Made by a program: the position numbers and the translations under genes | The notes under the pieces: model-generated | What the model was told of the DNA's origin: nothing | The model's input: the letters and a program-made list of their open reading frames with translations, nothing else | Database searches by the model: none | From: Carboxylicivirga sp. | GTDB taxonomy: Bacteria > Bacteroidota > Bacteroidia > Bacteroidales > Marinilabiliaceae | Length of the DNA stretch: 64,000 nt | Direction: 5' to 3' | Assembly (NCBI GenBank): GCA_025210475.1 | Contig: JAOARW010000080.1 | Span: forward strand, 1 to 64,000 | Shown here: in pieces, positions 1 to 64,000 of the stretch | Position numbering within the stretch: the stretch's first letter is position 1 | Layout: each line of letters starts with the position of its first letter

Positions 1-211
1 GCTGTGCCTTTCATGTGAACCATCGTTCTCAAAAGCGGGTGCAAAATAACGGTGTTTTTTCCGCATCTCCAAATCTTATTTGATGTTTTTTGAAAGATAA
101 TTGTAAGTATGAGGACTTAGCGATTGATTTGGTGCGGGTTGCACTAGAAATATTTTTTTCTGAGATTTCAATCGAGATAAGATGGTATATGAAATATGAC
201 ACGAATAATAT

Positions 212-233
212 AAAAAAGGCTCCCGAAGGAGCC
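212..233 (-). terminator. Rho-independent terminator of the sigma/anti-sigma/lipoprotein operon
   Basis: A perfect 6-bp stem (GGCTCC/GGAGCC) with a CGAA tetraloop is followed, on the minus strand, by six T residues. It lies 35 bp past the stop codon of the lipoprotein gene and fits the end of that minus-strand operon. The rest of bases 1-267 shows no convincing gene. Confidence 0.8.
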
Positions 234-267
234 ATATTGATGTCATCCTTTAAATATCCTTACTAAT

Positions 268-1305
268 TCAATTCGTATTTCTTTGCCTATAAAAGTAGAC
301 TACAAAAGTCCCGACAAATAAAACAGTCAATATAATTGCCCAATAATTAGTGGTTCTATATTTCACAAACAATCTAAAGTCTTTATATAAAAAGCGTCCC
401 CTATTAAATTGCCACTTCGTTATATTCTCATCAACAATTTCAGCATTGGTTGAATACAATAAACCTGGAACATCTACTACTACTTTATAATTATGCTCAT
501 CCAATAATATCAGATCATTGTCAATTTGTGATTCAAAATCATTTAAATACCCTTGTTCATATGCTACAGCTGGCCATGATAAATCCAAATAAACTTGCAA
601 TTCGGATCCTAAATTAGCAACATCTATACCATCATCTCCATACGAATCAAACAATTGCATTACTTTAACAGAATCCTGACGATCCAAAAGTTCGATCCCT
701 TTACCCACTGCATATTGATTGAGCAGTCGTATATATTCAACGGCACAAGAGGTAATTATGAACTTATAATAACGCTCTTCACCCTCGGTATCCAAGGCAT
801 TAATCTCCTCTTTTGTCATTGAATTTATAACCGTTGTGTCATTTTCGAAAAAATACGCTAGTTCCTGATCATTTAAAAATTCATTAACATCTAAATGTCG
901 ATAAGGGAAACGTTGATGGAAAGTTTCTCCATAATCATGAAAAGTAAAGAACCAACGAAAACTCTTATTGTAATCGACCAATATATTATCGAAATGGGTT
1001 GAATCCTTATTTATATATAAGTCTTGATTTTGATTTTCTGCCGAAAGAAATGTCTTCTCAGCAATTGCTAAATGAAGAGTATCTCCATCTTCCTTATCTA
1101 CTTCAATGCCATAAGACATCTTCCATCCTTTTGATGTATCGAAAGAAAATGGCTTTCCGTAAATTGAAGTAGAATCACCAACTGCCACAATTTTCTTATC
1201 AACAGATCCATCATCATTGATCTTTGTATAGTATCGATACTCCAATGAACCACCACATGCTCCCAGCAAGAGTAGTATCAGAAGATATAAAGCTTTTGAT
1301 TTCAT
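268..1305 (-). CDS. Lipoprotein with a C-terminal membrane helix, function unknown
   Basis: The 345-residue product starts with a lipoprotein signal peptide (lipobox LGAC, lipidated Cys17). It ends in a hydrophobic helix at about 322-340 followed by a basic RQR tail. The roughly 300 residues between are acidic and beta-rich, and I do not recognise a domain. A lipid anchor at one end and a membrane helix at the other is the layout of a protein fixed at both ends in the periplasm. It is the last gene of an operon with an ECF sigma factor and a membrane anti-sigma-like protein (27-bp gap), so it may be a sensor or effector of that pathway. That role is inferred from position only. Confidence 0.7.
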   Translation of the reverse strand: MKSKALYLLILLLLGACGGSLEYRYYTKINDDGSVDKKIVAVGDSTSIYGKPFSFDTSKGWKMSYGIEVDKEDGDTLHLAIAEKTFLSAENQNQDLYINKDSTHFDNILVDYNKSFRWFFTFHDYGETFHQRFPYRHLDVNEFLNDQELAYFFENDTTVINSMTKEEINALDTEGEERYYKFIITSCAVEYIRLLNQYAVGKGIELLDRQDSVKVMQLFDSYGDDGIDVANLGSELQVYLDLSWPAVAYEQGYLNDFESQIDNDLILLDEHNYKVVVDVPGLLYSTNAEIVDENITKWQFNRGRFLYKDFRLFVKYRTTNYWAIILTVLFVGTFVVYFYRQRNTN

Positions 1306-1332
1306 AAGTTTGAGTTTTCTTATTGAATTGCA

Positions 1333-1884
1333 CTAATCAATTAACCAGTCACAAACCTGATAATCCCGCCTCAGCTCCCATGCAGATAACTCAATAGCTT
1401 CACCCGATTTGTATTTATAATATTGGCCTGGACTAATATCTTTTAGAACAAGAATTAATTTCTGAAGTTGATCATACAATTCCCGATCAACCCGACTTAA
1501 CAGATCAACATTATTCTTCTCCAAAATAATCTTATTATCAGATACATTTATCAACCGAGTCCTTACCAATTCAGCCATCATCCATCGAATTGATTGTTTA
1601 CACTGCCACTGTGCCTTTGGTAAGTCTGGTAATTCACCAGTTTTACCTTGCAATTGCAACCGGGAATTATATGTACTAACTTCCAGCCATGCATAGGATG
1701 AAATACTAATCAGTATAACAATACTTGCCGCTAAATTTATCAAATACCGTAATTTGGCTTTTTTCTTACTTCCTTCTTCAATACGCCCCATAACGCAATT
1801 GGCAAAGTGCTTTTTATCTTGCAATTGAGGAGGATTAGCTTTTACCCGATCTCGAAACTGTTTATAAATATCCTCTTCCATCAT
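1333..1884 (-). CDS. Probable membrane anti-sigma factor
   Basis: The 183-residue protein has an acidic/basic cytoplasmic N-terminus of about 45 residues, one membrane helix at about 46-66 and a periplasmic C-terminal part of about 115 residues. Its start codon overlaps the stop of the upstream sigma factor gene (ATGA, 1881-1884), the usual translational coupling of ECF sigma factors to their anti-sigma factors. No HxxxCxxC zinc motif is seen, so it is not a classical ZAS protein. The function is inferred from topology and coupling; the sequence itself is not diagnostic. Confidence 0.65.
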   Translation of the reverse strand: MMEEDIYKQFRDRVKANPPQLQDKKHFANCVMGRIEEGSKKKAKLRYLINLAASIVILISISSYAWLEVSTYNSRLQLQGKTGELPDLPKAQWQCKQSIRWMMAELVRTRLINVSDNKIILEKNNVDLLSRVDRELYDQLQKLILVLKDISPGQYYKYKSGEAIELSAWELRRDYQVCDWLID

Positions 1885-2429
1885 TCAACTATTAAGTGCT
1901 TTTTTAATCTTTTCCTGATTTTCTGGCGCGCCACATACAAATTGTCTTTTATCTTCTTTTCGGAATAACCAGTAATTTGAACAACTTCCTGCACGTTTAA
2001 ATCTTCAAAATCCCTTAATATCAAAACCATCCTCTGAACTTCTGATAAATCAACTGTTGCACGTTCAATCAAATTTAACATATCCTTATTGGCAAGCCTC
2101 TGCTCAGTGTTACATATATCGGCAATCGACTCATCAACATTAACTTTTACTTCCCTCCGTGTTTTTCTATATACATCGATCGCTTTTCTTGTTGCAATTG
2201 TGTATAACCAGGTGGAGAATTTTGCTTTGTTTTCATCAAAATACTTTAACCTCTGCCAAGCCTGGATAAAAACTTCTTGAGCAACATCCTCAACTTCAGC
2301 TTCATTATTTACAATACGAAATACAATAGAGTATATGTATTCAGAATAGTTTAAAACTATCTGACCGAAGGCACTCCGATCTCCTTTTTTTGATTTCTGT
2401 ATCAAATATAGCTCCTCGAACTCTGACAT
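1881..2429 (-). CDS. ECF-type RNA polymerase sigma factor
   Basis: This 182-residue protein has the two-domain layout of extracytoplasmic-function sigma factors. Region 2 (about 20-95) contains the core-binding and -10 recognition helix with the typical DVAQEVFIQAW and FSTWLYTIA signatures. Region 4 (about 125-178) carries the helix-turn-helix around VQEVVQITGYSEKKIKDNL. It is first in an operon with the overlapping anti-sigma-like gene and a lipoprotein. A near-consensus -7 box lies 28 bp upstream. Confidence 0.92.
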   Translation of the reverse strand: MSEFEELYLIQKSKKGDRSAFGQIVLNYSEYIYSIVFRIVNNEAEVEDVAQEVFIQAWQRLKYFDENKAKFSTWLYTIATRKAIDVYRKTRREVKVNVDESIADICNTEQRLANKDMLNLIERATVDLSEVQRMVLILRDFEDLNVQEVVQITGYSEKKIKDNLYVARQKIRKRLKKHLIVE

Positions 2430-2456
2430 ATATTTCGCATTTTAACAATGATACGC

Positions 2457-2489
2457 TAAAGGTATAAAATGGTCGAAAAATCTTACCAA
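2457..2489 (-). promoter_or_regulatory. Probable Bacteroidota-type promoter of the ECF sigma operon
   Basis: Read on the minus strand, TACCTTTA (2464-2457) matches 7 of 8 positions of the -7 element TAnnTTTG. A TTG (2489-2487) stands 22 bp further upstream, in place of the -33 element. The predicted start would give a leader of about 20 nt before the ATG at 2429. Confidence 0.45.
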
Positions 2490-2522
2490 ATTAAATACAA
2501 TGGCCAATTCAATATCAAATAC

Positions 2523-2536
2523 GTACGTTTTCGTAC
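2523..2536. promoter_or_regulatory. Palindromic GTACG-N4-CGTAC site, probable enhancer for an NtrC-type regulator
   Basis: The 14-bp perfect palindrome GTACGTTTTCGTAC is centred about 175 bp upstream of the -24 box of the sigma-54-type promoter at 2703-2720. The same pattern (GTACG-N4-CGAAC) recurs at 60608-60621, 60629-60642 and 60899-60912 next to an NtrC-type regulator gene. A second dyad, TACACT-N6-AGTGTA (2534-2551), overlaps its right side. Confidence 0.6.
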
Positions 2537-2702
2537 ACTACGAACAGTGTAACCAACAACCAACATCAATCGTCCTATTTACAAAGCCTGACATAAATCA
2601 GGTGTTCGATAATGAACAGAAATTAGAAAATTAACCAACTATGATTGAATTGTTTAAAACAAAATAAATCGTAAACATCTGTATTTCTGACTCTTTCTAA
2701 TT

Positions 2703-2720
2703 TCGGTATAAGGATTGCAT
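2703..2720 (+). promoter_or_regulatory. Sigma-54 (-24/-12) promoter of the MacAB-TolC-like operon
   Basis: The sequence CGGTATAAGGATTGCAT has the invariant GG (2705-2706) and GC (2717-2718) separated by exactly 10 bp, with TTGCA at the -12 side as in the consensus TGGYAYRN4TTGCW. Transcription would start near 2730, leaving about 37 nt before the ATG at 2767. Such promoters need an AAA+ activator bound upstream; the palindrome at 2523-2536 is at a suitable distance. Confidence 0.65.
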
Positions 2721-2766
2721 AAAGGAATATTACCCATGAAATTCGATTTATTCTAAGGAAAAAAAT

Positions 2767-3513
2767 ATGAGCCAAAGCATTATTCGCGTGAATCAACTTC
2801 ACAAATCGTATGTAACCGGAAGCAACTCGTTACACGTCCTTAAAGGACTGGACATAGATATCCAACAAGGTGAGATGGTCTCCATTATGGGTTCATCTGG
2901 ATCGGGAAAATCAACACTACTAAATATTCTAGGTATATTGGATAATTACGATGCCGGAGAATATTATCTGAACGACATTCTTATTCAAAGAATGAATGAG
3001 CGGAAAGCAGCAGCATTTCGAAATAAATATATTGGATTTATCTTCCAATCATTTAATCTTATTTCTTTTAAAAATGCAATGGAAAATGTAGCTCTCCCGC
3101 TGTATTACCAGGGAGTAAGCCGTAAAAAAAGAAATGCAAAAGCACTGGAACTACTTGATCGTTTAGGGTTAAAAGAATGGTGGAATCACCTGCCAAGTGA
3201 ATTATCTGGTGGGCAAAAACAACGGATTGCCATTGCCCGTTCGCTTATCTCAGAACCTAAAGTCATTCTGGCAGATGAACCCACCGGAGCTTTGGATACC
3301 CAAACATCCTACGAGGTAATGGACATCCTGAAAGAAGTTAATGCTTCGGGCATTACTGTTATTATTGTGACCCACGAGAACGATATCGCGGATATGACAC
3401 AAAGAATTATTCGCCTTAAAGATGGTATTATTGAGTCCAATCACACAGTAAACCAAAACCCTTCAGGTAACGGACAAGAAATCTTCACTCAACAAAAGTC
3501 CTTATTGTCATGA
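2767..3513 (+). CDS. MacB/LolD-type ABC transporter ATP-binding protein
   Basis: The 248-residue ATPase has Walker A GSSGSGKST (42-50), the Q-loop (Gln94), signature LSGGQ (146-150), Walker B VILADE (166-171) and the switch histidine (His203). These belong to the MacB/LolD/FtsE branch, whose members power mechanotransmission machines and not classical importers. It opens an operon with two permeases, an adaptor and a TolC, so it should drive export of a periplasmic or membrane substrate across the outer membrane. Its stop overlaps the next start (ATGA at 3510-3513). The substrate cannot be told from sequence. Confidence 0.9.
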   Translation: MSQSIIRVNQLHKSYVTGSNSLHVLKGLDIDIQQGEMVSIMGSSGSGKSTLLNILGILDNYDAGEYYLNDILIQRMNERKAAAFRNKYIGFIFQSFNLISFKNAMENVALPLYYQGVSRKKRNAKALELLDRLGLKEWWNHLPSELSGGQKQRIAIARSLISEPKVILADEPTGALDTQTSYEVMDILKEVNASGITVIIVTHENDIADMTQRIIRLKDGIIESNHTVNQNPSGNGQEIFTQQKSLLS

Positions 3514-4766
3514 TCGATTATTTTCAGGAAATAATATCTACGCTCAGGCAAAATAAATTAAGGGCGATCATGACCGGATTTAGTGTCGCCTGGGGTATCT
3601 TAATGTTAATCATTCTTTTGGGCTCGGGTAAAGGCCTGCAAAATGGGATGGAGTTCAATTTTAAAGGTACTTCAAAAAATGCCTTATGGATTTGGAGTCG
3701 ACGCACACAAGTAGCACACGATGGCTTAAAAGCTGGTCGGCGAATTAATTTTACCGTTGCCGATGGCGAGATGCTACAACGTAAGTTTGAAGATGACATG
3801 GATAATTTCTCTGGTCGTTTTCAACTATGGGGTAATTTTCCGGTAACCTATCAAAACGAATATGGCGATTTTAGAATTGAAGGCATCATGCCAGAGTTTA
3901 AAAAGATTCAGCTGGTAGATATGATTCAAGGTCGTTACATTAATGAACTTGATATAAAACAATACCGCAAATCTGTCATCATTTCCGAGGCTGTAAAAAA
4001 ACATCTGTTTAAAGATGAAGAAGTTGATGCCATGGGTAAATACATTCGCATTAGCGGTGTACCATTTATGGTTGTTGGTATCTTTCAGGATCCTGAGGAC
4101 AAGGATCGGAAGCAACTATACATGCCATTAACAACAACTCAACGGGTATTTAATGGAAATAACCGCCTCACAGAAATGGCCATTGCAACCAATGCAACAA
4201 CGGTTGCAGAGAACAAGCGCATTGAAGACGAAGTTCGTGATCTTTTAATAAAACGCCACCGGGTAGCTCCTGACGATAAACAAGCCATTGGCATTTGGAA
4301 TACACTTGAAAGCTTTAAACAGGCACAAGGCGTTTTTGCCGGTATTCGTTGGTTTGTTTGGGTGATAGGTGTGATGACCATTATAGCCGGAATTGTAGGT
4401 GTAAGTAATATCATGATTATTCTGGTCAAAGAGCGGACAAAAGAGATCGGCATTCGCAAAGCCATTGGTGCCAGCCCCTTTTCTATTATACGCCTGGTTC
4501 TATCTGAATCGGTGCTAATTACATCTCTGGCGGGATTTTTCGGACTGGTTCTTGGCATGGGAATTTTAGCACTTGCCTCAGCAGCCCTACGGCAAGTAGC
4601 GGTTGAAAATCAGGATATTCAAAGAGCATTTTTTGATCCTTCAGCCGATGTTGGAGTAGCCTTATGGGCATTAGGAATACTTATTATTGCCGGGTTAATT
4701 GCTGGCTTTATTCCTGCACGTAAAGCATCTGCCATTCGACCAATCGAAGCTTTACACGACGAATAA
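3510..4766 (+). CDS. MacB-like ABC transporter permease (first of two)
   Basis: The 418-residue permease has an N-terminal membrane helix (about 19-40), a large periplasmic MacB core domain (about 45-270) and three C-terminal FtsX-type helices. The conserved KERTKEIGIRKAIGA segment sits between the second and third helices and the protein ends in the usual PARKASAIRPIEAL. Family members form dimers that push periplasmic substrates into a TolC channel. It is translationally coupled to the ATPase and is followed 25 bp later by a paralogous permease, which suggests a heterodimer. Confidence 0.9.
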   Translation: MIDYFQEIISTLRQNKLRAIMTGFSVAWGILMLIILLGSGKGLQNGMEFNFKGTSKNALWIWSRRTQVAHDGLKAGRRINFTVADGEMLQRKFEDDMDNFSGRFQLWGNFPVTYQNEYGDFRIEGIMPEFKKIQLVDMIQGRYINELDIKQYRKSVIISEAVKKHLFKDEEVDAMGKYIRISGVPFMVVGIFQDPEDKDRKQLYMPLTTTQRVFNGNNRLTEMAIATNATTVAENKRIEDEVRDLLIKRHRVAPDDKQAIGIWNTLESFKQAQGVFAGIRWFVWVIGVMTIIAGIVGVSNIMIILVKERTKEIGIRKAIGASPFSIIRLVLSESVLITSLAGFFGLVLGMGILALASAALRQVAVENQDIQRAFFDPSADVGVALWALGILIIAGLIAGFIPARKASAIRPIEALHDE

Positions 4767-4791
4767 ATCTTTAACCCAAAAGTCAATAGCT

Positions 4792-6072
4792 ATGTTTGAT
4801 AAAGACAGGTGGCAAGAAATATTCAACGCCATCAGAAAAAATAAATTACGAAGCGTACTCACGGCATTTGGTGTTCTATGGGCTATCCTCATGTTGGTGG
4901 TCATGACAGGTGCCGGTAATGGCCTTAAAAACGGTGTCTACGAAGGTGTTAAAGATTTTGCTACCAACAGTGGCTTTATGTGGGCTGAGAACACCACGGT
5001 AGCTCATGAAGGTTTTAAACGTGGACGCCACTGGCAAATTACCAACGACGACATTGAAGCCATCAAAGATCAGGTGCCAGAAGTGGAAGTCATCTCACCC
5101 AGGTTAAATGGTTGGAATTTGAGAAGCGGCGAAAACATTGTGCGTGGTAAACGCTCTGGAGCCTTTAATGTGATGGGCGATTACCCCAGCTATCGCGATA
5201 TTGACCCATGTACAATGCCTTACGGTCGCTACATCAATGCCGAAGACATTAAACTAAAACGAAAGGTCTGCATTATAGGTGAGAAAGTGTACGAAGTTAT
5301 GTTTGACGAAGACGAAGATCCGGTAGGCCAATACATTCGCGTCAATGGCGTGTACTTTATGGTAGTGGGCGTCTTCCGTTCAAACAATCCACAAATAAAC
5401 ATCGGCAGCAATAAAAAGGAAACTGTGTACTTGCCTTTTACTGCCATGCAACAAACTTTTAACTATGGCGACCAGGTACATTATTTTGGTTTAGTTGCCA
5501 AAGAAGGCGTTGCGGTGGAAACCGTGGTAAATAAAATAAAGCCAATTCTCCAGAAAAACCATAAGCTGTCGCCAAAAGATGATGAGGCAATTGGTCAATT
5601 TAACCTCGAAAATCAGATCAAGATGATGCGTTACATCTTCTTGGGAATTGATATTGTTATCTGGATTGTAGGAATTGGAACCCTGATAGCAGGTGCTGTG
5701 GGCATTAGTAACATAATGTTGGTGGTGGTGAAAGAGCGAACTAAAGAAATTGGTATCCAACGAGCCATTGGTGCACGTCCGTCAATAATTGTCGGTCAAT
5801 TATTAACTGAATCTGTTTTTCTCACGACTATAGCAGGCTTTATTGGCCTGGCCTTTGGCACGATTCTCTTGTATGTGGTCGATATGGTTGTTGATGCTTC
5901 AAGAGCCGCCGGTAATGGTGAAGATGAAACATTCTTTCTTAACCCGGAAGTTGGGTTGCCATTGGCCATTGCAGCATTAGTCATGCTGATTCTTGTAGGA
6001 TTAGTTGCAGGCTTAATTCCTGCTTTAAAGGCCATTAAAATTAAACCAATAGAGGCACTTCGTCACGAATAA
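4792..6072 (+). CDS. MacB-like ABC transporter permease (second of two)
   Basis: A 426-residue paralogue of the preceding permease: N-terminal helix, periplasmic core domain, three C-terminal helices, KERTKEIGIQRAIGA motif and terminal KAIKIKPIEALRHE. I start it at ATG 4792 (MFDKDRW), which aligns with the N-terminus of the first permease. An in-frame upstream ATG at 4699 would place 31 unrelated residues inside the preceding gene. It probably pairs with the product of 3510-4766 and the single ATPase. Confidence 0.9.
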   Translation: MFDKDRWQEIFNAIRKNKLRSVLTAFGVLWAILMLVVMTGAGNGLKNGVYEGVKDFATNSGFMWAENTTVAHEGFKRGRHWQITNDDIEAIKDQVPEVEVISPRLNGWNLRSGENIVRGKRSGAFNVMGDYPSYRDIDPCTMPYGRYINAEDIKLKRKVCIIGEKVYEVMFDEDEDPVGQYIRVNGVYFMVVGVFRSNNPQINIGSNKKETVYLPFTAMQQTFNYGDQVHYFGLVAKEGVAVETVVNKIKPILQKNHKLSPKDDEAIGQFNLENQIKMMRYIFLGIDIVIWIVGIGTLIAGAVGISNIMLVVVKERTKEIGIQRAIGARPSIIVGQLLTESVFLTTIAGFIGLAFGTILLYVVDMVVDASRAAGNGEDETFFLNPEVGLPLAIAALVMLILVGLVAGLIPALKAIKIKPIEALRHE

Positions 6073-6113
6073 AAAAGAACAAACTAGAAACTAGAATATT
6101 AAAAGCTAAACTC

Positions 6114-7196
6114 ATGAAAAAGGTATTTAAAATATTATTAGGAGTCATTTTTATTGCATTAGTCGGATGGGTTGTATTTTACCTTTACAATCAGTCTAAG
6201 AAAGATCCTGTTGTTTACGAAACCGAAACAGCTGAAGTAACTGATATTATCAAAAAAACGGTTGCTACCGGATCTGTTGTTCCCCGCAAGGAAATTGAAA
6301 TAAAGCCACAGGAATCGGGCATTATTACACAGATTTTTGTTGAAGCCGGCGATGAAGTGCAAAAGGGCGATTTAATTGCCAAGGTGCAGATTATTCCGGA
6401 AATGATTCAGGTGAATAATGCCGAAGCACAACTTAAGCGAGCAGAAATCAGTTTTAAAAATGCCAAAGTGGAATTTAATCGTAAGAAAGAATTATTTGAT
6501 ACCGGTGTTATTCCCGAATCAGAATTCCTTGAAGAACAACTACGATACGAAACCGCTGAAGCTGATAAGTTAGCCGCCGAAAACAACCTGCAACTGATTA
6601 AAGAAGGTGTTACCAGCAACTCAAAAAATCAAACCAATACATTGATTCGCTCTACCATAACAGGTATGGTATTGGACGTGCCAATTAAAGAAGGCAACTC
6701 GGTTATTAAGAGTAACACTTTTAACGATGGAACCACCATTGCTGTTGTGGCCGACATGGGTAAAATGGTTTTCGAAGGTAAAGTTGATGAAACTGAAGTT
6801 GGCAAAATCAAGCAAGGAATGGCCTTATTACTATCGATTGGTGCAATTGAAGATGAAAAATACGATGCCTTTCTGGAATCTATCGCTCCTAAAGGAGTTG
6901 AAGAAAACGGTGCTATTCAGTTCGAAATTAAGGCCGCTGTAAAACTTAAGGAAGGTCAGTTTATACGCGCTGGATACAGCGCAACGGCCGATATTGTACT
7001 TGATCGTAGAGACAGTGTACTGGCCATTAAAGAGAAGCTGATTACCTTCAGTAACGATTCGGCTTTCATCGAAATTCAAACCGGAGAGCAGACTTTTGAA
7101 AAGCGTCTGATTACAACAGGATTATCCGACGGCATCAAGATTGAAGTGAAAGAAGGCATTAGTGAAGAAGATAAAATTAAGATTCCCAAAAGTTAA
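6114..7196 (+). CDS. Periplasmic adaptor (HlyD/MacA family) of the export operon
   Basis: The 360-residue protein has one N-terminal membrane anchor (about 5-25). Then come a split biotinyl-lipoyl domain (about 55-85 and 180-215) around an alpha-helical hairpin rich in Glu, Lys and Ala (about 95-165), and beta-barrel and membrane-proximal domains. Adaptors of this family bridge the MacB-type permease and TolC. Position between the permeases and tolC supports the assignment. Confidence 0.88.
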   Translation: MKKVFKILLGVIFIALVGWVVFYLYNQSKKDPVVYETETAEVTDIIKKTVATGSVVPRKEIEIKPQESGIITQIFVEAGDEVQKGDLIAKVQIIPEMIQVNNAEAQLKRAEISFKNAKVEFNRKKELFDTGVIPESEFLEEQLRYETAEADKLAAENNLQLIKEGVTSNSKNQTNTLIRSTITGMVLDVPIKEGNSVIKSNTFNDGTTIAVVADMGKMVFEGKVDETEVGKIKQGMALLLSIGAIEDEKYDAFLESIAPKGVEENGAIQFEIKAAVKLKEGQFIRAGYSATADIVLDRRDSVLAIKEKLITFSNDSAFIEIQTGEQTFEKRLITTGLSDGIKIEVKEGISEEDKIKIPKS

Positions 7197-7279
7197 TTGA
7201 ATAATATTTGATACTTTTATTTAGTCAAAATAACCGGAAGAGAAATAATTTAGGATCACACCCTAAAAAAGCAATACCT

Positions 7280-8635
7280 ATGATACGTAAATCTTTTATT
7301 GCACTTGCAAGCTTATTCATTGCTTTACCAGCATTAATGGCACAAGATCCAGTAGAATTACCGGCAAGTGAAAACAAAAAACAATGGTCGCTTGAAGAGT
7401 GTATTAACTATGCTCATGAGAATAACATTACTATTCAGCGACAAACTGTTAATACAGAGTACCAAGAAAATTTATTAAAGCAAAGTAAACGAAATCAACT
7501 GCCAGACCTGAATGCCTCTGTTGGTGCTCAATATAATTCTGGATTTAATTGGACAGAAAATGGAGGTGCTACTTCTTTTGATAGTCAAAGATATAATTCA
7601 TCTTTTAGTAGTAATGTTTCGGTATTTGAAGGTCTAAATAAACGAAATACGATTAAGCGTAATCATTCTAATTTATTAGCAGCATTTGAAGATATGGAAA
7701 AAGCCAAAAATGATATTGGCTTACAAATCACAGGTTTTTATCTCCAAGTGCTTTTCAATAAAGAATTACTTAGTGTGGCAAAAGAACAATATAGTACAAG
7801 CCAACTTCAAGTTGAACGTACCAAAAAGCTTGTTGATGCCGGTAGTCAAGCAATGGGTAGTTATTTAGAAATAAAATCGCAAGCGGCTAAAGAAGCACTA
7901 AACGTTACCCAACAAGAAAATGCATTAGCAATGTCCTTACTTAATCTCGCTCAGTTACTTGACTTAGAGCGACCAATTGAGTTCGACATACAAATACCTC
8001 AAATACCGGAGTTAAACACATTTACTCCTGATCATCCTACTAATGTTTATAATACCGCTTTAGATATTATGCCTGAGATTAAAAGTGCGAACCATATGGT
8101 ATCTAGCTCTGAATACGATTTAAAAATTGCTAAAAGTTTTATTTACCCAAGTTTGAGCATTGGTGCTAATTATGGAACAAGTGCTTATTTTCTTGAAGGT
8201 GCAAACAATGGTTCGTTTGGAGATCAATGGAAAGATAATCGAGGTGGCGGCATTGGTGCTACACTACGTATCCCAATTTTCAACAAACTACAGGCTCGAA
8301 ACGGAGTTGCCAACGCCAAATTAAGTGTAATAGACGCACAATTTAAATTAAAACAAGAAAAACTAAATCTACGCAAAAGTATTCAGCAAGCCTATGCCGA
8401 TGCAATGGCTGCTTACAACAAATATTTATCCAGTGAAGAAGCTGTTAATTCTTTTGCTGAATCTTTCCGATATACCGAGAAGAAATTTAACGTAGGATTA
8501 GTTAACTCGGTTGATTACAATGTTGCTAAAACGGATTTCACCCGTGCTCAATCTGACTTATTACAAGCTAAATATGAGTACATACTAAGAACCAAAATCC
8601 TCGACTTTTACAAAGGAATTCCAATTGAACTGTAG
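7280..8635 (+). CDS. TolC-family outer-membrane efflux protein
   Basis: The 451-residue precursor has a clear signal peptide (MIRKSFIALASLFIALPALMAQ). The mature part shows the two-fold TolC repeat of long helices and short beta strands: the WSLEECINYAHENN opening, GLNKRN and RNGVANAKL turns, and two coiled-coil-forming stretches. ATG 7280 is chosen because it places the signal peptide at the N-terminus; an upstream ATG (7208) would add 24 polar residues. A strong terminator (8667-8702) follows, closing the operon. Confidence 0.9.
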   Translation: MIRKSFIALASLFIALPALMAQDPVELPASENKKQWSLEECINYAHENNITIQRQTVNTEYQENLLKQSKRNQLPDLNASVGAQYNSGFNWTENGGATSFDSQRYNSSFSSNVSVFEGLNKRNTIKRNHSNLLAAFEDMEKAKNDIGLQITGFYLQVLFNKELLSVAKEQYSTSQLQVERTKKLVDAGSQAMGSYLEIKSQAAKEALNVTQQENALAMSLLNLAQLLDLERPIEFDIQIPQIPELNTFTPDHPTNVYNTALDIMPEIKSANHMVSSSEYDLKIAKSFIYPSLSIGANYGTSAYFLEGANNGSFGDQWKDNRGGGIGATLRIPIFNKLQARNGVANAKLSVIDAQFKLKQEKLNLRKSIQQAYADAMAAYNKYLSSEEAVNSFAESFRYTEKKFNVGLVNSVDYNVAKTDFTRAQSDLLQAKYEYILRTKILDFYKGIPIEL

Positions 8636-8666
8636 ATTCATAATACCCTTATTTACCCTTTAATTG

Positions 8667-8702
8667 ATACCGGATAATGCTCGTCATTATCCGGTATTTT
8701 TT
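8667..8702 (+). terminator. Strong rho-independent terminator after tolC
   Basis: Perfect 13-bp arms ATACCGGATAATG (8667-8679) and CATTATCCGGTAT (8685-8697) enclose a 5-nt loop and run into T residues. It separates the five-gene export operon from the second adaptor gene at 8784. Confidence 0.92.
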
Positions 8703-8783
8703 AATATCTGAAAAAATCTTCTTCCTGTATCTTACATGCTATCAAACTTATTTATAAATTAGCCTTAATAAATTACTGAATCT

Positions 8784-10052
8784 ATGAAGAAACCCGTTGT
8801 TATTGCCTTAGCAGCTATTGCTGTAATTCTTATTGTTCTTGTCATTGGAAAAAAGCAAGGATGGATTGGTCAGGAATACCAGGAAAAAGTACTTGCTGAG
8901 AAAGCTGAGTTGAGAACCATTACCGAAACCATTACAGCCAATGGTAAAATCAAACCAATGGTGGAGGTTAAAATCAGTTCCGATGTATCTGGTGAAATCC
9001 TTGAATTGCTAATCGAAGAAGGACAAGAGGTAAAAAGTGGCCAGGTACTAGCTCGTATTCAACCTGATATTTACCAACGGAATTACGAAAAAATGCAGGC
9101 CTCTTTAAAGTCGGCCGAGGCCAATCTAATACAAGCCAGCACCCAACTTCAACAAAAAGAGCTAAGTTTTAAACGCAATAAGGAATTGTGGGAAGACAAC
9201 ACCATTTCGCAATCAGATTTTGAACAAGCCGAATCGGAATATAAAATTGCCAAAGCCAATGTTGCTTCAGCCGAAGCAACTCTACGCAACTCAAAGGCTT
9301 CGTTGAACGAAGCCAAAGACAACCTGAATAAAACAACCATTTACGCGCCAATGGATGGAACCATATCGCGCCTGAATGTTGAAAAAGGTGAACGGGTTGT
9401 GGGTACGGCGCAGTTTGAAGGAACGGAAATGATGACCCTGGCAAACTTGCACCAAATGGAGGTATTGGTTGATGTCAACGAGAATGACATTATTCGTGTC
9501 AGTCAATATGATACTTGCCTGATTGAGGTTGATGCCTATCTCAAACAGAAATTTAAAGGAATAGTCACGCAAATTGCTAACTCTGCCAAAACACAAGGAA
9601 CGAGTGCTGATCAGATTACTAATTTTGAAGTGCGGGTATTAATTTTACCAGAATCGTACGAGCATCTGGCCGATAAAAATAATAAAAACCGTTACCCTTT
9701 CCGTCCGGGTATGTCAGCCACTGTTGATATCCAAACCAATACACGCTACAGCACATTAAGTATCCCAATCCAATCGGTTACTACACGCCCCGATTCGATT
9801 AAGAACGACTCACTAAAAGTGGATATCGATAAAGATAAACGCATTGAAGTGGTATTTGTGGTTGAAGAAGGCAAAGCCGTTCAGAAGAATGTAGTACCGG
9901 GCATCCAAAACACAAAACACATCGAAATTCTGGAAGGATTGAGTGAAGGCGATGAAATCATTAGCGGCCCTTATTCGGCCATTTCGCGCAAACTAAAAAA
10001 CAATGCTTCTGTTCAGGTAGTTGACAAACTTTTCGACGATAAAAAAGACTAA
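8784..10052 (+). CDS. Second periplasmic adaptor (HlyD/MacA-like)
   Basis: The 422-residue protein has an N-terminal membrane helix (about 4-21), lipoyl half-motifs, a long helical hairpin (about 95-185) with heptad-like Glu/Ala/Lys content and C-terminal barrel domains. The hairpin is longer than in the adaptor encoded at 6114-7196. It is downstream of the tolC terminator, so it is probably transcribed separately; no permease follows it. It may be an alternative adaptor for the upstream permeases and TolC. Confidence 0.85.
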   Translation: MKKPVVIALAAIAVILIVLVIGKKQGWIGQEYQEKVLAEKAELRTITETITANGKIKPMVEVKISSDVSGEILELLIEEGQEVKSGQVLARIQPDIYQRNYEKMQASLKSAEANLIQASTQLQQKELSFKRNKELWEDNTISQSDFEQAESEYKIAKANVASAEATLRNSKASLNEAKDNLNKTTIYAPMDGTISRLNVEKGERVVGTAQFEGTEMMTLANLHQMEVLVDVNENDIIRVSQYDTCLIEVDAYLKQKFKGIVTQIANSAKTQGTSADQITNFEVRVLILPESYEHLADKNNKNRYPFRPGMSATVDIQTNTRYSTLSIPIQSVTTRPDSIKNDSLKVDIDKDKRIEVVFVVEEGKAVQKNVVPGIQNTKHIEILEGLSEGDEIISGPYSAISRKLKNNASVQVVDKLFDDKKD

Positions 10053-10079
10053 TACGGATAACATTAATCCATCTAATTA

Positions 10080-10184
10080 GCAAAATGGCTTTCAATTCAT
10101 TTTGCAATACATTTGGTATAATTTTCAATTAGCATTACCAGCGTGTGACTGAAATAAAATTGTTTTAGTCACCCGCTTTGTTTT
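10080..10184 (+). terminator. Two stem-loops downstream of the second adaptor gene
   Basis: A perfect GCAAAATG/CATTTTGC dyad (10080-10105) is followed by a larger imperfect stem (about 10141-10176; arms GCGTGTGACTGAAA and TTTTAGTCACCCGC) running into TTTGTTTT. The second is the likely terminator. Confidence 0.65.
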
Positions 10185-10213
10185 AAGCCATTTCGAACTA
10201 AGAAACTATTTAT

Positions 10214-10221
10214 TATTTTTG
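10214..10221 (+). promoter_or_regulatory. -7 promoter element of tsaB
   Basis: TATTTTTG matches the Bacteroidota -7 consensus TAnnTTTG exactly and sits 19 bp before the ATG at 10241. No clear -33 TTG is seen. Confidence 0.5.
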
Positions 10222-10240
10222 CGTCATAAGAAAGTAAATC

Positions 10241-10942
10241 ATGGCAAAGATTTTAAGCATAGAAACTTCTACTGGCGTATGTTCAGTAGCCTATAGTGAA
10301 GATGGAAAAGTTATCGCGTCGAAAGAATTATTTCAGGTTAACTCGCATGCATCAAACTTAACAGTGCTCATCGAAGAGTTATTCTCATTGGACGAAACTC
10401 CAGAGATGAAAGATCTGGATGCGGTTGCTGTCAGTAGTGGCCCGGGCTCCTATACAGGTTTGCGAATTGGTGTTTCAACAGCCAAAGGCATTTGCTATGC
10501 TTTAAACAAACCACTAATTGCCATCGATTCGATGCATATTTTAACTCAGCCTATAGTTGAGAATTATGACGATAATAAGGATAGTTCTCCCTTGTTTTGT
10601 CCACTAATGGATGCCCGTCGTATGGAAGTGTATACGGCCATGTTTGATAAAGCCTTAAACTTAAAGGAAGAAATTTCGGCTAAAATTGTAGACGAAGAAA
10701 CATTTAGTACCTGGTTGACCGATAAGCAAGTTGTGTTTTTCGGTAACGGAGCCGATAAATGCAAAGAGGTAATTAACCACAAAAATGCCATTTTTGTTGA
10801 CGATTGCCACCCATTGGCTAAAAATCTGGCATCTCTTGCTGAGAAAAGCTTTGCTCAGGGTAAATTTGAAGATGTAGCTTATTTCGAGCCTTTCTATTTA
10901 AAAGATTTTGTGGCAACTACGCCAAAGAAAAAAGTTTTATAG
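10241..10942 (+). CDS. tsaB: tRNA threonylcarbamoyladenosine biosynthesis protein TsaB
   Basis: The 233-residue protein shows the ASKHA fold signature of TsaB: ILSIETSTGVCSVAY at the N-terminus, SSGPGSYTGLRIGVSTAKGI at about 66-85 and the later LIAIDS. TsaB pairs with TsaD and TsaE to make t6A37 in tRNAs that read ANN codons; it is a structural partner and not the catalytic subunit. Length matches the family. Confidence 0.93.
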   Translation: MAKILSIETSTGVCSVAYSEDGKVIASKELFQVNSHASNLTVLIEELFSLDETPEMKDLDAVAVSSGPGSYTGLRIGVSTAKGICYALNKPLIAIDSMHILTQPIVENYDDNKDSSPLFCPLMDARRMEVYTAMFDKALNLKEEISAKIVDEETFSTWLTDKQVVFFGNGADKCKEVINHKNAIFVDDCHPLAKNLASLAEKSFAQGKFEDVAYFEPFYLKDFVATTPKKKVL

Positions 10943-11021
10943 GCACAACCAATAAGTACTTAAAAGCGTTTGTTTGTCATATAGAGTAAGTAATCTTAAC
11001 TTATACTCTAAAACAAAACAT

Positions 11022-11831
11022 ATGAAACGCATTATTATATTTCTGTTTGTCATTTCTTTCTTCTCTAATCTTTTTGCAACAGAGGATGAAAAGAAAGACA
11101 CAGTTTATATTCCACCTTATCAATTGACCGATCACCAGGCTTACCACGGAGGCGAACGCCTGGTGTTCTCGCTTAACTATGGTTTTGTTACCGGGGGTAA
11201 AGCCACCTTAACTGTTAAAGATTCGGTTTTAAACGATCATAACGTTCACCATGTGGTGGGCCGAGGTGTTACCGTCGGACTTGCTGATGTTCTTTATAAA
11301 ATCCGTGATCGCTACGAAAGCTTTATCGATGTTGAAACCAATGAACCGGTTAAAGCCATCCGAAGCATCCGCGAAGGCAGGTACCGCTATTATAACGAAG
11401 TAGAATACAACCGGGATTCATCGCAGGTAATGTCTAAAAAATCGGGCGTTCACACTGTTCAGGAAGGCATTCTTGATATTCTTTCGGCTTTTTATTTTGC
11501 GCGCAACCACAAGTTTAACGAAGAACTTGTTGAAGGCGAAGTCATAGAGTTTATGACCTACTTTTCGGACGAAAATTTCCCATTGCGCATACGCTACCGT
11601 GGAACAGAAGTAATTAAAACAAATTTTGGTAAAATTGAATGCTATAAATTTTCACCTGTAACCGAAGTAGGCCGGGCTTTTAAAACTGAAGATGACATGC
11701 ACGTGTGGATTTCACGCGATAATAATCGCATCCCCATTCGAGTCCGATTCGACCTTGCCGTTGGGTCTTTCACATGCAACCTCACAGAGTTTAAAGGACT
11801 AAAACATCCCTTTAGCAGTGTGCGACATTAG
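11022..11831 (+). CDS. DUF3108 domain-containing periplasmic protein
   Basis: The 269-residue product starts with a signal peptide (MKRIIIFLFVISFFSNLFA) when read from ATG 11022; the in-frame ATG at 10974 would bury it. The mature part begins with YHGGERLVFSLNYGFVTGG and is all-beta, with the repeated short strands of DUF3108. Members are periplasmic or outer-membrane-associated beta-barrel-like proteins of unknown function, often linked to envelope biogenesis. It stands between tsaB and efp in the same direction. Confidence 0.8.
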   Translation: MKRIIIFLFVISFFSNLFATEDEKKDTVYIPPYQLTDHQAYHGGERLVFSLNYGFVTGGKATLTVKDSVLNDHNVHHVVGRGVTVGLADVLYKIRDRYESFIDVETNEPVKAIRSIREGRYRYYNEVEYNRDSSQVMSKKSGVHTVQEGILDILSAFYFARNHKFNEELVEGEVIEFMTYFSDENFPLRIRYRGTEVIKTNFGKIECYKFSPVTEVGRAFKTEDDMHVWISRDNNRIPIRVRFDLAVGSFTCNLTEFKGLKHPFSSVRH

Positions 11832-11893
11832 CCATATTTAAATTAAACCGTCAGCTTTTAAATCATTCCATTCGTTTTTTACACGAATTCCCT

Positions 11894-11901
11894 TATTTTT
11901 G
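11894..11901 (+). promoter_or_regulatory. -7 promoter element of efp
   Basis: TATTTTTG, an exact TAnnTTTG match, is 40 bp before the efp start codon. Confidence 0.5.
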
Positions 11902-11941
11902 CAGCGTTTTTTAAGATAATAATAATCACAATTTCAATAGT

Positions 11942-12508
11942 ATGGCAACTACAGCTGATTTTAGAAATGGGATGTGTATCGAATACAATGGACAATTATT
12001 TTTCATTGTACAATTTCAACACGTAAAACCGGGAAAAGGAGCTGCGTTTGTAAGAACAAAACTTAAAAATGTATCAACCGGTAAAGTGATTGAGAATACA
12101 TTTAACGCGGGAGTAAAAGTTAACGAGGCAAGAGTAGAGCGTCGCCCTCATCAGTTCTTGTATAATGATGACATGGGTTATCACTTTATGAATGCTGAAA
12201 CATTCGAGCAAGTTCCAATCGAAGAAGGCCTGATTGACAATACTGCATTGTTAAATGAGGGAATGGAAGTTGAAGTAGTTTACCATGCGGATACTGAAAC
12301 ACCTTTAATGGTTAACCTGCCAACCAACGTGGTATTCGAAGTAACCTATACTGAACCAGGCGTTCGTGGCGATACTTCATCAACAAACTCATTAAAACCG
12401 GCAACTGTAACCACAGGAGCAAACATTATGGTTCCTTTGTTTATTAATACCGGTGATAAAATTAAAATTAATACAAGCGACAACTCTTACGTTGAGCGTG
12501 TAAAATAA
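11942..12508 (+). CDS. efp: Translation elongation factor P
   Basis: The 188-residue length and three-domain layout are typical of EF-P: an N-terminal KOW-like domain with the [10 protein letters not shown] loop (modifiable Lys32 in P-G-K-G), then two OB domains. The signature near the C-terminus is GVRGDTSS with the following [20 protein letters not shown] rescues ribosomes stalled on polyproline. Single gene with its own promoter and terminator. Confidence 0.97.
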
Positions 12509-12525
12509 TTTTACGCAAAGAACAT

Positions 12526-12580
12526 CCCTGTTATAGGTTTATTTTTAACCAGTTACAAATAACCTACAACAGGGCATTTT
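12526..12580 (+). terminator. Probable terminator of efp
   Basis: A long imperfect dyad pairs CCCTGTTATAGGTT (from 12526) with AACCTACAACAGGG (to 12574), with one mismatch and a one-base bulge further in, and is followed by CATTTTCTTTC. Confidence 0.7.
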
Positions 12581-12661
12581 CTTTCTTAAGCAAGGATGCA
12601 ATTAAATTAACTGACTTTTATAGGTTTTTTTTAATACCTTAGTTGGAAAGAGGCAGCTTTT

Positions 12662-13894
12662 ATGGTTACGCAATTAAAAAAGAAACGACTACGATTATAC
12701 AAGGATAGGCTAAATATTATCCTTGATATTGCGCAGACCATAAATGAAGATCACACCATTGACGACTTATTATCAGAGTTTGAGATTCTGCTTCGCGAAG
12801 AATTGGAAGTAGGTAAGGTTTTGGTTTACACTTTATCTAACGATAAGTGGCAAAACTTACTGGCATCAGGTGTAACGGAAGATGAAGCATCAGCCATTGA
12901 TGTAGAAAATGATCTTTTGCAATACGATACCATTGAGAGCATCACCCTATCACATCCACCGCATTTGAAAGGATTTGATGCAGTGATTCCGCTTTTCCAC
13001 CGTTATAAAGCAATTGGTTATGTACTCATAGGTGATATTGAAGAGGAGCAACAAGGTATTAGTCCTACCATTAAGCATCTGAAACTTATTCAGATTATCT
13101 CTAACCTTATTATTGTATTTGTTGAAAACAAACGCATGCAAGGTGAACTTCTTGAACAGCAGATGATCAGGAAAGAGATGGAGTTAGCTTCCCGTATTCA
13201 AAATCAGCTGGTACCCAATAAGCACCAGCTACCCAAAACCTCTAAACTGGATATTCACACCTATTATCAGCCACACATGGGTGTAGGTGGCGACTATTAC
13301 GATGTTTTCCGATTATCGCGCAATACCATTGGTTTTTGCATAGCCGATGTGTCAGGAAAAGGAATTTCGGCTGCCATGTTGATGTCCAATTTTCAGGCGG
13401 TTATTCGCTCGCTATTTACTTACCGTTGCAACCTAAAAAAATTATTGCATCAATTAAATACCCGGGTAAATGAGAGTGCCAATAATGAGAAGTTTATTAC
13501 ACTTTTTATTGGTCGTTATAACCTTATTACCCGTCGCCTGAGCTATGTTAATGCAGGGCACTTACCTCCGCTTTTGTACGATGCCCGCAAACACCAGCTG
13601 GTTCATTTGGAAAATGGCTGTATCGGATTAGGCATGCTCGATGTTATACCATCCATTGAACTGGGTAAGATTCATATCCCTAAAGGTTCCAAACTTTTGG
13701 CTTTTACGGATGGTTTAGTTGAGCTGGATGACGGTCACCAGGTGGAATCCGGTGCCGAAGAAGTTGAGGCAATTCTAAATAATCCGCACCCTCTTGAGCA
13801 AAACTTCCAGGGCTTGCGCAATATAATCGATCGCATTGAAAACGACGGTGCTGCTTTTGATGATATTTCCTTAATCGGTCTTGAATTTCAATAA
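12662..13894 (+). CDS. GAF-SpoIIE (PP2C-type) serine/threonine phosphatase
   Basis: The 410-residue protein has a GAF-like sensor domain (about 15-165), a short helical linker (about 165-185) and a SpoIIE/RsbU PP2C domain (about 190-408). The metal-binding segments are visible: GGDYYDVF, FCIADVSGKGISAAML, YVNAGHLPPLL and the final GAAFDDISLIGLEF. Such phosphatases act on phosphorylated anti-anti-sigma STAS proteins in partner switching. No STAS or anti-sigma kinase is adjacent, so the target is elsewhere. Confidence 0.88.
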   Translation: MVTQLKKKRLRLYKDRLNIILDIAQTINEDHTIDDLLSEFEILLREELEVGKVLVYTLSNDKWQNLLASGVTEDEASAIDVENDLLQYDTIESITLSHPPHLKGFDAVIPLFHRYKAIGYVLIGDIEEEQQGISPTIKHLKLIQIISNLIIVFVENKRMQGELLEQQMIRKEMELASRIQNQLVPNKHQLPKTSKLDIHTYYQPHMGVGGDYYDVFRLSRNTIGFCIADVSGKGISAAMLMSNFQAVIRSLFTYRCNLKKLLHQLNTRVNESANNEKFITLFIGRYNLITRRLSYVNAGHLPPLLYDARKHQLVHLENGCIGLGMLDVIPSIELGKIHIPKGSKLLAFTDGLVELDDGHQVESGAEEVEAILNNPHPLEQNFQGLRNIIDRIENDGAAFDDISLIGLEFQ

Positions 13895-13896
13895 AA

Positions 13897-13925
13897 AAAA
13901 GCAGACATCTCTGCCTGCTTTTCTG
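13897..13925. terminator. Bidirectional terminator between the phosphatase gene and tyrS
   Basis: AAAAGCAG (13897-13904) and CTGCTTTT (13915-13922) form a stem flanked by A and T runs, so it can end transcription from both converging genes. Confidence 0.8.
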
Positions 13926-13940
13926 TTTCGTTTATTTGTT

Positions 13941-15233
13941 TTATTGAGCAATTACTAAAAAGTAATTTTTCTTTCCTTTTTGAACTAACAGGTATTTATC
14001 ATTTAGCAGTGCAGAATCGTTTACCATTAATTCAGCATCTGTCACTTTTTCTTTGTTGATGCTCATTCCACCACCTTTAATTGTGCGACGCAATTCTCCT
14101 TTTGATGGAAAAACATTCGCCTTTTCGGCCAATAAATCGATAACATTAACACCTTCGTTAAATAAAGCTTTATCAACATTAAACTGTGGTACCCCATCAA
14201 ATACGGCTAATAATGTTTGCTCATCAATTTTTCGTAAAGCTTCTGTAGTGGCTTTTCCAAATAAAATTTGTGATGCCTCCACTGCCGAGTCATACGCCTC
14301 GCGACCATGAACCATAACCGTTACTTCTTCAGCTAATCGCTTTTGCATGGCGCGTAAGTGAGGTGCTTCAGCCTGTTCTTTAGCCAATACTTCAACATCT
14401 TCTTTCGTTAGCATGGTGAAGATTTTGATGTATTTTTCAGCATCCGAATCAGATGTATTCATCCAGAATTGGTAAAAATGATATGGGCTGGTTTTTTCTG
14501 GATCTAACCATACGTTCCCACTTTCGGTTTTACCAAACTTACCTCCGTCAGCCTTGGTAATCAGCGGACAAGTCATGGCAAATGCTTCACCTCTTTCTTT
14601 TCGTCTGATCAACTCAGTACCAGTTGTAATATTACCCCACTGATCTGATCCTCCCATTTGAAGCTTACAGTTCTTCTCGCGATACAAATGCAAAAAGTCA
14701 AAGCCCTGAACCAATTGGTAAGTAAACTCGGTAAATGACATTCCAACGCGTGACTCTTCACCCAAACGTTTTTTAACCGAGTCTTTGGCCATCATGTAGT
14801 TAACGGTAATGTGCTTACCGATATCACGAATGAACTCAAGAAAAGTAAAATCTTTCATCCAATCGTAATTATTCACCATTTCGGCACCGTTGGCTAAAGA
14901 CGAGTCAAAATCCAGAAATAATGACAATTGCTTTTTTAAACAATCCTGATTATGACGCAAGGCAGCTTCATCCAATAAGTTACGCTCCTGCGATTTACCC
15001 GATGGATCACCAATCATACCAGTTGCGCCACCCACTAAAACCAATGGTTTGTGTCCACAAGCCTGGAAATGCTTTAACATCATAACACCTACCAAATGGC
15101 CGATGTGCAACGAGTCGGCAGTCGGGTCTATACCCACATAAGCCGATGTCATTTCTTTTCCAAGTTGCTCTTCTGTTCCGGGCATTACATCGTGTATCAT
15201 GCCACGCCATTTTAGTTCTTCTACAAAATTCAT
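13941..15233 (-). CDS. tyrS: Tyrosyl-tRNA synthetase
   Basis: The 430-residue class I synthetase has HIGH at 43-46, the tyrosine-pocket segments [15 protein letters not shown] and [11 protein letters not shown], and KFGKT in the KMSKS position. A C-terminal S4-like RNA-binding domain (about 360-430) contains the [19 protein letters not shown] segment. It charges tRNA-Tyr in the cytoplasm. Full length and no anomalies. Confidence 0.97.
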
Positions 15234-15295
15234 GGTAAGTGCATTATTTATTGTCTATATAAGACGCTATTATACATGTTTAAAATTCAAGATCA

Positions 15296-15303
15296 CAAAG
15301 ATA
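15296..15303 (-). promoter_or_regulatory. -7 promoter element of tyrS
   Basis: On the minus strand the sequence reads TATCTTTG, an exact TAnnTTTG match 62 bp upstream of the tyrS start. Confidence 0.5.
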
Positions 15304-15462
15304 ACAAAAACCATTAGCCCATTAACCCGACGCTTACCTAAAATTTATTTAATACATTACCAATTTTATGATTGTATTTTCATCAAAGTAGATCCTTAAA
15401 AATCTATGGCAAATCACTATGCTTTTTAACAAGTCATTAACCTTTTAACCATCTATATTTGG

Positions 15463-15470
15463 TAATTTTG
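15463..15470 (+). promoter_or_regulatory. -7 promoter element of the DUF5916 gene
   Basis: TAATTTTG fits TAnnTTTG; transcription from here would give a leader of about 105 nt to ATG 15583. Together with the tyrS promoter it accounts for the 349-bp divergent intergenic region, where I see nothing else. Confidence 0.45.
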
Positions 15471-15582
15471 CACTTTTTGTTGAGTCATTATTTTAATCTT
15501 TAGTAGAAGTAATTAAATGAAGTCAATTATTAATAACTTCATGGTATTACATCTAATTCTGACAAAAATTAAATCCAGAAAA

Positions 15583-17994
15583 ATGAAATTTCTTGCCCCT
15601 ATATTGCTCATTCTATTCTGTCAATTGAGTTTTGCTCAGAAAAAACAAGTATCAGCTACTTTTATCAACACACCTCTAAAAATCGATGGTCAACTAAACG
15701 AAAGCTCTTACCAGGAAGGTCAACCGGCTACTGACTTTACTCAATTAGCCCCCTACAATGGTCGACCAGCGATGCAAAAATCTAAAGTTTGGTTTTTCTA
15801 TGACAACTCTGCACTATACCTTGGAGCAATGTTATATGATACAGCACCGGACAGCATCTATAACTACCTGACCGAACGCGATGACATTGGCAATTCTGAT
15901 TATTTTGGTGTATACATCGATCCATACAACGAAGGACAATTAGCCTATGGTTTTTATATCACGCCTGCGGGAGTTCAATCCGATTCCAAAGCCGTTAAAA
16001 GTGATAAAGATCGGGAAGACAGTAATTGGGATGCAGTATGGGAAAGTAAAACCCAATTAACTAACGAGGGCTGGATTGTTGAAATGCGCATTCCCTATTC
16101 TGCTTTGCGTTTTCCTAATAAACCAGTTCATTTATGGGGAGTTAATATTTTTCGAAACATCCGACGACATAATTCTAATAATACCTGGAACTTTATTGAC
16201 CGTAATGTGTCGGGCTGGATTCATCAACAGGGAGAATTAACCAATATAAAAAACATTAAACCGCCAATCAGGCTATCTTTCACGCCATACCTGGCAATGT
16301 ATCTCGAGCATAACGAAAAAAATGACAATACCGATTTCATTTACAAAGGAGGACTTGATTTAAAATATGGCATTAGCGAGAGTTTTACTCTGGATATGAT
16401 GCTGATTCCTGATTTTGGCCAAATTCAATCGGATGATAAACAGCTTAATCTATCACCATATGAAATTTATTACGATGAACGTCGCCAGTTTTTTACTGAA
16501 GGAATGGAGCTGTTTAACCGGGCAGAAGTGTTTTACTCGCGTCGTATTGGTAATCGACCAAAGTTTAGCGATCATGCCGATGATGCCTTACAGGAAAATG
16601 AGGAAATATACGATCGGTCTTCTGAAACACAGTTAATTAATGCTACCAAAATATCGGGCCGGAATAAAAATGGTCTTGCCATAGGCTTTTTAAATGCCAT
16701 GTCGCTTAACTCTTATGCAACCCTAATCGATACCATTGAAGGAAATAAAAGAGATGTTTTAATCCAGCCCTTTACCAATTACAATGTGTCGGTTGTGGAT
16801 CAGTCACTAAAAAACAACTCCTACATTAGCCTGATCAACACCAATATGATGATGTATGACAATCCTTTTATGGCAAATGTTACGGCTACTGAATTTCAAT
16901 TTCGCGATAAAAGTCTGAATTATGCCTTAACCGGTAAAGGCGGCATCAGCCACCGGGGAGCCGATCAAAAAGAAACGGGTTGGTTTACCGAAGTTGAACT
17001 GGCTAAAAACGGTGGCATGTGGCAATACGGAGTTTCGCAAGAAGCCTATTCACATGATTATAATCCCAATGACATGGGATATTTAAGGCGCAATAATTTA
17101 TTTGATACCGATGCCTTTATCCGTTTTCAACAGGTTGAACCCTTTGGTATATTCCGGGAGATGACAACCATGCTTGAATTGAAGCACGACATGGCCATGG
17201 AACCTTTTAAGGTAAAAGATAAAAGGATTGAGCTCGAATTGGAATGGCAATTCATGAATAATTATGGTTTTGAATTGTTTGGTGCCTACATGTCGGAAGA
17301 ACATAACTACGATGAGCCGCGTGTTCATGGTCGCTTCTTTTACAAACCAGAGGGATATATCTACCGCGGATCGGTGCACAGCGACTGGACAAAAAAGCTA
17401 AGTGCCTACATGTATTTTGGTGGTTATGAACGGCCGGATCGTAATCAATGGGGGAATTGGGCCGGGTCAGGCGTTAACTGGCAAGCAAGCCAAAAACTGG
17501 TTTTCGATTTCGAGTTAAATTACGATGGTGAAACCAACGACTACGGCTATGTAAGTAAAAACGACAGCAATGATAGCATACATTTCTCAAGGCGCGATTT
17601 GGCAACCATTGAAAATGTGTTGCAGATGGCTTATACTTTCAATAATAAACTAAGTCTCCGGGTTCGTGGTCGTCATTATTGGTCAAGTGTTGAAAACAAA
17701 TCCTTTTTCCTTTTGCAGGAAGATGGCACACTTTTACCCGACAATGACTACGCTGAAAATCACGACAACAACTTTAATGCTTTTAATGTAGATATGGTAT
17801 TAAGGTGGGTATTTGCTCCAGGTTCAGAGATGACATTGGGCTGGAAAAATGCCATCTTTAATCGCGAAAGGTCAGTGACCAATGGCTATCGCGAAAATTT
17901 AAGAATCGTTAGAAACAGTCCGCAAGTCAACACCCTTTCTTTTAAAATTCTTTATTACATCGATTACAATTCAATATTTGGTAACAATTCTTAA
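15583..17994 (+). CDS. Outer-membrane DUF5916 protein with N-terminal CBM9-like domain
   Basis: Read from ATG 15583, the 803-residue precursor starts with a signal peptide ending LSFAQ; the ATG at 15517 would add 22 residues before it. Residues about 20-220 form a CBM9/DOMON-like beta sandwich (opening KIDGQLNESSYQEG, then YLGAMLYD and GNSDYFGVYIDPY). The remaining approximately 560 residues match the DUF5916 pattern of alternating beta strands (for example DYNSIFGNN at the C-terminus), probably a beta-barrel. Family members are common in Bacteroidota and often sit near peptidases or carbohydrate genes; the molecular role is unknown. Confidence 0.85.
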   Translation: MKFLAPILLILFCQLSFAQKKQVSATFINTPLKIDGQLNESSYQEGQPATDFTQLAPYNGRPAMQKSKVWFFYDNSALYLGAMLYDTAPDSIYNYLTERDDIGNSDYFGVYIDPYNEGQLAYGFYITPAGVQSDSKAVKSDKDREDSNWDAVWESKTQLTNEGWIVEMRIPYSALRFPNKPVHLWGVNIFRNIRRHNSNNTWNFIDRNVSGWIHQQGELTNIKNIKPPIRLSFTPYLAMYLEHNEKNDNTDFIYKGGLDLKYGISESFTLDMMLIPDFGQIQSDDKQLNLSPYEIYYDERRQFFTEGMELFNRAEVFYSRRIGNRPKFSDHADDALQENEEIYDRSSETQLINATKISGRNKNGLAIGFLNAMSLNSYATLIDTIEGNKRDVLIQPFTNYNVSVVDQSLKNNSYISLINTNMMMYDNPFMANVTATEFQFRDKSLNYALTGKGGISHRGADQKETGWFTEVELAKNGGMWQYGVSQEAYSHDYNPNDMGYLRRNNLFDTDAFIRFQQVEPFGIFREMTTMLELKHDMAMEPFKVKDKRIELELEWQFMNNYGFELFGAYMSEEHNYDEPRVHGRFFYKPEGYIYRGSVHSDWTKKLSAYMYFGGYERPDRNQWGNWAGSGVNWQASQKLVFDFELNYDGETNDYGYVSKNDSNDSIHFSRRDLATIENVLQMAYTFNNKLSLRVRGRHYWSSVENKSFFLLQEDGTLLPDNDYAENHDNNFNAFNVDMVLRWVFAPGSEMTLGWKNAIFNRERSVTNGYRENLRIVRNSPQVNTLSFKILYYIDYNSIFGNNS

Positions 17995-18251
17995 TAATAA
18001 TTCAAACATATATTGCGTACATTCGCGGCTGATCTAATCACCACGATGATAAATACGCATTAAGCATAGCGGTTATTGGCATTCACATTTTATACCAGTA
18101 ACACTTACTGTGCAACAACCAAAATAACTCAGAACATTTTGGAAAGTGGCACTCTTTACGGATTTATTAATGGTGGACATTTAGTTAATAACCATTAAAC
18201 AATTACCCCGCTCCCGCCCTCACAGGAACATAACTAATTAATTATTTTAAA

Positions 18252-18839
18252 ATGAAACAATTATTCATTTTAGCATTTTCAATGCTTTGGTTGGGCGCAA
18301 TGGCACAACATCACGACAACAATGAGCACACAGCCCATAACTCAGGCCATGCTCATCAAACTTCAACTCATGGAAAGCACAAACTTTCGCTCTACACTGG
18401 TTTTACACACATCCCTTCTGCGTTTTACGAGCACGAAACACATGAAGAAAGTACGGGAAAATGGGTTCCAACAATTGGTGTGGATTACTACTATTCGCTA
18501 AATAAAAACTGGGAATTAGGTTTATTGGGTGATGTTGAATTAGACGAATATTACATTAAAACATCCAACCATGATGAATTGGAGCGTAACAATGTGGTCG
18601 TACTGGCTGCCGTTGGTAAATACAAGCCAACACACCGTCTGGGATTTTTAGCAGGCCCTGGTATGGAATGGGAGTTTAACGAAAACAAGGATACAAAAAG
18701 CTTCTTTGTTCTGAAAATGGGTATTGAATACGAAGTAGCCATTGAAAAAGGCTGGGAACTAACACCAATCTTCAGCTACGATTTTAAGGAAGAATACAGT
18801 GCTTATGGATTTGGTATAAGCATAGGTAAACGCTTTTAA
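18252..18839 (+). CDS. Outer-membrane beta-barrel protein with a His-rich N-terminus
   Basis: The 195-residue precursor has a signal peptide (cleavage after MAQ at about residue 19). The mature N-terminus (about 20-45) holds about ten histidines with Asp, Asn, Glu and Thr between them, then a KLSLYTGF strand. The rest is amphipathic strands ending in FGISIGKRF, the terminal aromatic strand of a small 8-stranded barrel. The His-rich segment could bind transition metals; that is inference. Monocistronic, with its own terminator. Confidence 0.75.
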   Translation: MKQLFILAFSMLWLGAMAQHHDNNEHTAHNSGHAHQTSTHGKHKLSLYTGFTHIPSAFYEHETHEESTGKWVPTIGVDYYYSLNKNWELGLLGDVELDEYYIKTSNHDELERNNVVVLAAVGKYKPTHRLGFLAGPGMEWEFNENKDTKSFFVLKMGIEYEVAIEKGWELTPIFSYDFKEEYSAYGFGISIGKRF

Positions 18840-18860
18840 TTAATAAGACCTAGATAGAAA

Positions 18861-18887
18861 AGCCGGCAGAAACAGCCGGCTTTTTTT
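18861..18887 (+). terminator. Rho-independent terminator
   Basis: Perfect stem AGCCGGC/GCCGGCT with a 7-nt loop followed by seven T residues, 21 bp after the barrel-protein stop. Confidence 0.93.
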
Positions 18888-18945
18888 GTTAATGGCGTCT
18901 AAAAAAAATATATTTAAATACTTCTTTGATTAACCTTACTTTATT

Positions 18946-20406
18946 ATGAGAGCAGTTTCGATTATACTACTGGCAGTTTTATTTTTACCAACATCATACG
19001 CACAATCGCCCAGATTTAAAGCAAAATATCTGGATGCTATTCGTAGCCAAAGCCTGCAAAAACATGTATATACCCTGGCAGCTGACTCCATGAAAGGAAG
19101 AGACACCGGCTCTGAAGGTGAGCACAAAGCAGCCAAATATATAATTGAACAATTCGAAGCCAACGGATTAAAACCTTTTAATGACACAAGCTATTTGCAG
19201 AATATCGGATTATGGAGTTTTCAGTGGGATAAATTCGAATTTAACTCACCAAACAAAGTCATCGAACCATACAAAGATTTAGTTTATTTGAGTTCTTCAC
19301 CTATCGATGAAACCCTGCATGCTCAATGTGTTTTTATAGGAAATGGTTCTGACTCCATCATCGATAAGTTAAAATTGGAAGGAAAAATTGCTTTTGCTTT
19401 GGTGGATAACTTCAGGCGTTGGTATCGGGTTGCCAGTAAAGTCAAACAAAAAGGAGTTAAAGCCATTATTATTGCACACCATAACGATGCAGATGCTTTC
19501 TCTCAACTATCCGATCGTGTGTATACGTCTCACCAAAGCCCTTCCATCAGGCAAAGTAAACCCACCTTCTCGGATGCCATGATTAAAGCCTTTGCCGCCG
19601 ATCAGTCGCTGACTGAAGTTTTATTTGATTTACCTGTTGATAGCCTTAAAAACTTAAGTAAGCCCCGTCAGTTTCGAAAATTACCCACTCCAAAATTATC
19701 CCTACGCTGCCCACTAACTATCGAACCGGCTGAAGCATACAATGTAGCGGCCTATCTGCCTGGTAAAAAGAACCAAAATGAAGCCATTGTAATAACGGCT
19801 CACTACGATCATGTTGGTGTTAATTACAAAGGTATATGCGTAGGCGCTGATGATAATGCCAGTGGTACGGCTGCTGTTTTAGAACTGGCCAAGGCCTTCG
19901 AACCCTTAAAAGGCAAACTGGATAAAAACCTGATTTTCTTAACCACATCGGGTGAGGAAAAAGGATTATTGGGCGCTTTTTATTTTGCCAACCATCCCAC
20001 GGAACATCGTTTCAACATTAAAGCCAATGTTAACATCGATATGATTGGCCGAATTGATTCTACACACAAAAGCAATTACATCTATACAATTGGGAATAAT
20101 CACTACCCCGAATTTGACTCCCTGCTGCATGTGGCCAATAATATGATCGAGCCTTTAAGCATTCAATACGATTACAACAAATCACAAGGCTTTGGTAATT
20201 TCCTGCGATTATCAGATCATTATGCCTTTCATCGCATAGATATTCCGGTAATGGGTTTCTTTAGCGGGCTACATAAAGATTATCACAAGCCCACCGACAC
20301 CCCCGACAAAATTGACTATTCTGAAATGGAGCAACGGGTTAAATTAATTTTTAACACCATCTATCTGGCCGCTCAGCAGTCCGCTTTTAATTCAGAAGAT
20401 GACTAA
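18946..20406 (+). CDS. Secreted M28-family zinc peptidase
   Basis: The 486-residue precursor starts with a signal peptide ending SYAQ. The catalytic M28 domain shows its metal ligands and catalytic residues in order: ITAHYDH, GADDNASGTAAV, TSGEEKGLLGA, NIDMIGR and the C-terminal HKDYHKPTDT. An inserted PA-like domain is likely between about 115 and 245. M28 enzymes are di-zinc aminopeptidases or carboxypeptidases; it is followed by an MFS carrier of the peptide-transporter type, so peptide scavenging is a plausible joint role. Confidence 0.88.
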   Translation: MRAVSIILLAVLFLPTSYAQSPRFKAKYLDAIRSQSLQKHVYTLAADSMKGRDTGSEGEHKAAKYIIEQFEANGLKPFNDTSYLQNIGLWSFQWDKFEFNSPNKVIEPYKDLVYLSSSPIDETLHAQCVFIGNGSDSIIDKLKLEGKIAFALVDNFRRWYRVASKVKQKGVKAIIIAHHNDADAFSQLSDRVYTSHQSPSIRQSKPTFSDAMIKAFAADQSLTEVLFDLPVDSLKNLSKPRQFRKLPTPKLSLRCPLTIEPAEAYNVAAYLPGKKNQNEAIVITAHYDHVGVNYKGICVGADDNASGTAAVLELAKAFEPLKGKLDKNLIFLTTSGEEKGLLGAFYFANHPTEHRFNIKANVNIDMIGRIDSTHKSNYIYTIGNNHYPEFDSLLHVANNMIEPLSIQYDYNKSQGFGNFLRLSDHYAFHRIDIPVMGFFSGLHKDYHKPTDTPDKIDYSEMEQRVKLIFNTIYLAAQQSAFNSEDD

Positions 20407-20407
20407 A

Positions 20408-20415
20408 TACATTTG
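20408..20415 (+). promoter_or_regulatory. -7 promoter element of the MFS carrier gene
   Basis: TACATTTG matches TAnnTTTG exactly, 62 bp before ATG 20478; it lies just after the peptidase stop codon. Confidence 0.45.
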
Positions 20416-20477
20416 CTTTATGCCCGAAAGAAACTATTTTAGCCGTTTCTGAAAAAGTATAAACTAATAATATTGAT

Positions 20478-21932
20478 ATGTCAGGAATATTTAAGACAAT
20501 TAAAAGTTTTCCAAAGGTGTTTTGGGTATCCAATACCATGGAATTATTCGAAAGATGGGCATGGTATGGATTTTATATGGCCTTTGCTTTATACTTAGTT
20601 GGCTCAAAAGATACGGGAGCGCTAGGCTTTAGCGCCAATGAGAAAAGTATAATCATGTCAACAGGTACTTGGTTATTATATTTATTACCCCTTTTTACTG
20701 GCGCAATAGCAGACAGGATTGGTTATAAAAAAGTCTTGATTCTTTCTTACGCTATGTACATTAGTGGTTATTGGATGTTATCGAACTTTAATTCGTTTGG
20801 TTTAATGCTAGCTGCATACATTTATTTAGCTGTTGCTGGTGCTTTATTTAAGCCAATAATTTCTGCAATGATATCAAAAACTACTACATCAGAGAGTTCT
20901 TCCATAGGCTTTGGAATCTTTTATATGATGATCAATATTGGTGGTTTCATTGGTCCTTTCATAGCTGGAGCTATATATCAAAAGAGTTGGGATTGGGTAT
21001 TTTATATATCCATGATTACAATCTCGATCAACTATATCTTTGTTTTTTTCTTTTTTAAAGAACCAGGTAGAGAAAAGGATCAAAATAATGAGCCATTAGG
21101 GCAAGTTTTTATTCAAGCTTTAAAAAATATTGGTATTGCTCTTAGTAATTTTAAATATGTGCTGTTCTTAGTTATAATGATAGCCTTTTGGACAGCTTTC
21201 AATCAGCTATATTTTTCATTTCCTGTATTTGTAGATGATTGGGTTGATACCTCCAACCTTTACAATGCGCTCCATTCCGTTTGGCCATGGCTAGCTGAGA
21301 GCATTGGAACAGCTGAAGGAACAATAACTGCCGTTACCATTGGCAGTTTAGATGCCTTCTTCATTATCATCTTCCAAATATGGATTTCTGGCCTGGTAAT
21401 GCGCTACAAACCACTGAACGCTATGATGAGTGGTATATTGGTTCTTGGCATTGGAGTAGGTATGATGTTCGCATTCCAAAATAGTTTCTTTGTGATACTG
21501 GGTATTCTAACATTTAGTATAGGAGAAATGGCCAGTAGTCCTAAGTTTACTGAATATGTAGGTAGCATTGCTCCTCCAGATAAAAAGGCGCTATACATGG
21601 GAACTTCATTCCTGCCAATTGCAATGGGCTACTTATTTGCTGGTGTAGTTTCAGGTGATATGTACGATAAGGTTGCAGGAAAACTATATTTATTAAAACA
21701 AGAAGTTGCCAAACGTGGATTAGAGATTCCTGACATTTCTGAAACTTTCACTAAAAATAATTATCTGCAAAAAGCTGGAGAATTAATGAATATGGACCAA
21801 CATGAACTAACAAGTTTCTTATGGGTCAATTATAACCCATCTAAAATATGGATGTTATATGCTGGCATCGCAGCTGGAGCTGTTGTCGCTTTATTTATCT
21901 ATGATAAATTTATATTGAAATCAAAAGCATAA
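20478..21932 (+). CDS. MFS transporter related to the POT/PTR peptide-proton symporters
   Basis: The 484-residue membrane protein has about 12 helices. Its first helix carries NTMELFERWAWYGFY, the ExxER-type motif of proton-coupled peptide transporters, followed by GAIADRIGYKK, the MFS loop 2-3 motif. A longer soluble loop (about 405-450) precedes the last helix. Substrate is not certain: the family covers di/tripeptides and also nucleosides or other solutes. The neighbouring secreted M28 peptidase favours peptides. Confidence 0.8.
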   Translation: MSGIFKTIKSFPKVFWVSNTMELFERWAWYGFYMAFALYLVGSKDTGALGFSANEKSIIMSTGTWLLYLLPLFTGAIADRIGYKKVLILSYAMYISGYWMLSNFNSFGLMLAAYIYLAVAGALFKPIISAMISKTTTSESSSIGFGIFYMMINIGGFIGPFIAGAIYQKSWDWVFYISMITISINYIFVFFFFKEPGREKDQNNEPLGQVFIQALKNIGIALSNFKYVLFLVIMIAFWTAFNQLYFSFPVFVDDWVDTSNLYNALHSVWPWLAESIGTAEGTITAVTIGSLDAFFIIIFQIWISGLVMRYKPLNAMMSGILVLGIGVGMMFAFQNSFFVILGILTFSIGEMASSPKFTEYVGSIAPPDKKALYMGTSFLPIAMGYLFAGVVSGDMYDKVAGKLYLLKQEVAKRGLEIPDISETFTKNNYLQKAGELMNMDQHELTSFLWVNYNPSKIWMLYAGIAAGAVVALFIYDKFILKSKA

Positions 21933-21950
21933 CTAGATAAAATGCTATAA

Positions 21951-21984
21951 AAAGCCCGAAGCCATAAAGCTTCGGGCTTTTTTT
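21951..21984 (+). terminator. Rho-independent terminator
   Basis: Perfect 12-bp arms AAAGCCCGAAGC and GCTTCGGGCTTT, 6-nt loop, then a T run. The remaining 285 bases up to the chemoreceptor gene show no gene or clear promoter. Confidence 0.95.
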
Positions 21985-22270
21985 GTCATTTTAAACTAAA
22001 ACTCCGCCCCTCCATCACCTTAACCTCAATCTCAACATACTAATCGATTTAACGTATTGAACATTAAACTTCATTCCTAATCTCAAGAAAAACAGTCCGA
22101 CTGAGCTTATACTCATCAGAAGTTATAAAATATCTAAAAGTATGTAACTAACGTGCTGTACATGCGTAGAGGCATATTCAAAATCCCAGACACCTTGTGT
22201 TTATTAACTATTAATACGACGCAAGAAAACATCCTCTTACGGAGGAACAAATAACTTTACTTAATTGAAT

Positions 22271-24169
22271 ATGATTGGTTTAAGTTTTATGAACAACATT
22301 AAAATTGGCGCACGATTAAACTATATACTCGGTGCTATCGTGATTGCTGCTATTGTAATAATCGGTGCTTACTCTTCTTACAAAGAGTACCAGCTAATTA
22401 CTTCGGAAATGGAATCCATTTCTACCACACAAACACAGGATTTAAAGCGGCTTATTGACGTTCAGATTAATGATCGCCAAAACTTTGTGAATTCGGGTTC
22501 AAAAATCATGGAACGAATTGCTGATCTGCAACCATTTTCCTTTGATAACAATTCTCAAGCCCAGCTAACGGTAACGAACCAAATCAGTGGTGAGGAAATG
22601 CAAATTTCACTTCCGAGTTTAATACATGGTAAACAGCCAATGCTGCACCAATATCAACTCGTTGATGAAGTTGGAGAAATGATTAATGGTACAGCCACGG
22701 TTTTTCAAAAAATACCACAGGGATTTCTGCGCATATCAACCAATGTCAGAAAAAAGAACGGCGAGCGTGGCATCAATACATTCATCGATAACAACTCGCC
22801 TGTTTCTAAAAAACTTCTTAAAGGCGAAAGCTATTACGGACGTGCATTTGTTGTGGATGACTGGTACCTCACCGCCTACGAACCTCTAATGATTGATGGA
22901 AAAGTTGAAGGTATATTATACGTCGGTATCAAGGAAAAAGACATGGCCGGTATTAAAGAAGTATTCTATGGTAAGAAATACCTGGATACGGGTTACCCTT
23001 TTCTGGTTAACAAAGATGGTGATTTGCTAATTCATCCAACAGAAGAAGACACAAATATTGCGCAAGCCAATTTTTTCAAAGAAATTTTGGCCAGTACAAA
23101 TGAAAATGGATCAATTCAATACGATTGGAATGGCGAAGCCAAAATATTGTACTACCAGCGTGTTAGTCTTATTGATGCCTATGTCGTTATCACGTTCTTT
23201 AAATCCGAATTAAGCAATCTGGTTTTTAAGAATATTCTGATCATGGGGATAATTTTTATAATTGTCGTTTCTCTTTTAATCATTGTCATTCGCTTTGTAA
23301 GTCGCTCCATCACGCAACCACTATCGGAATGTGTTGCATTTACCGAGCAGCTGGCCAATGGTAACTTATCTGCAACGGTTAATATTGATCAGAAAGATGA
23401 AATTGGCACACTGGCCAAAGCATTGCAAAATATGATTTTGAAGATTGATGATGTGGTTAGCGATATTATTCGTGGTGCTGAAGATATCGCCGGAGCAAGT
23501 CATCATGTGAGCAATACCTCATCGCAACTCTCGCGTTCAGCAACCGAACAGGCCGCATCGGTCGAAGAAGTTTCGTCAACCATGGAAGAGATGGTGAGTA
23601 ACATCGAACAGAACAATGTGAATGCCAAAAATACCCGTGATGTTTCTCACAAAGTTTTGAAGAACATCCAGGAAATGGGTAACTCAACCAATGAATCATT
23701 GGCTGCGAGTCACACTATTGTTGAAAAGATTAATGTGATTAACGAGCTTGCACAACAAACTAACATTCTATCTTTAAATGCCGCTGTTGAAGCAGCCAGA
23801 GCTGGTGAGGAAGGAAAAGGATTTGCAGTAGTTGCGAGTGAAGTACGTAAACTAGCTGAAAACAGCAGAGCTTCGGCCAATGAAATTATTGAGTTAACCG
23901 ATAAAAGTCTTGGTTTAAACAACGAAGTAGGAACGCAGATGAATGAGGTGGCTCCTGAAGTTGAGAAGACCTCTAATCTGGTTGAAGAAATATCTGCTTC
24001 AAGTGAAGAACAGTTAAGAGGTGCCGAACAGGTAAATTCAGCCATGCAACAACTGAATCAAATAACCCAGCAAAATGCTTCATCGAGCGAAGAATTAGCG
24101 GCCAGCTCCGAGGAACTTACCTCACAAGCTGAGAACCTCAAACAAATTGTCAGCTTCTTTCATAAGTAA
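22271..24169 (+). CDS. Methyl-accepting chemotaxis protein with a periplasmic Cache domain
   Basis: About 632 residues: a membrane helix near 17-37, a large periplasmic sensor domain (about 40-320) of the double/single-Cache fusion type, a second helix (about 322-345), a HAMP domain (about 346-400) and the signalling hairpin (about 400-630). The hairpin tip reads [20 protein letters not shown] with the [17 protein letters not shown] flank. The start is uncertain: ATG 22271 or ATG 22289 ([10 protein letters not shown]). Cache domains bind small ligands such as organic acids or amino acids. No che genes lie nearby. Confidence 0.9.
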
Positions 24170-24186
24170 AAGACAAAGCTCTATAA

Positions 24187-24226
24187 GCAAATTAGCCCGG
24201 AACAATTAAGTCCCGGGCTAATTTGC
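24187..24226. terminator. Bidirectional terminator between the chemoreceptor and RRM genes
   Basis: Perfect 14-bp arms GCAAATTAGCCCGG (24187-24200) and CCGGGCTAATTTGC (24213-24226) between converging genes. Confidence 0.85.
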
Positions 24227-24244
24227 TTTATGCTAAAGCTACAT

Positions 24245-24541
24245 TTAGTTTCTTCGGCGATTTCCACCACGGTTACCACCACCCTGACGGCCACCACCTT
24301 CTTTTGGACGAGCCTCTTTAATGTTGATGATCTTACCATCGTATTCAGCTCTGTCTAATTCGTAGATCGCTTTTTTAGCGGCCTCATCATCCGGCATCTC
24401 TACAAAACCGAATCCACGTGATTTTCTGGTCTCACGATCCTTGATAACTTTTGCGGATGTTACCTGTCCGTACTCTTCAAATAGGTCTTTCAAATCCTCA
24501 TCCCAGATGTTATCTGTCAAACCTGCAATAAAAATATTCAT
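24245..24541 (-). CDS. Small RRM-type RNA-binding protein
   Basis: The 98-residue protein is a single RNA recognition motif with RNP2 (IFIAGL, 3-8) and RNP1 (RGFGFVEM, about 42-49). It ends in a Gly/Arg tail (about 80-98) like an RGG box. Proteins of this type are widespread in Bacteroidota and cyanobacteria and bind single-stranded RNA, often cold-induced. The promoter position implies a leader of about 150 nt. Confidence 0.95.
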   Translation of the reverse strand: MNIFIAGLTDNIWDEDLKDLFEEYGQVTSAKVIKDRETRKSRGFGFVEMPDDEAAKKAIYELDRAEYDGKIINIKEARPKEGGGRQGGGNRGGNRRRN

Positions 24542-24709
24542 GCTTTAACACTTAATAAAATTATACCCAGATGCTGCTTGCATCCATTACTTATTAAAAA
24601 AGAAGAAAATTGAGAATTGAAATGTAGTGGCTTCCGGAAGAATCAATGAAGAAGAACTAAAATTCAGCGAATATCAAATACCTATCTTTTAAAATACCAC
24701 GCAAAGGTA
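24542..24709 (-). promoter_or_regulatory. Promoter and long 5' leader of the RRM gene
   Basis: On the minus strand TACCTTTG (24709-24702) matches TAnnTTTG exactly and is 160 bp from the start codon, leaving an untranslated leader of about 150 nt. Long leaders are common in cold-shock-type genes, but I cannot fold it here. The rest of the 338-bp divergent region to 24879 shows no other clear element. Confidence 0.45.
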
Positions 24710-24879
24710 GATAAATAAATTAGAGTCCAGCCTTTTGCTCTCATAAAGAGTGTTAATTTGAAAAGTGTTTGATAATCCCGGTTCAGTCATTAAACATTTT
24801 TCCAGGATTTATTTATTCATCATCCAAAAGTAATTGAGAAAATAAAACTTAAATTAGTATTACAATCTAACGATACACG

Positions 24880-25494
24880 ATGGATTATCTAAATGTTTTC
24901 AAAAAAATAAAGGCTCTGGCCGAAACAGGTTTGGTCTATGCCACTAACGGTTATGAGGTTGAACGCAATCAGGAGTTGATAGATCTCAGTCAGGAATTAA
25001 TAGCAGCACTTGCCAATCAACCCATCGAAGCTTTTGATAAGTTTTATCTGCCTCCGAAAGAATACCCTACTCCCAAAGTAGATGTACGCGCCTTAATATT
25101 AAATGAGAAAGATGAAATATTAATGGCTAAAGAAAAGATGGATGTTCGATGGGCCGTACCAGGCGGATGGGCCGATGTTGGCCATAGTCCTTCTGAAGTG
25201 GTTGTTAAAGAAGTTGAGGAAGAAACCGGAATTATTGCCGAAGTGGAACGCGTATTAGCCATCTATGACAAGCGTTGCCATCCGCATCGACCTCAACCAT
25301 GGTATGTTTATAAAATCATGTTCCTATGTAAGGCTACCGGTGGTGAATTGCGGGGCAATTTCGACATTGAAGCATCTGATTGGTTTGCCATTGATCAACT
25401 GCCACCTCTGTCGGAAGATCGAATACTTGCTTCGCAGATCCAGGAATTGTATCACTTAGCTAAAAATCCTCATTTACCAATTGTGTGCGACTAA
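24880..25494 (+). CDS. NUDIX hydrolase, probable ADP-ribose/nucleotide-sugar pyrophosphatase
   Basis: The 204-residue protein has a helical N-terminal extension (about 1-65; NUDIX_N type) and a Nudix domain (about 66-190). The Nudix box reads GGWADVGHSPSEVVVKEV then EEETG, with Lys in place of the usual Arg and His at the first Glu position. The PGGWADVG form is typical of the YjhB-like branch that hydrolyses ADP-ribose or related nucleoside diphosphates. Single gene. Confidence 0.88.
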   Translation: MDYLNVFKKIKALAETGLVYATNGYEVERNQELIDLSQELIAALANQPIEAFDKFYLPPKEYPTPKVDVRALILNEKDEILMAKEKMDVRWAVPGGWADVGHSPSEVVVKEVEEETGIIAEVERVLAIYDKRCHPHRPQPWYVYKIMFLCKATGGELRGNFDIEASDWFAIDQLPPLSEDRILASQIQELYHLAKNPHLPIVCD

Positions 25495-25594
25495 TTTAAT
25501 TTGGAAATGCTTAATCTACGTTGCGAGTTCTGATTATTTCGTTAGGCCTTATTTGATTGGCTTTGAAGATCGGATTCAAACCGACTTAAAACCT

Positions 25595-25602
25595 TATCTT
25601 TG
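25595..25602 (+). promoter_or_regulatory. -7 promoter element of rarD
   Basis: TATCTTTG, an exact TAnnTTTG match 20 bp upstream of ATG 25622; it supports that start over the in-frame ATG at 25481. Confidence 0.55.
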
Positions 25603-25621
25603 CCCATCAATTAACTTTCTT

Positions 25622-26524
25622 ATGTCAGAGAATCAAGAACAAACAAGTGGCTATTTTTATACATTTCTGGCATTTCTATGCTGGGGATTATTGCCTATCT
25701 ACTGGAAATTACTCAGCCATATTTCGGCATTGGAAATTTTATCGCACCGTATTTTCTGGTCACTCATCTTTGTGCTCGCATTTTTGGCATGGAAAAAACA
25801 ACTGAATCTAAAACCAATATTCAGCAACAAAAAAGCCTTAGGCACATTGATTATTACCGGCCTACTGGTGGGGAGCAATTGGGGAATTTATATTTACGCC
25901 GTTAACATCAACCACATTGTGGAAGCAAGCCTTGGGTATTACATTACGCCTTTGTTAAATGTGGCCCTGGGCATGGTATTTTTAAAAGAACGCCTGAATA
26001 ACATTCAAATAATTGCGCTTGTATTGGCCGCCGGTGCTGTTACCTATCTGACAGTTGACTATGGTGAGTTTCCCTGGATTTCAATATACCTGGCAGCTTC
26101 ATTTGGCGTTTATGGCTTATTAAAAAAGATAAGTGGTGTAGATGCAATGCCCGCACTCGCCATTGAAACATTGGTTCTTACTCCATTCGCATTAGTTTAT
26201 ATAGTATGGGGCATGATAAGCGGTAAAGGCCACCTTTTTGTTGAAAGTGTTCAAACCGATACTTTACTGATCTTGGCAGGCGTTGCCACCACCTTACCAT
26301 TATATTGGTTCGGTTTAGGTGCCAAGCGCATTTCACTCACCTCTGTGGGATTTATGCAATACCTGGGGCCGACCATCATGCTGTTTCTTGGTATATTTAT
26401 TTACCACGAAGGCTTCCCCAGTGAAAAGCAAATTGCCTTTTCGGCTATTTGGCTTGCCTTAGCTCTGTATAGCTATACAATTATCAGAACTTATCGAAAA
26501 CATAGAAAATCAAAACATTTGTAA
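25622..26524 (+). CDS. rarD: EamA-family transporter RarD
   Basis: The 300-residue protein has ten predicted helices in two EamA halves. RarD signatures are present: GYFYTFLAFLCWGLLPIYWK at the N-terminus, EILSHRIFWSL, and GSNWGIYIYAVN in the first half. Drug/metabolite-family carriers; the physiological substrate of RarD is not established. The upstream ATG at 25481 would overlap the NUDIX gene and lies before the promoter, so it is rejected. Confidence 0.88.
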   Translation: MSENQEQTSGYFYTFLAFLCWGLLPIYWKLLSHISALEILSHRIFWSLIFVLAFLAWKKQLNLKPIFSNKKALGTLIITGLLVGSNWGIYIYAVNINHIVEASLGYYITPLLNVALGMVFLKERLNNIQIIALVLAAGAVTYLTVDYGEFPWISIYLAASFGVYGLLKKISGVDAMPALAIETLVLTPFALVYIVWGMISGKGHLFVESVQTDTLLILAGVATTLPLYWFGLGAKRISLTSVGFMQYLGPTIMLFLGIFIYHEGFPSEKQIAFSAIWLALALYSYTIIRTYRKHRKSKHL

Positions 26525-26570
26525 GCTGTTAAGTAGGATAAATATCACTTAATTCATTACAAAAAGGATT

Positions 26571-26578
26571 TACCTTTG
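26571..26578 (+). promoter_or_regulatory. -7 promoter element of the second EamA gene
   Basis: TACCTTTG matches TAnnTTTG exactly. The possible TTG start at 26576 falls inside it, so the ATG at 26597 is the better start. Confidence 0.5.
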
Positions 26579-26596
26579 AAGCTCATTAAACAGAAC

Positions 26597-27472
26597 ATGC
26601 AGCATTCAATAATAAAAGCCTATACTGCCCTTTTTGCAGGGTTAATCATCATCGGATTTTCTGCCATTCTAATTAAATCGGCCGAAGCACCCGGAATGGT
26701 TACTGCCTTCTATCGGGTAGGAATTGCTTCAACGGTCTTGCTAATCCCTTTTTTAAGCAGATGGAAGCAAGTCAAGATGCTAACGCGAAAGGCTTTATTA
26801 ATGCCCCTATTGGGAGGCATTGCCTTTGGCATCGATACCGGCCTTTGGTCGTGGGGAATCGAAATAAGCAATGCCACCATCCCTACTTTAATGGCCAATA
26901 TGGCTCCTTTATGGGTGGGCATTGGTGCTTTTCTCATTTTTAAGGAACGACAACGCAAAGGCTTTTGGATTGGTTTAAGCATTGCCATTGGGGGAACTTT
27001 TTTAATGGCCTGGCAAAGTTTTCATATGGGAAAAGGTTTGTTTGCTGGCATCATTATAAGTTTGTTGGCCGGTATATTTTATGGCATTTACCATTTGTTT
27101 ACACAGCAAGGCCGGGCACTGATGAGTACACTCCTATACCTATCCATCAGTACTTTTGCTGCTGCCATAACCGTAGGATGTATCATAATCTGGAGCCCCA
27201 ACTATTCCTTTACAGGCTACGATCAATCAACCTGGATTATTTGGCTGGTATATGGTATTGGTGTACATGTGGGTGGCTGGACACTTATTAATTATTCGCA
27301 GGGACATTTAAAAGCAACCACAGTCTCGCCCACTTTGCTGGGTCAACCGGTTATTACAGCTATCGCGGCCTTTTTTATTTTAAACGAATCTTTAAGTATT
27401 TGGCAAATTGCCGGAGGATTAATTGTCATCAGTGGAGTATATCTGGTTAATATCAGTCGCTTAAAAAAGTAA
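26597..27472 (+). CDS. EamA-family (drug/metabolite) transporter
   Basis: From ATG 26597 the protein has about 291 residues with ten hydrophobic helices in two EamA repeats; the second ends LLGQPVITAIAAFFILNESLS, the usual repeat signature with Gly-Gln-Pro and Glu. Substrate unknown. Same orientation as rarD but with its own promoter, so the two need not share a function. Confidence 0.85.
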   Translation: MQHSIIKAYTALFAGLIIIGFSAILIKSAEAPGMVTAFYRVGIASTVLLIPFLSRWKQVKMLTRKALLMPLLGGIAFGIDTGLWSWGIEISNATIPTLMANMAPLWVGIGAFLIFKERQRKGFWIGLSIAIGGTFLMAWQSFHMGKGLFAGIIISLLAGIFYGIYHLFTQQGRALMSTLLYLSISTFAAAITVGCIIIWSPNYSFTGYDQSTWIIWLVYGIGVHVGGWTLINYSQGHLKATTVSPTLLGQPVITAIAAFFILNESLSIWQIAGGLIVISGVYLVNISRLKK

Positions 27473-27475
27473 ATA

Positions 27476-27497
27476 CCTGACACATATACGCATCAGG
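27476..27497. terminator. Possible convergent terminator
   Basis: A short dyad CCTGA/TCAGG with a 12-nt loop sits between the converging EamA and T9SS genes. The T run is poor on both strands. Confidence 0.4.
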
Positions 27498-27520
27498 CAT
27501 TTATAATGCTATCCAATCCA

Positions 27521-29707
27521 TTATCGCTTAATTAGCTTTACGGTATAAGTATCACTCTCTGTTTTAATCGTAACCAGATAAATTCCATTTTTCAACCCAT
27601 CCAACTTAAGTTGATTATTTGCAGGAACAACTGATTTAAGCAACTGACCACTTAATGAATAAACCTCAACCAAATCAGCATCAACACCTAAATACACAAT
27701 TGTATTTCCTGGATTCGGATATAACAGTTGTTTGTTGTCGGCGCGAATACGATCGGTATTGGTTGCAATTGTATGGGTCCATATTCCCCGGTGTGTAGAT
27801 ACAATTACCTGATCACCGTTAAATGCAAATATCTCGGCACTTAACCCCGCAGGCAAACCTGTTAGTTCGGTAAACGATTCGCCAGCTGTCACACTCTGGT
27901 AAACACCGGAACTCCAGCTCGAAGCATAAAGAACCCCATTATTATAAGCTAAGGCTTCAAAATCAAGGTTACTAATACCGCTAGTTGTTGCTTCTTCCCA
28001 GGTGTTTACATTCCATCGTAGTAATTTATTGTTCCACCCCTGATAACGGATATGTAAAAAGGCTACACCAGGTGTTGGTGTTACCAGGTAAATATCATCA
28101 TCCTCATCTCTCGAATCCAGATTAGCTAAATTTATTCCATTCATATGAAGTGTCCAGGCCGTTGCGCCATTATCATCCGAAATATACAAACGAATGGCAT
28201 TGGCACCTGAGGTGGTTTCATAGCCCGCCATATAGGCATTGGTGCCATCTCCGCATACCTTAAGCGGCATAAAATTAGCCGGTATATTACTCGTTATCTC
28301 TATCCATGATGTACCACCATTGTTTGAGGTGTAATATTTATCACTACCTGTAGTCGAGTATGCATATAAAACTGAACCATTAACACCTAATAATTTAAGA
28401 TTATCCTGTGTTCCTGGAGCTGTGATTTCACTCCAGCTGGCTCCATTATTATCTGATTTAACTACCCTGTCCGGTTCAGGATTATCATCGGGAAACACAT
28501 AAAAGTTTGCAAACAATGAAGTCCCATCGTGCAAAAAACCAGTCACATGTTGCAAGGTAGAGGCAGGCAAGCCTGTGTTCCACTGACTCCAAGTATCGCC
28601 ATTATTATCTGAAGCAAAAATGCCAGATATAAATAATGAAGCCAGTATGTTATCACCACTAACAATCATATCATCAAAATCAGTGGCTAAGGCTCCATTG
28701 TTTCTTTGAAAGATATTTGTGCCTGCATCGGCAGAATAATGAATCCCATCATCTATAAATGAGGCCATAAACTCATTTGCGGTCGCATAAAGCCCCATTG
28801 CAAATTCTTTGCCTGTGGTAACCGGCACTGTTAATGCCGTCCAGTTATCACCATGATCAGATGAAGTGTAAGCCCCTACATCTAAATTTCCATCCAATAC
28901 CGAAGCATATATACGATCTGCATTGTTGCCTCCCCCGGCTGCAAAAGCAATTCCGCTGGCCCAACTTGTGCTTAAATCTGTCCAGCCATCATTAATCAGG
29001 TCATACCTAAAGATACTGCTTTCGCCATATACAACGAGGTGATCTCCCGATTTCACTATTTGTTCAATGGAGTTTTCGGGGTAGGCTGGTGTAAAAGGTG
29101 GTAAATCTACTGTTACGCCATCATCTGTTACGCCCAGAAATTCATCATTCCCAGAGTTATTTTCATGCACGATATATACCTTTGAATTGGCCGAAAACAA
29201 GTATACGTCTCTGTTTGCTGTGGGCAAATCAGCACCTTTGGTCCAGGTACTACCTTCGTTGGTTGAATAGTAAAGGGCAAAGTCTCCCGTAGTGTCATCC
29301 TCAATAAGTGCAATTATTCGAGTGCCCACCACCCCTAACAACTCAGTCATGTAATAGTTGTTGGGTAAACCACTTGTTGGAAGGCTCCATGAACTGCCAT
29401 CGGTAGTTAGTACAATACCTTCCCATCGGTTTGTACCAATTAAGGTTGTACCAACGCTGGCCATTCCTTCGATACGTAAACGATTGTAAACACTAAATAA
29501 ATTGTTATTCACCAAGGTCCAGTTAAGTCCGTTATCTGTTGACTTAAATACACCTCCGGCCGTTCCGATATACCAATTACCCTGATGCTTAACAATGGCT
29601 TCAGCAAAGGGTAACTCTAAATCATCGCTGGTCATTTGTGTCCATTGAGCCGAAGCCGACCAAGTCATCCCAATCAACAATAAGCCTAAAAGTAGAAGTC
29701 TGTTCAT
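27521..29707 (-). CDS. T9SS-secreted BNR/Asp-box beta-propeller protein
   Basis: The 728-residue precursor has a signal peptide ending SASAQ. The body contains many repeats with the Asp-box pattern S-x-D-x-G-x-T/N-W (for example STDNGLNW, SSDHGDNW, SDNNGASW, SNNGGTSW), as in sialidase-like or sortilin-like propellers, here without recognisable sialidase catalytic residues. The last 65 residues form a type A sorting domain for type IX secretion (YPNPGN ... LKNGIYLVTIKT ... VKLIKR). It should be exported across the outer membrane and released or surface-attached. Its ligand is unknown. Confidence 0.88.
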   Translation of the reverse strand: MNRLLLLGLLLIGMTWSASAQWTQMTSDDLELPFAEAIVKHQGNWYIGTAGGVFKSTDNGLNWTLVNNNLFSVYNRLRIEGMASVGTTLIGTNRWEGIVLTTDGSSWSLPTSGLPNNYYMTELLGVVGTRIIALIEDDTTGDFALYYSTNEGSTWTKGADLPTANRDVYLFSANSKVYIVHENNSGNDEFLGVTDDGVTVDLPPFTPAYPENSIEQIVKSGDHLVVYGESSIFRYDLINDGWTDLSTSWASGIAFAAGGGNNADRIYASVLDGNLDVGAYTSSDHGDNWTALTVPVTTGKEFAMGLYATANEFMASFIDDGIHYSADAGTNIFQRNNGALATDFDDMIVSGDNILASLFISGIFASDNNGDTWSQWNTGLPASTLQHVTGFLHDGTSLFANFYVFPDDNPEPDRVVKSDNNGASWSEITAPGTQDNLKLLGVNGSVLYAYSTTGSDKYYTSNNGGTSWIEITSNIPANFMPLKVCGDGTNAYMAGYETTSGANAIRLYISDDNGATAWTLHMNGINLANLDSRDEDDDIYLVTPTPGVAFLHIRYQGWNNKLLRWNVNTWEEATTSGISNLDFEALAYNNGVLYASSWSSGVYQSVTAGESFTELTGLPAGLSAEIFAFNGDQVIVSTHRGIWTHTIATNTDRIRADNKQLLYPNPGNTIVYLGVDADLVEVYSLSGQLLKSVVPANNQLKLDGLKNGIYLVTIKTESDTYTVKLIKR

Positions 29708-29983
29708 ATAAACAATTTTTATAGGTTATACATGCGATGAATGAGGCATGGATTTATCTGTTATTCCCCAATCATCATTCATCAAAATCAAAACAGTTAA
29801 TATAAATTGAAATTGATCCGGCGTCAATGCTTAATTCCGATCTGATTAAGTATTTCATTAATGATTTCAGATGATATTTTTTGTAAATGGTCAACTAATC
29901 AGTTAAAGGTGCAAATGTTTCCCGATTTTGTTACAACTGTAAAAACATTCTATCTTCATACCATACAAATACCTGATATTAAG

Positions 29984-30442
29984 ATGGAATTTAAAATCAC
30001 CCCTTTTAATCAATTAGAATTAAACGAGTTATATAAGCTGTTGCAATTGCGGATTGATATTTTTGCCGTCGAACAAAACTGTGTTTACAATGATCTGGAT
30101 GGAAACGATGAAGTAGCCTTTCATTTATGGGCGATAGAAGCCTCTGAGGTAGTTGGATATTTGAGAATTCTGCCTGCTAATACACGCTTTAAGGAGGTTT
30201 CAATTGGTCGCCTGGTGGTCAATAAGAATCATCGTTTTAAGGGACTGGCGCGTGATTTAATGCAACAAGCCCACAACTGGATTAATAAAGAATGGAAGTC
30301 GAATTGTATTCAAATAAGCGCCCAAAAGTACCTCAAAGCATTTTACCAAAGTCTAGGTTATGATATTATCTCTGATGAATATCTGGAAGATGGCATTCCC
30401 CATTTCAAGATGGAATTAAAAATAGCTGACAGCGAAAATTAA
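29984..30442 (+). CDS. ElaA-like GNAT acyltransferase
   Basis: Read from ATG 29984 the protein has 152 residues, the size of the ElaA family. It opens with LNELYKLLQLRIDIFAVEQNC, typical of ElaA, and has the acetyl-CoA-binding segment IGRLVVNKNHRFKGLARDLM with the R/Q-x-x-G-x-A core. An upstream ATG (29861) would add 41 residues with no family resemblance. The substrate of ElaA-type enzymes is not known. Confidence 0.85.
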   Translation: MEFKITPFNQLELNELYKLLQLRIDIFAVEQNCVYNDLDGNDEVAFHLWAIEASEVVGYLRILPANTRFKEVSIGRLVVNKNHRFKGLARDLMQQAHNWINKEWKSNCIQISAQKYLKAFYQSLGYDIISDEYLEDGIPHFKMELKIADSEN

Positions 30443-30473
30443 TTTGTACTTTTAAAGTCAAACAACTATTTCG

Positions 30474-30698
30474 ATGAAAGACCAAAAAGCAATATTACAC
30501 AAATGCTTGCGTAACGACTGGCCGGCTTTTGTTATAGCAGGCACCGATATTTGTGCAGTTGAAGTGATGGAGGCCTATTTGCAAGTGGCAAAAAAAAAGG
30601 GATGTAGTCAGGAGTTTCTGGATGACATGCAACTGGTAATTGATGAGATGCGCCAATTCCAGCAAGAAGAGCCTGAACATCTTAAAATACCCGATTAA
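30474..30698 (+). CDS. Conserved-looking small protein, 74 residues
   Basis: A small soluble, mainly helical protein with no signal peptide or membrane segment. The middle carries an alternating hydrophobic/acidic pattern (FLDDMQLVIDEMRQFQQEE). It lies 31 bp after the GNAT gene in the same direction with a near-consensus -7 box (TACTTTTA) just upstream. I do not recognise a family. Composition and codon use look like a real gene. Confidence 0.6.
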   Translation: MKDQKAILHKCLRNDWPAFVIAGTDICAVEVMEAYLQVAKKKGCSQEFLDDMQLVIDEMRQFQQEEPEHLKIPD

Positions 30699-30807
30699 AA
30701 CCAGTTCATTACCTGTTATTGTCAGTCCTTCGGCCCGACAAAATCAGCGAACAAAAATCAAGCAATTCAACTTAATGTATTACGATTCAAAACGACGAAG
30801 AAAATAG

Positions 30808-32373
30808 ATGTCTGCAAAGCGTTTCACCATAAAACCCTGGTTAATTGTTGGATTACTTTTAGTCATTCCAACTTCGCTGTTTACAGCCATTGAACTATTA
30901 ACTCTAAGCGATCAGGAAGAAGTGATTGAATCCATTTATACCGATCAGTTGGAGTCGGTACTTTATTCTATCAACCAATATGCCGATGATGTAAGTAATA
31001 CCTGGATTGATAATATTTATAAGGAACTAATTCCATCTGACCATTCGGAAACATTCGAAAGCTATCCGGCCGATGTTCCGCAAATTGAATCATTTATTTT
31101 ACACCCAATTCATGACAGTTCACTCAATCTTGATAATTTTCAGATTAAGAACGATAGTTTACAAACGGAGATAAAAGCTCAATTGCTGGCTAACGAAACC
31201 AGCATCGCACAATTAAAACGTTACCTAAAAAGCGGTTACCGAAAGATTATTGGCCTCGACCTTGAATACCACAAGCATTTATCGATGTTAGTGTTTTTAA
31301 GTAAAGATAAAGAGCTGTATTATCTCAATATCCTGTTGATTAATGCCCAATCATTTATCAGTCAGGCCATGGCTCCGCGCTTGCAAATGGTAGCCGGCGA
31401 AGACCTTATAATCGTTGTACGGCATAATAAAACCAACGAACTAATAGCGTGCAGCCTGTTAAACGAAGCACCCGAGGACGTTGTTAAAGAACAAACCTTA
31501 TGGTTGCTGCCGGATTATAAACTGGGTATTAAACCCAAAGGCATTAGTATCTCTGATTTAGCAAGAGATCGTGCCCGGCAAAACATCGGATTACTAATAC
31601 TGGTCGATATTCTTTTATTAGCCGGAGCCTGGCTGTTTTACCGCAATGTAAAACGCGAGCTTCATCTGGCCAAAGTAAAATCTGATTTTGTTTCGAACGT
31701 GTCGCACGAAATCCGTACCCCCCTTGCGCTTATTAGTATGTATGCCGAAACACTGCAATTGGGGCGCTTAAAAGACGACACCAAACGACAGAAATACTAC
31801 GACATTATATATCGGGAAACCCAACGTCTATCAGGCATTGTTAATAACATTCTGAATTTCTCGAAGATCGAAAGCGGGCGACAGAAACTGACGTTCGGTC
31901 GTGTAGATATTAACCAGATTGTTGACGAGGTTTGCCATAATTACAGCTATCATTTTCGCGAGAAAGGGTTTTCGGTTGATCAGCAATTGGATGAGTCACT
32001 GCCTGAAATTCAGGGTGACAACCAGGCCATTACCGAATGTTTGATTAACCTCATCGACAATGCCATTAAGTACAGCGGTGATACCAAGGCTATCCATATA
32101 AAAACAGGGCAATCGGGCAATTATCAATTCTTGCAAGTATGTGACAAAGGGATTGGCATTACAGAAAAAGAACAAAAGCATATCTTTGAGAAGTTCTACC
32201 GGGTTACCAAAGGCAATCTGGCCCTTCATGCCAAAGGTTCAGGGCTTGGTTTGAGCATTGTTGTACATTTGGTAGAAGGGCACAAGGGTAAAATTGAGTT
32301 AGAAAGTAAGGAAGGAGAAGGCAGTTGCTTTAAAATATTGTTTCCAATTAATAACCAAACAAAACAAAAATAA
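30808..32373 (+). CDS. Membrane sensor histidine kinase of an OmpR-type system
   Basis: The 521-residue kinase has two membrane helices (about 11-31 and 253-273) flanking a periplasmic sensor region of about 220 residues. There is no obvious HAMP domain. HisKA follows with SNVSHEIRTPLALISMY, then HATPase_c with the N box (LINLIDNAIKYS), G1 (VCDKGIGI) and G2 (GSGLGLSIV). It is coupled to the response regulator by a TAATG overlap at 32373. The large periplasmic part has no domain I can name. Confidence 0.93.
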   Translation: MSAKRFTIKPWLIVGLLLVIPTSLFTAIELLTLSDQEEVIESIYTDQLESVLYSINQYADDVSNTWIDNIYKELIPSDHSETFESYPADVPQIESFILHPIHDSSLNLDNFQIKNDSLQTEIKAQLLANETSIAQLKRYLKSGYRKIIGLDLEYHKHLSMLVFLSKDKELYYLNILLINAQSFISQAMAPRLQMVAGEDLIIVVRHNKTNELIACSLLNEAPEDVVKEQTLWLLPDYKLGIKPKGISISDLARDRARQNIGLLILVDILLLAGAWLFYRNVKRELHLAKVKSDFVSNVSHEIRTPLALISMYAETLQLGRLKDDTKRQKYYDIIYRETQRLSGIVNNILNFSKIESGRQKLTFGRVDINQIVDEVCHNYSYHFREKGFSVDQQLDESLPEIQGDNQAITECLINLIDNAIKYSGDTKAIHIKTGQSGNYQFLQVCDKGIGITEKEQKHIFEKFYRVTKGNLALHAKGSGLGLSIVVHLVEGHKGKIELESKEGEGSCFKILFPINNQTKQK

Positions 32374-33062
32374 TGAGGCGCATTTTAGTGGTTGAGGACG
32401 AACCGGATATGCAATCAGGCATTAAAGATAACCTGGAATTTGAAGGTTATGAAGTAGACACCGCATCGGATGGCAAAGAGGGCTTGCAAAAGATTTTAAG
32501 CAATCGTTTTGATTTGATACTTCTGGATGTAATGCTGCCCCATATCAGTGGTTTCGATGTGTGTAAAAAAGTGCGACACGAAAACAACGAAACGCCCATC
32601 ATCTTTTTAACTGCTAAAGGTGAAGAAATTGATAAAGTAATTGGTTTAGAATCCGGCGGCGACGATTATCTGACCAAACCTTTTAGCTTACGCGAGCTAC
32701 TGGCCAGGGTAAAAGCTGTGTTACGACGAACCGAAAAACAGAGCAGTACCAACCAGTCGCATATTGTTGATATTGGCCGCCTGTCAGTCGATTTTGATAC
32801 CTTCACAGCCAAGGTTGATGGAGAAACTGTTAAGATGACCAGTAAGGAATTCGAGATTCTTCAGTATTTACTAAAGCACAAAAATGCCACCATCAGCCGC
32901 GACAGCTTACTCGATAATGTTTGGGGCTACGACTTTCAGCCAACGGCCCGCACCATTGATAACTTTATTTTAAAGCTGCGTCAGAAAATTGAAGATAATC
33001 CCAATGATCCGCAGATAATAATTACAGTTCATGGCATGGGGTATCGAATGGTAAGTTCTTAG
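32373..33062 (+). CDS. OmpR/PhoB-family response regulator
   Basis: The 229-residue protein has a receiver domain with the acidic pocket (Glu9, Asp10), phospho-acceptor Asp52 in LLDVMLP, conserved Thr (FLTAKG) and Lys (LTKPFS). A winged-helix DNA-binding domain (about 130-228) carries TSKEFEILQYLL and VWGYDFQPTARTIDNFILKLRQK. It is cognate to the kinase. The phased TGAC repeats at 33238-33283 downstream are a good candidate binding array. Confidence 0.95.
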   Translation: MRRILVVEDEPDMQSGIKDNLEFEGYEVDTASDGKEGLQKILSNRFDLILLDVMLPHISGFDVCKKVRHENNETPIIFLTAKGEEIDKVIGLESGGDDYLTKPFSLRELLARVKAVLRRTEKQSSTNQSHIVDIGRLSVDFDTFTAKVDGETVKMTSKEFEILQYLLKHKNATISRDSLLDNVWGYDFQPTARTIDNFILKLRQKIEDNPNDPQIIITVHGMGYRMVSS

Positions 33063-33075
33063 TTAATACCTGTCT

Positions 33076-33136
33076 ATTTGTCGAGTTGAATAGATATCGG
33101 AACTGATGTAATATTCCTAACATCAATTCGACAAAT
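33076..33136. repeat. Inverted repeat downstream of the response regulator gene
   Basis: ATTTGTCGAGTTGA (33076-33089) pairs with TCAATTCGACAAAT (33123-33136) at 13 of 14 positions, with a nested TGATGT/ACATCA dyad inside. No T run follows, so it is either a weak terminator or an operator. Confidence 0.6.
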
Positions 33137-33236
33137 TGTCAAATCATCATTGCGAACCATACACAAGTATATTCACCTCTATATCTGCGCATTACCATCG
33201 CTTCACCTCTATTAAATCAGTGATTAAATAATACTG

Positions 33237-33283
33237 ATGACATTTTGATGACAATTAATGACAACAGATGACATCGTTTTGAC
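33237..33283 (+). promoter_or_regulatory. Helically phased TGAC direct repeats (probable response-regulator array)
   Basis: TGAC occurs at 33238, 33249, 33259, 33269 and 33280, with 11, 10, 10 and 11 bp between starts; four copies are within ATGACA. One-turn spacing of direct repeats is how OmpR/PhoB-type dimers bind. The array ends 21 bp before an exact -7 element (33305-33312), as expected for an activator. Confidence 0.7.
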
Positions 33284-33304
33284 GAAGTGGTGTTATCCCC
33301 CCTC

Positions 33305-33312
33305 TACATTTG
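33305..33312 (+). promoter_or_regulatory. -7 promoter element of the small secreted protein gene
   Basis: TACATTTG is an exact TAnnTTTG match about 42 bp before ATG 33354. A TTG at 33279-33281 is 23 bp upstream, slightly too far for a normal -33, as in activator-dependent promoters. Confidence 0.6.
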
Positions 33313-33353
33313 CTTTTGTAAATAAGTTAATAACCACATTAAAAACTTGAATT

Positions 33354-33719
33354 ATGAAAGCGAGAAATTTTTTAACAGCATTAGTACTTGTAGTAGCATT
33401 TAGTACATCAGCTTTGGCCAGAACTCCAGAAGAGATTGCCATGAAAAAGTGTTGCAAGCAATTAAACAAAGAATTAAGAAAAAGCTTAAGAGGTCCTAGC
33501 TTCGAATACCTGAAACCCGATTGTAAAGAAGATTTGGTTGTAAAATTCAGAGTGGACAAAAACAACAAATTGATCCTTCATAAAATAATTGGTGACGACG
33601 AAAAATTGATGAAATATGTTGAATCAACACTTAATGAAAAAGATTTTTATGCAGTGAATTCATCATTACAAGGTAAGACACTTAGCTTTCCTGTTAATTT
33701 CCAACACGTTGTTCATTGA
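33354..33719 (+). CDS. Small secreted protein with a TonB C-terminal-like segment
   Basis: The 121-residue precursor has a signal peptide (cleavage after SALA, about residue 22). The mature part has a Cys pair (MKKCCKQ) and then a segment (about 60-121) of the form strand (LVVKFRVDKNNKLI), helix (DEKLMKYVESTL), and strand (GKTLSFPVNFQHV). That order resembles the C-terminal domain of TonB-like proteins, but without the membrane anchor or Pro-rich linker. It is probably the target gene of the preceding two-component system. Fold resemblance is my reading, not a search result. Confidence 0.65.
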   Translation: MKARNFLTALVLVVAFSTSALARTPEEIAMKKCCKQLNKELRKSLRGPSFEYLKPDCKEDLVVKFRVDKNNKLILHKIIGDDEKLMKYVESTLNEKDFYAVNSSLQGKTLSFPVNFQHVVH

Positions 33720-33794
33720 TGAACCTTCGCCTGGATTAATAATGATTTTTGCATTACTCCCTATAATGTGTACTTTTAATCGCAAGTTATAGTT

Positions 33795-34868
33795 ATGATA
33801 GCCAAAACACTAAAATATTTTTTATTCTTGTACTGCCTGATTGTCGCAGGTATTATGCCTGCAAACTCCCAGATTCTTCAGGAGGAACAATTCCTTGGAG
33901 GTAACTGGAAATTTTCAATCGGCGACGATCAACAGTGGAAAAATCTGGATTATGATGATTCAGAATGGCAAAACATCCGTGTTCCCGCTTCGTGGGAATC
34001 GCAAGGTTATAACGGCTATAACGGTTACGCATGGTACCGAAAAACAATTCGGTTTGATATTGTTCCTCAAAACGATTTAATATTTAAAATAGGAAGCATC
34101 GACGATGCCGATGAAGTATATGTCAATGGGCGCTACGTAGGACACACAGGTGGTATGCCTCCTAATACCCGCACTGCCTACAACACTGAGCGCTACTATA
34201 CCATTCCTCAAAGCTATTGGCAAAAAGGAAATAATGTAATAGCGATAAGGGTTTATGATTACTATAATGATGGAGGTATTTTAAATGGCCCTGTTACCTT
34301 ATACTCCAATATCACCGACGAACTGGTACCGCTTAATTTATCTGGCACCTGGAAATTTGCCATTCACAACCAACGCGGTGGTGAAAGAGCAGATTACAAC
34401 GATTCGCAATGGGGTGATATAAAAGTCCCTTCATATTGGGAAAGTGAAGGCTGGGATGGATTTGACGGAGTAGCCTGGTATCGAAAAAAATTTACCTTAC
34501 CTGATGAACTGAAAGGACAAGAACTAATTTTACTTTTAGGTAAGATCGACGATGAAGATAAAACCTGGCTTAACGGCACACGAATAGGAGGTGTTTCTCC
34601 GGGTAATGTTCGATCGTCACTTGCCAGGGGTATTGAAGGCTCGTATCAATCGCACACAACATTACGTGCCTATAAAATCCCCAACGGACTTATCAACCTA
34701 AATAATGAAAATACCATTGCTGTTCGCGTTGTTGACACGGGTATTGATGGTGGAATTTACGAAGGTCCGGTTGGTATTATGACCAAAGTGCAGTTTGAGA
34801 AATTTAAAAAGATGATTCAAAAAAATCCTGATATACTGGATGTATTTTGGGAATGGTTAAAGAATTAA
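33795..34868 (+). CDS. Secreted protein with two GH2-type sugar-binding domains, no catalytic domain
   Basis: The 357-residue precursor has a signal peptide (about 1-25) and two tandem modules (about 28-175 and 180-340). Each follows the N-terminal jelly-roll of glycoside hydrolase family 2: GNWKFSIGDD, W-x-x-I-x-V-P-x-S/Y-W-E, GYNGYAWYRKTI, an aspartate/asparagine-rich IDDADEVYVNG turn and a final NVIAIRVYD strand. There is no TIM barrel, so it cannot be an enzyme of that family. It precedes a near-duplicate gene by a 1-nt overlap. Carbohydrate binding is inferred from the fold and the GH16/sulfatase neighbours. Confidence 0.8.
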   Translation: MIAKTLKYFLFLYCLIVAGIMPANSQILQEEQFLGGNWKFSIGDDQQWKNLDYDDSEWQNIRVPASWESQGYNGYNGYAWYRKTIRFDIVPQNDLIFKIGSIDDADEVYVNGRYVGHTGGMPPNTRTAYNTERYYTIPQSYWQKGNNVIAIRVYDYYNDGGILNGPVTLYSNITDELVPLNLSGTWKFAIHNQRGGERADYNDSQWGDIKVPSYWESEGWDGFDGVAWYRKKFTLPDELKGQELILLLGKIDDEDKTWLNGTRIGGVSPGNVRSSLARGIEGSYQSHTTLRAYKIPNGLINLNNENTIAVRVVDTGIDGGIYEGPVGIMTKVQFEKFKKMIQKNPDILDVFWEWLKN

Positions 34869-35893
34869 TGATGAAGAAAGCCTGTCGACATATCATCTTT
34901 ACGGTATTCTGCCTGTTTGCATTTGCCTCGTACAGTAATGCTCAAACATTACGGGATTATATCTCGCTCAATGGCATGTGGTATTTCTCTATTGGCGATG
35001 ATCAAGACTGGGCTCGATATGAATACAACCACTTTAATTGGGAACAGATAAAAGTTCCTTCGATGTGGGAACAGCAAGGTTTTAATGGTTACGATGGCTA
35101 TGCCTGGTACCGACGCGAGGTTAAGATTAGTTCCGAAGCAAAGAACCTGAGCCTTTGGCTTGACCTTGGCTACATCGATGATGCTGATGAAGTATATTTA
35201 AATGGAGAACTCATTAATAGTTCTGGTAAATTCCCACCACATTTTAAAACGGCCTACACAGCTCACCGCTTATATCAACTGCCATCTCATCTGATAAAAT
35301 ACGGACAAGAGAATGTACTTGCCATCCGGGTTTACGATGCCTATAAAGAAGGTGGTATCATTTCTGGCAATATCCGGATTCGAGCTGAAGAAAATCCTTT
35401 GATAATGGACATGTCACTCGAAGGCATATGGAAATTCAGGACAGGTGATAAAAATTATTATAAAGCCATCGAGCTCAACGACGAACACTGGGATGAATTA
35501 ATTGTACCCCGTGCCTGGGAAGATCAAGGTTATGAAGGCTATGACGGAATGGCCTGGTATCGCAAAACCATAAAGCTACCCCAGAACCTTAAGGAGGAAA
35601 AATTAGTGCTGCTGTTAGGAAAAATAGATGATGTTGATGAAGTTTTTGTAAATGGTATACTGATTGGCCAAACAGGTGAAATAGCCAATGGATATTTCTT
35701 CAATTATCCCGAAGCATGGCGTGCTCAAAGAGCCTATTATATTCCTCGCAAACTAATACAGAATGGTAGCTCAATTACCATTGCGGTGCGTGTTCAGGAT
35801 CATAAACAAACTGGCGGTATTTATCAGGGGCCCGTAGGCATTATCACCATGGATAAATACATCGACTACTGGAACCATAAACGATATCATTAA
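34868..35893 (+). CDS. Second secreted protein with two GH2-type sugar-binding domains
   Basis: This 341-residue paralogue of the preceding protein has the same layout: signal peptide (ending SNAQ), then two modules with GMWYFSIGDD/GIWKFRTGDK openings, WEQQGFNGYDGYAWYRR and IDDADEVYLNG. ATG 34868 overlaps the previous stop (TAATG), so the pair is translationally coupled. The four modules in the two genes probably arose by two rounds of duplication. No catalytic domain. Confidence 0.8.
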   Translation: MMKKACRHIIFTVFCLFAFASYSNAQTLRDYISLNGMWYFSIGDDQDWARYEYNHFNWEQIKVPSMWEQQGFNGYDGYAWYRREVKISSEAKNLSLWLDLGYIDDADEVYLNGELINSSGKFPPHFKTAYTAHRLYQLPSHLIKYGQENVLAIRVYDAYKEGGIISGNIRIRAEENPLIMDMSLEGIWKFRTGDKNYYKAIELNDEHWDELIVPRAWEDQGYEGYDGMAWYRKTIKLPQNLKEEKLVLLLGKIDDVDEVFVNGILIGQTGEIANGYFFNYPEAWRAQRAYYIPRKLIQNGSSITIAVRVQDHKQTGGIYQGPVGIITMDKYIDYWNHKRYH

Positions 35894-35919
35894 GGCTTAT
35901 CGCTATTGATAAACCTTAA
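35890..35919. terminator. Bidirectional terminator overlapping two gene ends
   Basis: TTAAGGCTTATC (35890-35901) pairs with GATAAACCTTAA (35908-35919) at 11 of 12 positions with a 6-nt loop. It spans the stop codon of the plus-strand gene and the last codons of the converging GH16 gene, whose stops are only 9 bp apart. Confidence 0.6.
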
Positions 35920-36742
35920 CGAAATCAACAATCATATCTACCGGCAAATCATCGGGATTAACCTTCCCAACCCACGATCCTCCCAATTGTTGATCCACTA
36001 AAATGTAAAAAGGTTGATCGTATGGCCATTGAGAATCATGCACTCCCTCTATCCTCGGGTAATTAAACGTTTCTTGCCCATTTAAAGTAAACATAAGGTT
36101 ATCTGGATACCACTCCAATCCGAAGGTATTGAACTGTTCCTTATCAAACGAAGCCGTTCCTGAATGAGGTGGATTATTTTTCTCTTTCAACTCCAAGGTA
36201 TAATGCGAATGTGTAGTTTGGTAAATGATATCATCATAATTGAGGTGTTCCATTATATCGATCTCACCGTTCTTTGGGTAGTTTCCATATTTCTTTTGCT
36301 CCGATAGCATCCACATGGCCGGCCATGCTCCTTGTGCACTAGCTAATTTTGCACGTATTTCAATCTTACCATACTGAAAAGCAAATTTACCTTTGGTATA
36401 AACTCCTCCTGTTAAGAAAGGTCGCGAATCACTAATTGTATCGGTATTATTAATGCCTTTCAGGTATAGTTTTCCATCCCGGATATCATAACACTTTTCG
36501 TCAGTACTCATGTGTCGGCCCCAATCGGCATTATTAGGAGGTATGCGGGTCCACTTGCTGGTATCTAATTCAGAATCTTCAAAATTATCTTGCCAAACCA
36601 ATTGCCATTCCTTATCAGCTCTTCCCTCTTTTTGAATGTAGATATAAGAATCAATTATTTCGGAAGGCGACTCTTTGCAGCTTAACGCCAGACCTGCCAA
36701 GGCAAGAATTAAACCATATCGCTTGATGTTTTGAACCTGCAT
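35903..36742 (-). CDS. GH16-family glycoside hydrolase, lipoprotein
   Basis: The 279-residue protein has a lipoprotein signal (lipobox LALSC, Cys22) and a GH16 catalytic domain (about 47-279). The active-site strand reads NGEIDIMEH with nucleophile Glu160, Asp162 and acid/base Glu165; the extra residue (E-x-D-x-x-E) is the beta-bulge form of laminarinases, agarases and carrageenases. Typical GH16 anchors are LVWQDNFEDSELDTSKW and GAWPAMWML. It is transcribed after the sulfatase gene (10-bp gap), so the substrate may be a sulfated galactan. Exact specificity is not readable. Confidence 0.92.
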   Translation of the reverse strand: MQVQNIKRYGLILALAGLALSCKESPSEIIDSYIYIQKEGRADKEWQLVWQDNFEDSELDTSKWTRIPPNNADWGRHMSTDEKCYDIRDGKLYLKGINNTDTISDSRPFLTGGVYTKGKFAFQYGKIEIRAKLASAQGAWPAMWMLSEQKKYGNYPKNGEIDIMEHLNYDDIIYQTTHSHYTLELKEKNNPPHSGTASFDKEQFNTFGLEWYPDNLMFTLNGQETFNYPRIEGVHDSQWPYDQPFYILVDQQLGGSWVGKVNPDDLPVDMIVDFVKVYQ

Positions 36743-36752
36743 TACAATTATT

Positions 36753-38168
36753 TTAATCGTTTGGATTAACTACATTTTGCCAATCTGGGTATATTGGTCG
36801 ATTACTTGCATTGCGACCACCTTTTTTTTCTGGAGCCGGAGGCATCTCATTCAGAGCTTTATTAAGCTTTTTATAAGCCCGTTTATCCTTCTTTGTCAAG
36901 TCATCCGACAGGTTATTTTTTTCTTCCATATCATCTGATATATCATAGAAATTACCTGAACGGTATAGTTTATACTGCTGATTCCGGATATATTGTCTTC
37001 CCTGAAAATTACCCCAGTATGGCTGATAGTGCAAAAATTGCCAATCTCGTGGAGTACTGTTATTCCCCACTATCTGGGCATAAAAACTTCTACTATCAGG
37101 GTGATCATCTACATTTAGATTAACAGCCTCAGCCAATGTTGCATAAAAATCAGAGAAATCAATCAGGTGGTTGTTTTCCACACCTTCTAAACCATGGCCT
37201 TTCCAACTCGCAATTAAAGGTACATGCGTTCCCATATTGGTAGTATGACCTTTACCTCCATGTACAACCTGTCCATTCCAGTTGGAATTAATTCTTCGAT
37301 TTGTACCATTATCGGCAGTAAACAATATGATGGTATTCTCCAGTTGTCCTACCTCGTCTAATTTATTAACGATCTTGCCCACAATCTTATCGAGATAGGC
37401 CACCATGGCAACGAAATTTTCCTTTTTTGAATCATATTCTTTGGGTTCGTTGTTGCCTTTATGCGATCGATCTTCATCCCCAATATTATCGGGCGTTGGC
37501 ACAAATGGATCGTGTACCAAAACACTCGGGTAATACACAAAAAATGGTGAATCGGAGTTTCGATCTATAAAATCACATACAAAATCCGACATAATATCCG
37601 GACCATATAACTGGTCATTATCCTGCTTCGACATCATTTTACCATTGGACTCCAATAATGGACTCCAGAAGCGTTCCCCTCCATTTTCTCCCCGTGCGCC
37701 ACGGGTTAATTGCCACAAACAATATTCATCAAAACCTGCTTTATAAGGTCGCGTATTATCTGTGCATCCTTCTGCCTGATGATATAATCCGTTTAATTGC
37801 CATTTACCTGCAATGGCCGTTTTGTATCCGGCATCCTGCATCAGATTTCCTATGGTTTTATCATTTGGATTGAGGTATCCAAAATAAGTATAGTTACGAA
37901 AGCTATATTGCCCCGTCATCAACTCCACGCGCGATGGGGTGCATAAAGGAGTAGAATAGCAATGATTAAATTTGACACCTTCTGCTGCCAGTTTATCAAT
38001 GTTGGGTGTTTGATAATCATCGGCTCCATAGCAACTAAAACATTCCCAGCTAACATCATCAGCCATGATTAATACTACATTGGGCGTTTGTTTAACTTGG
38101 TTCTGTGCTGTACCCGTAAACAAACAAAACGCACATAAATAAATTACAATTAAAAGCTTTCGTTTCAT
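36753..38168 (-). CDS. Secreted type I (formylglycine) sulfatase
   Basis: The 471-residue precursor has a signal peptide (ending GTAQ) and the sulfatase S1 fold: metal ligands Asp37-Asp38 in MADD, the CTPSR motif (76-80) with Cys76 to be converted to formylglycine, the GKWQLNG segment and FTADNGTN. It forms a two-gene unit with the GH16 lipoprotein. Together they suggest stepwise desulfation and cleavage of a sulfated algal polysaccharide; no SusC/SusD pair is present in the window. Confidence 0.93.
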   Translation of the reverse strand: MKRKLLIVIYLCAFCLFTGTAQNQVKQTPNVVLIMADDVSWECFSCYGADDYQTPNIDKLAAEGVKFNHCYSTPLCTPSRVELMTGQYSFRNYTYFGYLNPNDKTIGNLMQDAGYKTAIAGKWQLNGLYHQAEGCTDNTRPYKAGFDEYCLWQLTRGARGENGGERFWSPLLESNGKMMSKQDNDQLYGPDIMSDFVCDFIDRNSDSPFFVYYPSVLVHDPFVPTPDNIGDEDRSHKGNNEPKEYDSKKENFVAMVAYLDKIVGKIVNKLDEVGQLENTIILFTADNGTNRRINSNWNGQVVHGGKGHTTNMGTHVPLIASWKGHGLEGVENNHLIDFSDFYATLAEAVNLNVDDHPDSRSFYAQIVGNNSTPRDWQFLHYQPYWGNFQGRQYIRNQQYKLYRSGNFYDISDDMEEKNNLSDDLTKKDKRAYKKLNKALNEMPPAPEKKGGRNASNRPIYPDWQNVVNPND

Positions 38169-38353
38169 TATCTTTAAATTATGCCTGAAACTACAATTTA
38201 TTTATAAATGACCACCTGCCAATGACTAAAAAATAGAAAAAACAAGGATTAAATAGTCATTAAAAAGCAACTTGCACCTTGACTATTCTATGATTCATAA
38301 TTCCAATCATCAATTTTTTTTAGTTTTACTAAAATATCAACCAAATCAGCATA

Positions 38354-39391
38354 ATGAATAATTACCTACTGACCATAAGCTTATTAATAATTCTAAGCGC
38401 ATGCAAAAAGAAGGAAAGGTACACTTTCCATTTTACTTCTTTAGATACGCCAACACAAGCCTCTATACGCGGATTATCTGTTATTAATGAATATAATGTT
38501 TGGATATCAGGATCAGGAGGATCCGTGTTTCGTACAAATGATGGTGGAAAAAGTTGGATCGACTGTTCGATTTCCAAAGAAAAAGAAAATGATTTTCGTA
38601 GCCTTCATGCTTTCGATTCGTTACGAGCCATTGTTATCGGAATTAATAACCCGGCAATCATTTATTTGACAATAAACGGAGGAAACTCCTGGACTGAAAT
38701 GGATTCCATATCCACTACCGGTCTTTTCTTCAACTCTCTTAAGTTTAATAACAATACCGATGGTCTGGCTGTTTCTGATCCGGTTGATGATCAATTCTTT
38801 GTTATTCAAACCAAGGATGGTGGACAAAACTGGATCAAATGTAAGCTGCCCAAGGCTCTAAAAGGAGAAAGTAATTTTGCTGCATCAAATACTTGTATCG
38901 AGTATTTAGCAGGAGGAAAGGTCTGGATAGCTTGTGGAGGTCCTAAATCACAGGTATATAAAACCAACGATAATGGACTTAGCTGGCAAGCAATAACAAG
39001 TCCGATTACAAGTAAGCAAGCTGCTGATGGTATTTATTCTATATGTTTTAGAAATGAAAAGCAAGGTATGATTGTTGGTGGTAATTATCAATATCCTAAC
39101 GAAAACGATAGCATTGCTTGTTATTCTTTTGATGGTGGTGAATCGTGGAACTTAGCACAAAAGATGCCCTCTGGTTTCCGTTCTTGTGTACAATATTTTG
39201 CTGATAAAAGTGATACCATAGCTGTGGCCATGGGTAAAACAGGCTTTGATTATTCATTTGACGATGGTATTAACTGGCACAAAGGAGGAACAAATGGTTA
39301 TTACACTATTCGGGCAATACCAGGTCTTTTAAAAGGCTATGCTGCAGGTGCCGATGGAAGAGTTGCATATGTATCTATCGATCGTTATTAG
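38354..39391 (+). CDS. Ycf48-like propeller lipoprotein
   Basis: The 345-residue protein has a lipoprotein signal (lipobox LSAC, Cys16 followed by KKKER) and propeller repeats with Asp-box-like turns (RTNDGGKSW, LTINGGNSW, TKDGGQNW, SFDGGESW). It resembles Ycf48/HCF136-type proteins that are often labelled oxidoreductase in Bacteroidota without biochemical proof. Function unknown. It is transcribed divergently from the sulfatase. Confidence 0.75.
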   Translation: MNNYLLTISLLIILSACKKKERYTFHFTSLDTPTQASIRGLSVINEYNVWISGSGGSVFRTNDGGKSWIDCSISKEKENDFRSLHAFDSLRAIVIGINNPAIIYLTINGGNSWTEMDSISTTGLFFNSLKFNNNTDGLAVSDPVDDQFFVIQTKDGGQNWIKCKLPKALKGESNFAASNTCIEYLAGGKVWIACGGPKSQVYKTNDNGLSWQAITSPITSKQAADGIYSICFRNEKQGMIVGGNYQYPNENDSIACYSFDGGESWNLAQKMPSGFRSCVQYFADKSDTIAVAMGKTGFDYSFDDGINWHKGGTNGYYTIRAIPGLLKGYAAGADGRVAYVSIDRY

Positions 39392-39488
39392 TGATTGATC
39401 TGAAAGCTTAATTTTCAAACTGTATGATTATCAAATATTGGCTAATCATTTTATAGTTTGTATATTGTAACAACCTAAAAACAGATCT

Positions 39489-39659
39489 ATGAATACATTT
39501 TTAAAGAATTTCGGAATCATCCTTATTATTTTAGGAGTAGTCGTTTTGGGTATCTATTCTATCGATACACCAGCAAGTAATACACCACTTATCTTTGCAG
39601 GATTATTATTAATCGGCGGAACGATCGTACATGTAATTCTGAATCGAATAATTGAATAA
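39489..39659 (+). CDS. 56-residue membrane protein with two helices
   Basis: ATG 39489 opens a 56-codon reading frame giving two hydrophobic helices (about 7-22 and 34-50) joined by a short polar turn (IDTPASNTP), ending NRIIE. A terminator follows its stop by 28 bp. Hydrophobic pattern, codon use and the terminator support a real gene; I recognise no function. Confidence 0.6.
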   Translation: MNTFLKNFGIILIILGVVVLGIYSIDTPASNTPLIFAGLLLIGGTIVHVILNRIIE

Positions 39660-39686
39660 AGTTATTAAACCGTAATTAGAAGCTAA

Positions 39687-39718
39687 AAGCAGGTATTTAT
39701 ATGCCTGCTTATTTTTTT
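39687..39718. terminator. Terminator after the 56-residue membrane protein
   Basis: Stem AAGCAGG/CCTGCTT with a 10-nt loop and seven T residues on the plus strand; A residues before it also allow use by the converging comB. Confidence 0.85.
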
Positions 39719-39755
39719 GATTACACTAACAACTATAATTTTCCACACTTGCATC

Positions 39756-40481
39756 TTAAATTGAACTTTGATTTTTCACCAACATCGTTCCATTCCACAC
39801 GGGTACAATATTACAGATATCACTTTTAAAGCAGTATTGTAAATCCTCGATGTAATTTTTACCGGCAAGTACATTATAATGATAGCCTTTGGAAGCCAGC
39901 TTCATCAAATCATCTTTGTTTTGAGCATATAATTGATGAACGGATAAAGCGAGATCTGTCAGTTGTATTTTGTCATTTCGTTGCATCAACAGATCGATAA
40001 TTCGTCCGGCGCATAAGGCATCTTCAAGGGTATATAATCCATTATTACCCGAACAAACCAGCACAATATTATCTTTTTCTTCAAGTTCTTTTGCCACAGC
40101 TTTGTCATTAATAAATGCCCCAATTAGCAGTTCACTGGCCGATAAGCTATTGTTTAATGCTAAAGTTCCATTAGTTGTGGTCATTACCAGGATTTTCTCT
40201 TTAATGACATCTTCAGAATAAGCTAATGGTGAATTACCAAAATCAAAACCTTCGATTAGATCAGCATGGCGCTCACCACCTAAAATACAGTCATGCTTTT
40301 GCTCCTGCTTAACCCCAAAGGCCTCTTCTGGTTCAAGAACAGGAATCACGCCCAAGGCATCGTTATTAAGTGCTGTCACCATCACTGATGTAGCCCTTAA
40401 AACATCAATTACCACAATTGTTTTATCCTTTACAATCGATTCACTCACCTGCTGAGCAGTTGCCACTACATCAATATTCAT
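39756..40481 (-). CDS. comB: ComB-like 2-phosphosulfolactate phosphatase
   Basis: The 241-residue protein matches the ComB family: IVVIDVLRATSVMVTAL near the N-terminus, CILGGERHADLIEGFDFGNSP and the TTTNGTLAL motif. ComB removes phosphate from 2-phosphosulfolactate in coenzyme M synthesis of methanogens. Bacterial homologues are common in genomes without coenzyme M, so the real substrate here is uncertain. It lies 11 bp after a MATE pump gene. Confidence 0.85.
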   Translation of the reverse strand: MNIDVVATAQQVSESIVKDKTIVVIDVLRATSVMVTALNNDALGVIPVLEPEEAFGVKQEQKHDCILGGERHADLIEGFDFGNSPLAYSEDVIKEKILVMTTTNGTLALNNSLSASELLIGAFINDKAVAKELEEKDNIVLVCSGNNGLYTLEDALCAGRIIDLLMQRNDKIQLTDLALSVHQLYAQNKDDLMKLASKGYHYNVLAGKNYIEDLQYCFKSDICNIVPVWNGTMLVKNQSSI

Positions 40482-40492
40482 CTCTTGTTAAT

Positions 40493-41830
40493 TTATGAAC
40501 AATACCTTGTTCGATACAACATTCTAAAACGCAGTAAAAGAAAGATACCTGCCGATGCGAGCCCCGACAGATAACCAATCCAAATACCAATTGGCCCGAT
40601 GTCAAATACAAAAGCTGTAAGATAGCCAACCGGAAGTGATATTAACCAATAGGCTATTCCTGCTCCAATCACCGGCATCAAAACATCTTCCAGTCCTCTG
40701 AGAATACCCAGGGCCACTACCTGAATACCATCAAATATCTGGAACAAGCCAGCTACAAGCATCAAACCAGCGGCCACCTCAATTACTTCAGAATCACTCA
40801 CAAATAATGATGGCAGCCAATAACGCAAGGATAAGAAAATTACCCCCATAGATGTCATAAATAACAACACCAGGTGTACCGATGCAAAGGCACTGAATTT
40901 TATGGAAGGATAATCCTTTCTGCCTCTGAAAATGCTCACTTTAATGGTAGTGGCCGATGCTAAACCCGACGACATCATATAAGTAAGACTAGCCATACTT
41001 AATACTATTTGGTGGGCTGCCAAACTAATCGCATTGATCCACCCCATCATAATACTTCCTAAACTAAAGGCAAACACTTCTATTACTGACTGCAGTCCAA
41101 TGGGTAGTCCCAACTGCCAGATTCGCATAAAAGCCGATTTATAAAAACCTTCCAGTTTCTTTTGCTTATACTCACGAAACAAGCGAAGCTGAGTGGAGAT
41201 CCAATAAAATACAATCGCCATCACAATTCTGGAAACCAAGGTTCCAATACCAGCACCGATTATTCCCAAAGTCGGCGCTCCAAACTTTCCGTAGATAAAA
41301 ATATAATTCAGTAATATATTTAAGGCATTTCCTCCAATGGTGATATACATGGCCACCTTTGTATTGCTTAAGCCTTCGGCAAATTGCTTATAACTATTAA
41401 AGATTTGTAATGGAAAGATGGATAGAACCAGTAAAACATAATAAGGAATAGCCGCTTCAACAACTTCTTTCTCCTGGCCCATATAAGGCATTAACCAAGC
41501 AATACTTCCTGCCAAAAGCGTAAGCAAAATGCCAATAATAATGTTAGCATACATGCCTTGCTGAAACCAATGCGCACATTCTTCTTTATTTTTTGCACCG
41601 TAAGCCTTACCCACCAATGGCGTAAGCGCATAAGATATTCCTATTCCTAGAACCAGCACATTAATAAAAATGCTATTGGCAAATGAAGCTGCGGCCAGGG
41701 GAATTGTTCCTACCCGTCCCACCATAACGGTATCAGCTACATTAACCAGCATCTGTCCCGCTTGTGCCAATACAACAGGTGTTGCCAACTTAATATTTGG
41801 CCAATAATGTGTTTTATAATTGTTTGCCAT
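40493..41830 (-). CDS. MATE-family multidrug efflux transporter
   Basis: A 445-residue protein with twelve hydrophobic helices in two bundles. MATE features include KLATPVVLAQAGQMLVNVADTVMVG-like first helix content (31-residue region near 14-40), the GKAYGAKNKEE loop in the first half and LPIGLQSVIEVFAFSLGS in the second. Sodium- or proton-coupled exporters of cationic compounds. It appears to have its own promoter (41854-41861), so it may be independent of the peptide exporter upstream. Confidence 0.92.
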   Translation of the reverse strand: MANNYKTHYWPNIKLATPVVLAQAGQMLVNVADTVMVGRVGTIPLAAASFANSIFINVLVLGIGISYALTPLVGKAYGAKNKEECAHWFQQGMYANIIIGILLTLLAGSIAWLMPYMGQEKEVVEAAIPYYVLLVLSIFPLQIFNSYKQFAEGLSNTKVAMYITIGGNALNILLNYIFIYGKFGAPTLGIIGAGIGTLVSRIVMAIVFYWISTQLRLFREYKQKKLEGFYKSAFMRIWQLGLPIGLQSVIEVFAFSLGSIMMGWINAISLAAHQIVLSMASLTYMMSSGLASATTIKVSIFRGRKDYPSIKFSAFASVHLVLLFMTSMGVIFLSLRYWLPSLFVSDSEVIEVAAGLMLVAGLFQIFDGIQVVALGILRGLEDVLMPVIGAGIAYWLISLPVGYLTAFVFDIGPIGIWIGYLSGLASAGIFLLLRFRMLYRTRYCS

Positions 41831-41853
41831 CGAATGCTACCTAATTTGGAATG

Positions 41854-41861
41854 CAAAAGTA
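41854..41861 (-). promoter_or_regulatory. -7 promoter element of the MATE gene
   Basis: Minus-strand TACTTTTG matches TAnnTTTG exactly, 24 bp from the MATE start codon. Confidence 0.5.
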
Positions 41862-41929
41862 GCTAAAAGTATGATGCCATGAAGAACTATTTGCTTCTAC
41901 CGAATACGATAATTTTGGAAGACTCATGT

Positions 41930-44080
41930 TTATCCCCAATGGTGTTTCCACATCTCGAAAAACCGACCTTTGGTATCTGATTTTAAAGCTTCAACAGTGC
42001 CTGACTGAATTATATTTCCTTTTCCAAAAACAAAAACCTCATCAGCAATATCGATTACACTCATTCGATGTGCCACCATAATAATTGTTTTACCCTCGGC
42101 CTTAAGATCCAATATCAATTCTTTAACCACCCTTTCGGAACGGTCATCCAGAAAAGAAGTAGCTTCATCGAAAATATAAATCTGAGGATTTAGATAGCGT
42201 GCCCTTGCAATTGCCAAACGTTGACGTTGTCCTCCAGAAAGCTGACTGGCGTTTTCTCCAAGCCAGGTATATAATCCTTCCGGCATTTGCTCAATCATTT
42301 CTTCCAGTTGTAACTGCTGTATGATGTTTAAAATACGTTTTGTATCCGGTTCAGGATCGCCAAGCGCAATGTTTTCAATCACATTACCAGCGAATAATTC
42401 AATATCCTGGGGGACAATTCCAACCACCCTTCGCAGATTAAACAAATTGGCATGTGCTATATCCACCTGCCCAATTTTTATTTGTCCATGCTGCACCGTG
42501 TACAAACCTTGAATCAATGAACCTAAGGTTGATTTACCACAACCACTATCACCCAATAGAACAGAGATGGTATTGGATTTAATACGCATATCGAAATCAA
42601 CAAATAAATCCTGCTCAAGGGTATACGAGAAGTTTACTTTTGAAAAAACAATGTCATCCACATCTGCGTGCTCGATACTAAGACTTTGTTTGTTCGTGTG
42701 TTCATGATTAAGTTCCAGCAATTCAAAAAGTCGATCCATAGCTATTAGTGCACCATGAATGTTTTTATTGAAAGCTGCCAAGCGAGCAACCGGGCCAGTA
42801 AAATAAGCCGATATGGCAAAAAATGACATTAGTTCACCCGCCGATAACTCTGTTTGAATAACCAGTTCGGCTCCAATCCATAGTATCCCCAAGGTTAACA
42901 TGCGATTAATCCACTGCATGGCAGACGAAGAGAAAATATCAATCTTACCAGACTGATAAACATTCTCCAAAACTTTTAACAAACGATAATCAACGGAGTT
43001 GGAAAAGTGTTCTTCTGCTCCCATTTGTTTAATCGTCTTCACTGAACGCAAAGATTCAACCAACTGAATTTCAAGCTCTGCTGTGTCTTCCATTTTTTTT
43101 CGCTCCAGCTTTCTATTCAGTCTATTTGTAATGCTAAATAGTAATAAATAGATGGGTATAACAGCATACGAAAGTAAAGCCAATTTCCAGTTAAACATGA
43201 GCATCACCAAAAAGGCGATCACTATTATCAATGTATCAACAACCGAATCTACTGCTACCTGATTAATAAAAGTTCGGATTTTAACAGCATCGTTTACACG
43301 CGAGATTAACTCACCAATCCGAATGCTGTCATAGAATTTTTGAGGCAATTTTATTAAATGCCTAAAATAACCGGATATTAAAGTCGAATCAATATTTTGG
43401 CTGACCCGCAAAACAAACCAGGACTGAAGAACACCAATTATCATTTGCACCAGTATAATCAGAATCATGATGACTCCCATAAGATGCAAAAGATTGCGAT
43501 TATGGCCTACCAGAACAAAATCGGTTAACTTCTGAATATAAAAAGCAGTAGATAGACCCAATAGAGAAAAGGCTAAAGCACCTACTCCTGATTGCAAAAA
43601 TATACTGCGATGAGGGGAAATAACATTCCAAAAACGTTTAATATTACTTGTAGTTCTATTGCCCTTTGTAAAAGTTGATGAAGGGATCAATAAAATCACA
43701 ATGCCAGTCCATTTTTTAACAAAGTCATCAACCGGAACTTTTATAACACGGCCCAACATTGGATCCATCACCTTAAGAAACTTTTTGCCAACCTTATAAA
43801 TGACAACAAAATGATGGCTACCTGAAGGTTGTTTCAAAAATGCAATGGCTGGTAAAGGAATTTCCTTCAGATCACCGCTTTCTATTTCCACACCCTTTGC
43901 ATCAAACCCAATTTTCTCAGCTGCCTGCACCAATCCATAAGCACTGGTCCCACCTCTGTTAGTTCCTGCCTGTTGGCGAATATTCCAAAGAGGAATGCGT
44001 AATCGATAATATCGCGCTACCGAGGTTAAGCACGCTGCTCCACAATCACTAACACTATATTGCTGAACGCCTAATTTCAT
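41930..44080 (-). CDS. C39-peptidase ABC exporter (peptide maturation and secretion)
   Basis: From ATG 44080 the protein has 716 residues in three parts. The N-terminal C39 cysteine peptidase (about 1-130) has catalytic Cys13 in SVSDCGAAC, His in SGSHHFVVI and Asp in KVMDPMLG. Six membrane helices (about 140-430) follow, then an ATPase domain with Walker A GDSGCGKST, signature LSGGQRQR and Walker B IYIFDEATS. Such PCAT proteins cut leader peptides after a double glycine and export the core. The alternative ATG at 44137 adds 19 residues. It is downstream of its HlyD partner and a precursor with a GG leader. Confidence 0.92.
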   Translation of the reverse strand: MKLGVQQYSVSDCGAACLTSVARYYRLRIPLWNIRQQAGTNRGGTSAYGLVQAAEKIGFDAKGVEIESGDLKEIPLPAIAFLKQPSGSHHFVVIYKVGKKFLKVMDPMLGRVIKVPVDDFVKKWTGIVILLIPSSTFTKGNRTTSNIKRFWNVISPHRSIFLQSGVGALAFSLLGLSTAFYIQKLTDFVLVGHNRNLLHLMGVIMILIILVQMIIGVLQSWFVLRVSQNIDSTLISGYFRHLIKLPQKFYDSIRIGELISRVNDAVKIRTFINQVAVDSVVDTLIIVIAFLVMLMFNWKLALLSYAVIPIYLLLFSITNRLNRKLERKKMEDTAELEIQLVESLRSVKTIKQMGAEEHFSNSVDYRLLKVLENVYQSGKIDIFSSSAMQWINRMLTLGILWIGAELVIQTELSAGELMSFFAISAYFTGPVARLAAFNKNIHGALIAMDRLFELLELNHEHTNKQSLSIEHADVDDIVFSKVNFSYTLEQDLFVDFDMRIKSNTISVLLGDSGCGKSTLGSLIQGLYTVQHGQIKIGQVDIAHANLFNLRRVVGIVPQDIELFAGNVIENIALGDPEPDTKRILNIIQQLQLEEMIEQMPEGLYTWLGENASQLSGGQRQRLAIARARYLNPQIYIFDEATSFLDDRSERVVKELILDLKAEGKTIIMVAHRMSVIDIADEVFVFGKGNIIQSGTVEALKSDTKGRFFEMWKHHWG

Positions 44081-44160
44081 TTGTTTAAATCTATTTTCTA
44101 TGGCTATTATATGTCCCGACAAAGCAGGATGAAACATTGATTAATAAATTCAATCAGCAC

Positions 44161-45327
44161 TTAGTTTTTGGTTTCTTCTAAAGAATTAACAATTTTTGGA
44201 TTTAACCAATCATCCACATTATCAAACAAAAGCTGCAGTAATGTTCTTTGCGTGACAATAAACCGTCCTGTCAGGCTCATCCCTTTCTTCATCGATCCTT
44301 TTGAGCCATTACTCAAGCTTAAATAGTTTTTGCTTAACCGGCATCGAATCAGGTAACGGTATTCCTGATTGATCAGTGCCACATCATCTGCCACATCAAA
44401 TACGACTGCATCCAGTAAACCCCATTGGTTATAGTCATAGGTATCTATCTGCAATCGAACTTGCATTCCCTCCCTGATATAGCCGATATCCACCGGTGAA
44501 ATATAGCATTCAGCTATTAACTCCTCTTGCGGAGACAAATAAGCAATCAGTTGATTTTCGTTTATAAAATTTCCTGCCGCAACTCCTTTAAAATCGATTA
44601 TACTACCAGTAACAGGGGCTATTATAGCATATTGACTTTGCTGTTGCTTTAAACTTTCAATGCGACCTTCCAACTCATGAATTGCCAAAATATAATTTTT
44701 CCGATCGCTTTCCCATTTTGCAAAAGTAGAAGCTTTAAATGCAATAAGTTCGTCTTTGGCTTCACTTAGTTTAAATGAATCTTCTTGAAAATTGGTTAGT
44801 GGTAAAACCCCGTCAGCAAATAAGCTTGCCGTTCGTTCAAAGTCAACATTTAATTTTTTAACCTTACGCTGGCGTTTTTCTAACTCACTAATGTATTCTT
44901 CCTGCTCTTTGTTGAATAATGACGATTGAGTTCGTTGTCTCCCATTTTTTTCCAGCAATAATCCTAGATCATCAACATACATCTGCTGTATATCTACCTG
45001 ATGTTGGTTAATCTTAATCTCATTAATAATTCCCTCCTGATGTAAAACAACAAGAGTATCTCCTGTTTTTACAAAATCATTTTCTTTAATATTTACCTCT
45101 ATTACTTTTGACGTTAGAGGAGAGTTAATTGAAATCATTTTATTGACAGAAGTGATTACTCCTCTGCTTTGCACAGAAACATCGACAGAGATAAAAGGTA
45201 GTGAAGCAAATCCAAGAAAGAGCATGACAAGAATAAACCAATAAAGTTTATATCCACGATAATTGACACTTACATAGTGATGGTATCTGTCTTTCGTTAC
45301 TCTGGATTCAGTTGTTTGGTCTGGCAT
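44161..45327 (-). CDS. HlyD-family adaptor of the peptide exporter
   Basis: The 388-residue protein has one membrane helix (about 31-50), lipoyl half-motifs (SPLTSKVIEVNIKENDFV and YAIIAPVTGSIIDF), a long helical region (about 105-230) and a C-terminal barrel. It matches adaptors that pair with C39 peptidase ABC exporters. ATG 45327 (MPDQTTES) is chosen because the upstream in-frame ATG at 45369 lies inside a terminator stem. The adjacent downstream gene is the C39 exporter. Confidence 0.88.
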   Translation of the reverse strand: MPDQTTESRVTKDRYHHYVSVNYRGYKLYWFILVMLFLGFASLPFISVDVSVQSRGVITSVNKMISINSPLTSKVIEVNIKENDFVKTGDTLVVLHQEGIINEIKINQHQVDIQQMYVDDLGLLLEKNGRQRTQSSLFNKEQEEYISELEKRQRKVKKLNVDFERTASLFADGVLPLTNFQEDSFKLSEAKDELIAFKASTFAKWESDRKNYILAIHELEGRIESLKQQQSQYAIIAPVTGSIIDFKGVAAGNFINENQLIAYLSPQEELIAECYISPVDIGYIREGMQVRLQIDTYDYNQWGLLDAVVFDVADDVALINQEYRYLIRCRLSKNYLSLSNGSKGSMKKGMSLTGRFIVTQRTLLQLLFDNVDDWLNPKIVNSLEETKN

Positions 45328-45334
45328 AACAAAT

Positions 45335-45378
45335 AAAAAAGCTACTTCCCGAAAATAACATTTTTTCAAAGAAGTAGC
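45335..45378 (-). terminator. Intra-operon terminator/attenuator before the HlyD gene
   Basis: GCTACTTC (45341-45348) and GAAGTAGC (45371-45378) form an 8-bp stem with a 22-nt loop. On the minus strand it ends in six T residues. It separates the precursor and helix-turn-helix genes from the exporter genes and may lower exporter expression relative to the peptide. Confidence 0.7.
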
Positions 45379-45405
45379 TAATAACTATCTTATGCAATCT
45401 TATTC

Positions 45406-45666
45406 CTACTTGGCGACCTTTACTTTTTGATATTCCATCCAGCGAATACCGTCTTGAAAATAACCCTCCTCTTCATATTCGAAGCTGTTATTTTCATTCG
45501 AAAAACGAATTATTGCACCCAATGACGTCATCATGTCCATGTAAAAGTAAAGCATACGTACAGACATGCAGAGACGCCCGGCTAACTCTATTGGTGAACC
45601 GGTTTCTTTGCGTCTGATTTCATCGTCTATCAGCGCAATTGTTTTATGTACTTCGTGTTGTGCCAA
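45406..45666 (-). CDS. Small helix-turn-helix-like protein of the peptide locus
   Basis: The 86-residue protein has a helical core with the spacing of a winged helix-turn-helix (PIELAGRLCMSVRMLYFYMD then MMTSLGAIIRFSNENN). This is followed by a short acidic/aromatic wing (FEYEEEGYF) and a basic tail. It lies between the precursor peptide gene and the exporter genes. A regulator or peptide-binding role is possible; I do not recognise a named family. Confidence 0.65.
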   Translation of the reverse strand: MAQHEVHKTIALIDDEIRRKETGSPIELAGRLCMSVRMLYFYMDMMTSLGAIIRFSNENNSFEYEEEGYFQDGIRWMEYQKVKVAK

Positions 45667-45785
45667 ATTGTTTCTTTGTTCGATTAAAATTTGAAGGAAA
45701 AGAAGGTGGAGCGGTACGAGGTGAGATAATGTGAGAATCGGGAATCTATAAGGGAAACCGTCACACCTTCTTTGTGCCTACAAAC

Positions 45786-45801
45786 AGTCTGCGTTCAGAC
45801 T
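45786..45801. repeat. Short hairpin between the precursor and helix-turn-helix genes
   Basis: AGTCTG (45786-45791), CGTT and CAGACT (45796-45801) form a perfect 6-bp stem with a tetraloop. There is no T run; it may stabilise or process the precursor transcript. The rest of 45667-45841 shows no open frame. Confidence 0.5.
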
Positions 45802-45841
45802 TCTACTAATCGGGATAGTCTTGTATATTTTATTCTTACAC

Positions 45842-45979
45842 TTAAAATTTAATTTTATCCTGAGGATAGGTCACTTTATCTTTATCATCACCACCAACTA
45901 TCTTTTTCAAAAAAGATGAATCTTTTGCCATAAACTTCTTAAATTGCTGCTGCTTTTGGGTATTTACTAGAGATTTCAT
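45842..45979 (-). CDS. Double-glycine leader peptide, probable bacteriocin/RiPP-type precursor
   Basis: A 45-residue frame from ATG 45979 to TAA 45842-45844. The leader is basic and hydrophobic (MKSLVNTQKQQQFKKFMAKD, then SSFLKKIVGG) with the GG pair at 29-30. After it comes a 15-residue charged core, DDKDKVTYPQDKIKF, without Cys, Ser or Thr clusters (one Thr, one Tyr). The pattern matches GG-type precursors of Bacteroidota exported by C39 ABC transporters, and exactly such an exporter with its HlyD partner lies downstream in the same direction. The core has no residues for lanthionine bridges, so it may be an unmodified signalling or antimicrobial peptide. Confidence 0.72.
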   Translation of the reverse strand: MKSLVNTQKQQQFKKFMAKDSSFLKKIVGGDDKDKVTYPQDKIKF

Positions 45980-46063
45980 AATGCTATTGTATTAATGGTT
46001 TCTATAGGTTAATTGCAGAAGTCGGGAATCGTAACACCTTTTTTAAAACTTTTTTTTAAAAAA

Positions 46064-49000
46064 ATGAAAAGAGTCACGCTTACCATATTGATAATGTGCG
46101 CCTTAACCCTTGTAAAAAAAAGTTATTCGCAAGAAAATAAAGATGACATAATGTATTTTTTGAATCTTTATAAGGCTCGAAACTATACTGAAGCCTCAAT
46201 CATAGGGAGTAATATTCTATCAACGGAATTAAATAGACCTAAAACTGATGATCGATATAGAATTCTATATCAAACAATCCTTTCCTATTGGTATTCTAAT
46301 AACTTAGATGGTGCGTATAAATGGACAAAGAAAACAATTGAAACTGAAAAAGATCCATTATTTAAAAGTTACATTCAATTATACAATGCAATCGTTGCTA
46401 CAGGAATTAATGACATAGAACATGCTAAAAATCAGTTTAACAAACTCTTAATCGAAAACAACCAAGTCTTTTTACAGGATTCTGTTAAAGCTAAGATTTT
46501 CCACAATCTCGCAGTAATTTATTCACGGGAAGAGAAAAATATTCTTCATTTAAAATTTCTACGAAAATCCTTTGATTTAGAACAAAAGTCATTAATCAAT
46601 AGTACAAACTACGAAAGTTATAATTTATCAGTTGAAGCTTTGGGTTCAGCTCTCTATCGAGAATATAAACAGTTTGAAGAAGCTTATCAAGTATACCAGG
46701 AAGCCTTGAGCCATCCATTTAATAAAGAAATTAGTGAGTTAAATCACTCGCTCTACCAAATATATATAGACTTACTTTTTAAAATGGGTAAGGAAACTAA
46801 GGCACAACATTACGCCGATCAGTTAATACACTTTTACAAATCAAACGATCAAATTTATCAACTGGATCTTGCCAGACTATTCCTATTTCTTTGTTTTAAC
46901 TATGATGCCCAAAATAATTATACAAAGACTATTTATTACGCTACAAAAGTTCTCTCGAACACAAGTGTATCAAATAATTCGCAAGACATTCGATCATCTG
47001 CCAATGCTACACTGACATACACATATTTTCAATTACAGCAACTTGATAAGATGAAGTATTACATCTTTAAAGACATTGAAGAGTGTAAACAAACCAATCA
47101 AAAACTATTGGCTGATGCCTACCTGTTTGCAGGAAGGTATTTGGCAAAGACATTTGAAGACGATTTAGCTTATAATTACATTGACTCAGCCAAGCACTTA
47201 TATTATAACACCCTTAATTTACCGCTAGATAGAAATATTGAAAACAATATTGCAAGAGTCTATTTAGAATTGGAACAATATAATCAGAGTCTTCATCATC
47301 TGAATAATATCAGTCAAATTCTGAAGAACAATCAAAATTACACTAACTATTATACTTGGTATAACAATTACGCAATAGCAAGATGTTATACTCACTTAAA
47401 AAAAGTTCAAGAAGCTCAAGATCTACTGATTGAAACCAATGCTGATATGCGAAAGCAATATCCGCATTTAATTGACAAATCATCAAGTATTCAAGGAAGC
47501 CAAATCGGTGGCCTTTATAGAAACGTTAATATTAACCTCGTCAAAAATCTTTACAAGCAATACGAAAAAACGAATGATGCTAAACTGCTTAGCCAGGCTA
47601 TTTCATATATTTATGAAGCAGATAATGCCCTGGAGAATCTTCGTGACAAACAAAGTTACGACCGCGACCGGCTGATTACCGGAGAAATGTATCATGAATT
47701 TACCCAGCAGAGCACTAAAGTAACAATGGCTCTTTATGAAACTACGAAGAATGAAAAATATCTTCATGAGGCATTCGAGTTCGTCCAAAAAGGTAAATCA
47801 TACGCTCTTCTTCAAGGTGTAACTGAAAAACGATACAAGCTAAATTCCGGCATCCCTATTGAAGTTATTAATGCATTGAATCATCACAAAAAGCAATACG
47901 ATTTATTCGAAGTTAGATACAACAATGCCTTATTATCTCACAAAACAGACAGTAGTCTATTAAGTGGTTTAAGTGAAAAAATGAGCTTTTGTATGGCTAA
48001 AATCGATAGTCTCAACTTTGTTATAAAAGACAACTATCCAGAATACCAGTCTGAAAAACAAAAAATGCCATATATAAGCATGCCCGAAATTCAAAGCCGG
48101 TTAGGACAAAATCAGATTATTATTGACTATTATCAAACTGATAAGGAATTATTTCGATTTACAATTTCAAAAACAGATTATCGGTGTGATATTATTCCAC
48201 TGGATCAATTTTTTAGTTCAAACCTTAAGCTTGTTATTAACCAGTTGTCAACACCTTTTATTGGCCAACACTCGCGCGAACATATCAGAGCTTTTACGAA
48301 TGCTTCATACAAACTATATAAAACCCTCTTAAAGGATATCGAACAATTAACGTATGGCAAAGAACTTATAATCGTTCCTCATTCGGAATTGAATTATCTT
48401 CCTTTTGAAACACTTCTTACAAAAGACGTCTCGTCCAGTAAGCCAAAATTCAGAGAATTTCCGTGGTTAATTAAACGTCAGATAATAAGTTACTCTTACA
48501 ATACTGCAATGTTTACTGAGTATTCATCATCACCTACCTCTTTTAATAAACTACTGGCTTTCGCACCTCATTATACAGGCTCCACTTCCATCGATTCAAT
48601 TAACTTAAATACGGAACTCTTTTTAGATACTATTCTGGTACCACTCTCTGGTGCACAAAAAGAAATACAAGCGATTGAAAAGTCATTTACTACTCAGACA
48701 TTCGCCGGTAAACAAGCTATAAAATCAAGTTTTATTGCAACCCTTCAAAATAACGATATTCTTCATCTGGCAATGCACTCACTCAATGACGAAATACAAC
48801 CTTTTAATTCGCAAATTGTATTTGCATCGGAAGATAGTATATCAGGTAGTTTTAAAGCAGCCGAAATATATAATTACGACATTAAATCTCCTTTAATTGT
48901 TCTTAGTTCATGCAGTACCGGCCGAGGACAAAAGAAGAATGGAGAAGGCCTATTAAGTATTGCGAGAGCATTTACATACGCTGGTGCCGAGGCTCAGGTA

Positions 49001-49294
49001 ATGACGCTTTGGCCAGTTAATGATGTTAGTGGAGCAGAGATTACCGAACTTTTTTATAAAGAGCTAAAAACCGGATTAAGTAAAAATAAAGCTTTACAAA
49101 AAAGCAAGTTGAATTACCTGGCTGCTGCTGATGGCATTAAATCTCATCCGTATTATTGGGCCAACTATGTGTTGGCCGGAAATACGCAGGCTATCAAACA
49201 AAAAATGCCAAAAGGTATTTTTGTTTACCTTCTGGCATTTGCACTTTTATCAGTTATACTGTTATTTATCTTCGATCGAAAGCAATCAAGTTAA
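46064..49294 (+). CDS. TPR-CHAT protein (caspase-like peptidase domain), periplasmic, membrane-anchored
   Basis: From ATG 46064 the protein has 1,076 residues: a signal peptide (ending KSYSQ), about 600 residues of helical TPR-like repeats, and a CHAT domain (about 730-1030). The catalytic dyad is visible as His905 (LHLAMHS) and Cys950 (VLSSCSTGRGQ), with the following GEGLLSIARAFTYAGA and HPYYWANYVLAGN motifs. A C-terminal membrane helix (about 1050-1070) and DRKQSS tail end it. CHAT domains are separase/caspase-like cysteine proteases. It is divergent from the GG-peptide gene (84 bp) and its stop overlaps that of the anti-sigma gene. Confidence 0.9.
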   Translation: MKRVTLTILIMCALTLVKKSYSQENKDDIMYFLNLYKARNYTEASIIGSNILSTELNRPKTDDRYRILYQTILSYWYSNNLDGAYKWTKKTIETEKDPLFKSYIQLYNAIVATGINDIEHAKNQFNKLLIENNQVFLQDSVKAKIFHNLAVIYSREEKNILHLKFLRKSFDLEQKSLINSTNYESYNLSVEALGSALYREYKQFEEAYQVYQEALSHPFNKEISELNHSLYQIYIDLLFKMGKETKAQHYADQLIHFYKSNDQIYQLDLARLFLFLCFNYDAQNNYTKTIYYATKVLSNTSVSNNSQDIRSSANATLTYTYFQLQQLDKMKYYIFKDIEECKQTNQKLLADAYLFAGRYLAKTFEDDLAYNYIDSAKHLYYNTLNLPLDRNIENNIARVYLELEQYNQSLHHLNNISQILKNNQNYTNYYTWYNNYAIARCYTHLKKVQEAQDLLIETNADMRKQYPHLIDKSSSIQGSQIGGLYRNVNINLVKNLYKQYEKTNDAKLLSQAISYIYEADNALENLRDKQSYDRDRLITGEMYHEFTQQSTKVTMALYETTKNEKYLHEAFEFVQKGKSYALLQGVTEKRYKLNSGIPIEVINALNHHKKQYDLFEVRYNNALLSHKTDSSLLSGLSEKMSFCMAKIDSLNFVIKDNYPEYQSEKQKMPYISMPEIQSRLGQNQIIIDYYQTDKELFRFTISKTDYRCDIIPLDQFFSSNLKLVINQLSTPFIGQHSREHIRAFTNASYKLYKTLLKDIEQLTYGKELIIVPHSELNYLPFETLLTKDVSSSKPKFREFPWLIKRQIISYSYNTAMFTEYSSSPTSFNKLLAFAPHYTGSTSIDSINLNTELFLDTILVPLSGAQKEIQAIEKSFTTQTFAGKQAIKSSFIATLQNNDILHLAMHSLNDEIQPFNSQIVFASEDSISGSFKAAEIYNYDIKSPLIVLSSCSTGRGQKKNGEGLLSIARAFTYAGAEAQVMTLWPVNDVSGAEITELFYKELKTGLSKNKALQKSKLNYLAAADGIKSHPYYWANYVLAGNTQAIKQKMPKGIFVYLLAFALLSVILLFIFDRKQSS

Positions 49295-50028
49295 GCACCA
49301 ATCTTTTCAAGTAATTCTTTTGCTGATTGTGAATATTTATTACCTCCTGTTTGAATTTGAACCAATAGTAATTCAGCTTCTTTAAATTCTTCTAATTTAA
49401 GATGACACAACGCTAAATACCATTTAACCTGTTCTTCATAGAAAATCGCTATCTCTTTGGTTGCTTCTAGCTTTAGTTTAGCCGTTTCAATATCTCCTAA
49501 TTCCATGTAGCATAAACCAGTAAAGAAACCTGCCAATTCCTGATTCTCATCATAAATCTCGTTAAATGAGGCAATGGCTCCATTCATATCTCCGGCCTGG
49601 TATTTTTCCATGGCTACGTCAAAGACCGAAGACTGCTCACCTCCACGGACAGTCATATCACTGCCATAAGGTGAATAGTACTCAATAAACACCTGACTAC
49701 CTGAATAATGATTATCCCTAAGCAGCCCCAGGTATGATCCCAATCCGATTACGACAATTACAGAAGCTGCCGCTAACCAATAATTCATCTTGAACGATGA
49801 TTGTTTATTGATTTCCTCCTCCATAAATTCCGAGCCAACATCTTTTAGCTGTTGTTTGAAATCAGAAAAGTCATCTTCTTGGTTCGCTATGGTATAAAGC
49901 ACCTCTTGTTGAAGCTTCATATCCTCCTTAATCCCAACATCATTAGCCATTTCAAGCTTTAATTCATTGCGATGTTCCGTGTCTAATTCGTTGGTGAAAA
50001 ACTGTAAAATCTTCTTATTATAGTCCAT
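49291..50028 (-). CDS. Probable anti-sigma protein with periplasmic TPR repeats
   Basis: The 245-residue protein has a cytoplasmic helical part (1-80), one membrane helix (about 82-102) and a periplasmic part with two or three TPR-like repeats (about 135-240; MEKYQAGDMNGAIASFNEIY, CYMELGDIETAKLKLEAT, LALCHLKLEEFKEAELLL). It overlaps the sigma factor gene by 11 nt, so the pair is coupled. The TPRs could sense a periplasmic partner such as the neighbouring TPR-CHAT protein; that is inference. Stop codons of the two genes share TTAA (49291-49294). Confidence 0.72.
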   Translation of the reverse strand: MDYNKKILQFFTNELDTEHRNELKLEMANDVGIKEDMKLQQEVLYTIANQEDDFSDFKQQLKDVGSEFMEEEINKQSSFKMNYWLAAASVIVVIGLGSYLGLLRDNHYSGSQVFIEYYSPYGSDMTVRGGEQSSVFDVAMEKYQAGDMNGAIASFNEIYDENQELAGFFTGLCYMELGDIETAKLKLEATKEIAIFYEEQVKWYLALCHLKLEEFKEAELLLVQIQTGGNKYSQSAKELLEKIGA

Positions 50029-50593
50029 ACTTCAACTCCTTATATTCCGGATCAGATTTAATCATCTCCAGCAACTTTTTGTTACACATCGATTTCCTAT
50101 TCTTTGTATAAGCCACCGAACTAAAGGCTAACTCAGTGGTTATATGCTCGTTTGTAAACCCAATTGCCACCAATCGTAAAACATCCTGACAAACCTTTTG
50201 AATTTTATTGTAATACTTTAAATACAAGCGTCGACGCTTTTCAAAAAGTTCCTTTTCGTGTATTTCACTTTCTAATTCAGGAATCTCGTCATTTAACAAT
50301 TGATAAATTGGTTTTACTTTCCTTTTTCTTAATTCATAATGCCATAAATTCTTACATACCGAAATAAAATATGTACTAAAAGTACTAACCAAAATTGGCT
50401 TTTCTTTTTTCGAATATATTGCAATAAATGCATCTTGCATCACTTGCATGGCATCATCATTTGTTCCATTATTTTCAGTAACGATGCTGCGCACCTGGCT
50501 CCACACTAGTTGCATAATGTGCTTTATCAGCTTACTATCTCTGGCGTAAACTGCATCCAACAACTCACTATCTGTATACTTTCTTTTAAACAT
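50018..50593 (-). CDS. Sigma-70-family (ECF-like) sigma factor
   Basis: The 191-residue protein has a region 2 (about 20-90) with AMQVMQDAFIAIYSK and FSTYFISVCKNLWHYELRKR. Region 4 (about 120-180) is a degenerate helix-turn-helix. The sequence diverges from typical ECF factors but keeps the order of the two domains. It leads a two-gene operon with the TPR anti-sigma protein and converges on the CHAT gene, a repeated arrangement in Bacteroidota. Confidence 0.85.
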   Translation of the reverse strand: MFKRKYTDSELLDAVYARDSKLIKHIMQLVWSQVRSIVTENNGTNDDAMQVMQDAFIAIYSKKEKPILVSTFSTYFISVCKNLWHYELRKRKVKPIYQLLNDEIPELESEIHEKELFEKRRRLYLKYYNKIQKVCQDVLRLVAIGFTNEHITTELAFSSVAYTKNRKSMCNKKLLEMIKSDPEYKELKYGL

Positions 50594-50752
50594 CTCTTCT
50601 GTTTTCCTACACTAAAATAGTGATTTTATTTCACTATCCCATTACATTTCAAGGCATTAAAAATATAAAAGGATAACGATGTTTGCAACTTTCTTTTGAT
50701 TTCCCTTACAGAGTCAATGGATTAAAAGTTACATTTATTAGGTTAAAAATCA

Positions 50753-51472
50753 CTACATTTTGATATAAAACGCCTTTGTCAGCTCAATGTATTTATCGGA
50801 ATAAGCATGCCGGCCTTTGTCTTCTATAATCATTTCCTCTTCATAAAGAGTAACTTTATCCTGCTTAGTCAACTCGATTAAGACCCTTGAATAAGACTTT
50901 TTAGGTGTAGGTTTAATTCGCAAAATTCGACTTAAAGAAAACCCTTCATCTTGTGCAGTTTTGCAAAAATCTATCTCCGAACCATACGGAAGTACAACAG
51001 ATAGTTTCCCATTCTCATTCGTCAACAATATGGCTGAATTTATTAGCTCCCTGAATGACAACATATGAGTATGACGAGCCATTGCCTTTGATTGATTATT
51101 GTTTTTAAGAGAATTATTAAAATAAGGTGGATTAGAAACTAAGTGATCAAACTTGTTTGTACACTCTGCCTTATAATTCTGAACTGAGATCTGTTCTACT
51201 GCAAGACGTTCGTTCCAAGGGGAAGCAATAAAATTTTCTTTTGCCTGAAGCACGGCTCCTTCATCTATATCAATTGCCTGTATTTCTGCCTTTTTATTTC
51301 TCTGAGCAAGCATTAATGCAATCAGACCAGTTCCTGTACCAACATCCAGAATACGATGACAGTTTTCAACACATGCCCAGGCTCCCAATAAAACCCCATC
51401 TGTTCCGACCTTCATGGCAGCCTTTTCCTGTTGAATAATGAATTGCTTAAACTGAAAATAGTTATTCGCCAT
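50753..51472 (-). CDS. trmN: tRNA1(Val) (adenine-37-N6)-methyltransferase TrmN6
   Basis: The 239-residue methyltransferase has the SAM-binding motif ILDVGTGTGLIALMLAQR (about 41-58) and the catalytic VSNPPYFNNS segment (about 109-118) of N6-adenine enzymes. The N-terminal FQFKQFIIQQ and KVGTDGVLLGAW are typical of YfiC/TrmN6. Last gene of a five-gene operon (2-bp gap to the TIGR02757 gene). Confidence 0.9.
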   Translation of the reverse strand: MANNYFQFKQFIIQQEKAAMKVGTDGVLLGAWACVENCHRILDVGTGTGLIALMLAQRNKKAEIQAIDIDEGAVLQAKENFIASPWNERLAVEQISVQNYKAECTNKFDHLVSNPPYFNNSLKNNNQSKAMARHTHMLSFRELINSAILLTNENGKLSVVLPYGSEIDFCKTAQDEGFSLSRILRIKPTPKKSYSRVLIELTKQDKVTLYEEEMIIEDKGRHAYSDKYIELTKAFYIKM

Positions 51473-51474
51473 AC

Positions 51475-52239
51475 TTAAAACTTTTCATCGACACCCAAAC
51501 TGAATAGTGCAAAATCGTATTTCACCGGATCATTTATATCAAACTTTCTTAAATGAACCATCAGTTCATCCACAGCTTTAATATCATTCTGTTTCCGGTT
51601 TAGAAGCCCCAATTTTCGGGATACATTACCAGTATGTACATCTAAAGGAAGTAATAAATCACACGGAGAAATACCTTCCCAAATACCGAAATCAACGCCC
51701 TTAGCATCCTTACGCACCATCCATCGCAGATACATATTTAAGCGCTTGGCCGAAGCACCATTCAAAATATTGGCAACATGCTTGTGAGTTCTTTCCGGTG
51801 CATCAAAACTTAAGAACTGACTTCTAAAGAACACTAAAGCCGGCTTAATATCACCTTTCTGGTAGTTCTCAAGAAATACATTTTCTAAACCTCCATGATG
51901 CTCATAGATTTCTTTAATGGCGTTTAGAAAATACCGACAGTCTACAGTACTAAAAGTTCGATAATAAAAGCGTTCAAAACGCTCCATTTCAATCGAAGAG
52001 GCGTTTGTTATAAAGTTATAGGGTTCGTATTCCAACAGCTGCATTAGGTGCTTTCCGCTTTTGAGTATTAAATCGCGGCGTCCCCACGCAATGGCAGCCA
52101 TTAAAAAACCAGCTATTTCAATATCCTCTTTACGAGAAAACAAATGTGGGATAGATATTGGATCTCCTTCAATGAATTCAGGAGCGTTATATTTCTCTAC
52201 CTTTTCATCAAGAAAATCCTTAATCTCGTGAAGCTTCAT
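51475..52239 (-). CDS. TIGR02757 family protein
   Basis: The 254-residue soluble protein matches the TIGR02757 family of Bacteroidota by its opening LHEIKDFLDEKVEKYN and segments AAIAWGRRDLILKSG, LRWMVRKDAKGVDFGIW and PLDVHTGNVSRKLGLLNRK. It resembles helix-hairpin-helix DNA-glycosylase folds at the last segment, but the activity is unknown. Packed between a LolD-like ATPase gene and trmN6 with 2-bp gaps. Confidence 0.85.
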   Translation of the reverse strand: MKLHEIKDFLDEKVEKYNAPEFIEGDPISIPHLFSRKEDIEIAGFLMAAIAWGRRDLILKSGKHLMQLLEYEPYNFITNASSIEMERFERFYYRTFSTVDCRYFLNAIKEIYEHHGGLENVFLENYQKGDIKPALVFFRSQFLSFDAPERTHKHVANILNGASAKRLNMYLRWMVRKDAKGVDFGIWEGISPCDLLLPLDVHTGNVSRKLGLLNRKQNDIKAVDELMVHLRKFDINDPVKYDFALFSLGVDEKF

Positions 52240-52241
52240 CT

Positions 52242-52898
52242 TTAGGAATTATGAATCAGGCCATCCTTAATCTCAATCATTCGATCACACATGCCTGCTA
52301 AATGATAGTCATGCGTTACAATAACAAATGTTTGATTGAACTCATTACGTAGGTCAAAAAATAATTTTTGCAGTTCTTCCTGACTATGAGAATCCAAATT
52401 ACCCGATGGCTCATCGGCAAAAACAACAGAAGGCTTATTAATTAAAGCTCTTGCCACCGCAACACGTTGCTTCTCGCCTCCACTTAACTCTGATGGTTTA
52501 TGCTCTAATCGATCATCGAGACTTAAAAAAGACAAAAGTTCTTTTGCACTTTTCTCTGCCTCGGCTTTAGATTTTCCATAAATAAGAGCCGGTAACATGG
52601 CATTTTCAAGGGCGGTAAACTCAGGTAATAACTGATGAAACTGAAAAACAAAACCAATTTTCGTATTTCTAAACTTTGATAATTCTTTACCACTAAGATG
52701 ATTCAGGTTAACTCCATCCACAAGAACATCACCTGATGAAGGTTTATCAAGCGTTCCTAATATTTGTAATAAGGTAGTTTTTCCGGCACCACTAGCTCCA
52801 ACTATAGAAACCACCTCACCAGCTTTAACATTTAAATCAATGCCTTTTAATACTTCAAGGTTACCATAACTTTTACGAATTTGTTGACATTGAATCAT
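52242..52898 (-). CDS. LolD-like ABC transporter ATP-binding protein
   Basis: The 218-residue ATPase has Walker [10 protein letters not shown] (34-42), signature LSGGEKQR, Walker [13 protein letters not shown] and a switch histidine in VTHD. It belongs to the LolD/MacB branch, which powers lipoprotein release or efflux. No permease is adjacent; LolCE-type partners must be elsewhere. Confidence 0.88.
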
Positions 52899-52901
52899 AG
52901 T

Positions 52902-53834
52902 TTAAACGAATAAAAGGTAAATATAAAAGATATAGATCATCAGAAAAATTGCTCCCTTCCAACGACTGATTACTCCTTTTCGGATTGGTAAAATGGCGAC
53001 AAGAAGTAATATGGAAATTACGAACATCCACCAGTAATCAACCGCTACCATTGATGGGTTCACGTTAATTGGTTTTAGGAAGGAAGTAACACCTAATACC
53101 GCCCAAATATTAAAAATATTCGATCCAATAATATTTCCGATTGAAATGTCAGTCTCTTTTTTAATGGCTGCCATTAATGAAGTAGCCAATTCCGGCACAC
53201 TGGTCCCGATAGCAACAACCGAAATACCAATTACCTTTTCACTTACACCTAGATTTGCTGCAATATCCTGAGCTCCTACAACCAACCAATCAGCTCCAAA
53301 ATATAAACCTGCTGCTGCTAATAAGAATAAAAACGCAGTTTTCCATAATGATAGTGTTGGTTCTTCTATTTTATCTTCGGATTTGCTTTCTTTTCGGCTA
53401 TGATAGACAGACCAAATAATAAAAAGGCTTAGCAATAATAGAAAGAACACCCCTTCAATTAAGCTCAGCTGAAGATTTTGGCTGGCCACCATTAAACCAA
53501 TAGTTGCCACCATCATTATTAGCCAATCAATCCAAACACCCTTTTTTTTGACCTTAACCGGATACACGATGGATACCATGCCTAACACGAGTGCAATATT
53601 AGCAATATTAGATCCCACCACATTACCAATTGAAATATCAGCAGCACCATCAAAAACAGCACTCAGACTCACTAATAGTTCGGGAGCTGAAGTACCAAAA
53701 GCCACGACAGTAACTCCTATAACAAGGGTTGAAACTTTAAAGTGACGCGCTAATTGTACACTGGATTTTACCAGCCAGTCGCCACTAAAAAATAATAATA
53801 CAAAACCGGCTAATAAATATATAATCGGAGGCAT
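52902..53834 (-). CDS. Calcium/sodium antiporter (CaCA, YrbG-like)
   Basis: The 310-residue protein has ten helices in two inverted halves. Each half has the CaCA alpha-repeat: VVAFGTSAPELLVSL ... GNVVGSNIANIAL, and VVAIGTSVPELATSL ... GNIIGSNIFNIWA. Such carriers exchange Ca2+ for Na+ (or K+). Full length. Third-from-last in an operon beginning with tatA. Confidence 0.92.
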   Translation of the reverse strand: MPPIIYLLAGFVLLFFSGDWLVKSSVQLARHFKVSTLVIGVTVVAFGTSAPELLVSLSAVFDGAADISIGNVVGSNIANIALVLGMVSIVYPVKVKKKGVWIDWLIMMVATIGLMVASQNLQLSLIEGVFFLLLLSLFIIWSVYHSRKESKSEDKIEEPTLSLWKTAFLFLLAAAGLYFGADWLVVGAQDIAANLGVSEKVIGISVVAIGTSVPELATSLMAAIKKETDISIGNIIGSNIFNIWAVLGVTSFLKPINVNPSMVAVDYWWMFVISILLLVAILPIRKGVISRWKGAIFLMIYIFYIYLLFV

Positions 53835-53847
53835 AAAAAGTCTTTAA

Positions 53848-54225
53848 TTAATCAATTGAATCTTCACGTGAAACTGCACCATCCTTTTTTAAATCCGATT
53901 CAACTTCGTCAGTATCCGACTCATGGTTACTGGTTTCATCATTTAATTCATAAGGACTCATATCAGATGTATCTTCATCAACAGCTGAACTTACTTCACT
54001 AATCTCTTTGTTAAGCTCATTTTTTGTCTCTTCAACAACATCTGTTATATCACTGGTATTATCTCGAAACTCTCGCTTTATTTCATCTGAAGCACGTCGG
54101 AATTCATTCATACCTTTTCCTAACATTCTGGCCACGTCCGGAATGCTTTTTGCCCCAAAAAGCAATAAAACAACAAGGACAACAATTATAACTTCTCCTC
54201 CAGAGATAAATAGTATCGTACTCAT
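53848..54225 (-). CDS. tatA: Twin-arginine translocase subunit TatA/TatE
   Basis: The 125-residue protein has a short membrane helix (about 10-25), the FGAKSIPDVARMLGKGMNEFRRA hinge and amphipathic helix, and an acidic, disordered tail (from about 55) longer than in most TatA proteins. TatA forms the translocation pore for folded proteins. It leads the operon and is just downstream of secDF, so two export machineries are side by side. No tatC is in the window. Confidence 0.88.
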   Translation of the reverse strand: MSTILFISGGEVIIVVLVVLLLFGAKSIPDVARMLGKGMNEFRRASDEIKREFRDNTSDITDVVEETKNELNKEISEVSSAVDEDTSDMSPYELNDETSNHESDTDEVESDLKKDGAVSREDSID

Positions 54226-54272
54226 AACTTATTTTTTCAGATTCAAAGATAATAAAATAGCATCATCTTTAT

Positions 54273-54305
54273 AAAAGAAAAGCCCCATGGAGAATCCACA
54301 GGGCT
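54273..54305 (-). terminator. Terminator of secDF
   Basis: On the minus strand AGCCC and GGGCT close a stem whose inner part (TGTGGA/TCCATG) pairs with G-T wobble; a T-rich tract (TTTTCTTTT) follows. Confidence 0.75.
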
Positions 54306-54328
54306 CATCTTAATATATCGTTAAATAA

Positions 54329-57319
54329 TTACTTCTTCTGATTCTTCTTATTAAGGAAGTTAAATGCAACTGGTGTTGCAATAAATAATGATGAATAAGT
54401 ACCAACAAGTACACCAACCATTAATGCGAATACAAATCCGCGTATTACTTCACCTCCGAACAGGAAGATAACTAATAACACCACAAATGTAGTTAATGAT
54501 GTATTAACAGTACGGCTAACTGTTGAATTAAGGGCTGCATCAACCACTTCGTCTTTAGCACGCTTTGGATACAATTTGAAGTACTCACGGATACGGTCAA
54601 ATACGACCACGGTATCGTTAATCGAGTAACCAATAACTGTTAATATAGCTGCAATAAATGACTGGTCAATCTCCATTGAGAATGGCATAATTGAATAAGT
54701 CAATGAGAATACACCCAACACAATTAATACATCGTGTACCAAGGCTGCCAATGCACCAAAACCAAATTCCTTGTTACGGAAACGGATTAAGATGTACAAG
54801 AAAATCACAATTAAACTAAAGCCGATAGCCAAACCAGCATTTCGTTTAATATCACTAGCAATGGTTGGACCTACCTTTTGAGAACTCATTCGGTAGTTTG
54901 ACAAGAAGTCATCTTGCGAAACATTTCCGCTGATAAATGACTTCAGACCATTATATAATTTTACTTCTACGCTGTTATCAACTTCTTCTGAATTATCTTC
55001 AATCATGTAGTTGGTAGCAATACGAACCTGGTTTCCTTCGTTACCAAATTGTTTCGCTTCTACGTGTGCGCCGTCAAATTCAGTTGTCAATGCTTTCTGA
55101 ACATCTACTGAAGATACTTGCTCATCGAAGCGTACAACGAAAGTACGACCTCCTGTAAAGTCAATTCCTTGCTTTAATCCACGAACACCTAGAGAACCGA
55201 TTGATAACACAATGAAGATTCCTGAAATAACGAAGAACATGTTTTTCTTCTCAAGAAACTTAACATGAAGGTTCTTGTACAAATTGCGAGTAAGCTTGGT
55301 ATCGAAAACCAAAGTCTTGTTCTTGCTCAACATTTGTTCGAAGATCAAACGTGTAATAAAGATTGCTGAGAAGAATGAAGTTGCAATACCAATCATTAAA
55401 GTTGTAGCAAAACCTTTAATTGGACCAGTACCGAATAAGAATAAAATCAGACCAGTTAAGAAGGTTGTAACATTGGCATCAATAATTGCTGAGAAAGCGT
55501 TTTTATAACCATCCTTAATGGCTAACTGAACACCCTTACCAGAACGTAATTCTTCCTTGATACGTTCATAAATAAGTACGTTCGCATCCACCGACATACC
55601 AATAGTTAAAACAATACCGGCAATACCAGGTAAGGTTAATACCGCACCAAACGATGCAAGCACTCCCATTATAAAGAACATATTAGCTACCAATGCAAAA
55701 TCAGCTACCCAACCGGCACGGATTCCATAGTAGATTAACATGTAGATAAGTACAACAACAAAGGCCCAAATGAAAGAAGTTAAACCACTATCAACTGCTT
55801 CCTGACCAAGTGAAGGACCAACAACAGTATCCTCAACGATACGAGCCGGAGCTGGTAATTTACCTGATTTAAGAATGTTTGCTAAATCCTGAGATTCCTC
55901 TGGTGTAAAATCACCTGTAATTTGACTCTGACCACCGTCAATCTTCTGATTAACCCTTGGGTAACTATATACAAATCCATCAAGAACTACAGCAATGCTT
56001 CGTCCGACGTTAGCACCAGTTAAACGTGCCCATCTTTTCGAACCATCTGAATTCATGCTCATACTTACTTCAAACTGACCACGTTGATTTGTTTGACTAC
56101 GAGCAGATGTAATTACATCACCTTCCAATGGAGGACGACCATCGTGCGTACTAACTTTTAAGGCTACCAATTGAAAAGCTGTTTCCTTTTCATTTACAAC
56201 TTTACCAAATCGACTAGCTACTTCCATCATATACTTTTGATCAACCGGCTTTACTGTCCAGTGGAAACGTACATCTTTCGGGAATAAGCTTCTAACAGTT
56301 GTATTTGATAAATAGCCGTTTACTTCAGCAGTATCTCTTGAAAGAGCAATACCTACCACTGGTCCTCCTTGTTGCAAAGGCATCAAATATGTAAACAGCG
56401 ACTTGGCAGAAGCTGCTTCCAAAGAATCAGCACCTGTTGCTTCGGCAGCTAATTGATCTACTAAAGTACTCTCGTCAGTCGATTCTTGAGTAGTTTCAGC
56501 TACTTCGGCAGGCGTTTCACTAACAGCTGTTTTAGCCACTTCCATTTCGCGCACTTTACCATCTGCCTGAATCAAATACTGAAATAACTCAGAATTTTCG
56601 TAAGTTTCCCAGAACTCAAGACCTGCCGTTCCCTGTAGTAATTTACGTACACGCTGTGGATCAGTCACACCTGGTAACTCAACCAACACACGACCAGCTT
56701 TTTCTAATCGCTGAATATTTGGCTGTGTAACACCAAAACGGTCGATACGTGAGCGAAGAATATTAAATGCATTGTCAATAGCACTCTGCGACTCTTCTTT
56801 TATAACTTCTAATACTTCTTCGTTAGTTGAATTATAGCTAACACGCTCTTTCAACTCAACAGTATTAAAAATAGTTGCTAACTGAGCATTCGGATCAATC
56901 TTCTTAAACTCTTCACCTAAAAGCTTAATGAAATCCTTCGATGAACTTTTCTCTGCCTCTTCCGCTGCTCTTAAAGCTTTCACAAAAGTTTCATCCGTAT
57001 TATAATTTGAAAGAGCACGAACAACGTCAGCTACCTTAACCTCAAGAATTAGATTCATACCACCTTTTAAGTCAAGACCGAAATTTATTTCGCGTTCTTT
57101 ACACTCTTGGTAGGTATACTTACGGGCACCCCATAAAAAGTTATAAACCGTCTCGTTCTTAATCGAATCCAGGTAGGCAAATTCTTTATCCAGATCACCA
57201 CCTGCTATCTCTTTCGCCACATTTTCTACACTACGTGTTTTAAATGTAAACATCAATTGATATAAGCTGACTAATACCAGTAATATGGCAAAAAGTCTAA
57301 TAGCTCCTTTGTTCTGCAT
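54329..57319 (-). CDS. secDF: Fused protein translocase subunit SecDF
   Basis: The 996-residue protein joins SecD (about 1-640) and SecF (about 675-990). SecD has the N-terminal helix, the periplasmic P1 domain and six-helix bundle with FGLDLKGGMNL and SVDANVLIYERIKEEL; SecF carries GIDFTGG, and GYSINDTVVVFDRIRE. A Bacteroidota-type insertion in the periplasmic part (about 250-300) is rich in Glu, Ser and Thr. SecDF pulls translocating proteins across using the proton gradient. Confidence 0.97.
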   Translation of the reverse strand: MQNKGAIRLFAILLVLVSLYQLMFTFKTRSVENVAKEIAGGDLDKEFAYLDSIKNETVYNFLWGARKYTYQECKEREINFGLDLKGGMNLILEVKVADVVRALSNYNTDETFVKALRAAEEAEKSSSKDFIKLLGEEFKKIDPNAQLATIFNTVELKERVSYNSTNEEVLEVIKEESQSAIDNAFNILRSRIDRFGVTQPNIQRLEKAGRVLVELPGVTDPQRVRKLLQGTAGLEFWETYENSELFQYLIQADGKVREMEVAKTAVSETPAEVAETTQESTDESTLVDQLAAEATGADSLEAASAKSLFTYLMPLQQGGPVVGIALSRDTAEVNGYLSNTTVRSLFPKDVRFHWTVKPVDQKYMMEVASRFGKVVNEKETAFQLVALKVSTHDGRPPLEGDVITSARSQTNQRGQFEVSMSMNSDGSKRWARLTGANVGRSIAVVLDGFVYSYPRVNQKIDGGQSQITGDFTPEESQDLANILKSGKLPAPARIVEDTVVGPSLGQEAVDSGLTSFIWAFVVVLIYMLIYYGIRAGWVADFALVANMFFIMGVLASFGAVLTLPGIAGIVLTIGMSVDANVLIYERIKEELRSGKGVQLAIKDGYKNAFSAIIDANVTTFLTGLILFLFGTGPIKGFATTLMIGIATSFFSAIFITRLIFEQMLSKNKTLVFDTKLTRNLYKNLHVKFLEKKNMFFVISGIFIVLSIGSLGVRGLKQGIDFTGGRTFVVRFDEQVSSVDVQKALTTEFDGAHVEAKQFGNEGNQVRIATNYMIEDNSEEVDNSVEVKLYNGLKSFISGNVSQDDFLSNYRMSSQKVGPTIASDIKRNAGLAIGFSLIVIFLYILIRFRNKEFGFGALAALVHDVLIVLGVFSLTYSIMPFSMEIDQSFIAAILTVIGYSINDTVVVFDRIREYFKLYPKRAKDEVVDAALNSTVSRTVNTSLTTFVVLLVIFLFGGEVIRGFVFALMVGVLVGTYSSLFIATPVAFNFLNKKNQKK

Positions 57320-57336
57320 TTGTTAATAATTTTTAT

Positions 57337-57378
57337 AATTCGTTTTGACGAATTTCATTTCTTAGTCGCGCAAATATA
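57337..57378 (-). promoter_or_regulatory. secDF promoter element and leader hairpin
   Basis: Minus-strand TATATTTG (57378-57371) matches TAnnTTTG exactly. Between it and the start codon at 57319 lies a perfect dyad AATTCGT-TTTG-ACGAATT (57337-57354), which would be in the 5' leader. It could be an operator or an mRNA hairpin. Confidence 0.5.
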
Positions 57379-57488
57379 TCGAATTTTTTGATATAGACGC
57401 TTTAAAAAGAAGGCTTAAATTGATATTGTGCCAGATTGCGCAAGAAAACTGTCGTTGAACAATATAAATCACAACAAAGATGGCTGCG

Positions 57489-59909
57489 TCAATATGAAAA
57501 CTGACGCAGGTTGGAGCCACGAAATATTTGAATAAACGTAGCAATTAAAGACAAAGTGATAAGACTGAAGGCCCATAAGAAGAAACTTGCCACGCCAATA
57601 AATTCAAAATAAGCATATGTATTTCCCCAAGCCTGAATCGCCCAGTAGGCGGGATAAAATGCTAAAATCACACCCAATATCACATACATACCATACATTG
57701 AAAAAACTTGTCGCATTAATGTTTGACGCGGAGCTCCCATCACATTCTTTACAGATATGTCATTGGATTTATATTCAATGATAAAGGCAACCAAAGCTAT
57801 TACTCCCATTAAAGCCACAAACAGTGATAATAAAGCGAAAACTGACATGATTTTTGCAATTCGTACATCTTCTTCGTACAAAGAATTGATTCGCTCTTTC
57901 AGAGTTGTATAAACAAACGGAGCACCATCTGAGTATTTATCCCACACAGCTGCAACACGTTCCATATCAACATTGCTTCCTTGCCCCTTCTGAATTAGAA
58001 TATATTCGAAACGCATCTTTTCATGCAATAACATTAAGGCCAGCGGCTTTATTTCAGTAAAATATGATTCGTAATGATAATCCTTCACCACTCCAACGGT
58101 ATTTAGTACCCATTTTTCGTTCCCAAAAACCTCAATTTTTTTATCTAAAGCTTTTCGAATACCAAGATGTTTAATGGCTGCATAATTCAGGTTAACCCCC
58201 AGGCTATCTCCCAATTCACTGCTTAAGAACCTTCCTTGCTTTAATTTTAATCCTAAAATTTTAAAGTAATCTTCGTCAACGTAGTTAAGAGGTAACAACA
58301 AAACCTTATCACCATCACCATTATTGATTCTAAAAGTTCCCGGAACATAATCGTCGCCCGGCAAACTATTACAGGCACTAACCAACTGCACTCCTGGGAT
58401 TGACTTAAGCTCATCCTTAAATTCATTAAGATTTTGCCTTACAGCATGACCTCTTTCAACTACTATAATATTATCGGTAACAAATCCTTGCTCACTGGTT
58501 TTTACAAAATTTATTTGCCACCACATAGCCGAAGCCACAACCGCTAAAAACATAACTACGGCAAACTGACTTGTTACAAGTAACCCCCTAATAACAAATC
58601 CTTTTTTTCCTATCTGATAATTGCCTGTGATTAGCTTTTCTGGTTTTCTGGCTGAAAAGAAGAAGGCAGGAAAACTACCGGCCAATAAACCAACAACCAA
58701 CAAGATCACAAGTATTCCAAAGAAATCAATCCAGCCTTTCATAAAACTAAACTGCAGGCTCAGTTCAAAAAAAGCATTTAGGAATGGTAGTAATAATTCT
58801 AAAAGAACCATACCAAGAAACATAGCTCCCAAACCATACACCAATGCTTCCACCAAAAACTGTGCAATCAGTTGTGAGCGCGTTGCTCCAACTAACTGAC
58901 GATATCCAACTTCGCGATATTTCACACGTAGTTTGGCGGTTGTCAGATTCATGAAATTAATACATGTTGTAAGCAATACGAATGCAGCAACAAAAACAAA
59001 AAGCTTTACATAAATCGGCTTTGAATTAGGTTTTAATTCGCTATCCAGGTGCGATGTAAAATGGATACTGCTGATTTCCTGTTCAAAGAAAGTGAGTTGA
59101 ATACTATCTGTCGTATTCTCTGTTTCCATTATATGCTTTACTTGCGGAGCAATCAACACATCCTTTGCATCATTAATTTTATCCGTTAACTGTTTAGGGT
59201 GAACATCTGGCTTAATTTTATAATAAGTATAACAGTTAAGATAAAACCAATCCGACTTCCAATTTTTCAAATACGTTGAATCACCTTTCCTCAGTAAAAT
59301 CTCATCAATCGTACTGATGGAAGCCACAAAATCGAAATTAAAATGTGTAGCAGAAGGTAAATCTTTACACACACCAACTACTTCATATTCGATCTCATCC
59401 CGAACAACAAACTGACCCACGGCGTTATTATCTCCGAAATATTTTTGGGCAATGGATTCTTCAATTATCACTTGTCGAGGTTTATCAAGTGTTGTAAGAG
59501 AATCACCACTAATCATTTCAAGATCGAACAGCTGAAAGAAATTGGCATCTCCAAAAACAAATCCATTTTCATTGAAACGATGTTCTTCAGTCGACACAAC
59601 ATTATTTGCTCCCGGAATAAGTCGAACAACATCTTCCACCTCTTCCATGTCTTGCAAAACATCGGACAAACACATCGGCGTTGATGCACTATTAATGGCA
59701 TTATTTCCTAAAACACCACCTGTTGCCAAACGATATATTCGATCACTGTCAGTAAATGATGTATCGTAGCTTAACTCATTTCGGACCAGCAAAATCACAA
59801 ATAAGCCTAACACCAAGCCAACAGCTAATCCCAGAACATTAAGCAAAGCATAAAAACCTTGCTTGCGAATACTCCGGATCGCAACTTTTATATGGTGAGC
59901 AATCATCAT
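57489..59909 (-). CDS. FtsX/MacB-type ABC transporter permease
   Basis: The 806-residue permease has two MacB-core/FtsX units: a membrane helix (about 20-42), periplasmic domain, three helices (about 285-420), then a second periplasmic domain and three last helices (about 680-795). The opening (HHIKVAIRSIRKQGFYALLN) and the NFMNLTTA and VKNVMGAPRQTLMRQ motifs are typical of Bacteroidota permeases labelled antimicrobial-peptide transporters. It overlaps the ATPase gene by 1 nt (TAATG). Substrate unknown. Confidence 0.88.
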   Translation of the reverse strand: MMIAHHIKVAIRSIRKQGFYALLNVLGLAVGLVLGLFVILLVRNELSYDTSFTDSDRIYRLATGGVLGNNAINSASTPMCLSDVLQDMEEVEDVVRLIPGANNVVSTEEHRFNENGFVFGDANFFQLFDLEMISGDSLTTLDKPRQVIIEESIAQKYFGDNNAVGQFVVRDEIEYEVVGVCKDLPSATHFNFDFVASISTIDEILLRKGDSTYLKNWKSDWFYLNCYTYYKIKPDVHPKQLTDKINDAKDVLIAPQVKHIMETENTTDSIQLTFFEQEISSIHFTSHLDSELKPNSKPIYVKLFVFVAAFVLLTTCINFMNLTTAKLRVKYREVGYRQLVGATRSQLIAQFLVEALVYGLGAMFLGMVLLELLLPFLNAFFELSLQFSFMKGWIDFFGILVILLVVGLLAGSFPAFFFSARKPEKLITGNYQIGKKGFVIRGLLVTSQFAVVMFLAVVASAMWWQINFVKTSEQGFVTDNIIVVERGHAVRQNLNEFKDELKSIPGVQLVSACNSLPGDDYVPGTFRINNGDGDKVLLLPLNYVDEDYFKILGLKLKQGRFLSSELGDSLGVNLNYAAIKHLGIRKALDKKIEVFGNEKWVLNTVGVVKDYHYESYFTEIKPLALMLLHEKMRFEYILIQKGQGSNVDMERVAAVWDKYSDGAPFVYTTLKERINSLYEEDVRIAKIMSVFALLSLFVALMGVIALVAFIIEYKSNDISVKNVMGAPRQTLMRQVFSMYGMYVILGVILAFYPAYWAIQAWGNTYAYFEFIGVASFFLWAFSLITLSLIATFIQIFRGSNLRQFSY

Positions 59910-60592
59910 TATAGTTTATTTGTTATTTTCTCTGTTATTACATGGCCGTCGAACAATTGAATTACTCTTTGTCCACGATCGGCCTCCATGGCCGAATGGG
60001 TTGCCATCACAATTGTATGGCCTTCTTCATTTAAGCCAGATAAAACCTCCATCACCTTACTTCCACATGAGGATGAAAGATTGCCGGTTGGTTCATCGGC
60101 CACAATCAAATCCGGATTAATAACAATAGCTCTGGCAATGGCCACTAATTGCTTTTGCAAGGCAGACAATTGTTTAGGAAAATACTGTCGAAGATGGGAT
60201 AGTTGTAATTTAGATATCACTTCGTTCACCTTGATTTGCCTCGACTTTTTCGCATATTTCAGATATTGTAATGGCAAATCGATATTTTCATAAACATTTA
60301 ATTCATCGATTAAACCAAAATTCTGGAAAATAAAGCCAATCCCGCCTCTTCTTAAATTACTTCTTTGGCGCTCTTTCAAACGACTTACTTCATGTCCCAT
60401 AAAAAATAACTCTCCAGAGGTAGGCTGCTCGATTAATCCTATCGTATTAATCAAAGTCGTTTTACCACTGCCGGAAGGTCCTAAAATAGCAACGTATTCT
60501 CCTTGCTCAATGTCGATATTAACATTTTGCAAAATGGTCGTTTCAATGGCACCATTCCTTAGAATCTTTGTCAAATTACGGGCATGAATCAT
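59909..60592 (-). CDS. ABC transporter ATP-binding protein with an altered signature motif
   Basis: The 227-residue ATPase has Walker A GPSGSGKTT (about 37-45), Q-loop FIFQNFGL, Walker B LIVADEPTGNLS and switch His in MATHS. The signature motif reads LSALQKQ in place of LSGGQ(R/K)Q: both glycines are replaced by Ala and Leu. The rest is normal for the LolD/MacB branch. It starts a two-gene operon with the permease; two GTACG-N4-CGAAC sites lie 16-50 bp upstream. Confidence 0.88.
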   Translation of the reverse strand: MIHARNLTKILRNGAIETTILQNVNIDIEQGEYVAILGPSGSGKTTLINTIGLIEQPTSGELFFMGHEVSRLKERQRSNLRRGGIGFIFQNFGLIDELNVYENIDLPLQYLKYAKKSRQIKVNEVISKLQLSHLRQYFPKQLSALQKQLVAIARAIVINPDLIVADEPTGNLSSSCGSKVMEVLSGLNEEGHTIVMATHSAMEADRGQRVIQLFDGHVITEKITNKL

Positions 60593-60607
60593 ATCTAATC
60601 TAATTAT

Positions 60608-60642
60608 GTACGATTCCGAACCAAAACTGTACGAAAACGAAC
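60608..60642. promoter_or_regulatory. Two GTACG-N4-CGAAC sites upstream of the ABC pair
   Basis: GTACGATTCCGAAC (60608-60621) and GTACGAAAACGAAC (60629-60642) start 21 bp apart, two helical turns, as expected for cooperative binding by a dimeric regulator. The same motif is at 2523-2536 and 60899-60912. Confidence 0.6.
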
Positions 60643-60898
60643 ATCTGTTTTTGTTAATATTAAGCTAATTTATCTCCCCCACAGCAAGTGCAGCACTATT
60701 CAAAAAACAAATCAAAATCACCTACAACACTCTTACACTGCTCCTTACATCACTCACACATCAAACTTATGAAACGAATGCATATTCAATAATACTAAAT
60801 AATTCATCACTTATTATGCCACAAGCATTAACGCCTTATAATCAAGACGATTACAAAAACGGCATTCTTTTTGGTTAGTGCTATGACCAAACAAAACC

Positions 60899-60912
60899 GT
60901 ACGCTTTCGAAC
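60899..60912. promoter_or_regulatory. GTACG-N4-CGAAC site upstream of the NtrC-type regulator gene
   Basis: GTACGCTTTCGAAC lies 60 bp before ATG 60972 and suggests autoregulation. The rest of the 379-bp divergent region (60593-60971) holds the tandem sites and AT-rich DNA; I see no convincing sigma-54 promoter towards the regulator gene. Confidence 0.55.
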
Positions 60913-60971
60913 AATTATTGAAGTAGGTGTAAGCATTTTATGGTATATTTAGTTTCGAAAAACAAAATAAG

Positions 60972-62348
60972 ATGACAAAAAAATCCGGACGTATACTCGC
61001 AATAGATGATAATGCTGATATATTATTTGCATTAAAATTACTACTCAAACCACACGTTGAACACATAACTACTTCAACTGACCCGAATAAAATTCCGGCA
61101 TTGATGGCTGAAGATTCTTTCGATGTAATTCTTCTCGATATGAACTTCACAAAGGATGCAATTAGCGGGCAGGAAGGCTTTCACTGGTTAGAAAAAATAC
61201 TGGAAATTGATTCTTCGGCTGTTGTTCTCTTTATTACAGCCTATGGAGATGTTGAAAAATCAGTAAAAGCAATTAGAGCGGGAGCGACTGATTTTATTCT
61301 GAAACCCTGGCAAAATGAGAAGCTTTTGGCAACGGTTAATTCAGCGGTTCAGCTTCGTCAGTCGCGCAATGAGGTTAAAGATTTAAAATCGAAACAAAAG
61401 GAAATTAATACAATCCTCGACCAGCCATTTTCTGACTTTATAGGTGTTTCACCTGGAATGCAAAATGTATTCAACACGATTAAAAAAGTAGCCGCGACAG
61501 ATGCCAACGTTTTGATACTTGGTGAAAACGGAACCGGTAAAGAACTTGTTGCGCGAGCTCTTCACCGAAATTCATTACGCAACAACGAAAGCTTTATTAG
61601 TGTAGATTTAGGTGCATTGAGCGAAACGTTGTTCGAAAGTGAATTATTTGGTCATGTTAAAGGTGCTTTTACTGATGCTAAAGCCGATCGCCCGGGCCGA
61701 TTTGAATTGGCTTCAAAAGGCACAATTTTCCTCGATGAGATAGGAAACCTCTCACTTCCGCTTCAAGCCAAATTACTAACAGTTTTGGAGAGAAGAGAAG
61801 TTACACGTGTAGGTGCTAACAAATCCAAACCCATCGACATCCGATTGATTTGTGCAACCAACATGAACCTGAAACAAATGGCGATGGAAGACAGCTATCG
61901 TCAGGATTTAATTTATCGTATCAATACGGTCGAGATCGAGCTTCCTCCATTAAGAGAAAGGCCTGAGGACATTCCTGTTCTGGCAGATCATTTCCTGAAA
62001 ATATTCTCGAAGAAGTATAAGAAAAAAGTTAATAAGCTATCGGCTAAAGTTATTAAGAAGCTGACCAATTACCCATGGCCTGGTAACGTACGCGAGTTTC
62101 AACATATATTGGAACGAACCGTTATTATGAGTGAATCGGCTAATCTTGAGGAGAGCGATTTTCAATTATCTTCCTTGCCAACCTCATCTGAAGGATTTGA
62201 ATTTGACACCTATAACCTGGAGGATATCGAGAAGCAGATTATTGAAAAAGTACTGCGCATGAATCGTGGTAATGTATCTAAAGCAGCTGCCGATTTAGGA
62301 TTGACGAGAACTTCATTATATCGAAGACTGGAGAAACATGGTTTATAA
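60972..62348 (+). CDS. NtrC-family sigma-54-dependent response regulator
   Basis: The 458-residue protein has a receiver domain (phospho-acceptor Asp56 in LLDMNF, Thr89 and Lys111), an AAA+ domain and a Fis-type helix-turn-helix at the C-terminus (GNVSKAAADLGLTRTSLYRRL). The AAA+ domain has Walker A GENGTGKE (184-191), the sigma-54 contact loop GAFTDA (231-236; usually GAFTGA) and Walker B TIFLDEIGN (251-259). It overlaps its kinase gene by 11 nt and diverges from the ABC pair. It probably recognises GTACG-N4-CGWAC. Confidence 0.93.
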   Translation: MTKKSGRILAIDDNADILFALKLLLKPHVEHITTSTDPNKIPALMAEDSFDVILLDMNFTKDAISGQEGFHWLEKILEIDSSAVVLFITAYGDVEKSVKAIRAGATDFILKPWQNEKLLATVNSAVQLRQSRNEVKDLKSKQKEINTILDQPFSDFIGVSPGMQNVFNTIKKVAATDANVLILGENGTGKELVARALHRNSLRNNESFISVDLGALSETLFESELFGHVKGAFTDAKADRPGRFELASKGTIFLDEIGNLSLPLQAKLLTVLERREVTRVGANKSKPIDIRLICATNMNLKQMAMEDSYRQDLIYRINTVEIELPPLRERPEDIPVLADHFLKIFSKKYKKKVNKLSAKVIKKLTNYPWPGNVREFQHILERTVIMSESANLEESDFQLSSLPTSSEGFEFDTYNLEDIEKQIIEKVLRMNRGNVSKAAADLGLTRTSLYRRLEKHGL

Positions 62349-63699
62349 TAATTTTAGAATAAACTTTATAGTGAGGACCTTGCTGTTGGCAGGGTCTATT
62401 TTTGCATTCTTTTATCTTTTCTTCAATACGGAGTTAACGATGACCCTGGTGCTAATCGGCTTGCTTATTGCATTTCAGATTTTTGCCATGATTCATTACG
62501 TCGACCGGACCAACAGGGTATTGAATAATTTTTTGGAATCCATCCGTTACTCTGATTTCACAAGAACTTTTCAGGTTGAAAGCCTTGATTCATCATTTGA
62601 CAAACTCAAGAAGTCATTTAATGAAGTAATAAAGGATTTTCAGGAAGTTCGCGCTGAAAAAGAAGAAAACTACTACTACCTGCAAACAGTTATCCAACAC
62701 ATCGGCATTTCGTTAATTGCCTATGGGAAAGACGGTAAGGTTGAACTAATTAACAATGCAACCAAGAAACTTTTTCAGGTTCGATCGTTAAATAACATTC
62801 AATCATTGAAGGATTTTAGTCCGGAATTGGTTCAAAAACTTTTAACGATACGCCATGGAGAGAACACACTTATCCGTGTTCAGGAAAAGGATGAATTATT
62901 ACAATTGGCCATTTATGCCACCGAGTTTAAAATTCATAACCGAACCATCCTGCTAACCTCGATTAAGAACATTCAGGACGAGCTGGAAGAAAAAGAGATG
63001 GAATCGTGGCAGAAGTTAATTCGTGTATTAACGCACGAAATTATGAACTCCATTACGCCTATTTCGTCATTATCATCAACCATTACGATGATCTTAAAAG
63101 ATCTGTCTGAAAACTTAAAAGAAAAGGATATTGATGCGGATGATATCGATACAATTAAAGAGGTTGAGGGAGCCCTTGAAACCATTCACAAAAGAACCGA
63201 CGGCCTGCTTCATTTTGTTAACACATATAGGGATTTAACCCGCATACCAACACCAACATTCTCTATTTTCCAGGTTAGTAAGTTATTAAATAACATTAAG
63301 GGTCTTCATGCGGAAGAGATTAAGGCTAAAAACATTAAATGCAGCATTAACATAGAACCTAATTCACTTGAACTATCGGCCGATGAAAAGTTGATTGAAC
63401 AAGTGATTATCAACCTGGTTAAAAATGCGATTCAAGCATTGGATTCAACTCAAAATCCAGAGATTCAGCTCAATGCCTTTCTCAACCAAAGAGGACGTAT
63501 TACCATACAAATTATTGATAACGGACAAGGTATTTTACCTAATGTTCTGGATAAGATATTCATCCCGTTTTTTACAACCAAACCCAAAGGCTCTGGTATC
63601 GGACTTAGTTTATCAAAGCAAATACTGAGGTTACATGGCGGCAATATTACAGCTTATTCAGAACCCGAAAAAACAACAAAATTCACACTAACTTTTTAA
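62338..63699 (+). CDS. NtrY-like sensor histidine kinase
   Basis: The 453-residue kinase has two closely spaced N-terminal helices (about 11-29 and 33-51) with almost no periplasmic loop, so it probably senses in the membrane or cytoplasm. A PAS-like region (about 110-215) precedes the phospho-acceptor helix (RVLTHEIMNSITPI) and HATPase_c (NLVKNAIQAL, IDNGQGI, GSGIGLSLSKQI). Cognate to the NtrC-type regulator. Absence of an external sensor suggests envelope-state or lipid sensing, as an inference. Confidence 0.92.
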   Translation: MVYNNFRINFIVRTLLLAGSIFAFFYLFFNTELTMTLVLIGLLIAFQIFAMIHYVDRTNRVLNNFLESIRYSDFTRTFQVESLDSSFDKLKKSFNEVIKDFQEVRAEKEENYYYLQTVIQHIGISLIAYGKDGKVELINNATKKLFQVRSLNNIQSLKDFSPELVQKLLTIRHGENTLIRVQEKDELLQLAIYATEFKIHNRTILLTSIKNIQDELEEKEMESWQKLIRVLTHEIMNSITPISSLSSTITMILKDLSENLKEKDIDADDIDTIKEVEGALETIHKRTDGLLHFVNTYRDLTRIPTPTFSIFQVSKLLNNIKGLHAEEIKAKNIKCSINIEPNSLELSADEKLIEQVIINLVKNAIQALDSTQNPEIQLNAFLNQRGRITIQIIDNGQGILPNVLDKIFIPFFTTKPKGSGIGLSLSKQILRLHGGNITAYSEPEKTTKFTLTF

Positions 63700-63700
63700 T

Positions 63701-63735
63701 AACCTGAGTTCGATTTAAATTTTAGATCTCAGGTT
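63701..63735. repeat. Inverted repeat after the kinase gene
   Basis: AACCTGAG (63701-63708) and CTCAGGTT (63728-63735) form a perfect 8-bp stem with a 19-nt AT-rich loop directly after the kinase stop codon. Confidence 0.5.
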
Positions 63736-63741
63736 AATAAC

Positions 63742-63772
63742 AAAAAAGGTGCAGAAAATCTGCACCTTTTTT
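63742..63772. terminator. Bidirectional terminator between the kinase gene and rex
   Basis: Perfect 14-bp arms AAAAAAGGTGCAGA and TCTGCACCTTTTTT with a 3-nt loop. Confidence 0.93.
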
Positions 63773-63800
63773 GTTTATCTTATCTTGCTTAATAGCCTTC

Positions 63801-64000
63801 TTATTCAGATTTCATTCGATTAAACATGACAGCTAAATGAGCATATAACGAGGTATTCTGAACAACCACCTCATCGTCAACTTTGATTCTCACCGGGGTA
63901 AAGTTCCAAATGGCTTTTATACCCACTTCAACCAGCTTATTGGCAACATCCTGTGCCTTATCAACAGGCACAGTCAATATTCCAATTTTTGCCGTTTCCT
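63801..64000 (-). CDS. rex: Redox-sensing transcriptional repressor Rex (C-terminal part)
   Basis: The last 66 codons of a gene that runs off the window edge. The C-terminal sequence (ETAKIGILTVPVDKAQDVAN, IWNFTPVRIKV and NTSLYAHLAVMFNRMK) is diagnostic of Rex, the NADH/NAD+-responsive repressor of fermentative and respiratory genes. The N-terminal DNA-binding part is outside the window. Confidence 0.9.
   Translation of the reverse strand, partial: ETAKIGILTVPVDKAQDVANKLVEVGIKAIWNFTPVRIKVDDEVVVQNTSLYAHLAVMFNRMKSE

Follow-up and report, generated by a model that had tools for sequence, protein, structure and literature searches.

A candidate sigma-controlled, exported double-glycine peptide and a conserved RNA element in marine Carboxylicivirga

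We analysed a stretch of 64,000 nucleotides of Carboxylicivirga DNA (the window). As the best explanation of the locus as a whole, we propose that a 45-residue gene in it encodes an exported signalling peptide controlled by an ECF sigma factor, a reading to which we assign a probability of roughly 55%. Comparison of genome sequences establishes the conservation and coding nature of the gene, its linkage to and co-inheritance with its neighbours, the co-occurrence of an upstream motif with the sigma gene, and covariation in an RNA element. Together these suggest an undescribed peptide-linked control circuit in marine Carboxylicivirga. The RNA element, the promoter element, the divergent CHAT gene and the sigma gene are new beyond what an initial annotation had read from the sequence alone. 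The features are as follows.

41930..44137, minus strand: C39 peptidase-containing ABC exporter (PF03412, E=2.1e-32; C, H and D present)
44161..45369, minus strand: HlyD-type adaptor (profile matches)
45406..45666, minus strand: HTH protein, 86 aa, TTG start (profile matches, relatives)
45694..45802, minus strand: conserved two-hairpin RNA, between the peptide stop and the HTH start
45842..45979, minus strand: gene of a 45 aa precursor peptide with a double-glycine (GG) leader (ATG-to-stop frame, relatives, alignment, pN/pS)
45845..45889, minus strand: predicted exported core, DDKDKVTYPQDKIKF (18-row alignment)
45890..45979, minus strand: leader, residues 1-30, ending IVGG, in the window MKSLVNTQKQQQFKKFMAKDSSFLKKIVGG (18-row alignment)
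46009..46036, minus strand: element TGTTACG-N12-TGCAATTAA, candidate ECF sigma promoter, upstream of the peptide and inside the gap between the divergent peptide and CHAT genes
46064..49294, plus strand: TPR-CHAT protein, divergent to the peptide, with a His/Cys dyad, a C-terminal transmembrane segment and (by eye) a signal-peptide-like N-terminus
49291..50028, minus strand: anti-sigma-like membrane protein, convergent with and overlapping the CHAT gene
50018..50593, minus strand: ECF sigma factor (Sigma70_r2, 25.9 bits against a cut-off of 24)

A conserved GG-leader peptide beside its exporter

The frame described in the initial annotation, 45 residues from ATG to stop with a leader ending IVGG, is present on the minus strand, and from sequence comparison the gene is real and coding. 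Of 100 genomes searched, 25 gave a match to the peptide at E<=10, and in 16 of them, its own included, the relatives were convincing (E<=2.6e-4, in short frames). These are all 14 Carboxylicivirga genomes, the window's own among them, plus G022 and G032 from other genera. The matches in the remaining nine (E 0.4-1.3) fall inside frames of 164-1239 aa and are read here as chance. A second copy in the window's own genome was not found at E<=10, and no model matched the peptide in Pfam (E<=0.1) or NCBIfam (E<=1), the bacteriocin leader family TIGR01847 of the latter included.

The 16 genomes supplied the 18 rows of the peptide alignment, none of which interrupts the frame. Among nine close relatives the pN/pS of the leader was 0.26 in frame, as against 0.88 and 1.77 in the shifted frames, and the frame is therefore under selection as a protein. 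The residues M1, K9, K15, F16, K25, K26, G29 and G30 are invariant across all rows. Strong conservation of the flanking non-coding DNA on both sides, together with the RNA covariation described below, could be taken to mean that conservation here serves chiefly the RNA and the promoter, the short frame being incidental. However, the intact frame, the in-frame purifying selection, the invariant GG and the comparable place held by other GG peptides in distant loci make such an explanation highly improbable.

The leader has a net charge of +6 to +9 in the 18 rows. The core is 13-20 residues long and variable, but 17 of 18 rows begin it with D or E, and likewise 17 of 18 end it in K-x-(K/Q/R/D)-hydrophobic. 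It had been described as polar, charged and lacking Cys; lack of Cys extends to 17 of the 18 cores, one (L074) having a Cys, whereas the charge differs among relatives, from +1 to -7. Leaders of the C39-type GG class carry hydrophobic residues at positions -4 and -7, and one at -12 is typical, not defining. In the family studied here position -4 is I or V in every row, position -7 is L (16 rows) or M (2), and Phe occupies position -15 in 18 of 18. Position -12 is Leu in the two G032 peptides and not hydrophobic (Lys) in the other 16, and because of this absence we assign the peptide only provisionally, on its sequence, to the GG-leader, C39-exported peptides.

Downstream on the same strand lie, as the initial annotation had claimed, an HTH-like protein, an HlyD adaptor and a C39 exporter with its Cys, His and Asp in place. 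The conserved order (sigma > TPR protein > < CHAT, peptide > RNA > HTH > HlyD > C39 > MATE) is kept widely, and the peptide-HTH pair is followed by HlyD and C39 in 15 of 16 genomes. In G032 the locus falls on the ends of two contigs, and the gene that comes next there has no HlyD match. Genomes of the genus hold one to three C39 proteins (E<=1e-10), a second C39 system occurring in the genus, and in 4 of 14 (G003, G009, G010 and G012) the exporter next to the peptide is the sole C39 protein found at that threshold. The proposal that the peptide is the substrate of the neighbouring exporter thus gains support from the invariant GG, the linkage in 15 of 16 and the sole C39 protein in 4 of 14. 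Nor is the GG lost among relatives with the same exporter, the outcome that had been named as evidence against the proposal. Export of the peptide is well supported by this comparison, and that the C39 exporter takes it as substrate appears very probable. In G039 the HTH gene lies between the flanking genes, with neither peptide nor CHAT, HlyD or C39 (L075). PADLOC matched the exporter to mad3 and mad8; the CHAT protein, the TPR protein and the HTH protein had no PADLOC match, and a defence-system reading was set aside.

A promoter-like element shared with the sigma gene

In the gap between the peptide and CHAT genes, TTAATTGCA-N12-CGTAAC occurs at fixed spacing in one upstream region of every genome (16 of 17 regions in all); only the second peptide region of G032 lacks it. 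Reading towards the peptide, the element is TGTTACG-N12-TGCAATTAA. The 16 genomes with peptide and sigma gene contain 94 sites with <=1 mismatch (the peptide's own included), against 3 for a backward control. In contrast, the other 44 of the 60 genomes contain 4, against 4 for the control, which is the chance level. Of 26 distinct non-peptide sites, a subset of the total contained in the retrieved stretches, 22 are followed within 140 nt by the start of an open frame in the peptide direction, and 4 have one within 200 nt the opposite way; some of the frames counted may be spurious. The consensus of the 16 peptide sites and that of the 26 others agree beyond the search pattern, in a TTT preceding the TGC. 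The simplest reading of these sequences is that the element is read by the co-inherited ECF sigma factor; we consider this probable, and the assignment as a promoter is well supported by comparison. Alternatively, the HTH protein may bind the element.

No common Pfam theme of the regulon emerged: among seven proteins encoded after element sites, LytTR was above the cut-off in one (the only family to be so), two had matches below it and four had no match. Genes after the candidate sigma promoter (L125, L146, L147, L151, L160 and others) encode small proteins without Pfam matches, and a LytTR protein.

A two-hairpin RNA between the peptide and HTH genes

The RNA consists of a 6-bp hairpin with an AACG loop, followed by a long hairpin whose apical loop is rich in C (UUCCCGAUU). 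We counted 18 copies in 16 genomes, with three in tandem in G007. The count excludes the stretch 7663-7810 of L066 (G007), which is like hairpin 1 and has no second hairpin. The tandem copies of G007, at L066:7361-7942, show compensatory changes among them.

In 11 copies (10 distinct) 94.8% of cells pair, and 10 of 23 pairs are changed on both sides. None of 500 shuffles equalled the pairing and double-change values or the covariation score, but the number of further pair types was equalled by 141 of 500. Six divergent copies, folded separately, have double changes in 5 of 25 pairs; the copy of L067 is in neither covariation count. A covariance model built from the 11 copies recovers the six divergent ones from whole genomes with E from 5e-4 to 0.01. 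The copy of G022 was missed in the whole genome at E<=1 but recovered by a search of the locus (E 0.046). Weaker matches to the model lie in G010:C65 (E 0.023) and in G036, G063 and G020 (E 0.13-0.6). The copy in the window folds with z = -3.3. Rfam gave no match to the RNA at E<=1; two matches at E 0.1 are to unrelated families elsewhere in the stretch. We conclude that the two-hairpin RNA is new, without an Rfam entry.

Its position suggests that the RNA sets the expression of HTH and exporter relative to the peptide. Other readings of it were tried and rejected. An intrinsic terminator was not found. Against a dispersed repeat, the strong matches of a DNA search (E<=4e-7), in 9 of 14 genomes of the genus, are all at this locus, and the five divergent genomes gave none below E 0.005. 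Complementarity of the UUCCCGAUU loop to the stretch before CHAT raised an antisense action on the CHAT mRNA, which we dropped because that stretch falls within the spacer of the promoter-like element and the divergent group does not preserve it. Inspection by eye also pointed to complementarity to the 5' region of HTH, chiefly within the divergent group, and we make no claim on it. The covariance model R1 matches L280:16571-16672 (23.4 bits, E 0.006), ~8 kb from the sigma, CHAT, GG-peptide and C39 genes of G396.

Sigma factor, anti-sigma-like protein and TPR-CHAT protein

The sigma factor, the anti-sigma-like TPR protein and the caspase-like TPR-CHAT protease are co-inherited with the peptide. 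All 16 genomes have the CHAT gene divergent to the peptide. The sigma-TPR pair adjoins it in 12 of 16 and lies elsewhere, with its other flanking genes, in G001, G002, G004 and G006. In these four genomes a gene of 807-829 aa is found beyond CHAT instead (L068:1171-3594, L069:12702-15137, L071:2155-4599 and L073:11009-13498).

The anti-sigma-like protein, whose gene lies downstream of the sigma gene and overlaps it, has one predicted transmembrane segment (~82-104); in its structure model the TPR domain at the C-terminus is placed with confidence, the helices at the N-terminus with low confidence. The CHAT protein has a predicted TPR-CHAT fold with the His/Cys dyad present, and its predicted structure resembles Csx29 and the anti-sigma factor DdvA; a sequence search of the PDB with the CHAT domain alone found nothing at E<=0.1. 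Judged from their sequences, the CHAT protein and the anti-sigma-like protein would both be membrane-anchored. We somewhat favour an action of TPR-CHAT on the TPR anti-sigma protein.

These elements could form the following circuit. The gene would encode the precursor of a short linear exported peptide, from which the C39/HlyD exporter would free the 13-20-residue core by cutting after GG. The ECF sigma factor would recognise TGTTACG-N12-TGCAATTAA and initiate there a transcript that covers the peptide gene and, by way of the RNA element, HTH-HlyD-C39. This sigma factor would be held by the anti-sigma-like TPR protein in the membrane, and the periplasmic TPR-CHAT protein would face the TPR domain of that protein and most likely control the protein by cleavage or binding. 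The peptide would most likely enter the circuit as a self-produced signal, through the TPR domains. A signalling role of the peptide is made more likely by the sigma/anti-sigma/TPR-CHAT context; that it is the actual ligand of the circuit we propose tentatively, and its sensing by TPR-CHAT is likewise hypothetical.

A fuller version, to which we give rather less credence, is a new kind of Gram-negative autoinduction. The exported GG peptide would re-enter the periplasm and bind the TPR of TPR-CHAT, the protease would cleave the TPR anti-sigma protein, and the freed sigma factor would transcribe the peptide, the exporter and the second GG-secretion system, with the RNA setting the peptide-to-exporter ratio. 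Distant Bacteroidota would use the same scheme with peptides unrelated to this one. Should the proposed circuit prove right, it would provide a function and a ligand class for some TPR-CHAT proteins beside ECF sigma genes, a naturally occurring pair of sigma factor and promoter that takes a synthetic peptide as input, and one more RNA family. The promoter element and the peptide are specific enough for direct testing.

Recurrence in distant genomes

At five distant loci, homologues of the sigma and CHAT genes occur together with GG peptides unrelated to the window's, and two of these loci also have C39 in the window's order. In other families of the taxonomic order, the GG peptide is divergent to CHAT in L263 (G073) and L268 (G066) and directly upstream of it in L265 (G066), with sigma and TPR genes present in all three; L266 (G064) has sigma, TPR and CHAT and no such GG peptide. 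L279 and L280, from one genus of family f104, have sigma, a TPR-type gene and convergent CHAT, followed on the divergent side by the GG peptide and C39; a further gene of ~140 aa separates the peptide from CHAT. In L261:9320-13060 and L264:8873-12442 sigma, the next gene and C39 lie in a row, the next gene of L264 having no match to the window's TPR protein, and a GG peptide beside them was not found by the rule used there. A GG rule limited to 28-75 aa, run over ORF-poor DNA of 58 loci (114 kb), gave 10 matches: five GG peptides, one antisense frame and four TatA/cold-shock-like frames. Longer peptides, such as two in L207 (79 and 83 aa), are uncounted.

Outside the window's lineage, a GG peptide was found in 5 of 26 sigma-linked CHAT loci and not found in 21, some of the 26 being cut by contig ends. 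The 26 comprise 4 from a first set, 13 of the 40 best-ranked sigma neighbourhoods and 9 of 20 lower ones. The former are 40 of the best 41 matches outside the window (G377 skipped); the latter, hand-picked, have CHAT in 9 of 20 and no GG peptide. On the tree, CHAT proteins with a GG peptide require at least 2 changes.

The 21 loci speak for a competing view, in which the peptide is an output: the sigma factor would answer an envelope or other cue via TPR-CHAT and the anti-sigma protein, and the peptide would be a surface-acting, metal-binding or weakly antimicrobial product of the regulon. The fast variation of the core speaks for it too, as does the element's presence before the first gene of the genus's second C39 system, where L161, L257 and L258 have the strict form, L259 has a degenerate one and L260 has none. 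However, in the distant loci the GG peptide adjoins CHAT itself, and the window's core family is short, polar and, in 17 of 18, without Cys. In 17 of 18 the cores of this family keep their C-terminus, as expected of a recognised end, and no immunity protein was recognised among the annotated neighbours, going by annotation alone. We regard an output role as the less probable, and retain a signalling peptide as the preferred reading.

Comparison with known systems

Double-glycine peptides exported by C39 ABC transporters include ComC/BlpC-type signals and class II bacteriocins, and signalling by C39-exported peptides is best known from Gram-positive bacteria and two-component systems. The window shares with ComC/BlpC and class II bacteriocins a small GG-leader precursor beside a C39 exporter and an HlyD adaptor. 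In contrast to them, the cores of its family, 13-20 residues long, have an acidic beginning and a basic-hydrophobic terminus, and the peptide is co-inherited with an ECF sigma factor, a two-component system not being seen. PDB entry 8rw5 is DdvA, a transmembrane anti-sigma factor. In contrast to DdvA, the anti-sigma-like protein and TPR-CHAT of the window are separate, overlapping genes, the CHAT protein keeps its His/Cys dyad, and a GG peptide with exporter is attached.

The core of bacteroidetocin-type class II bacteriocins contains Cys, which is found in 1 of 18 cores here. Bacteroidetocins and Bacteroidales RiPP clusters carry GG leaders (PMC10352776). Like those clusters, the window has a Bacteroidota GG-leader peptide with a C39 exporter; unlike them, its neighbours include no annotated modifying enzyme, its core lacks Cys, and it has the sigma/CHAT context. 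Csx29 is described in PMC10028731 as a type III-E CRISPR protease, occurring with Csx30 and CASP-sigma. In the window, by contrast, the CHAT protein begins with a signal-like N-terminus and includes a membrane segment, and the candidate inhibitor would span the membrane with one helix and carries a TPR domain. Among the seven proteins annotated in the window, none is a Cas protein. Among the open-licence papers that we found, none has a title or abstract opening that links a double-glycine peptide to an ECF sigma factor and TPR-CHAT in Bacteroidota.

The HTH protein and its GG-tailed relatives

The HTH protein of the window lacks the C-terminal GG tail borne by many relatives that accompany C39 exporters. 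Beside other C39 systems there are 25 such relatives (23 with GG, 2 with GA), with tails of 8-30 residues, several being paralogs within the genus. A C39 or HlyD gene is in the retrieved stretch of 23 of the 25; the other two lie on contigs that are 5-6 kb long. Among untailed HTH proteins outside the window's lineage, in a wider context, 1 of 11 is near a C39 gene, some of the stretches being short and the truncated HTH of L260, near C39, being left out of the count.

Since relatives elsewhere bear their own GG tail, the tail may here have become a separate gene, and the peptide could then act with the HTH protein, its basic leader or processed form tuning HTH by exporter occupancy. The contrast between 23 of 25 and 1 of 11 agrees with this idea, and the peptide and HTH genes adjoin. 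Yet loci of GG-tailed HTH proteins often hold separate GG peptides too, so the peptide did not necessarily arise from the tail, and by eye the tails and the window's core are unlike. We therefore consider this role unlikely, and an exported signal remains our preferred reading of the peptide.

The tailed proteins include L161:6088-6423 and L161:1715-2026 (from the window's own genome, on another contig), L053 and L257-L259. The tailed protein of L053 matches HTH_11 (E=1.2e-6) and, weakly, TIGR01847 (E=0.19). It is possible that GG-tailed HTH proteins are transcription factors that are themselves exported by C39/HlyD systems.
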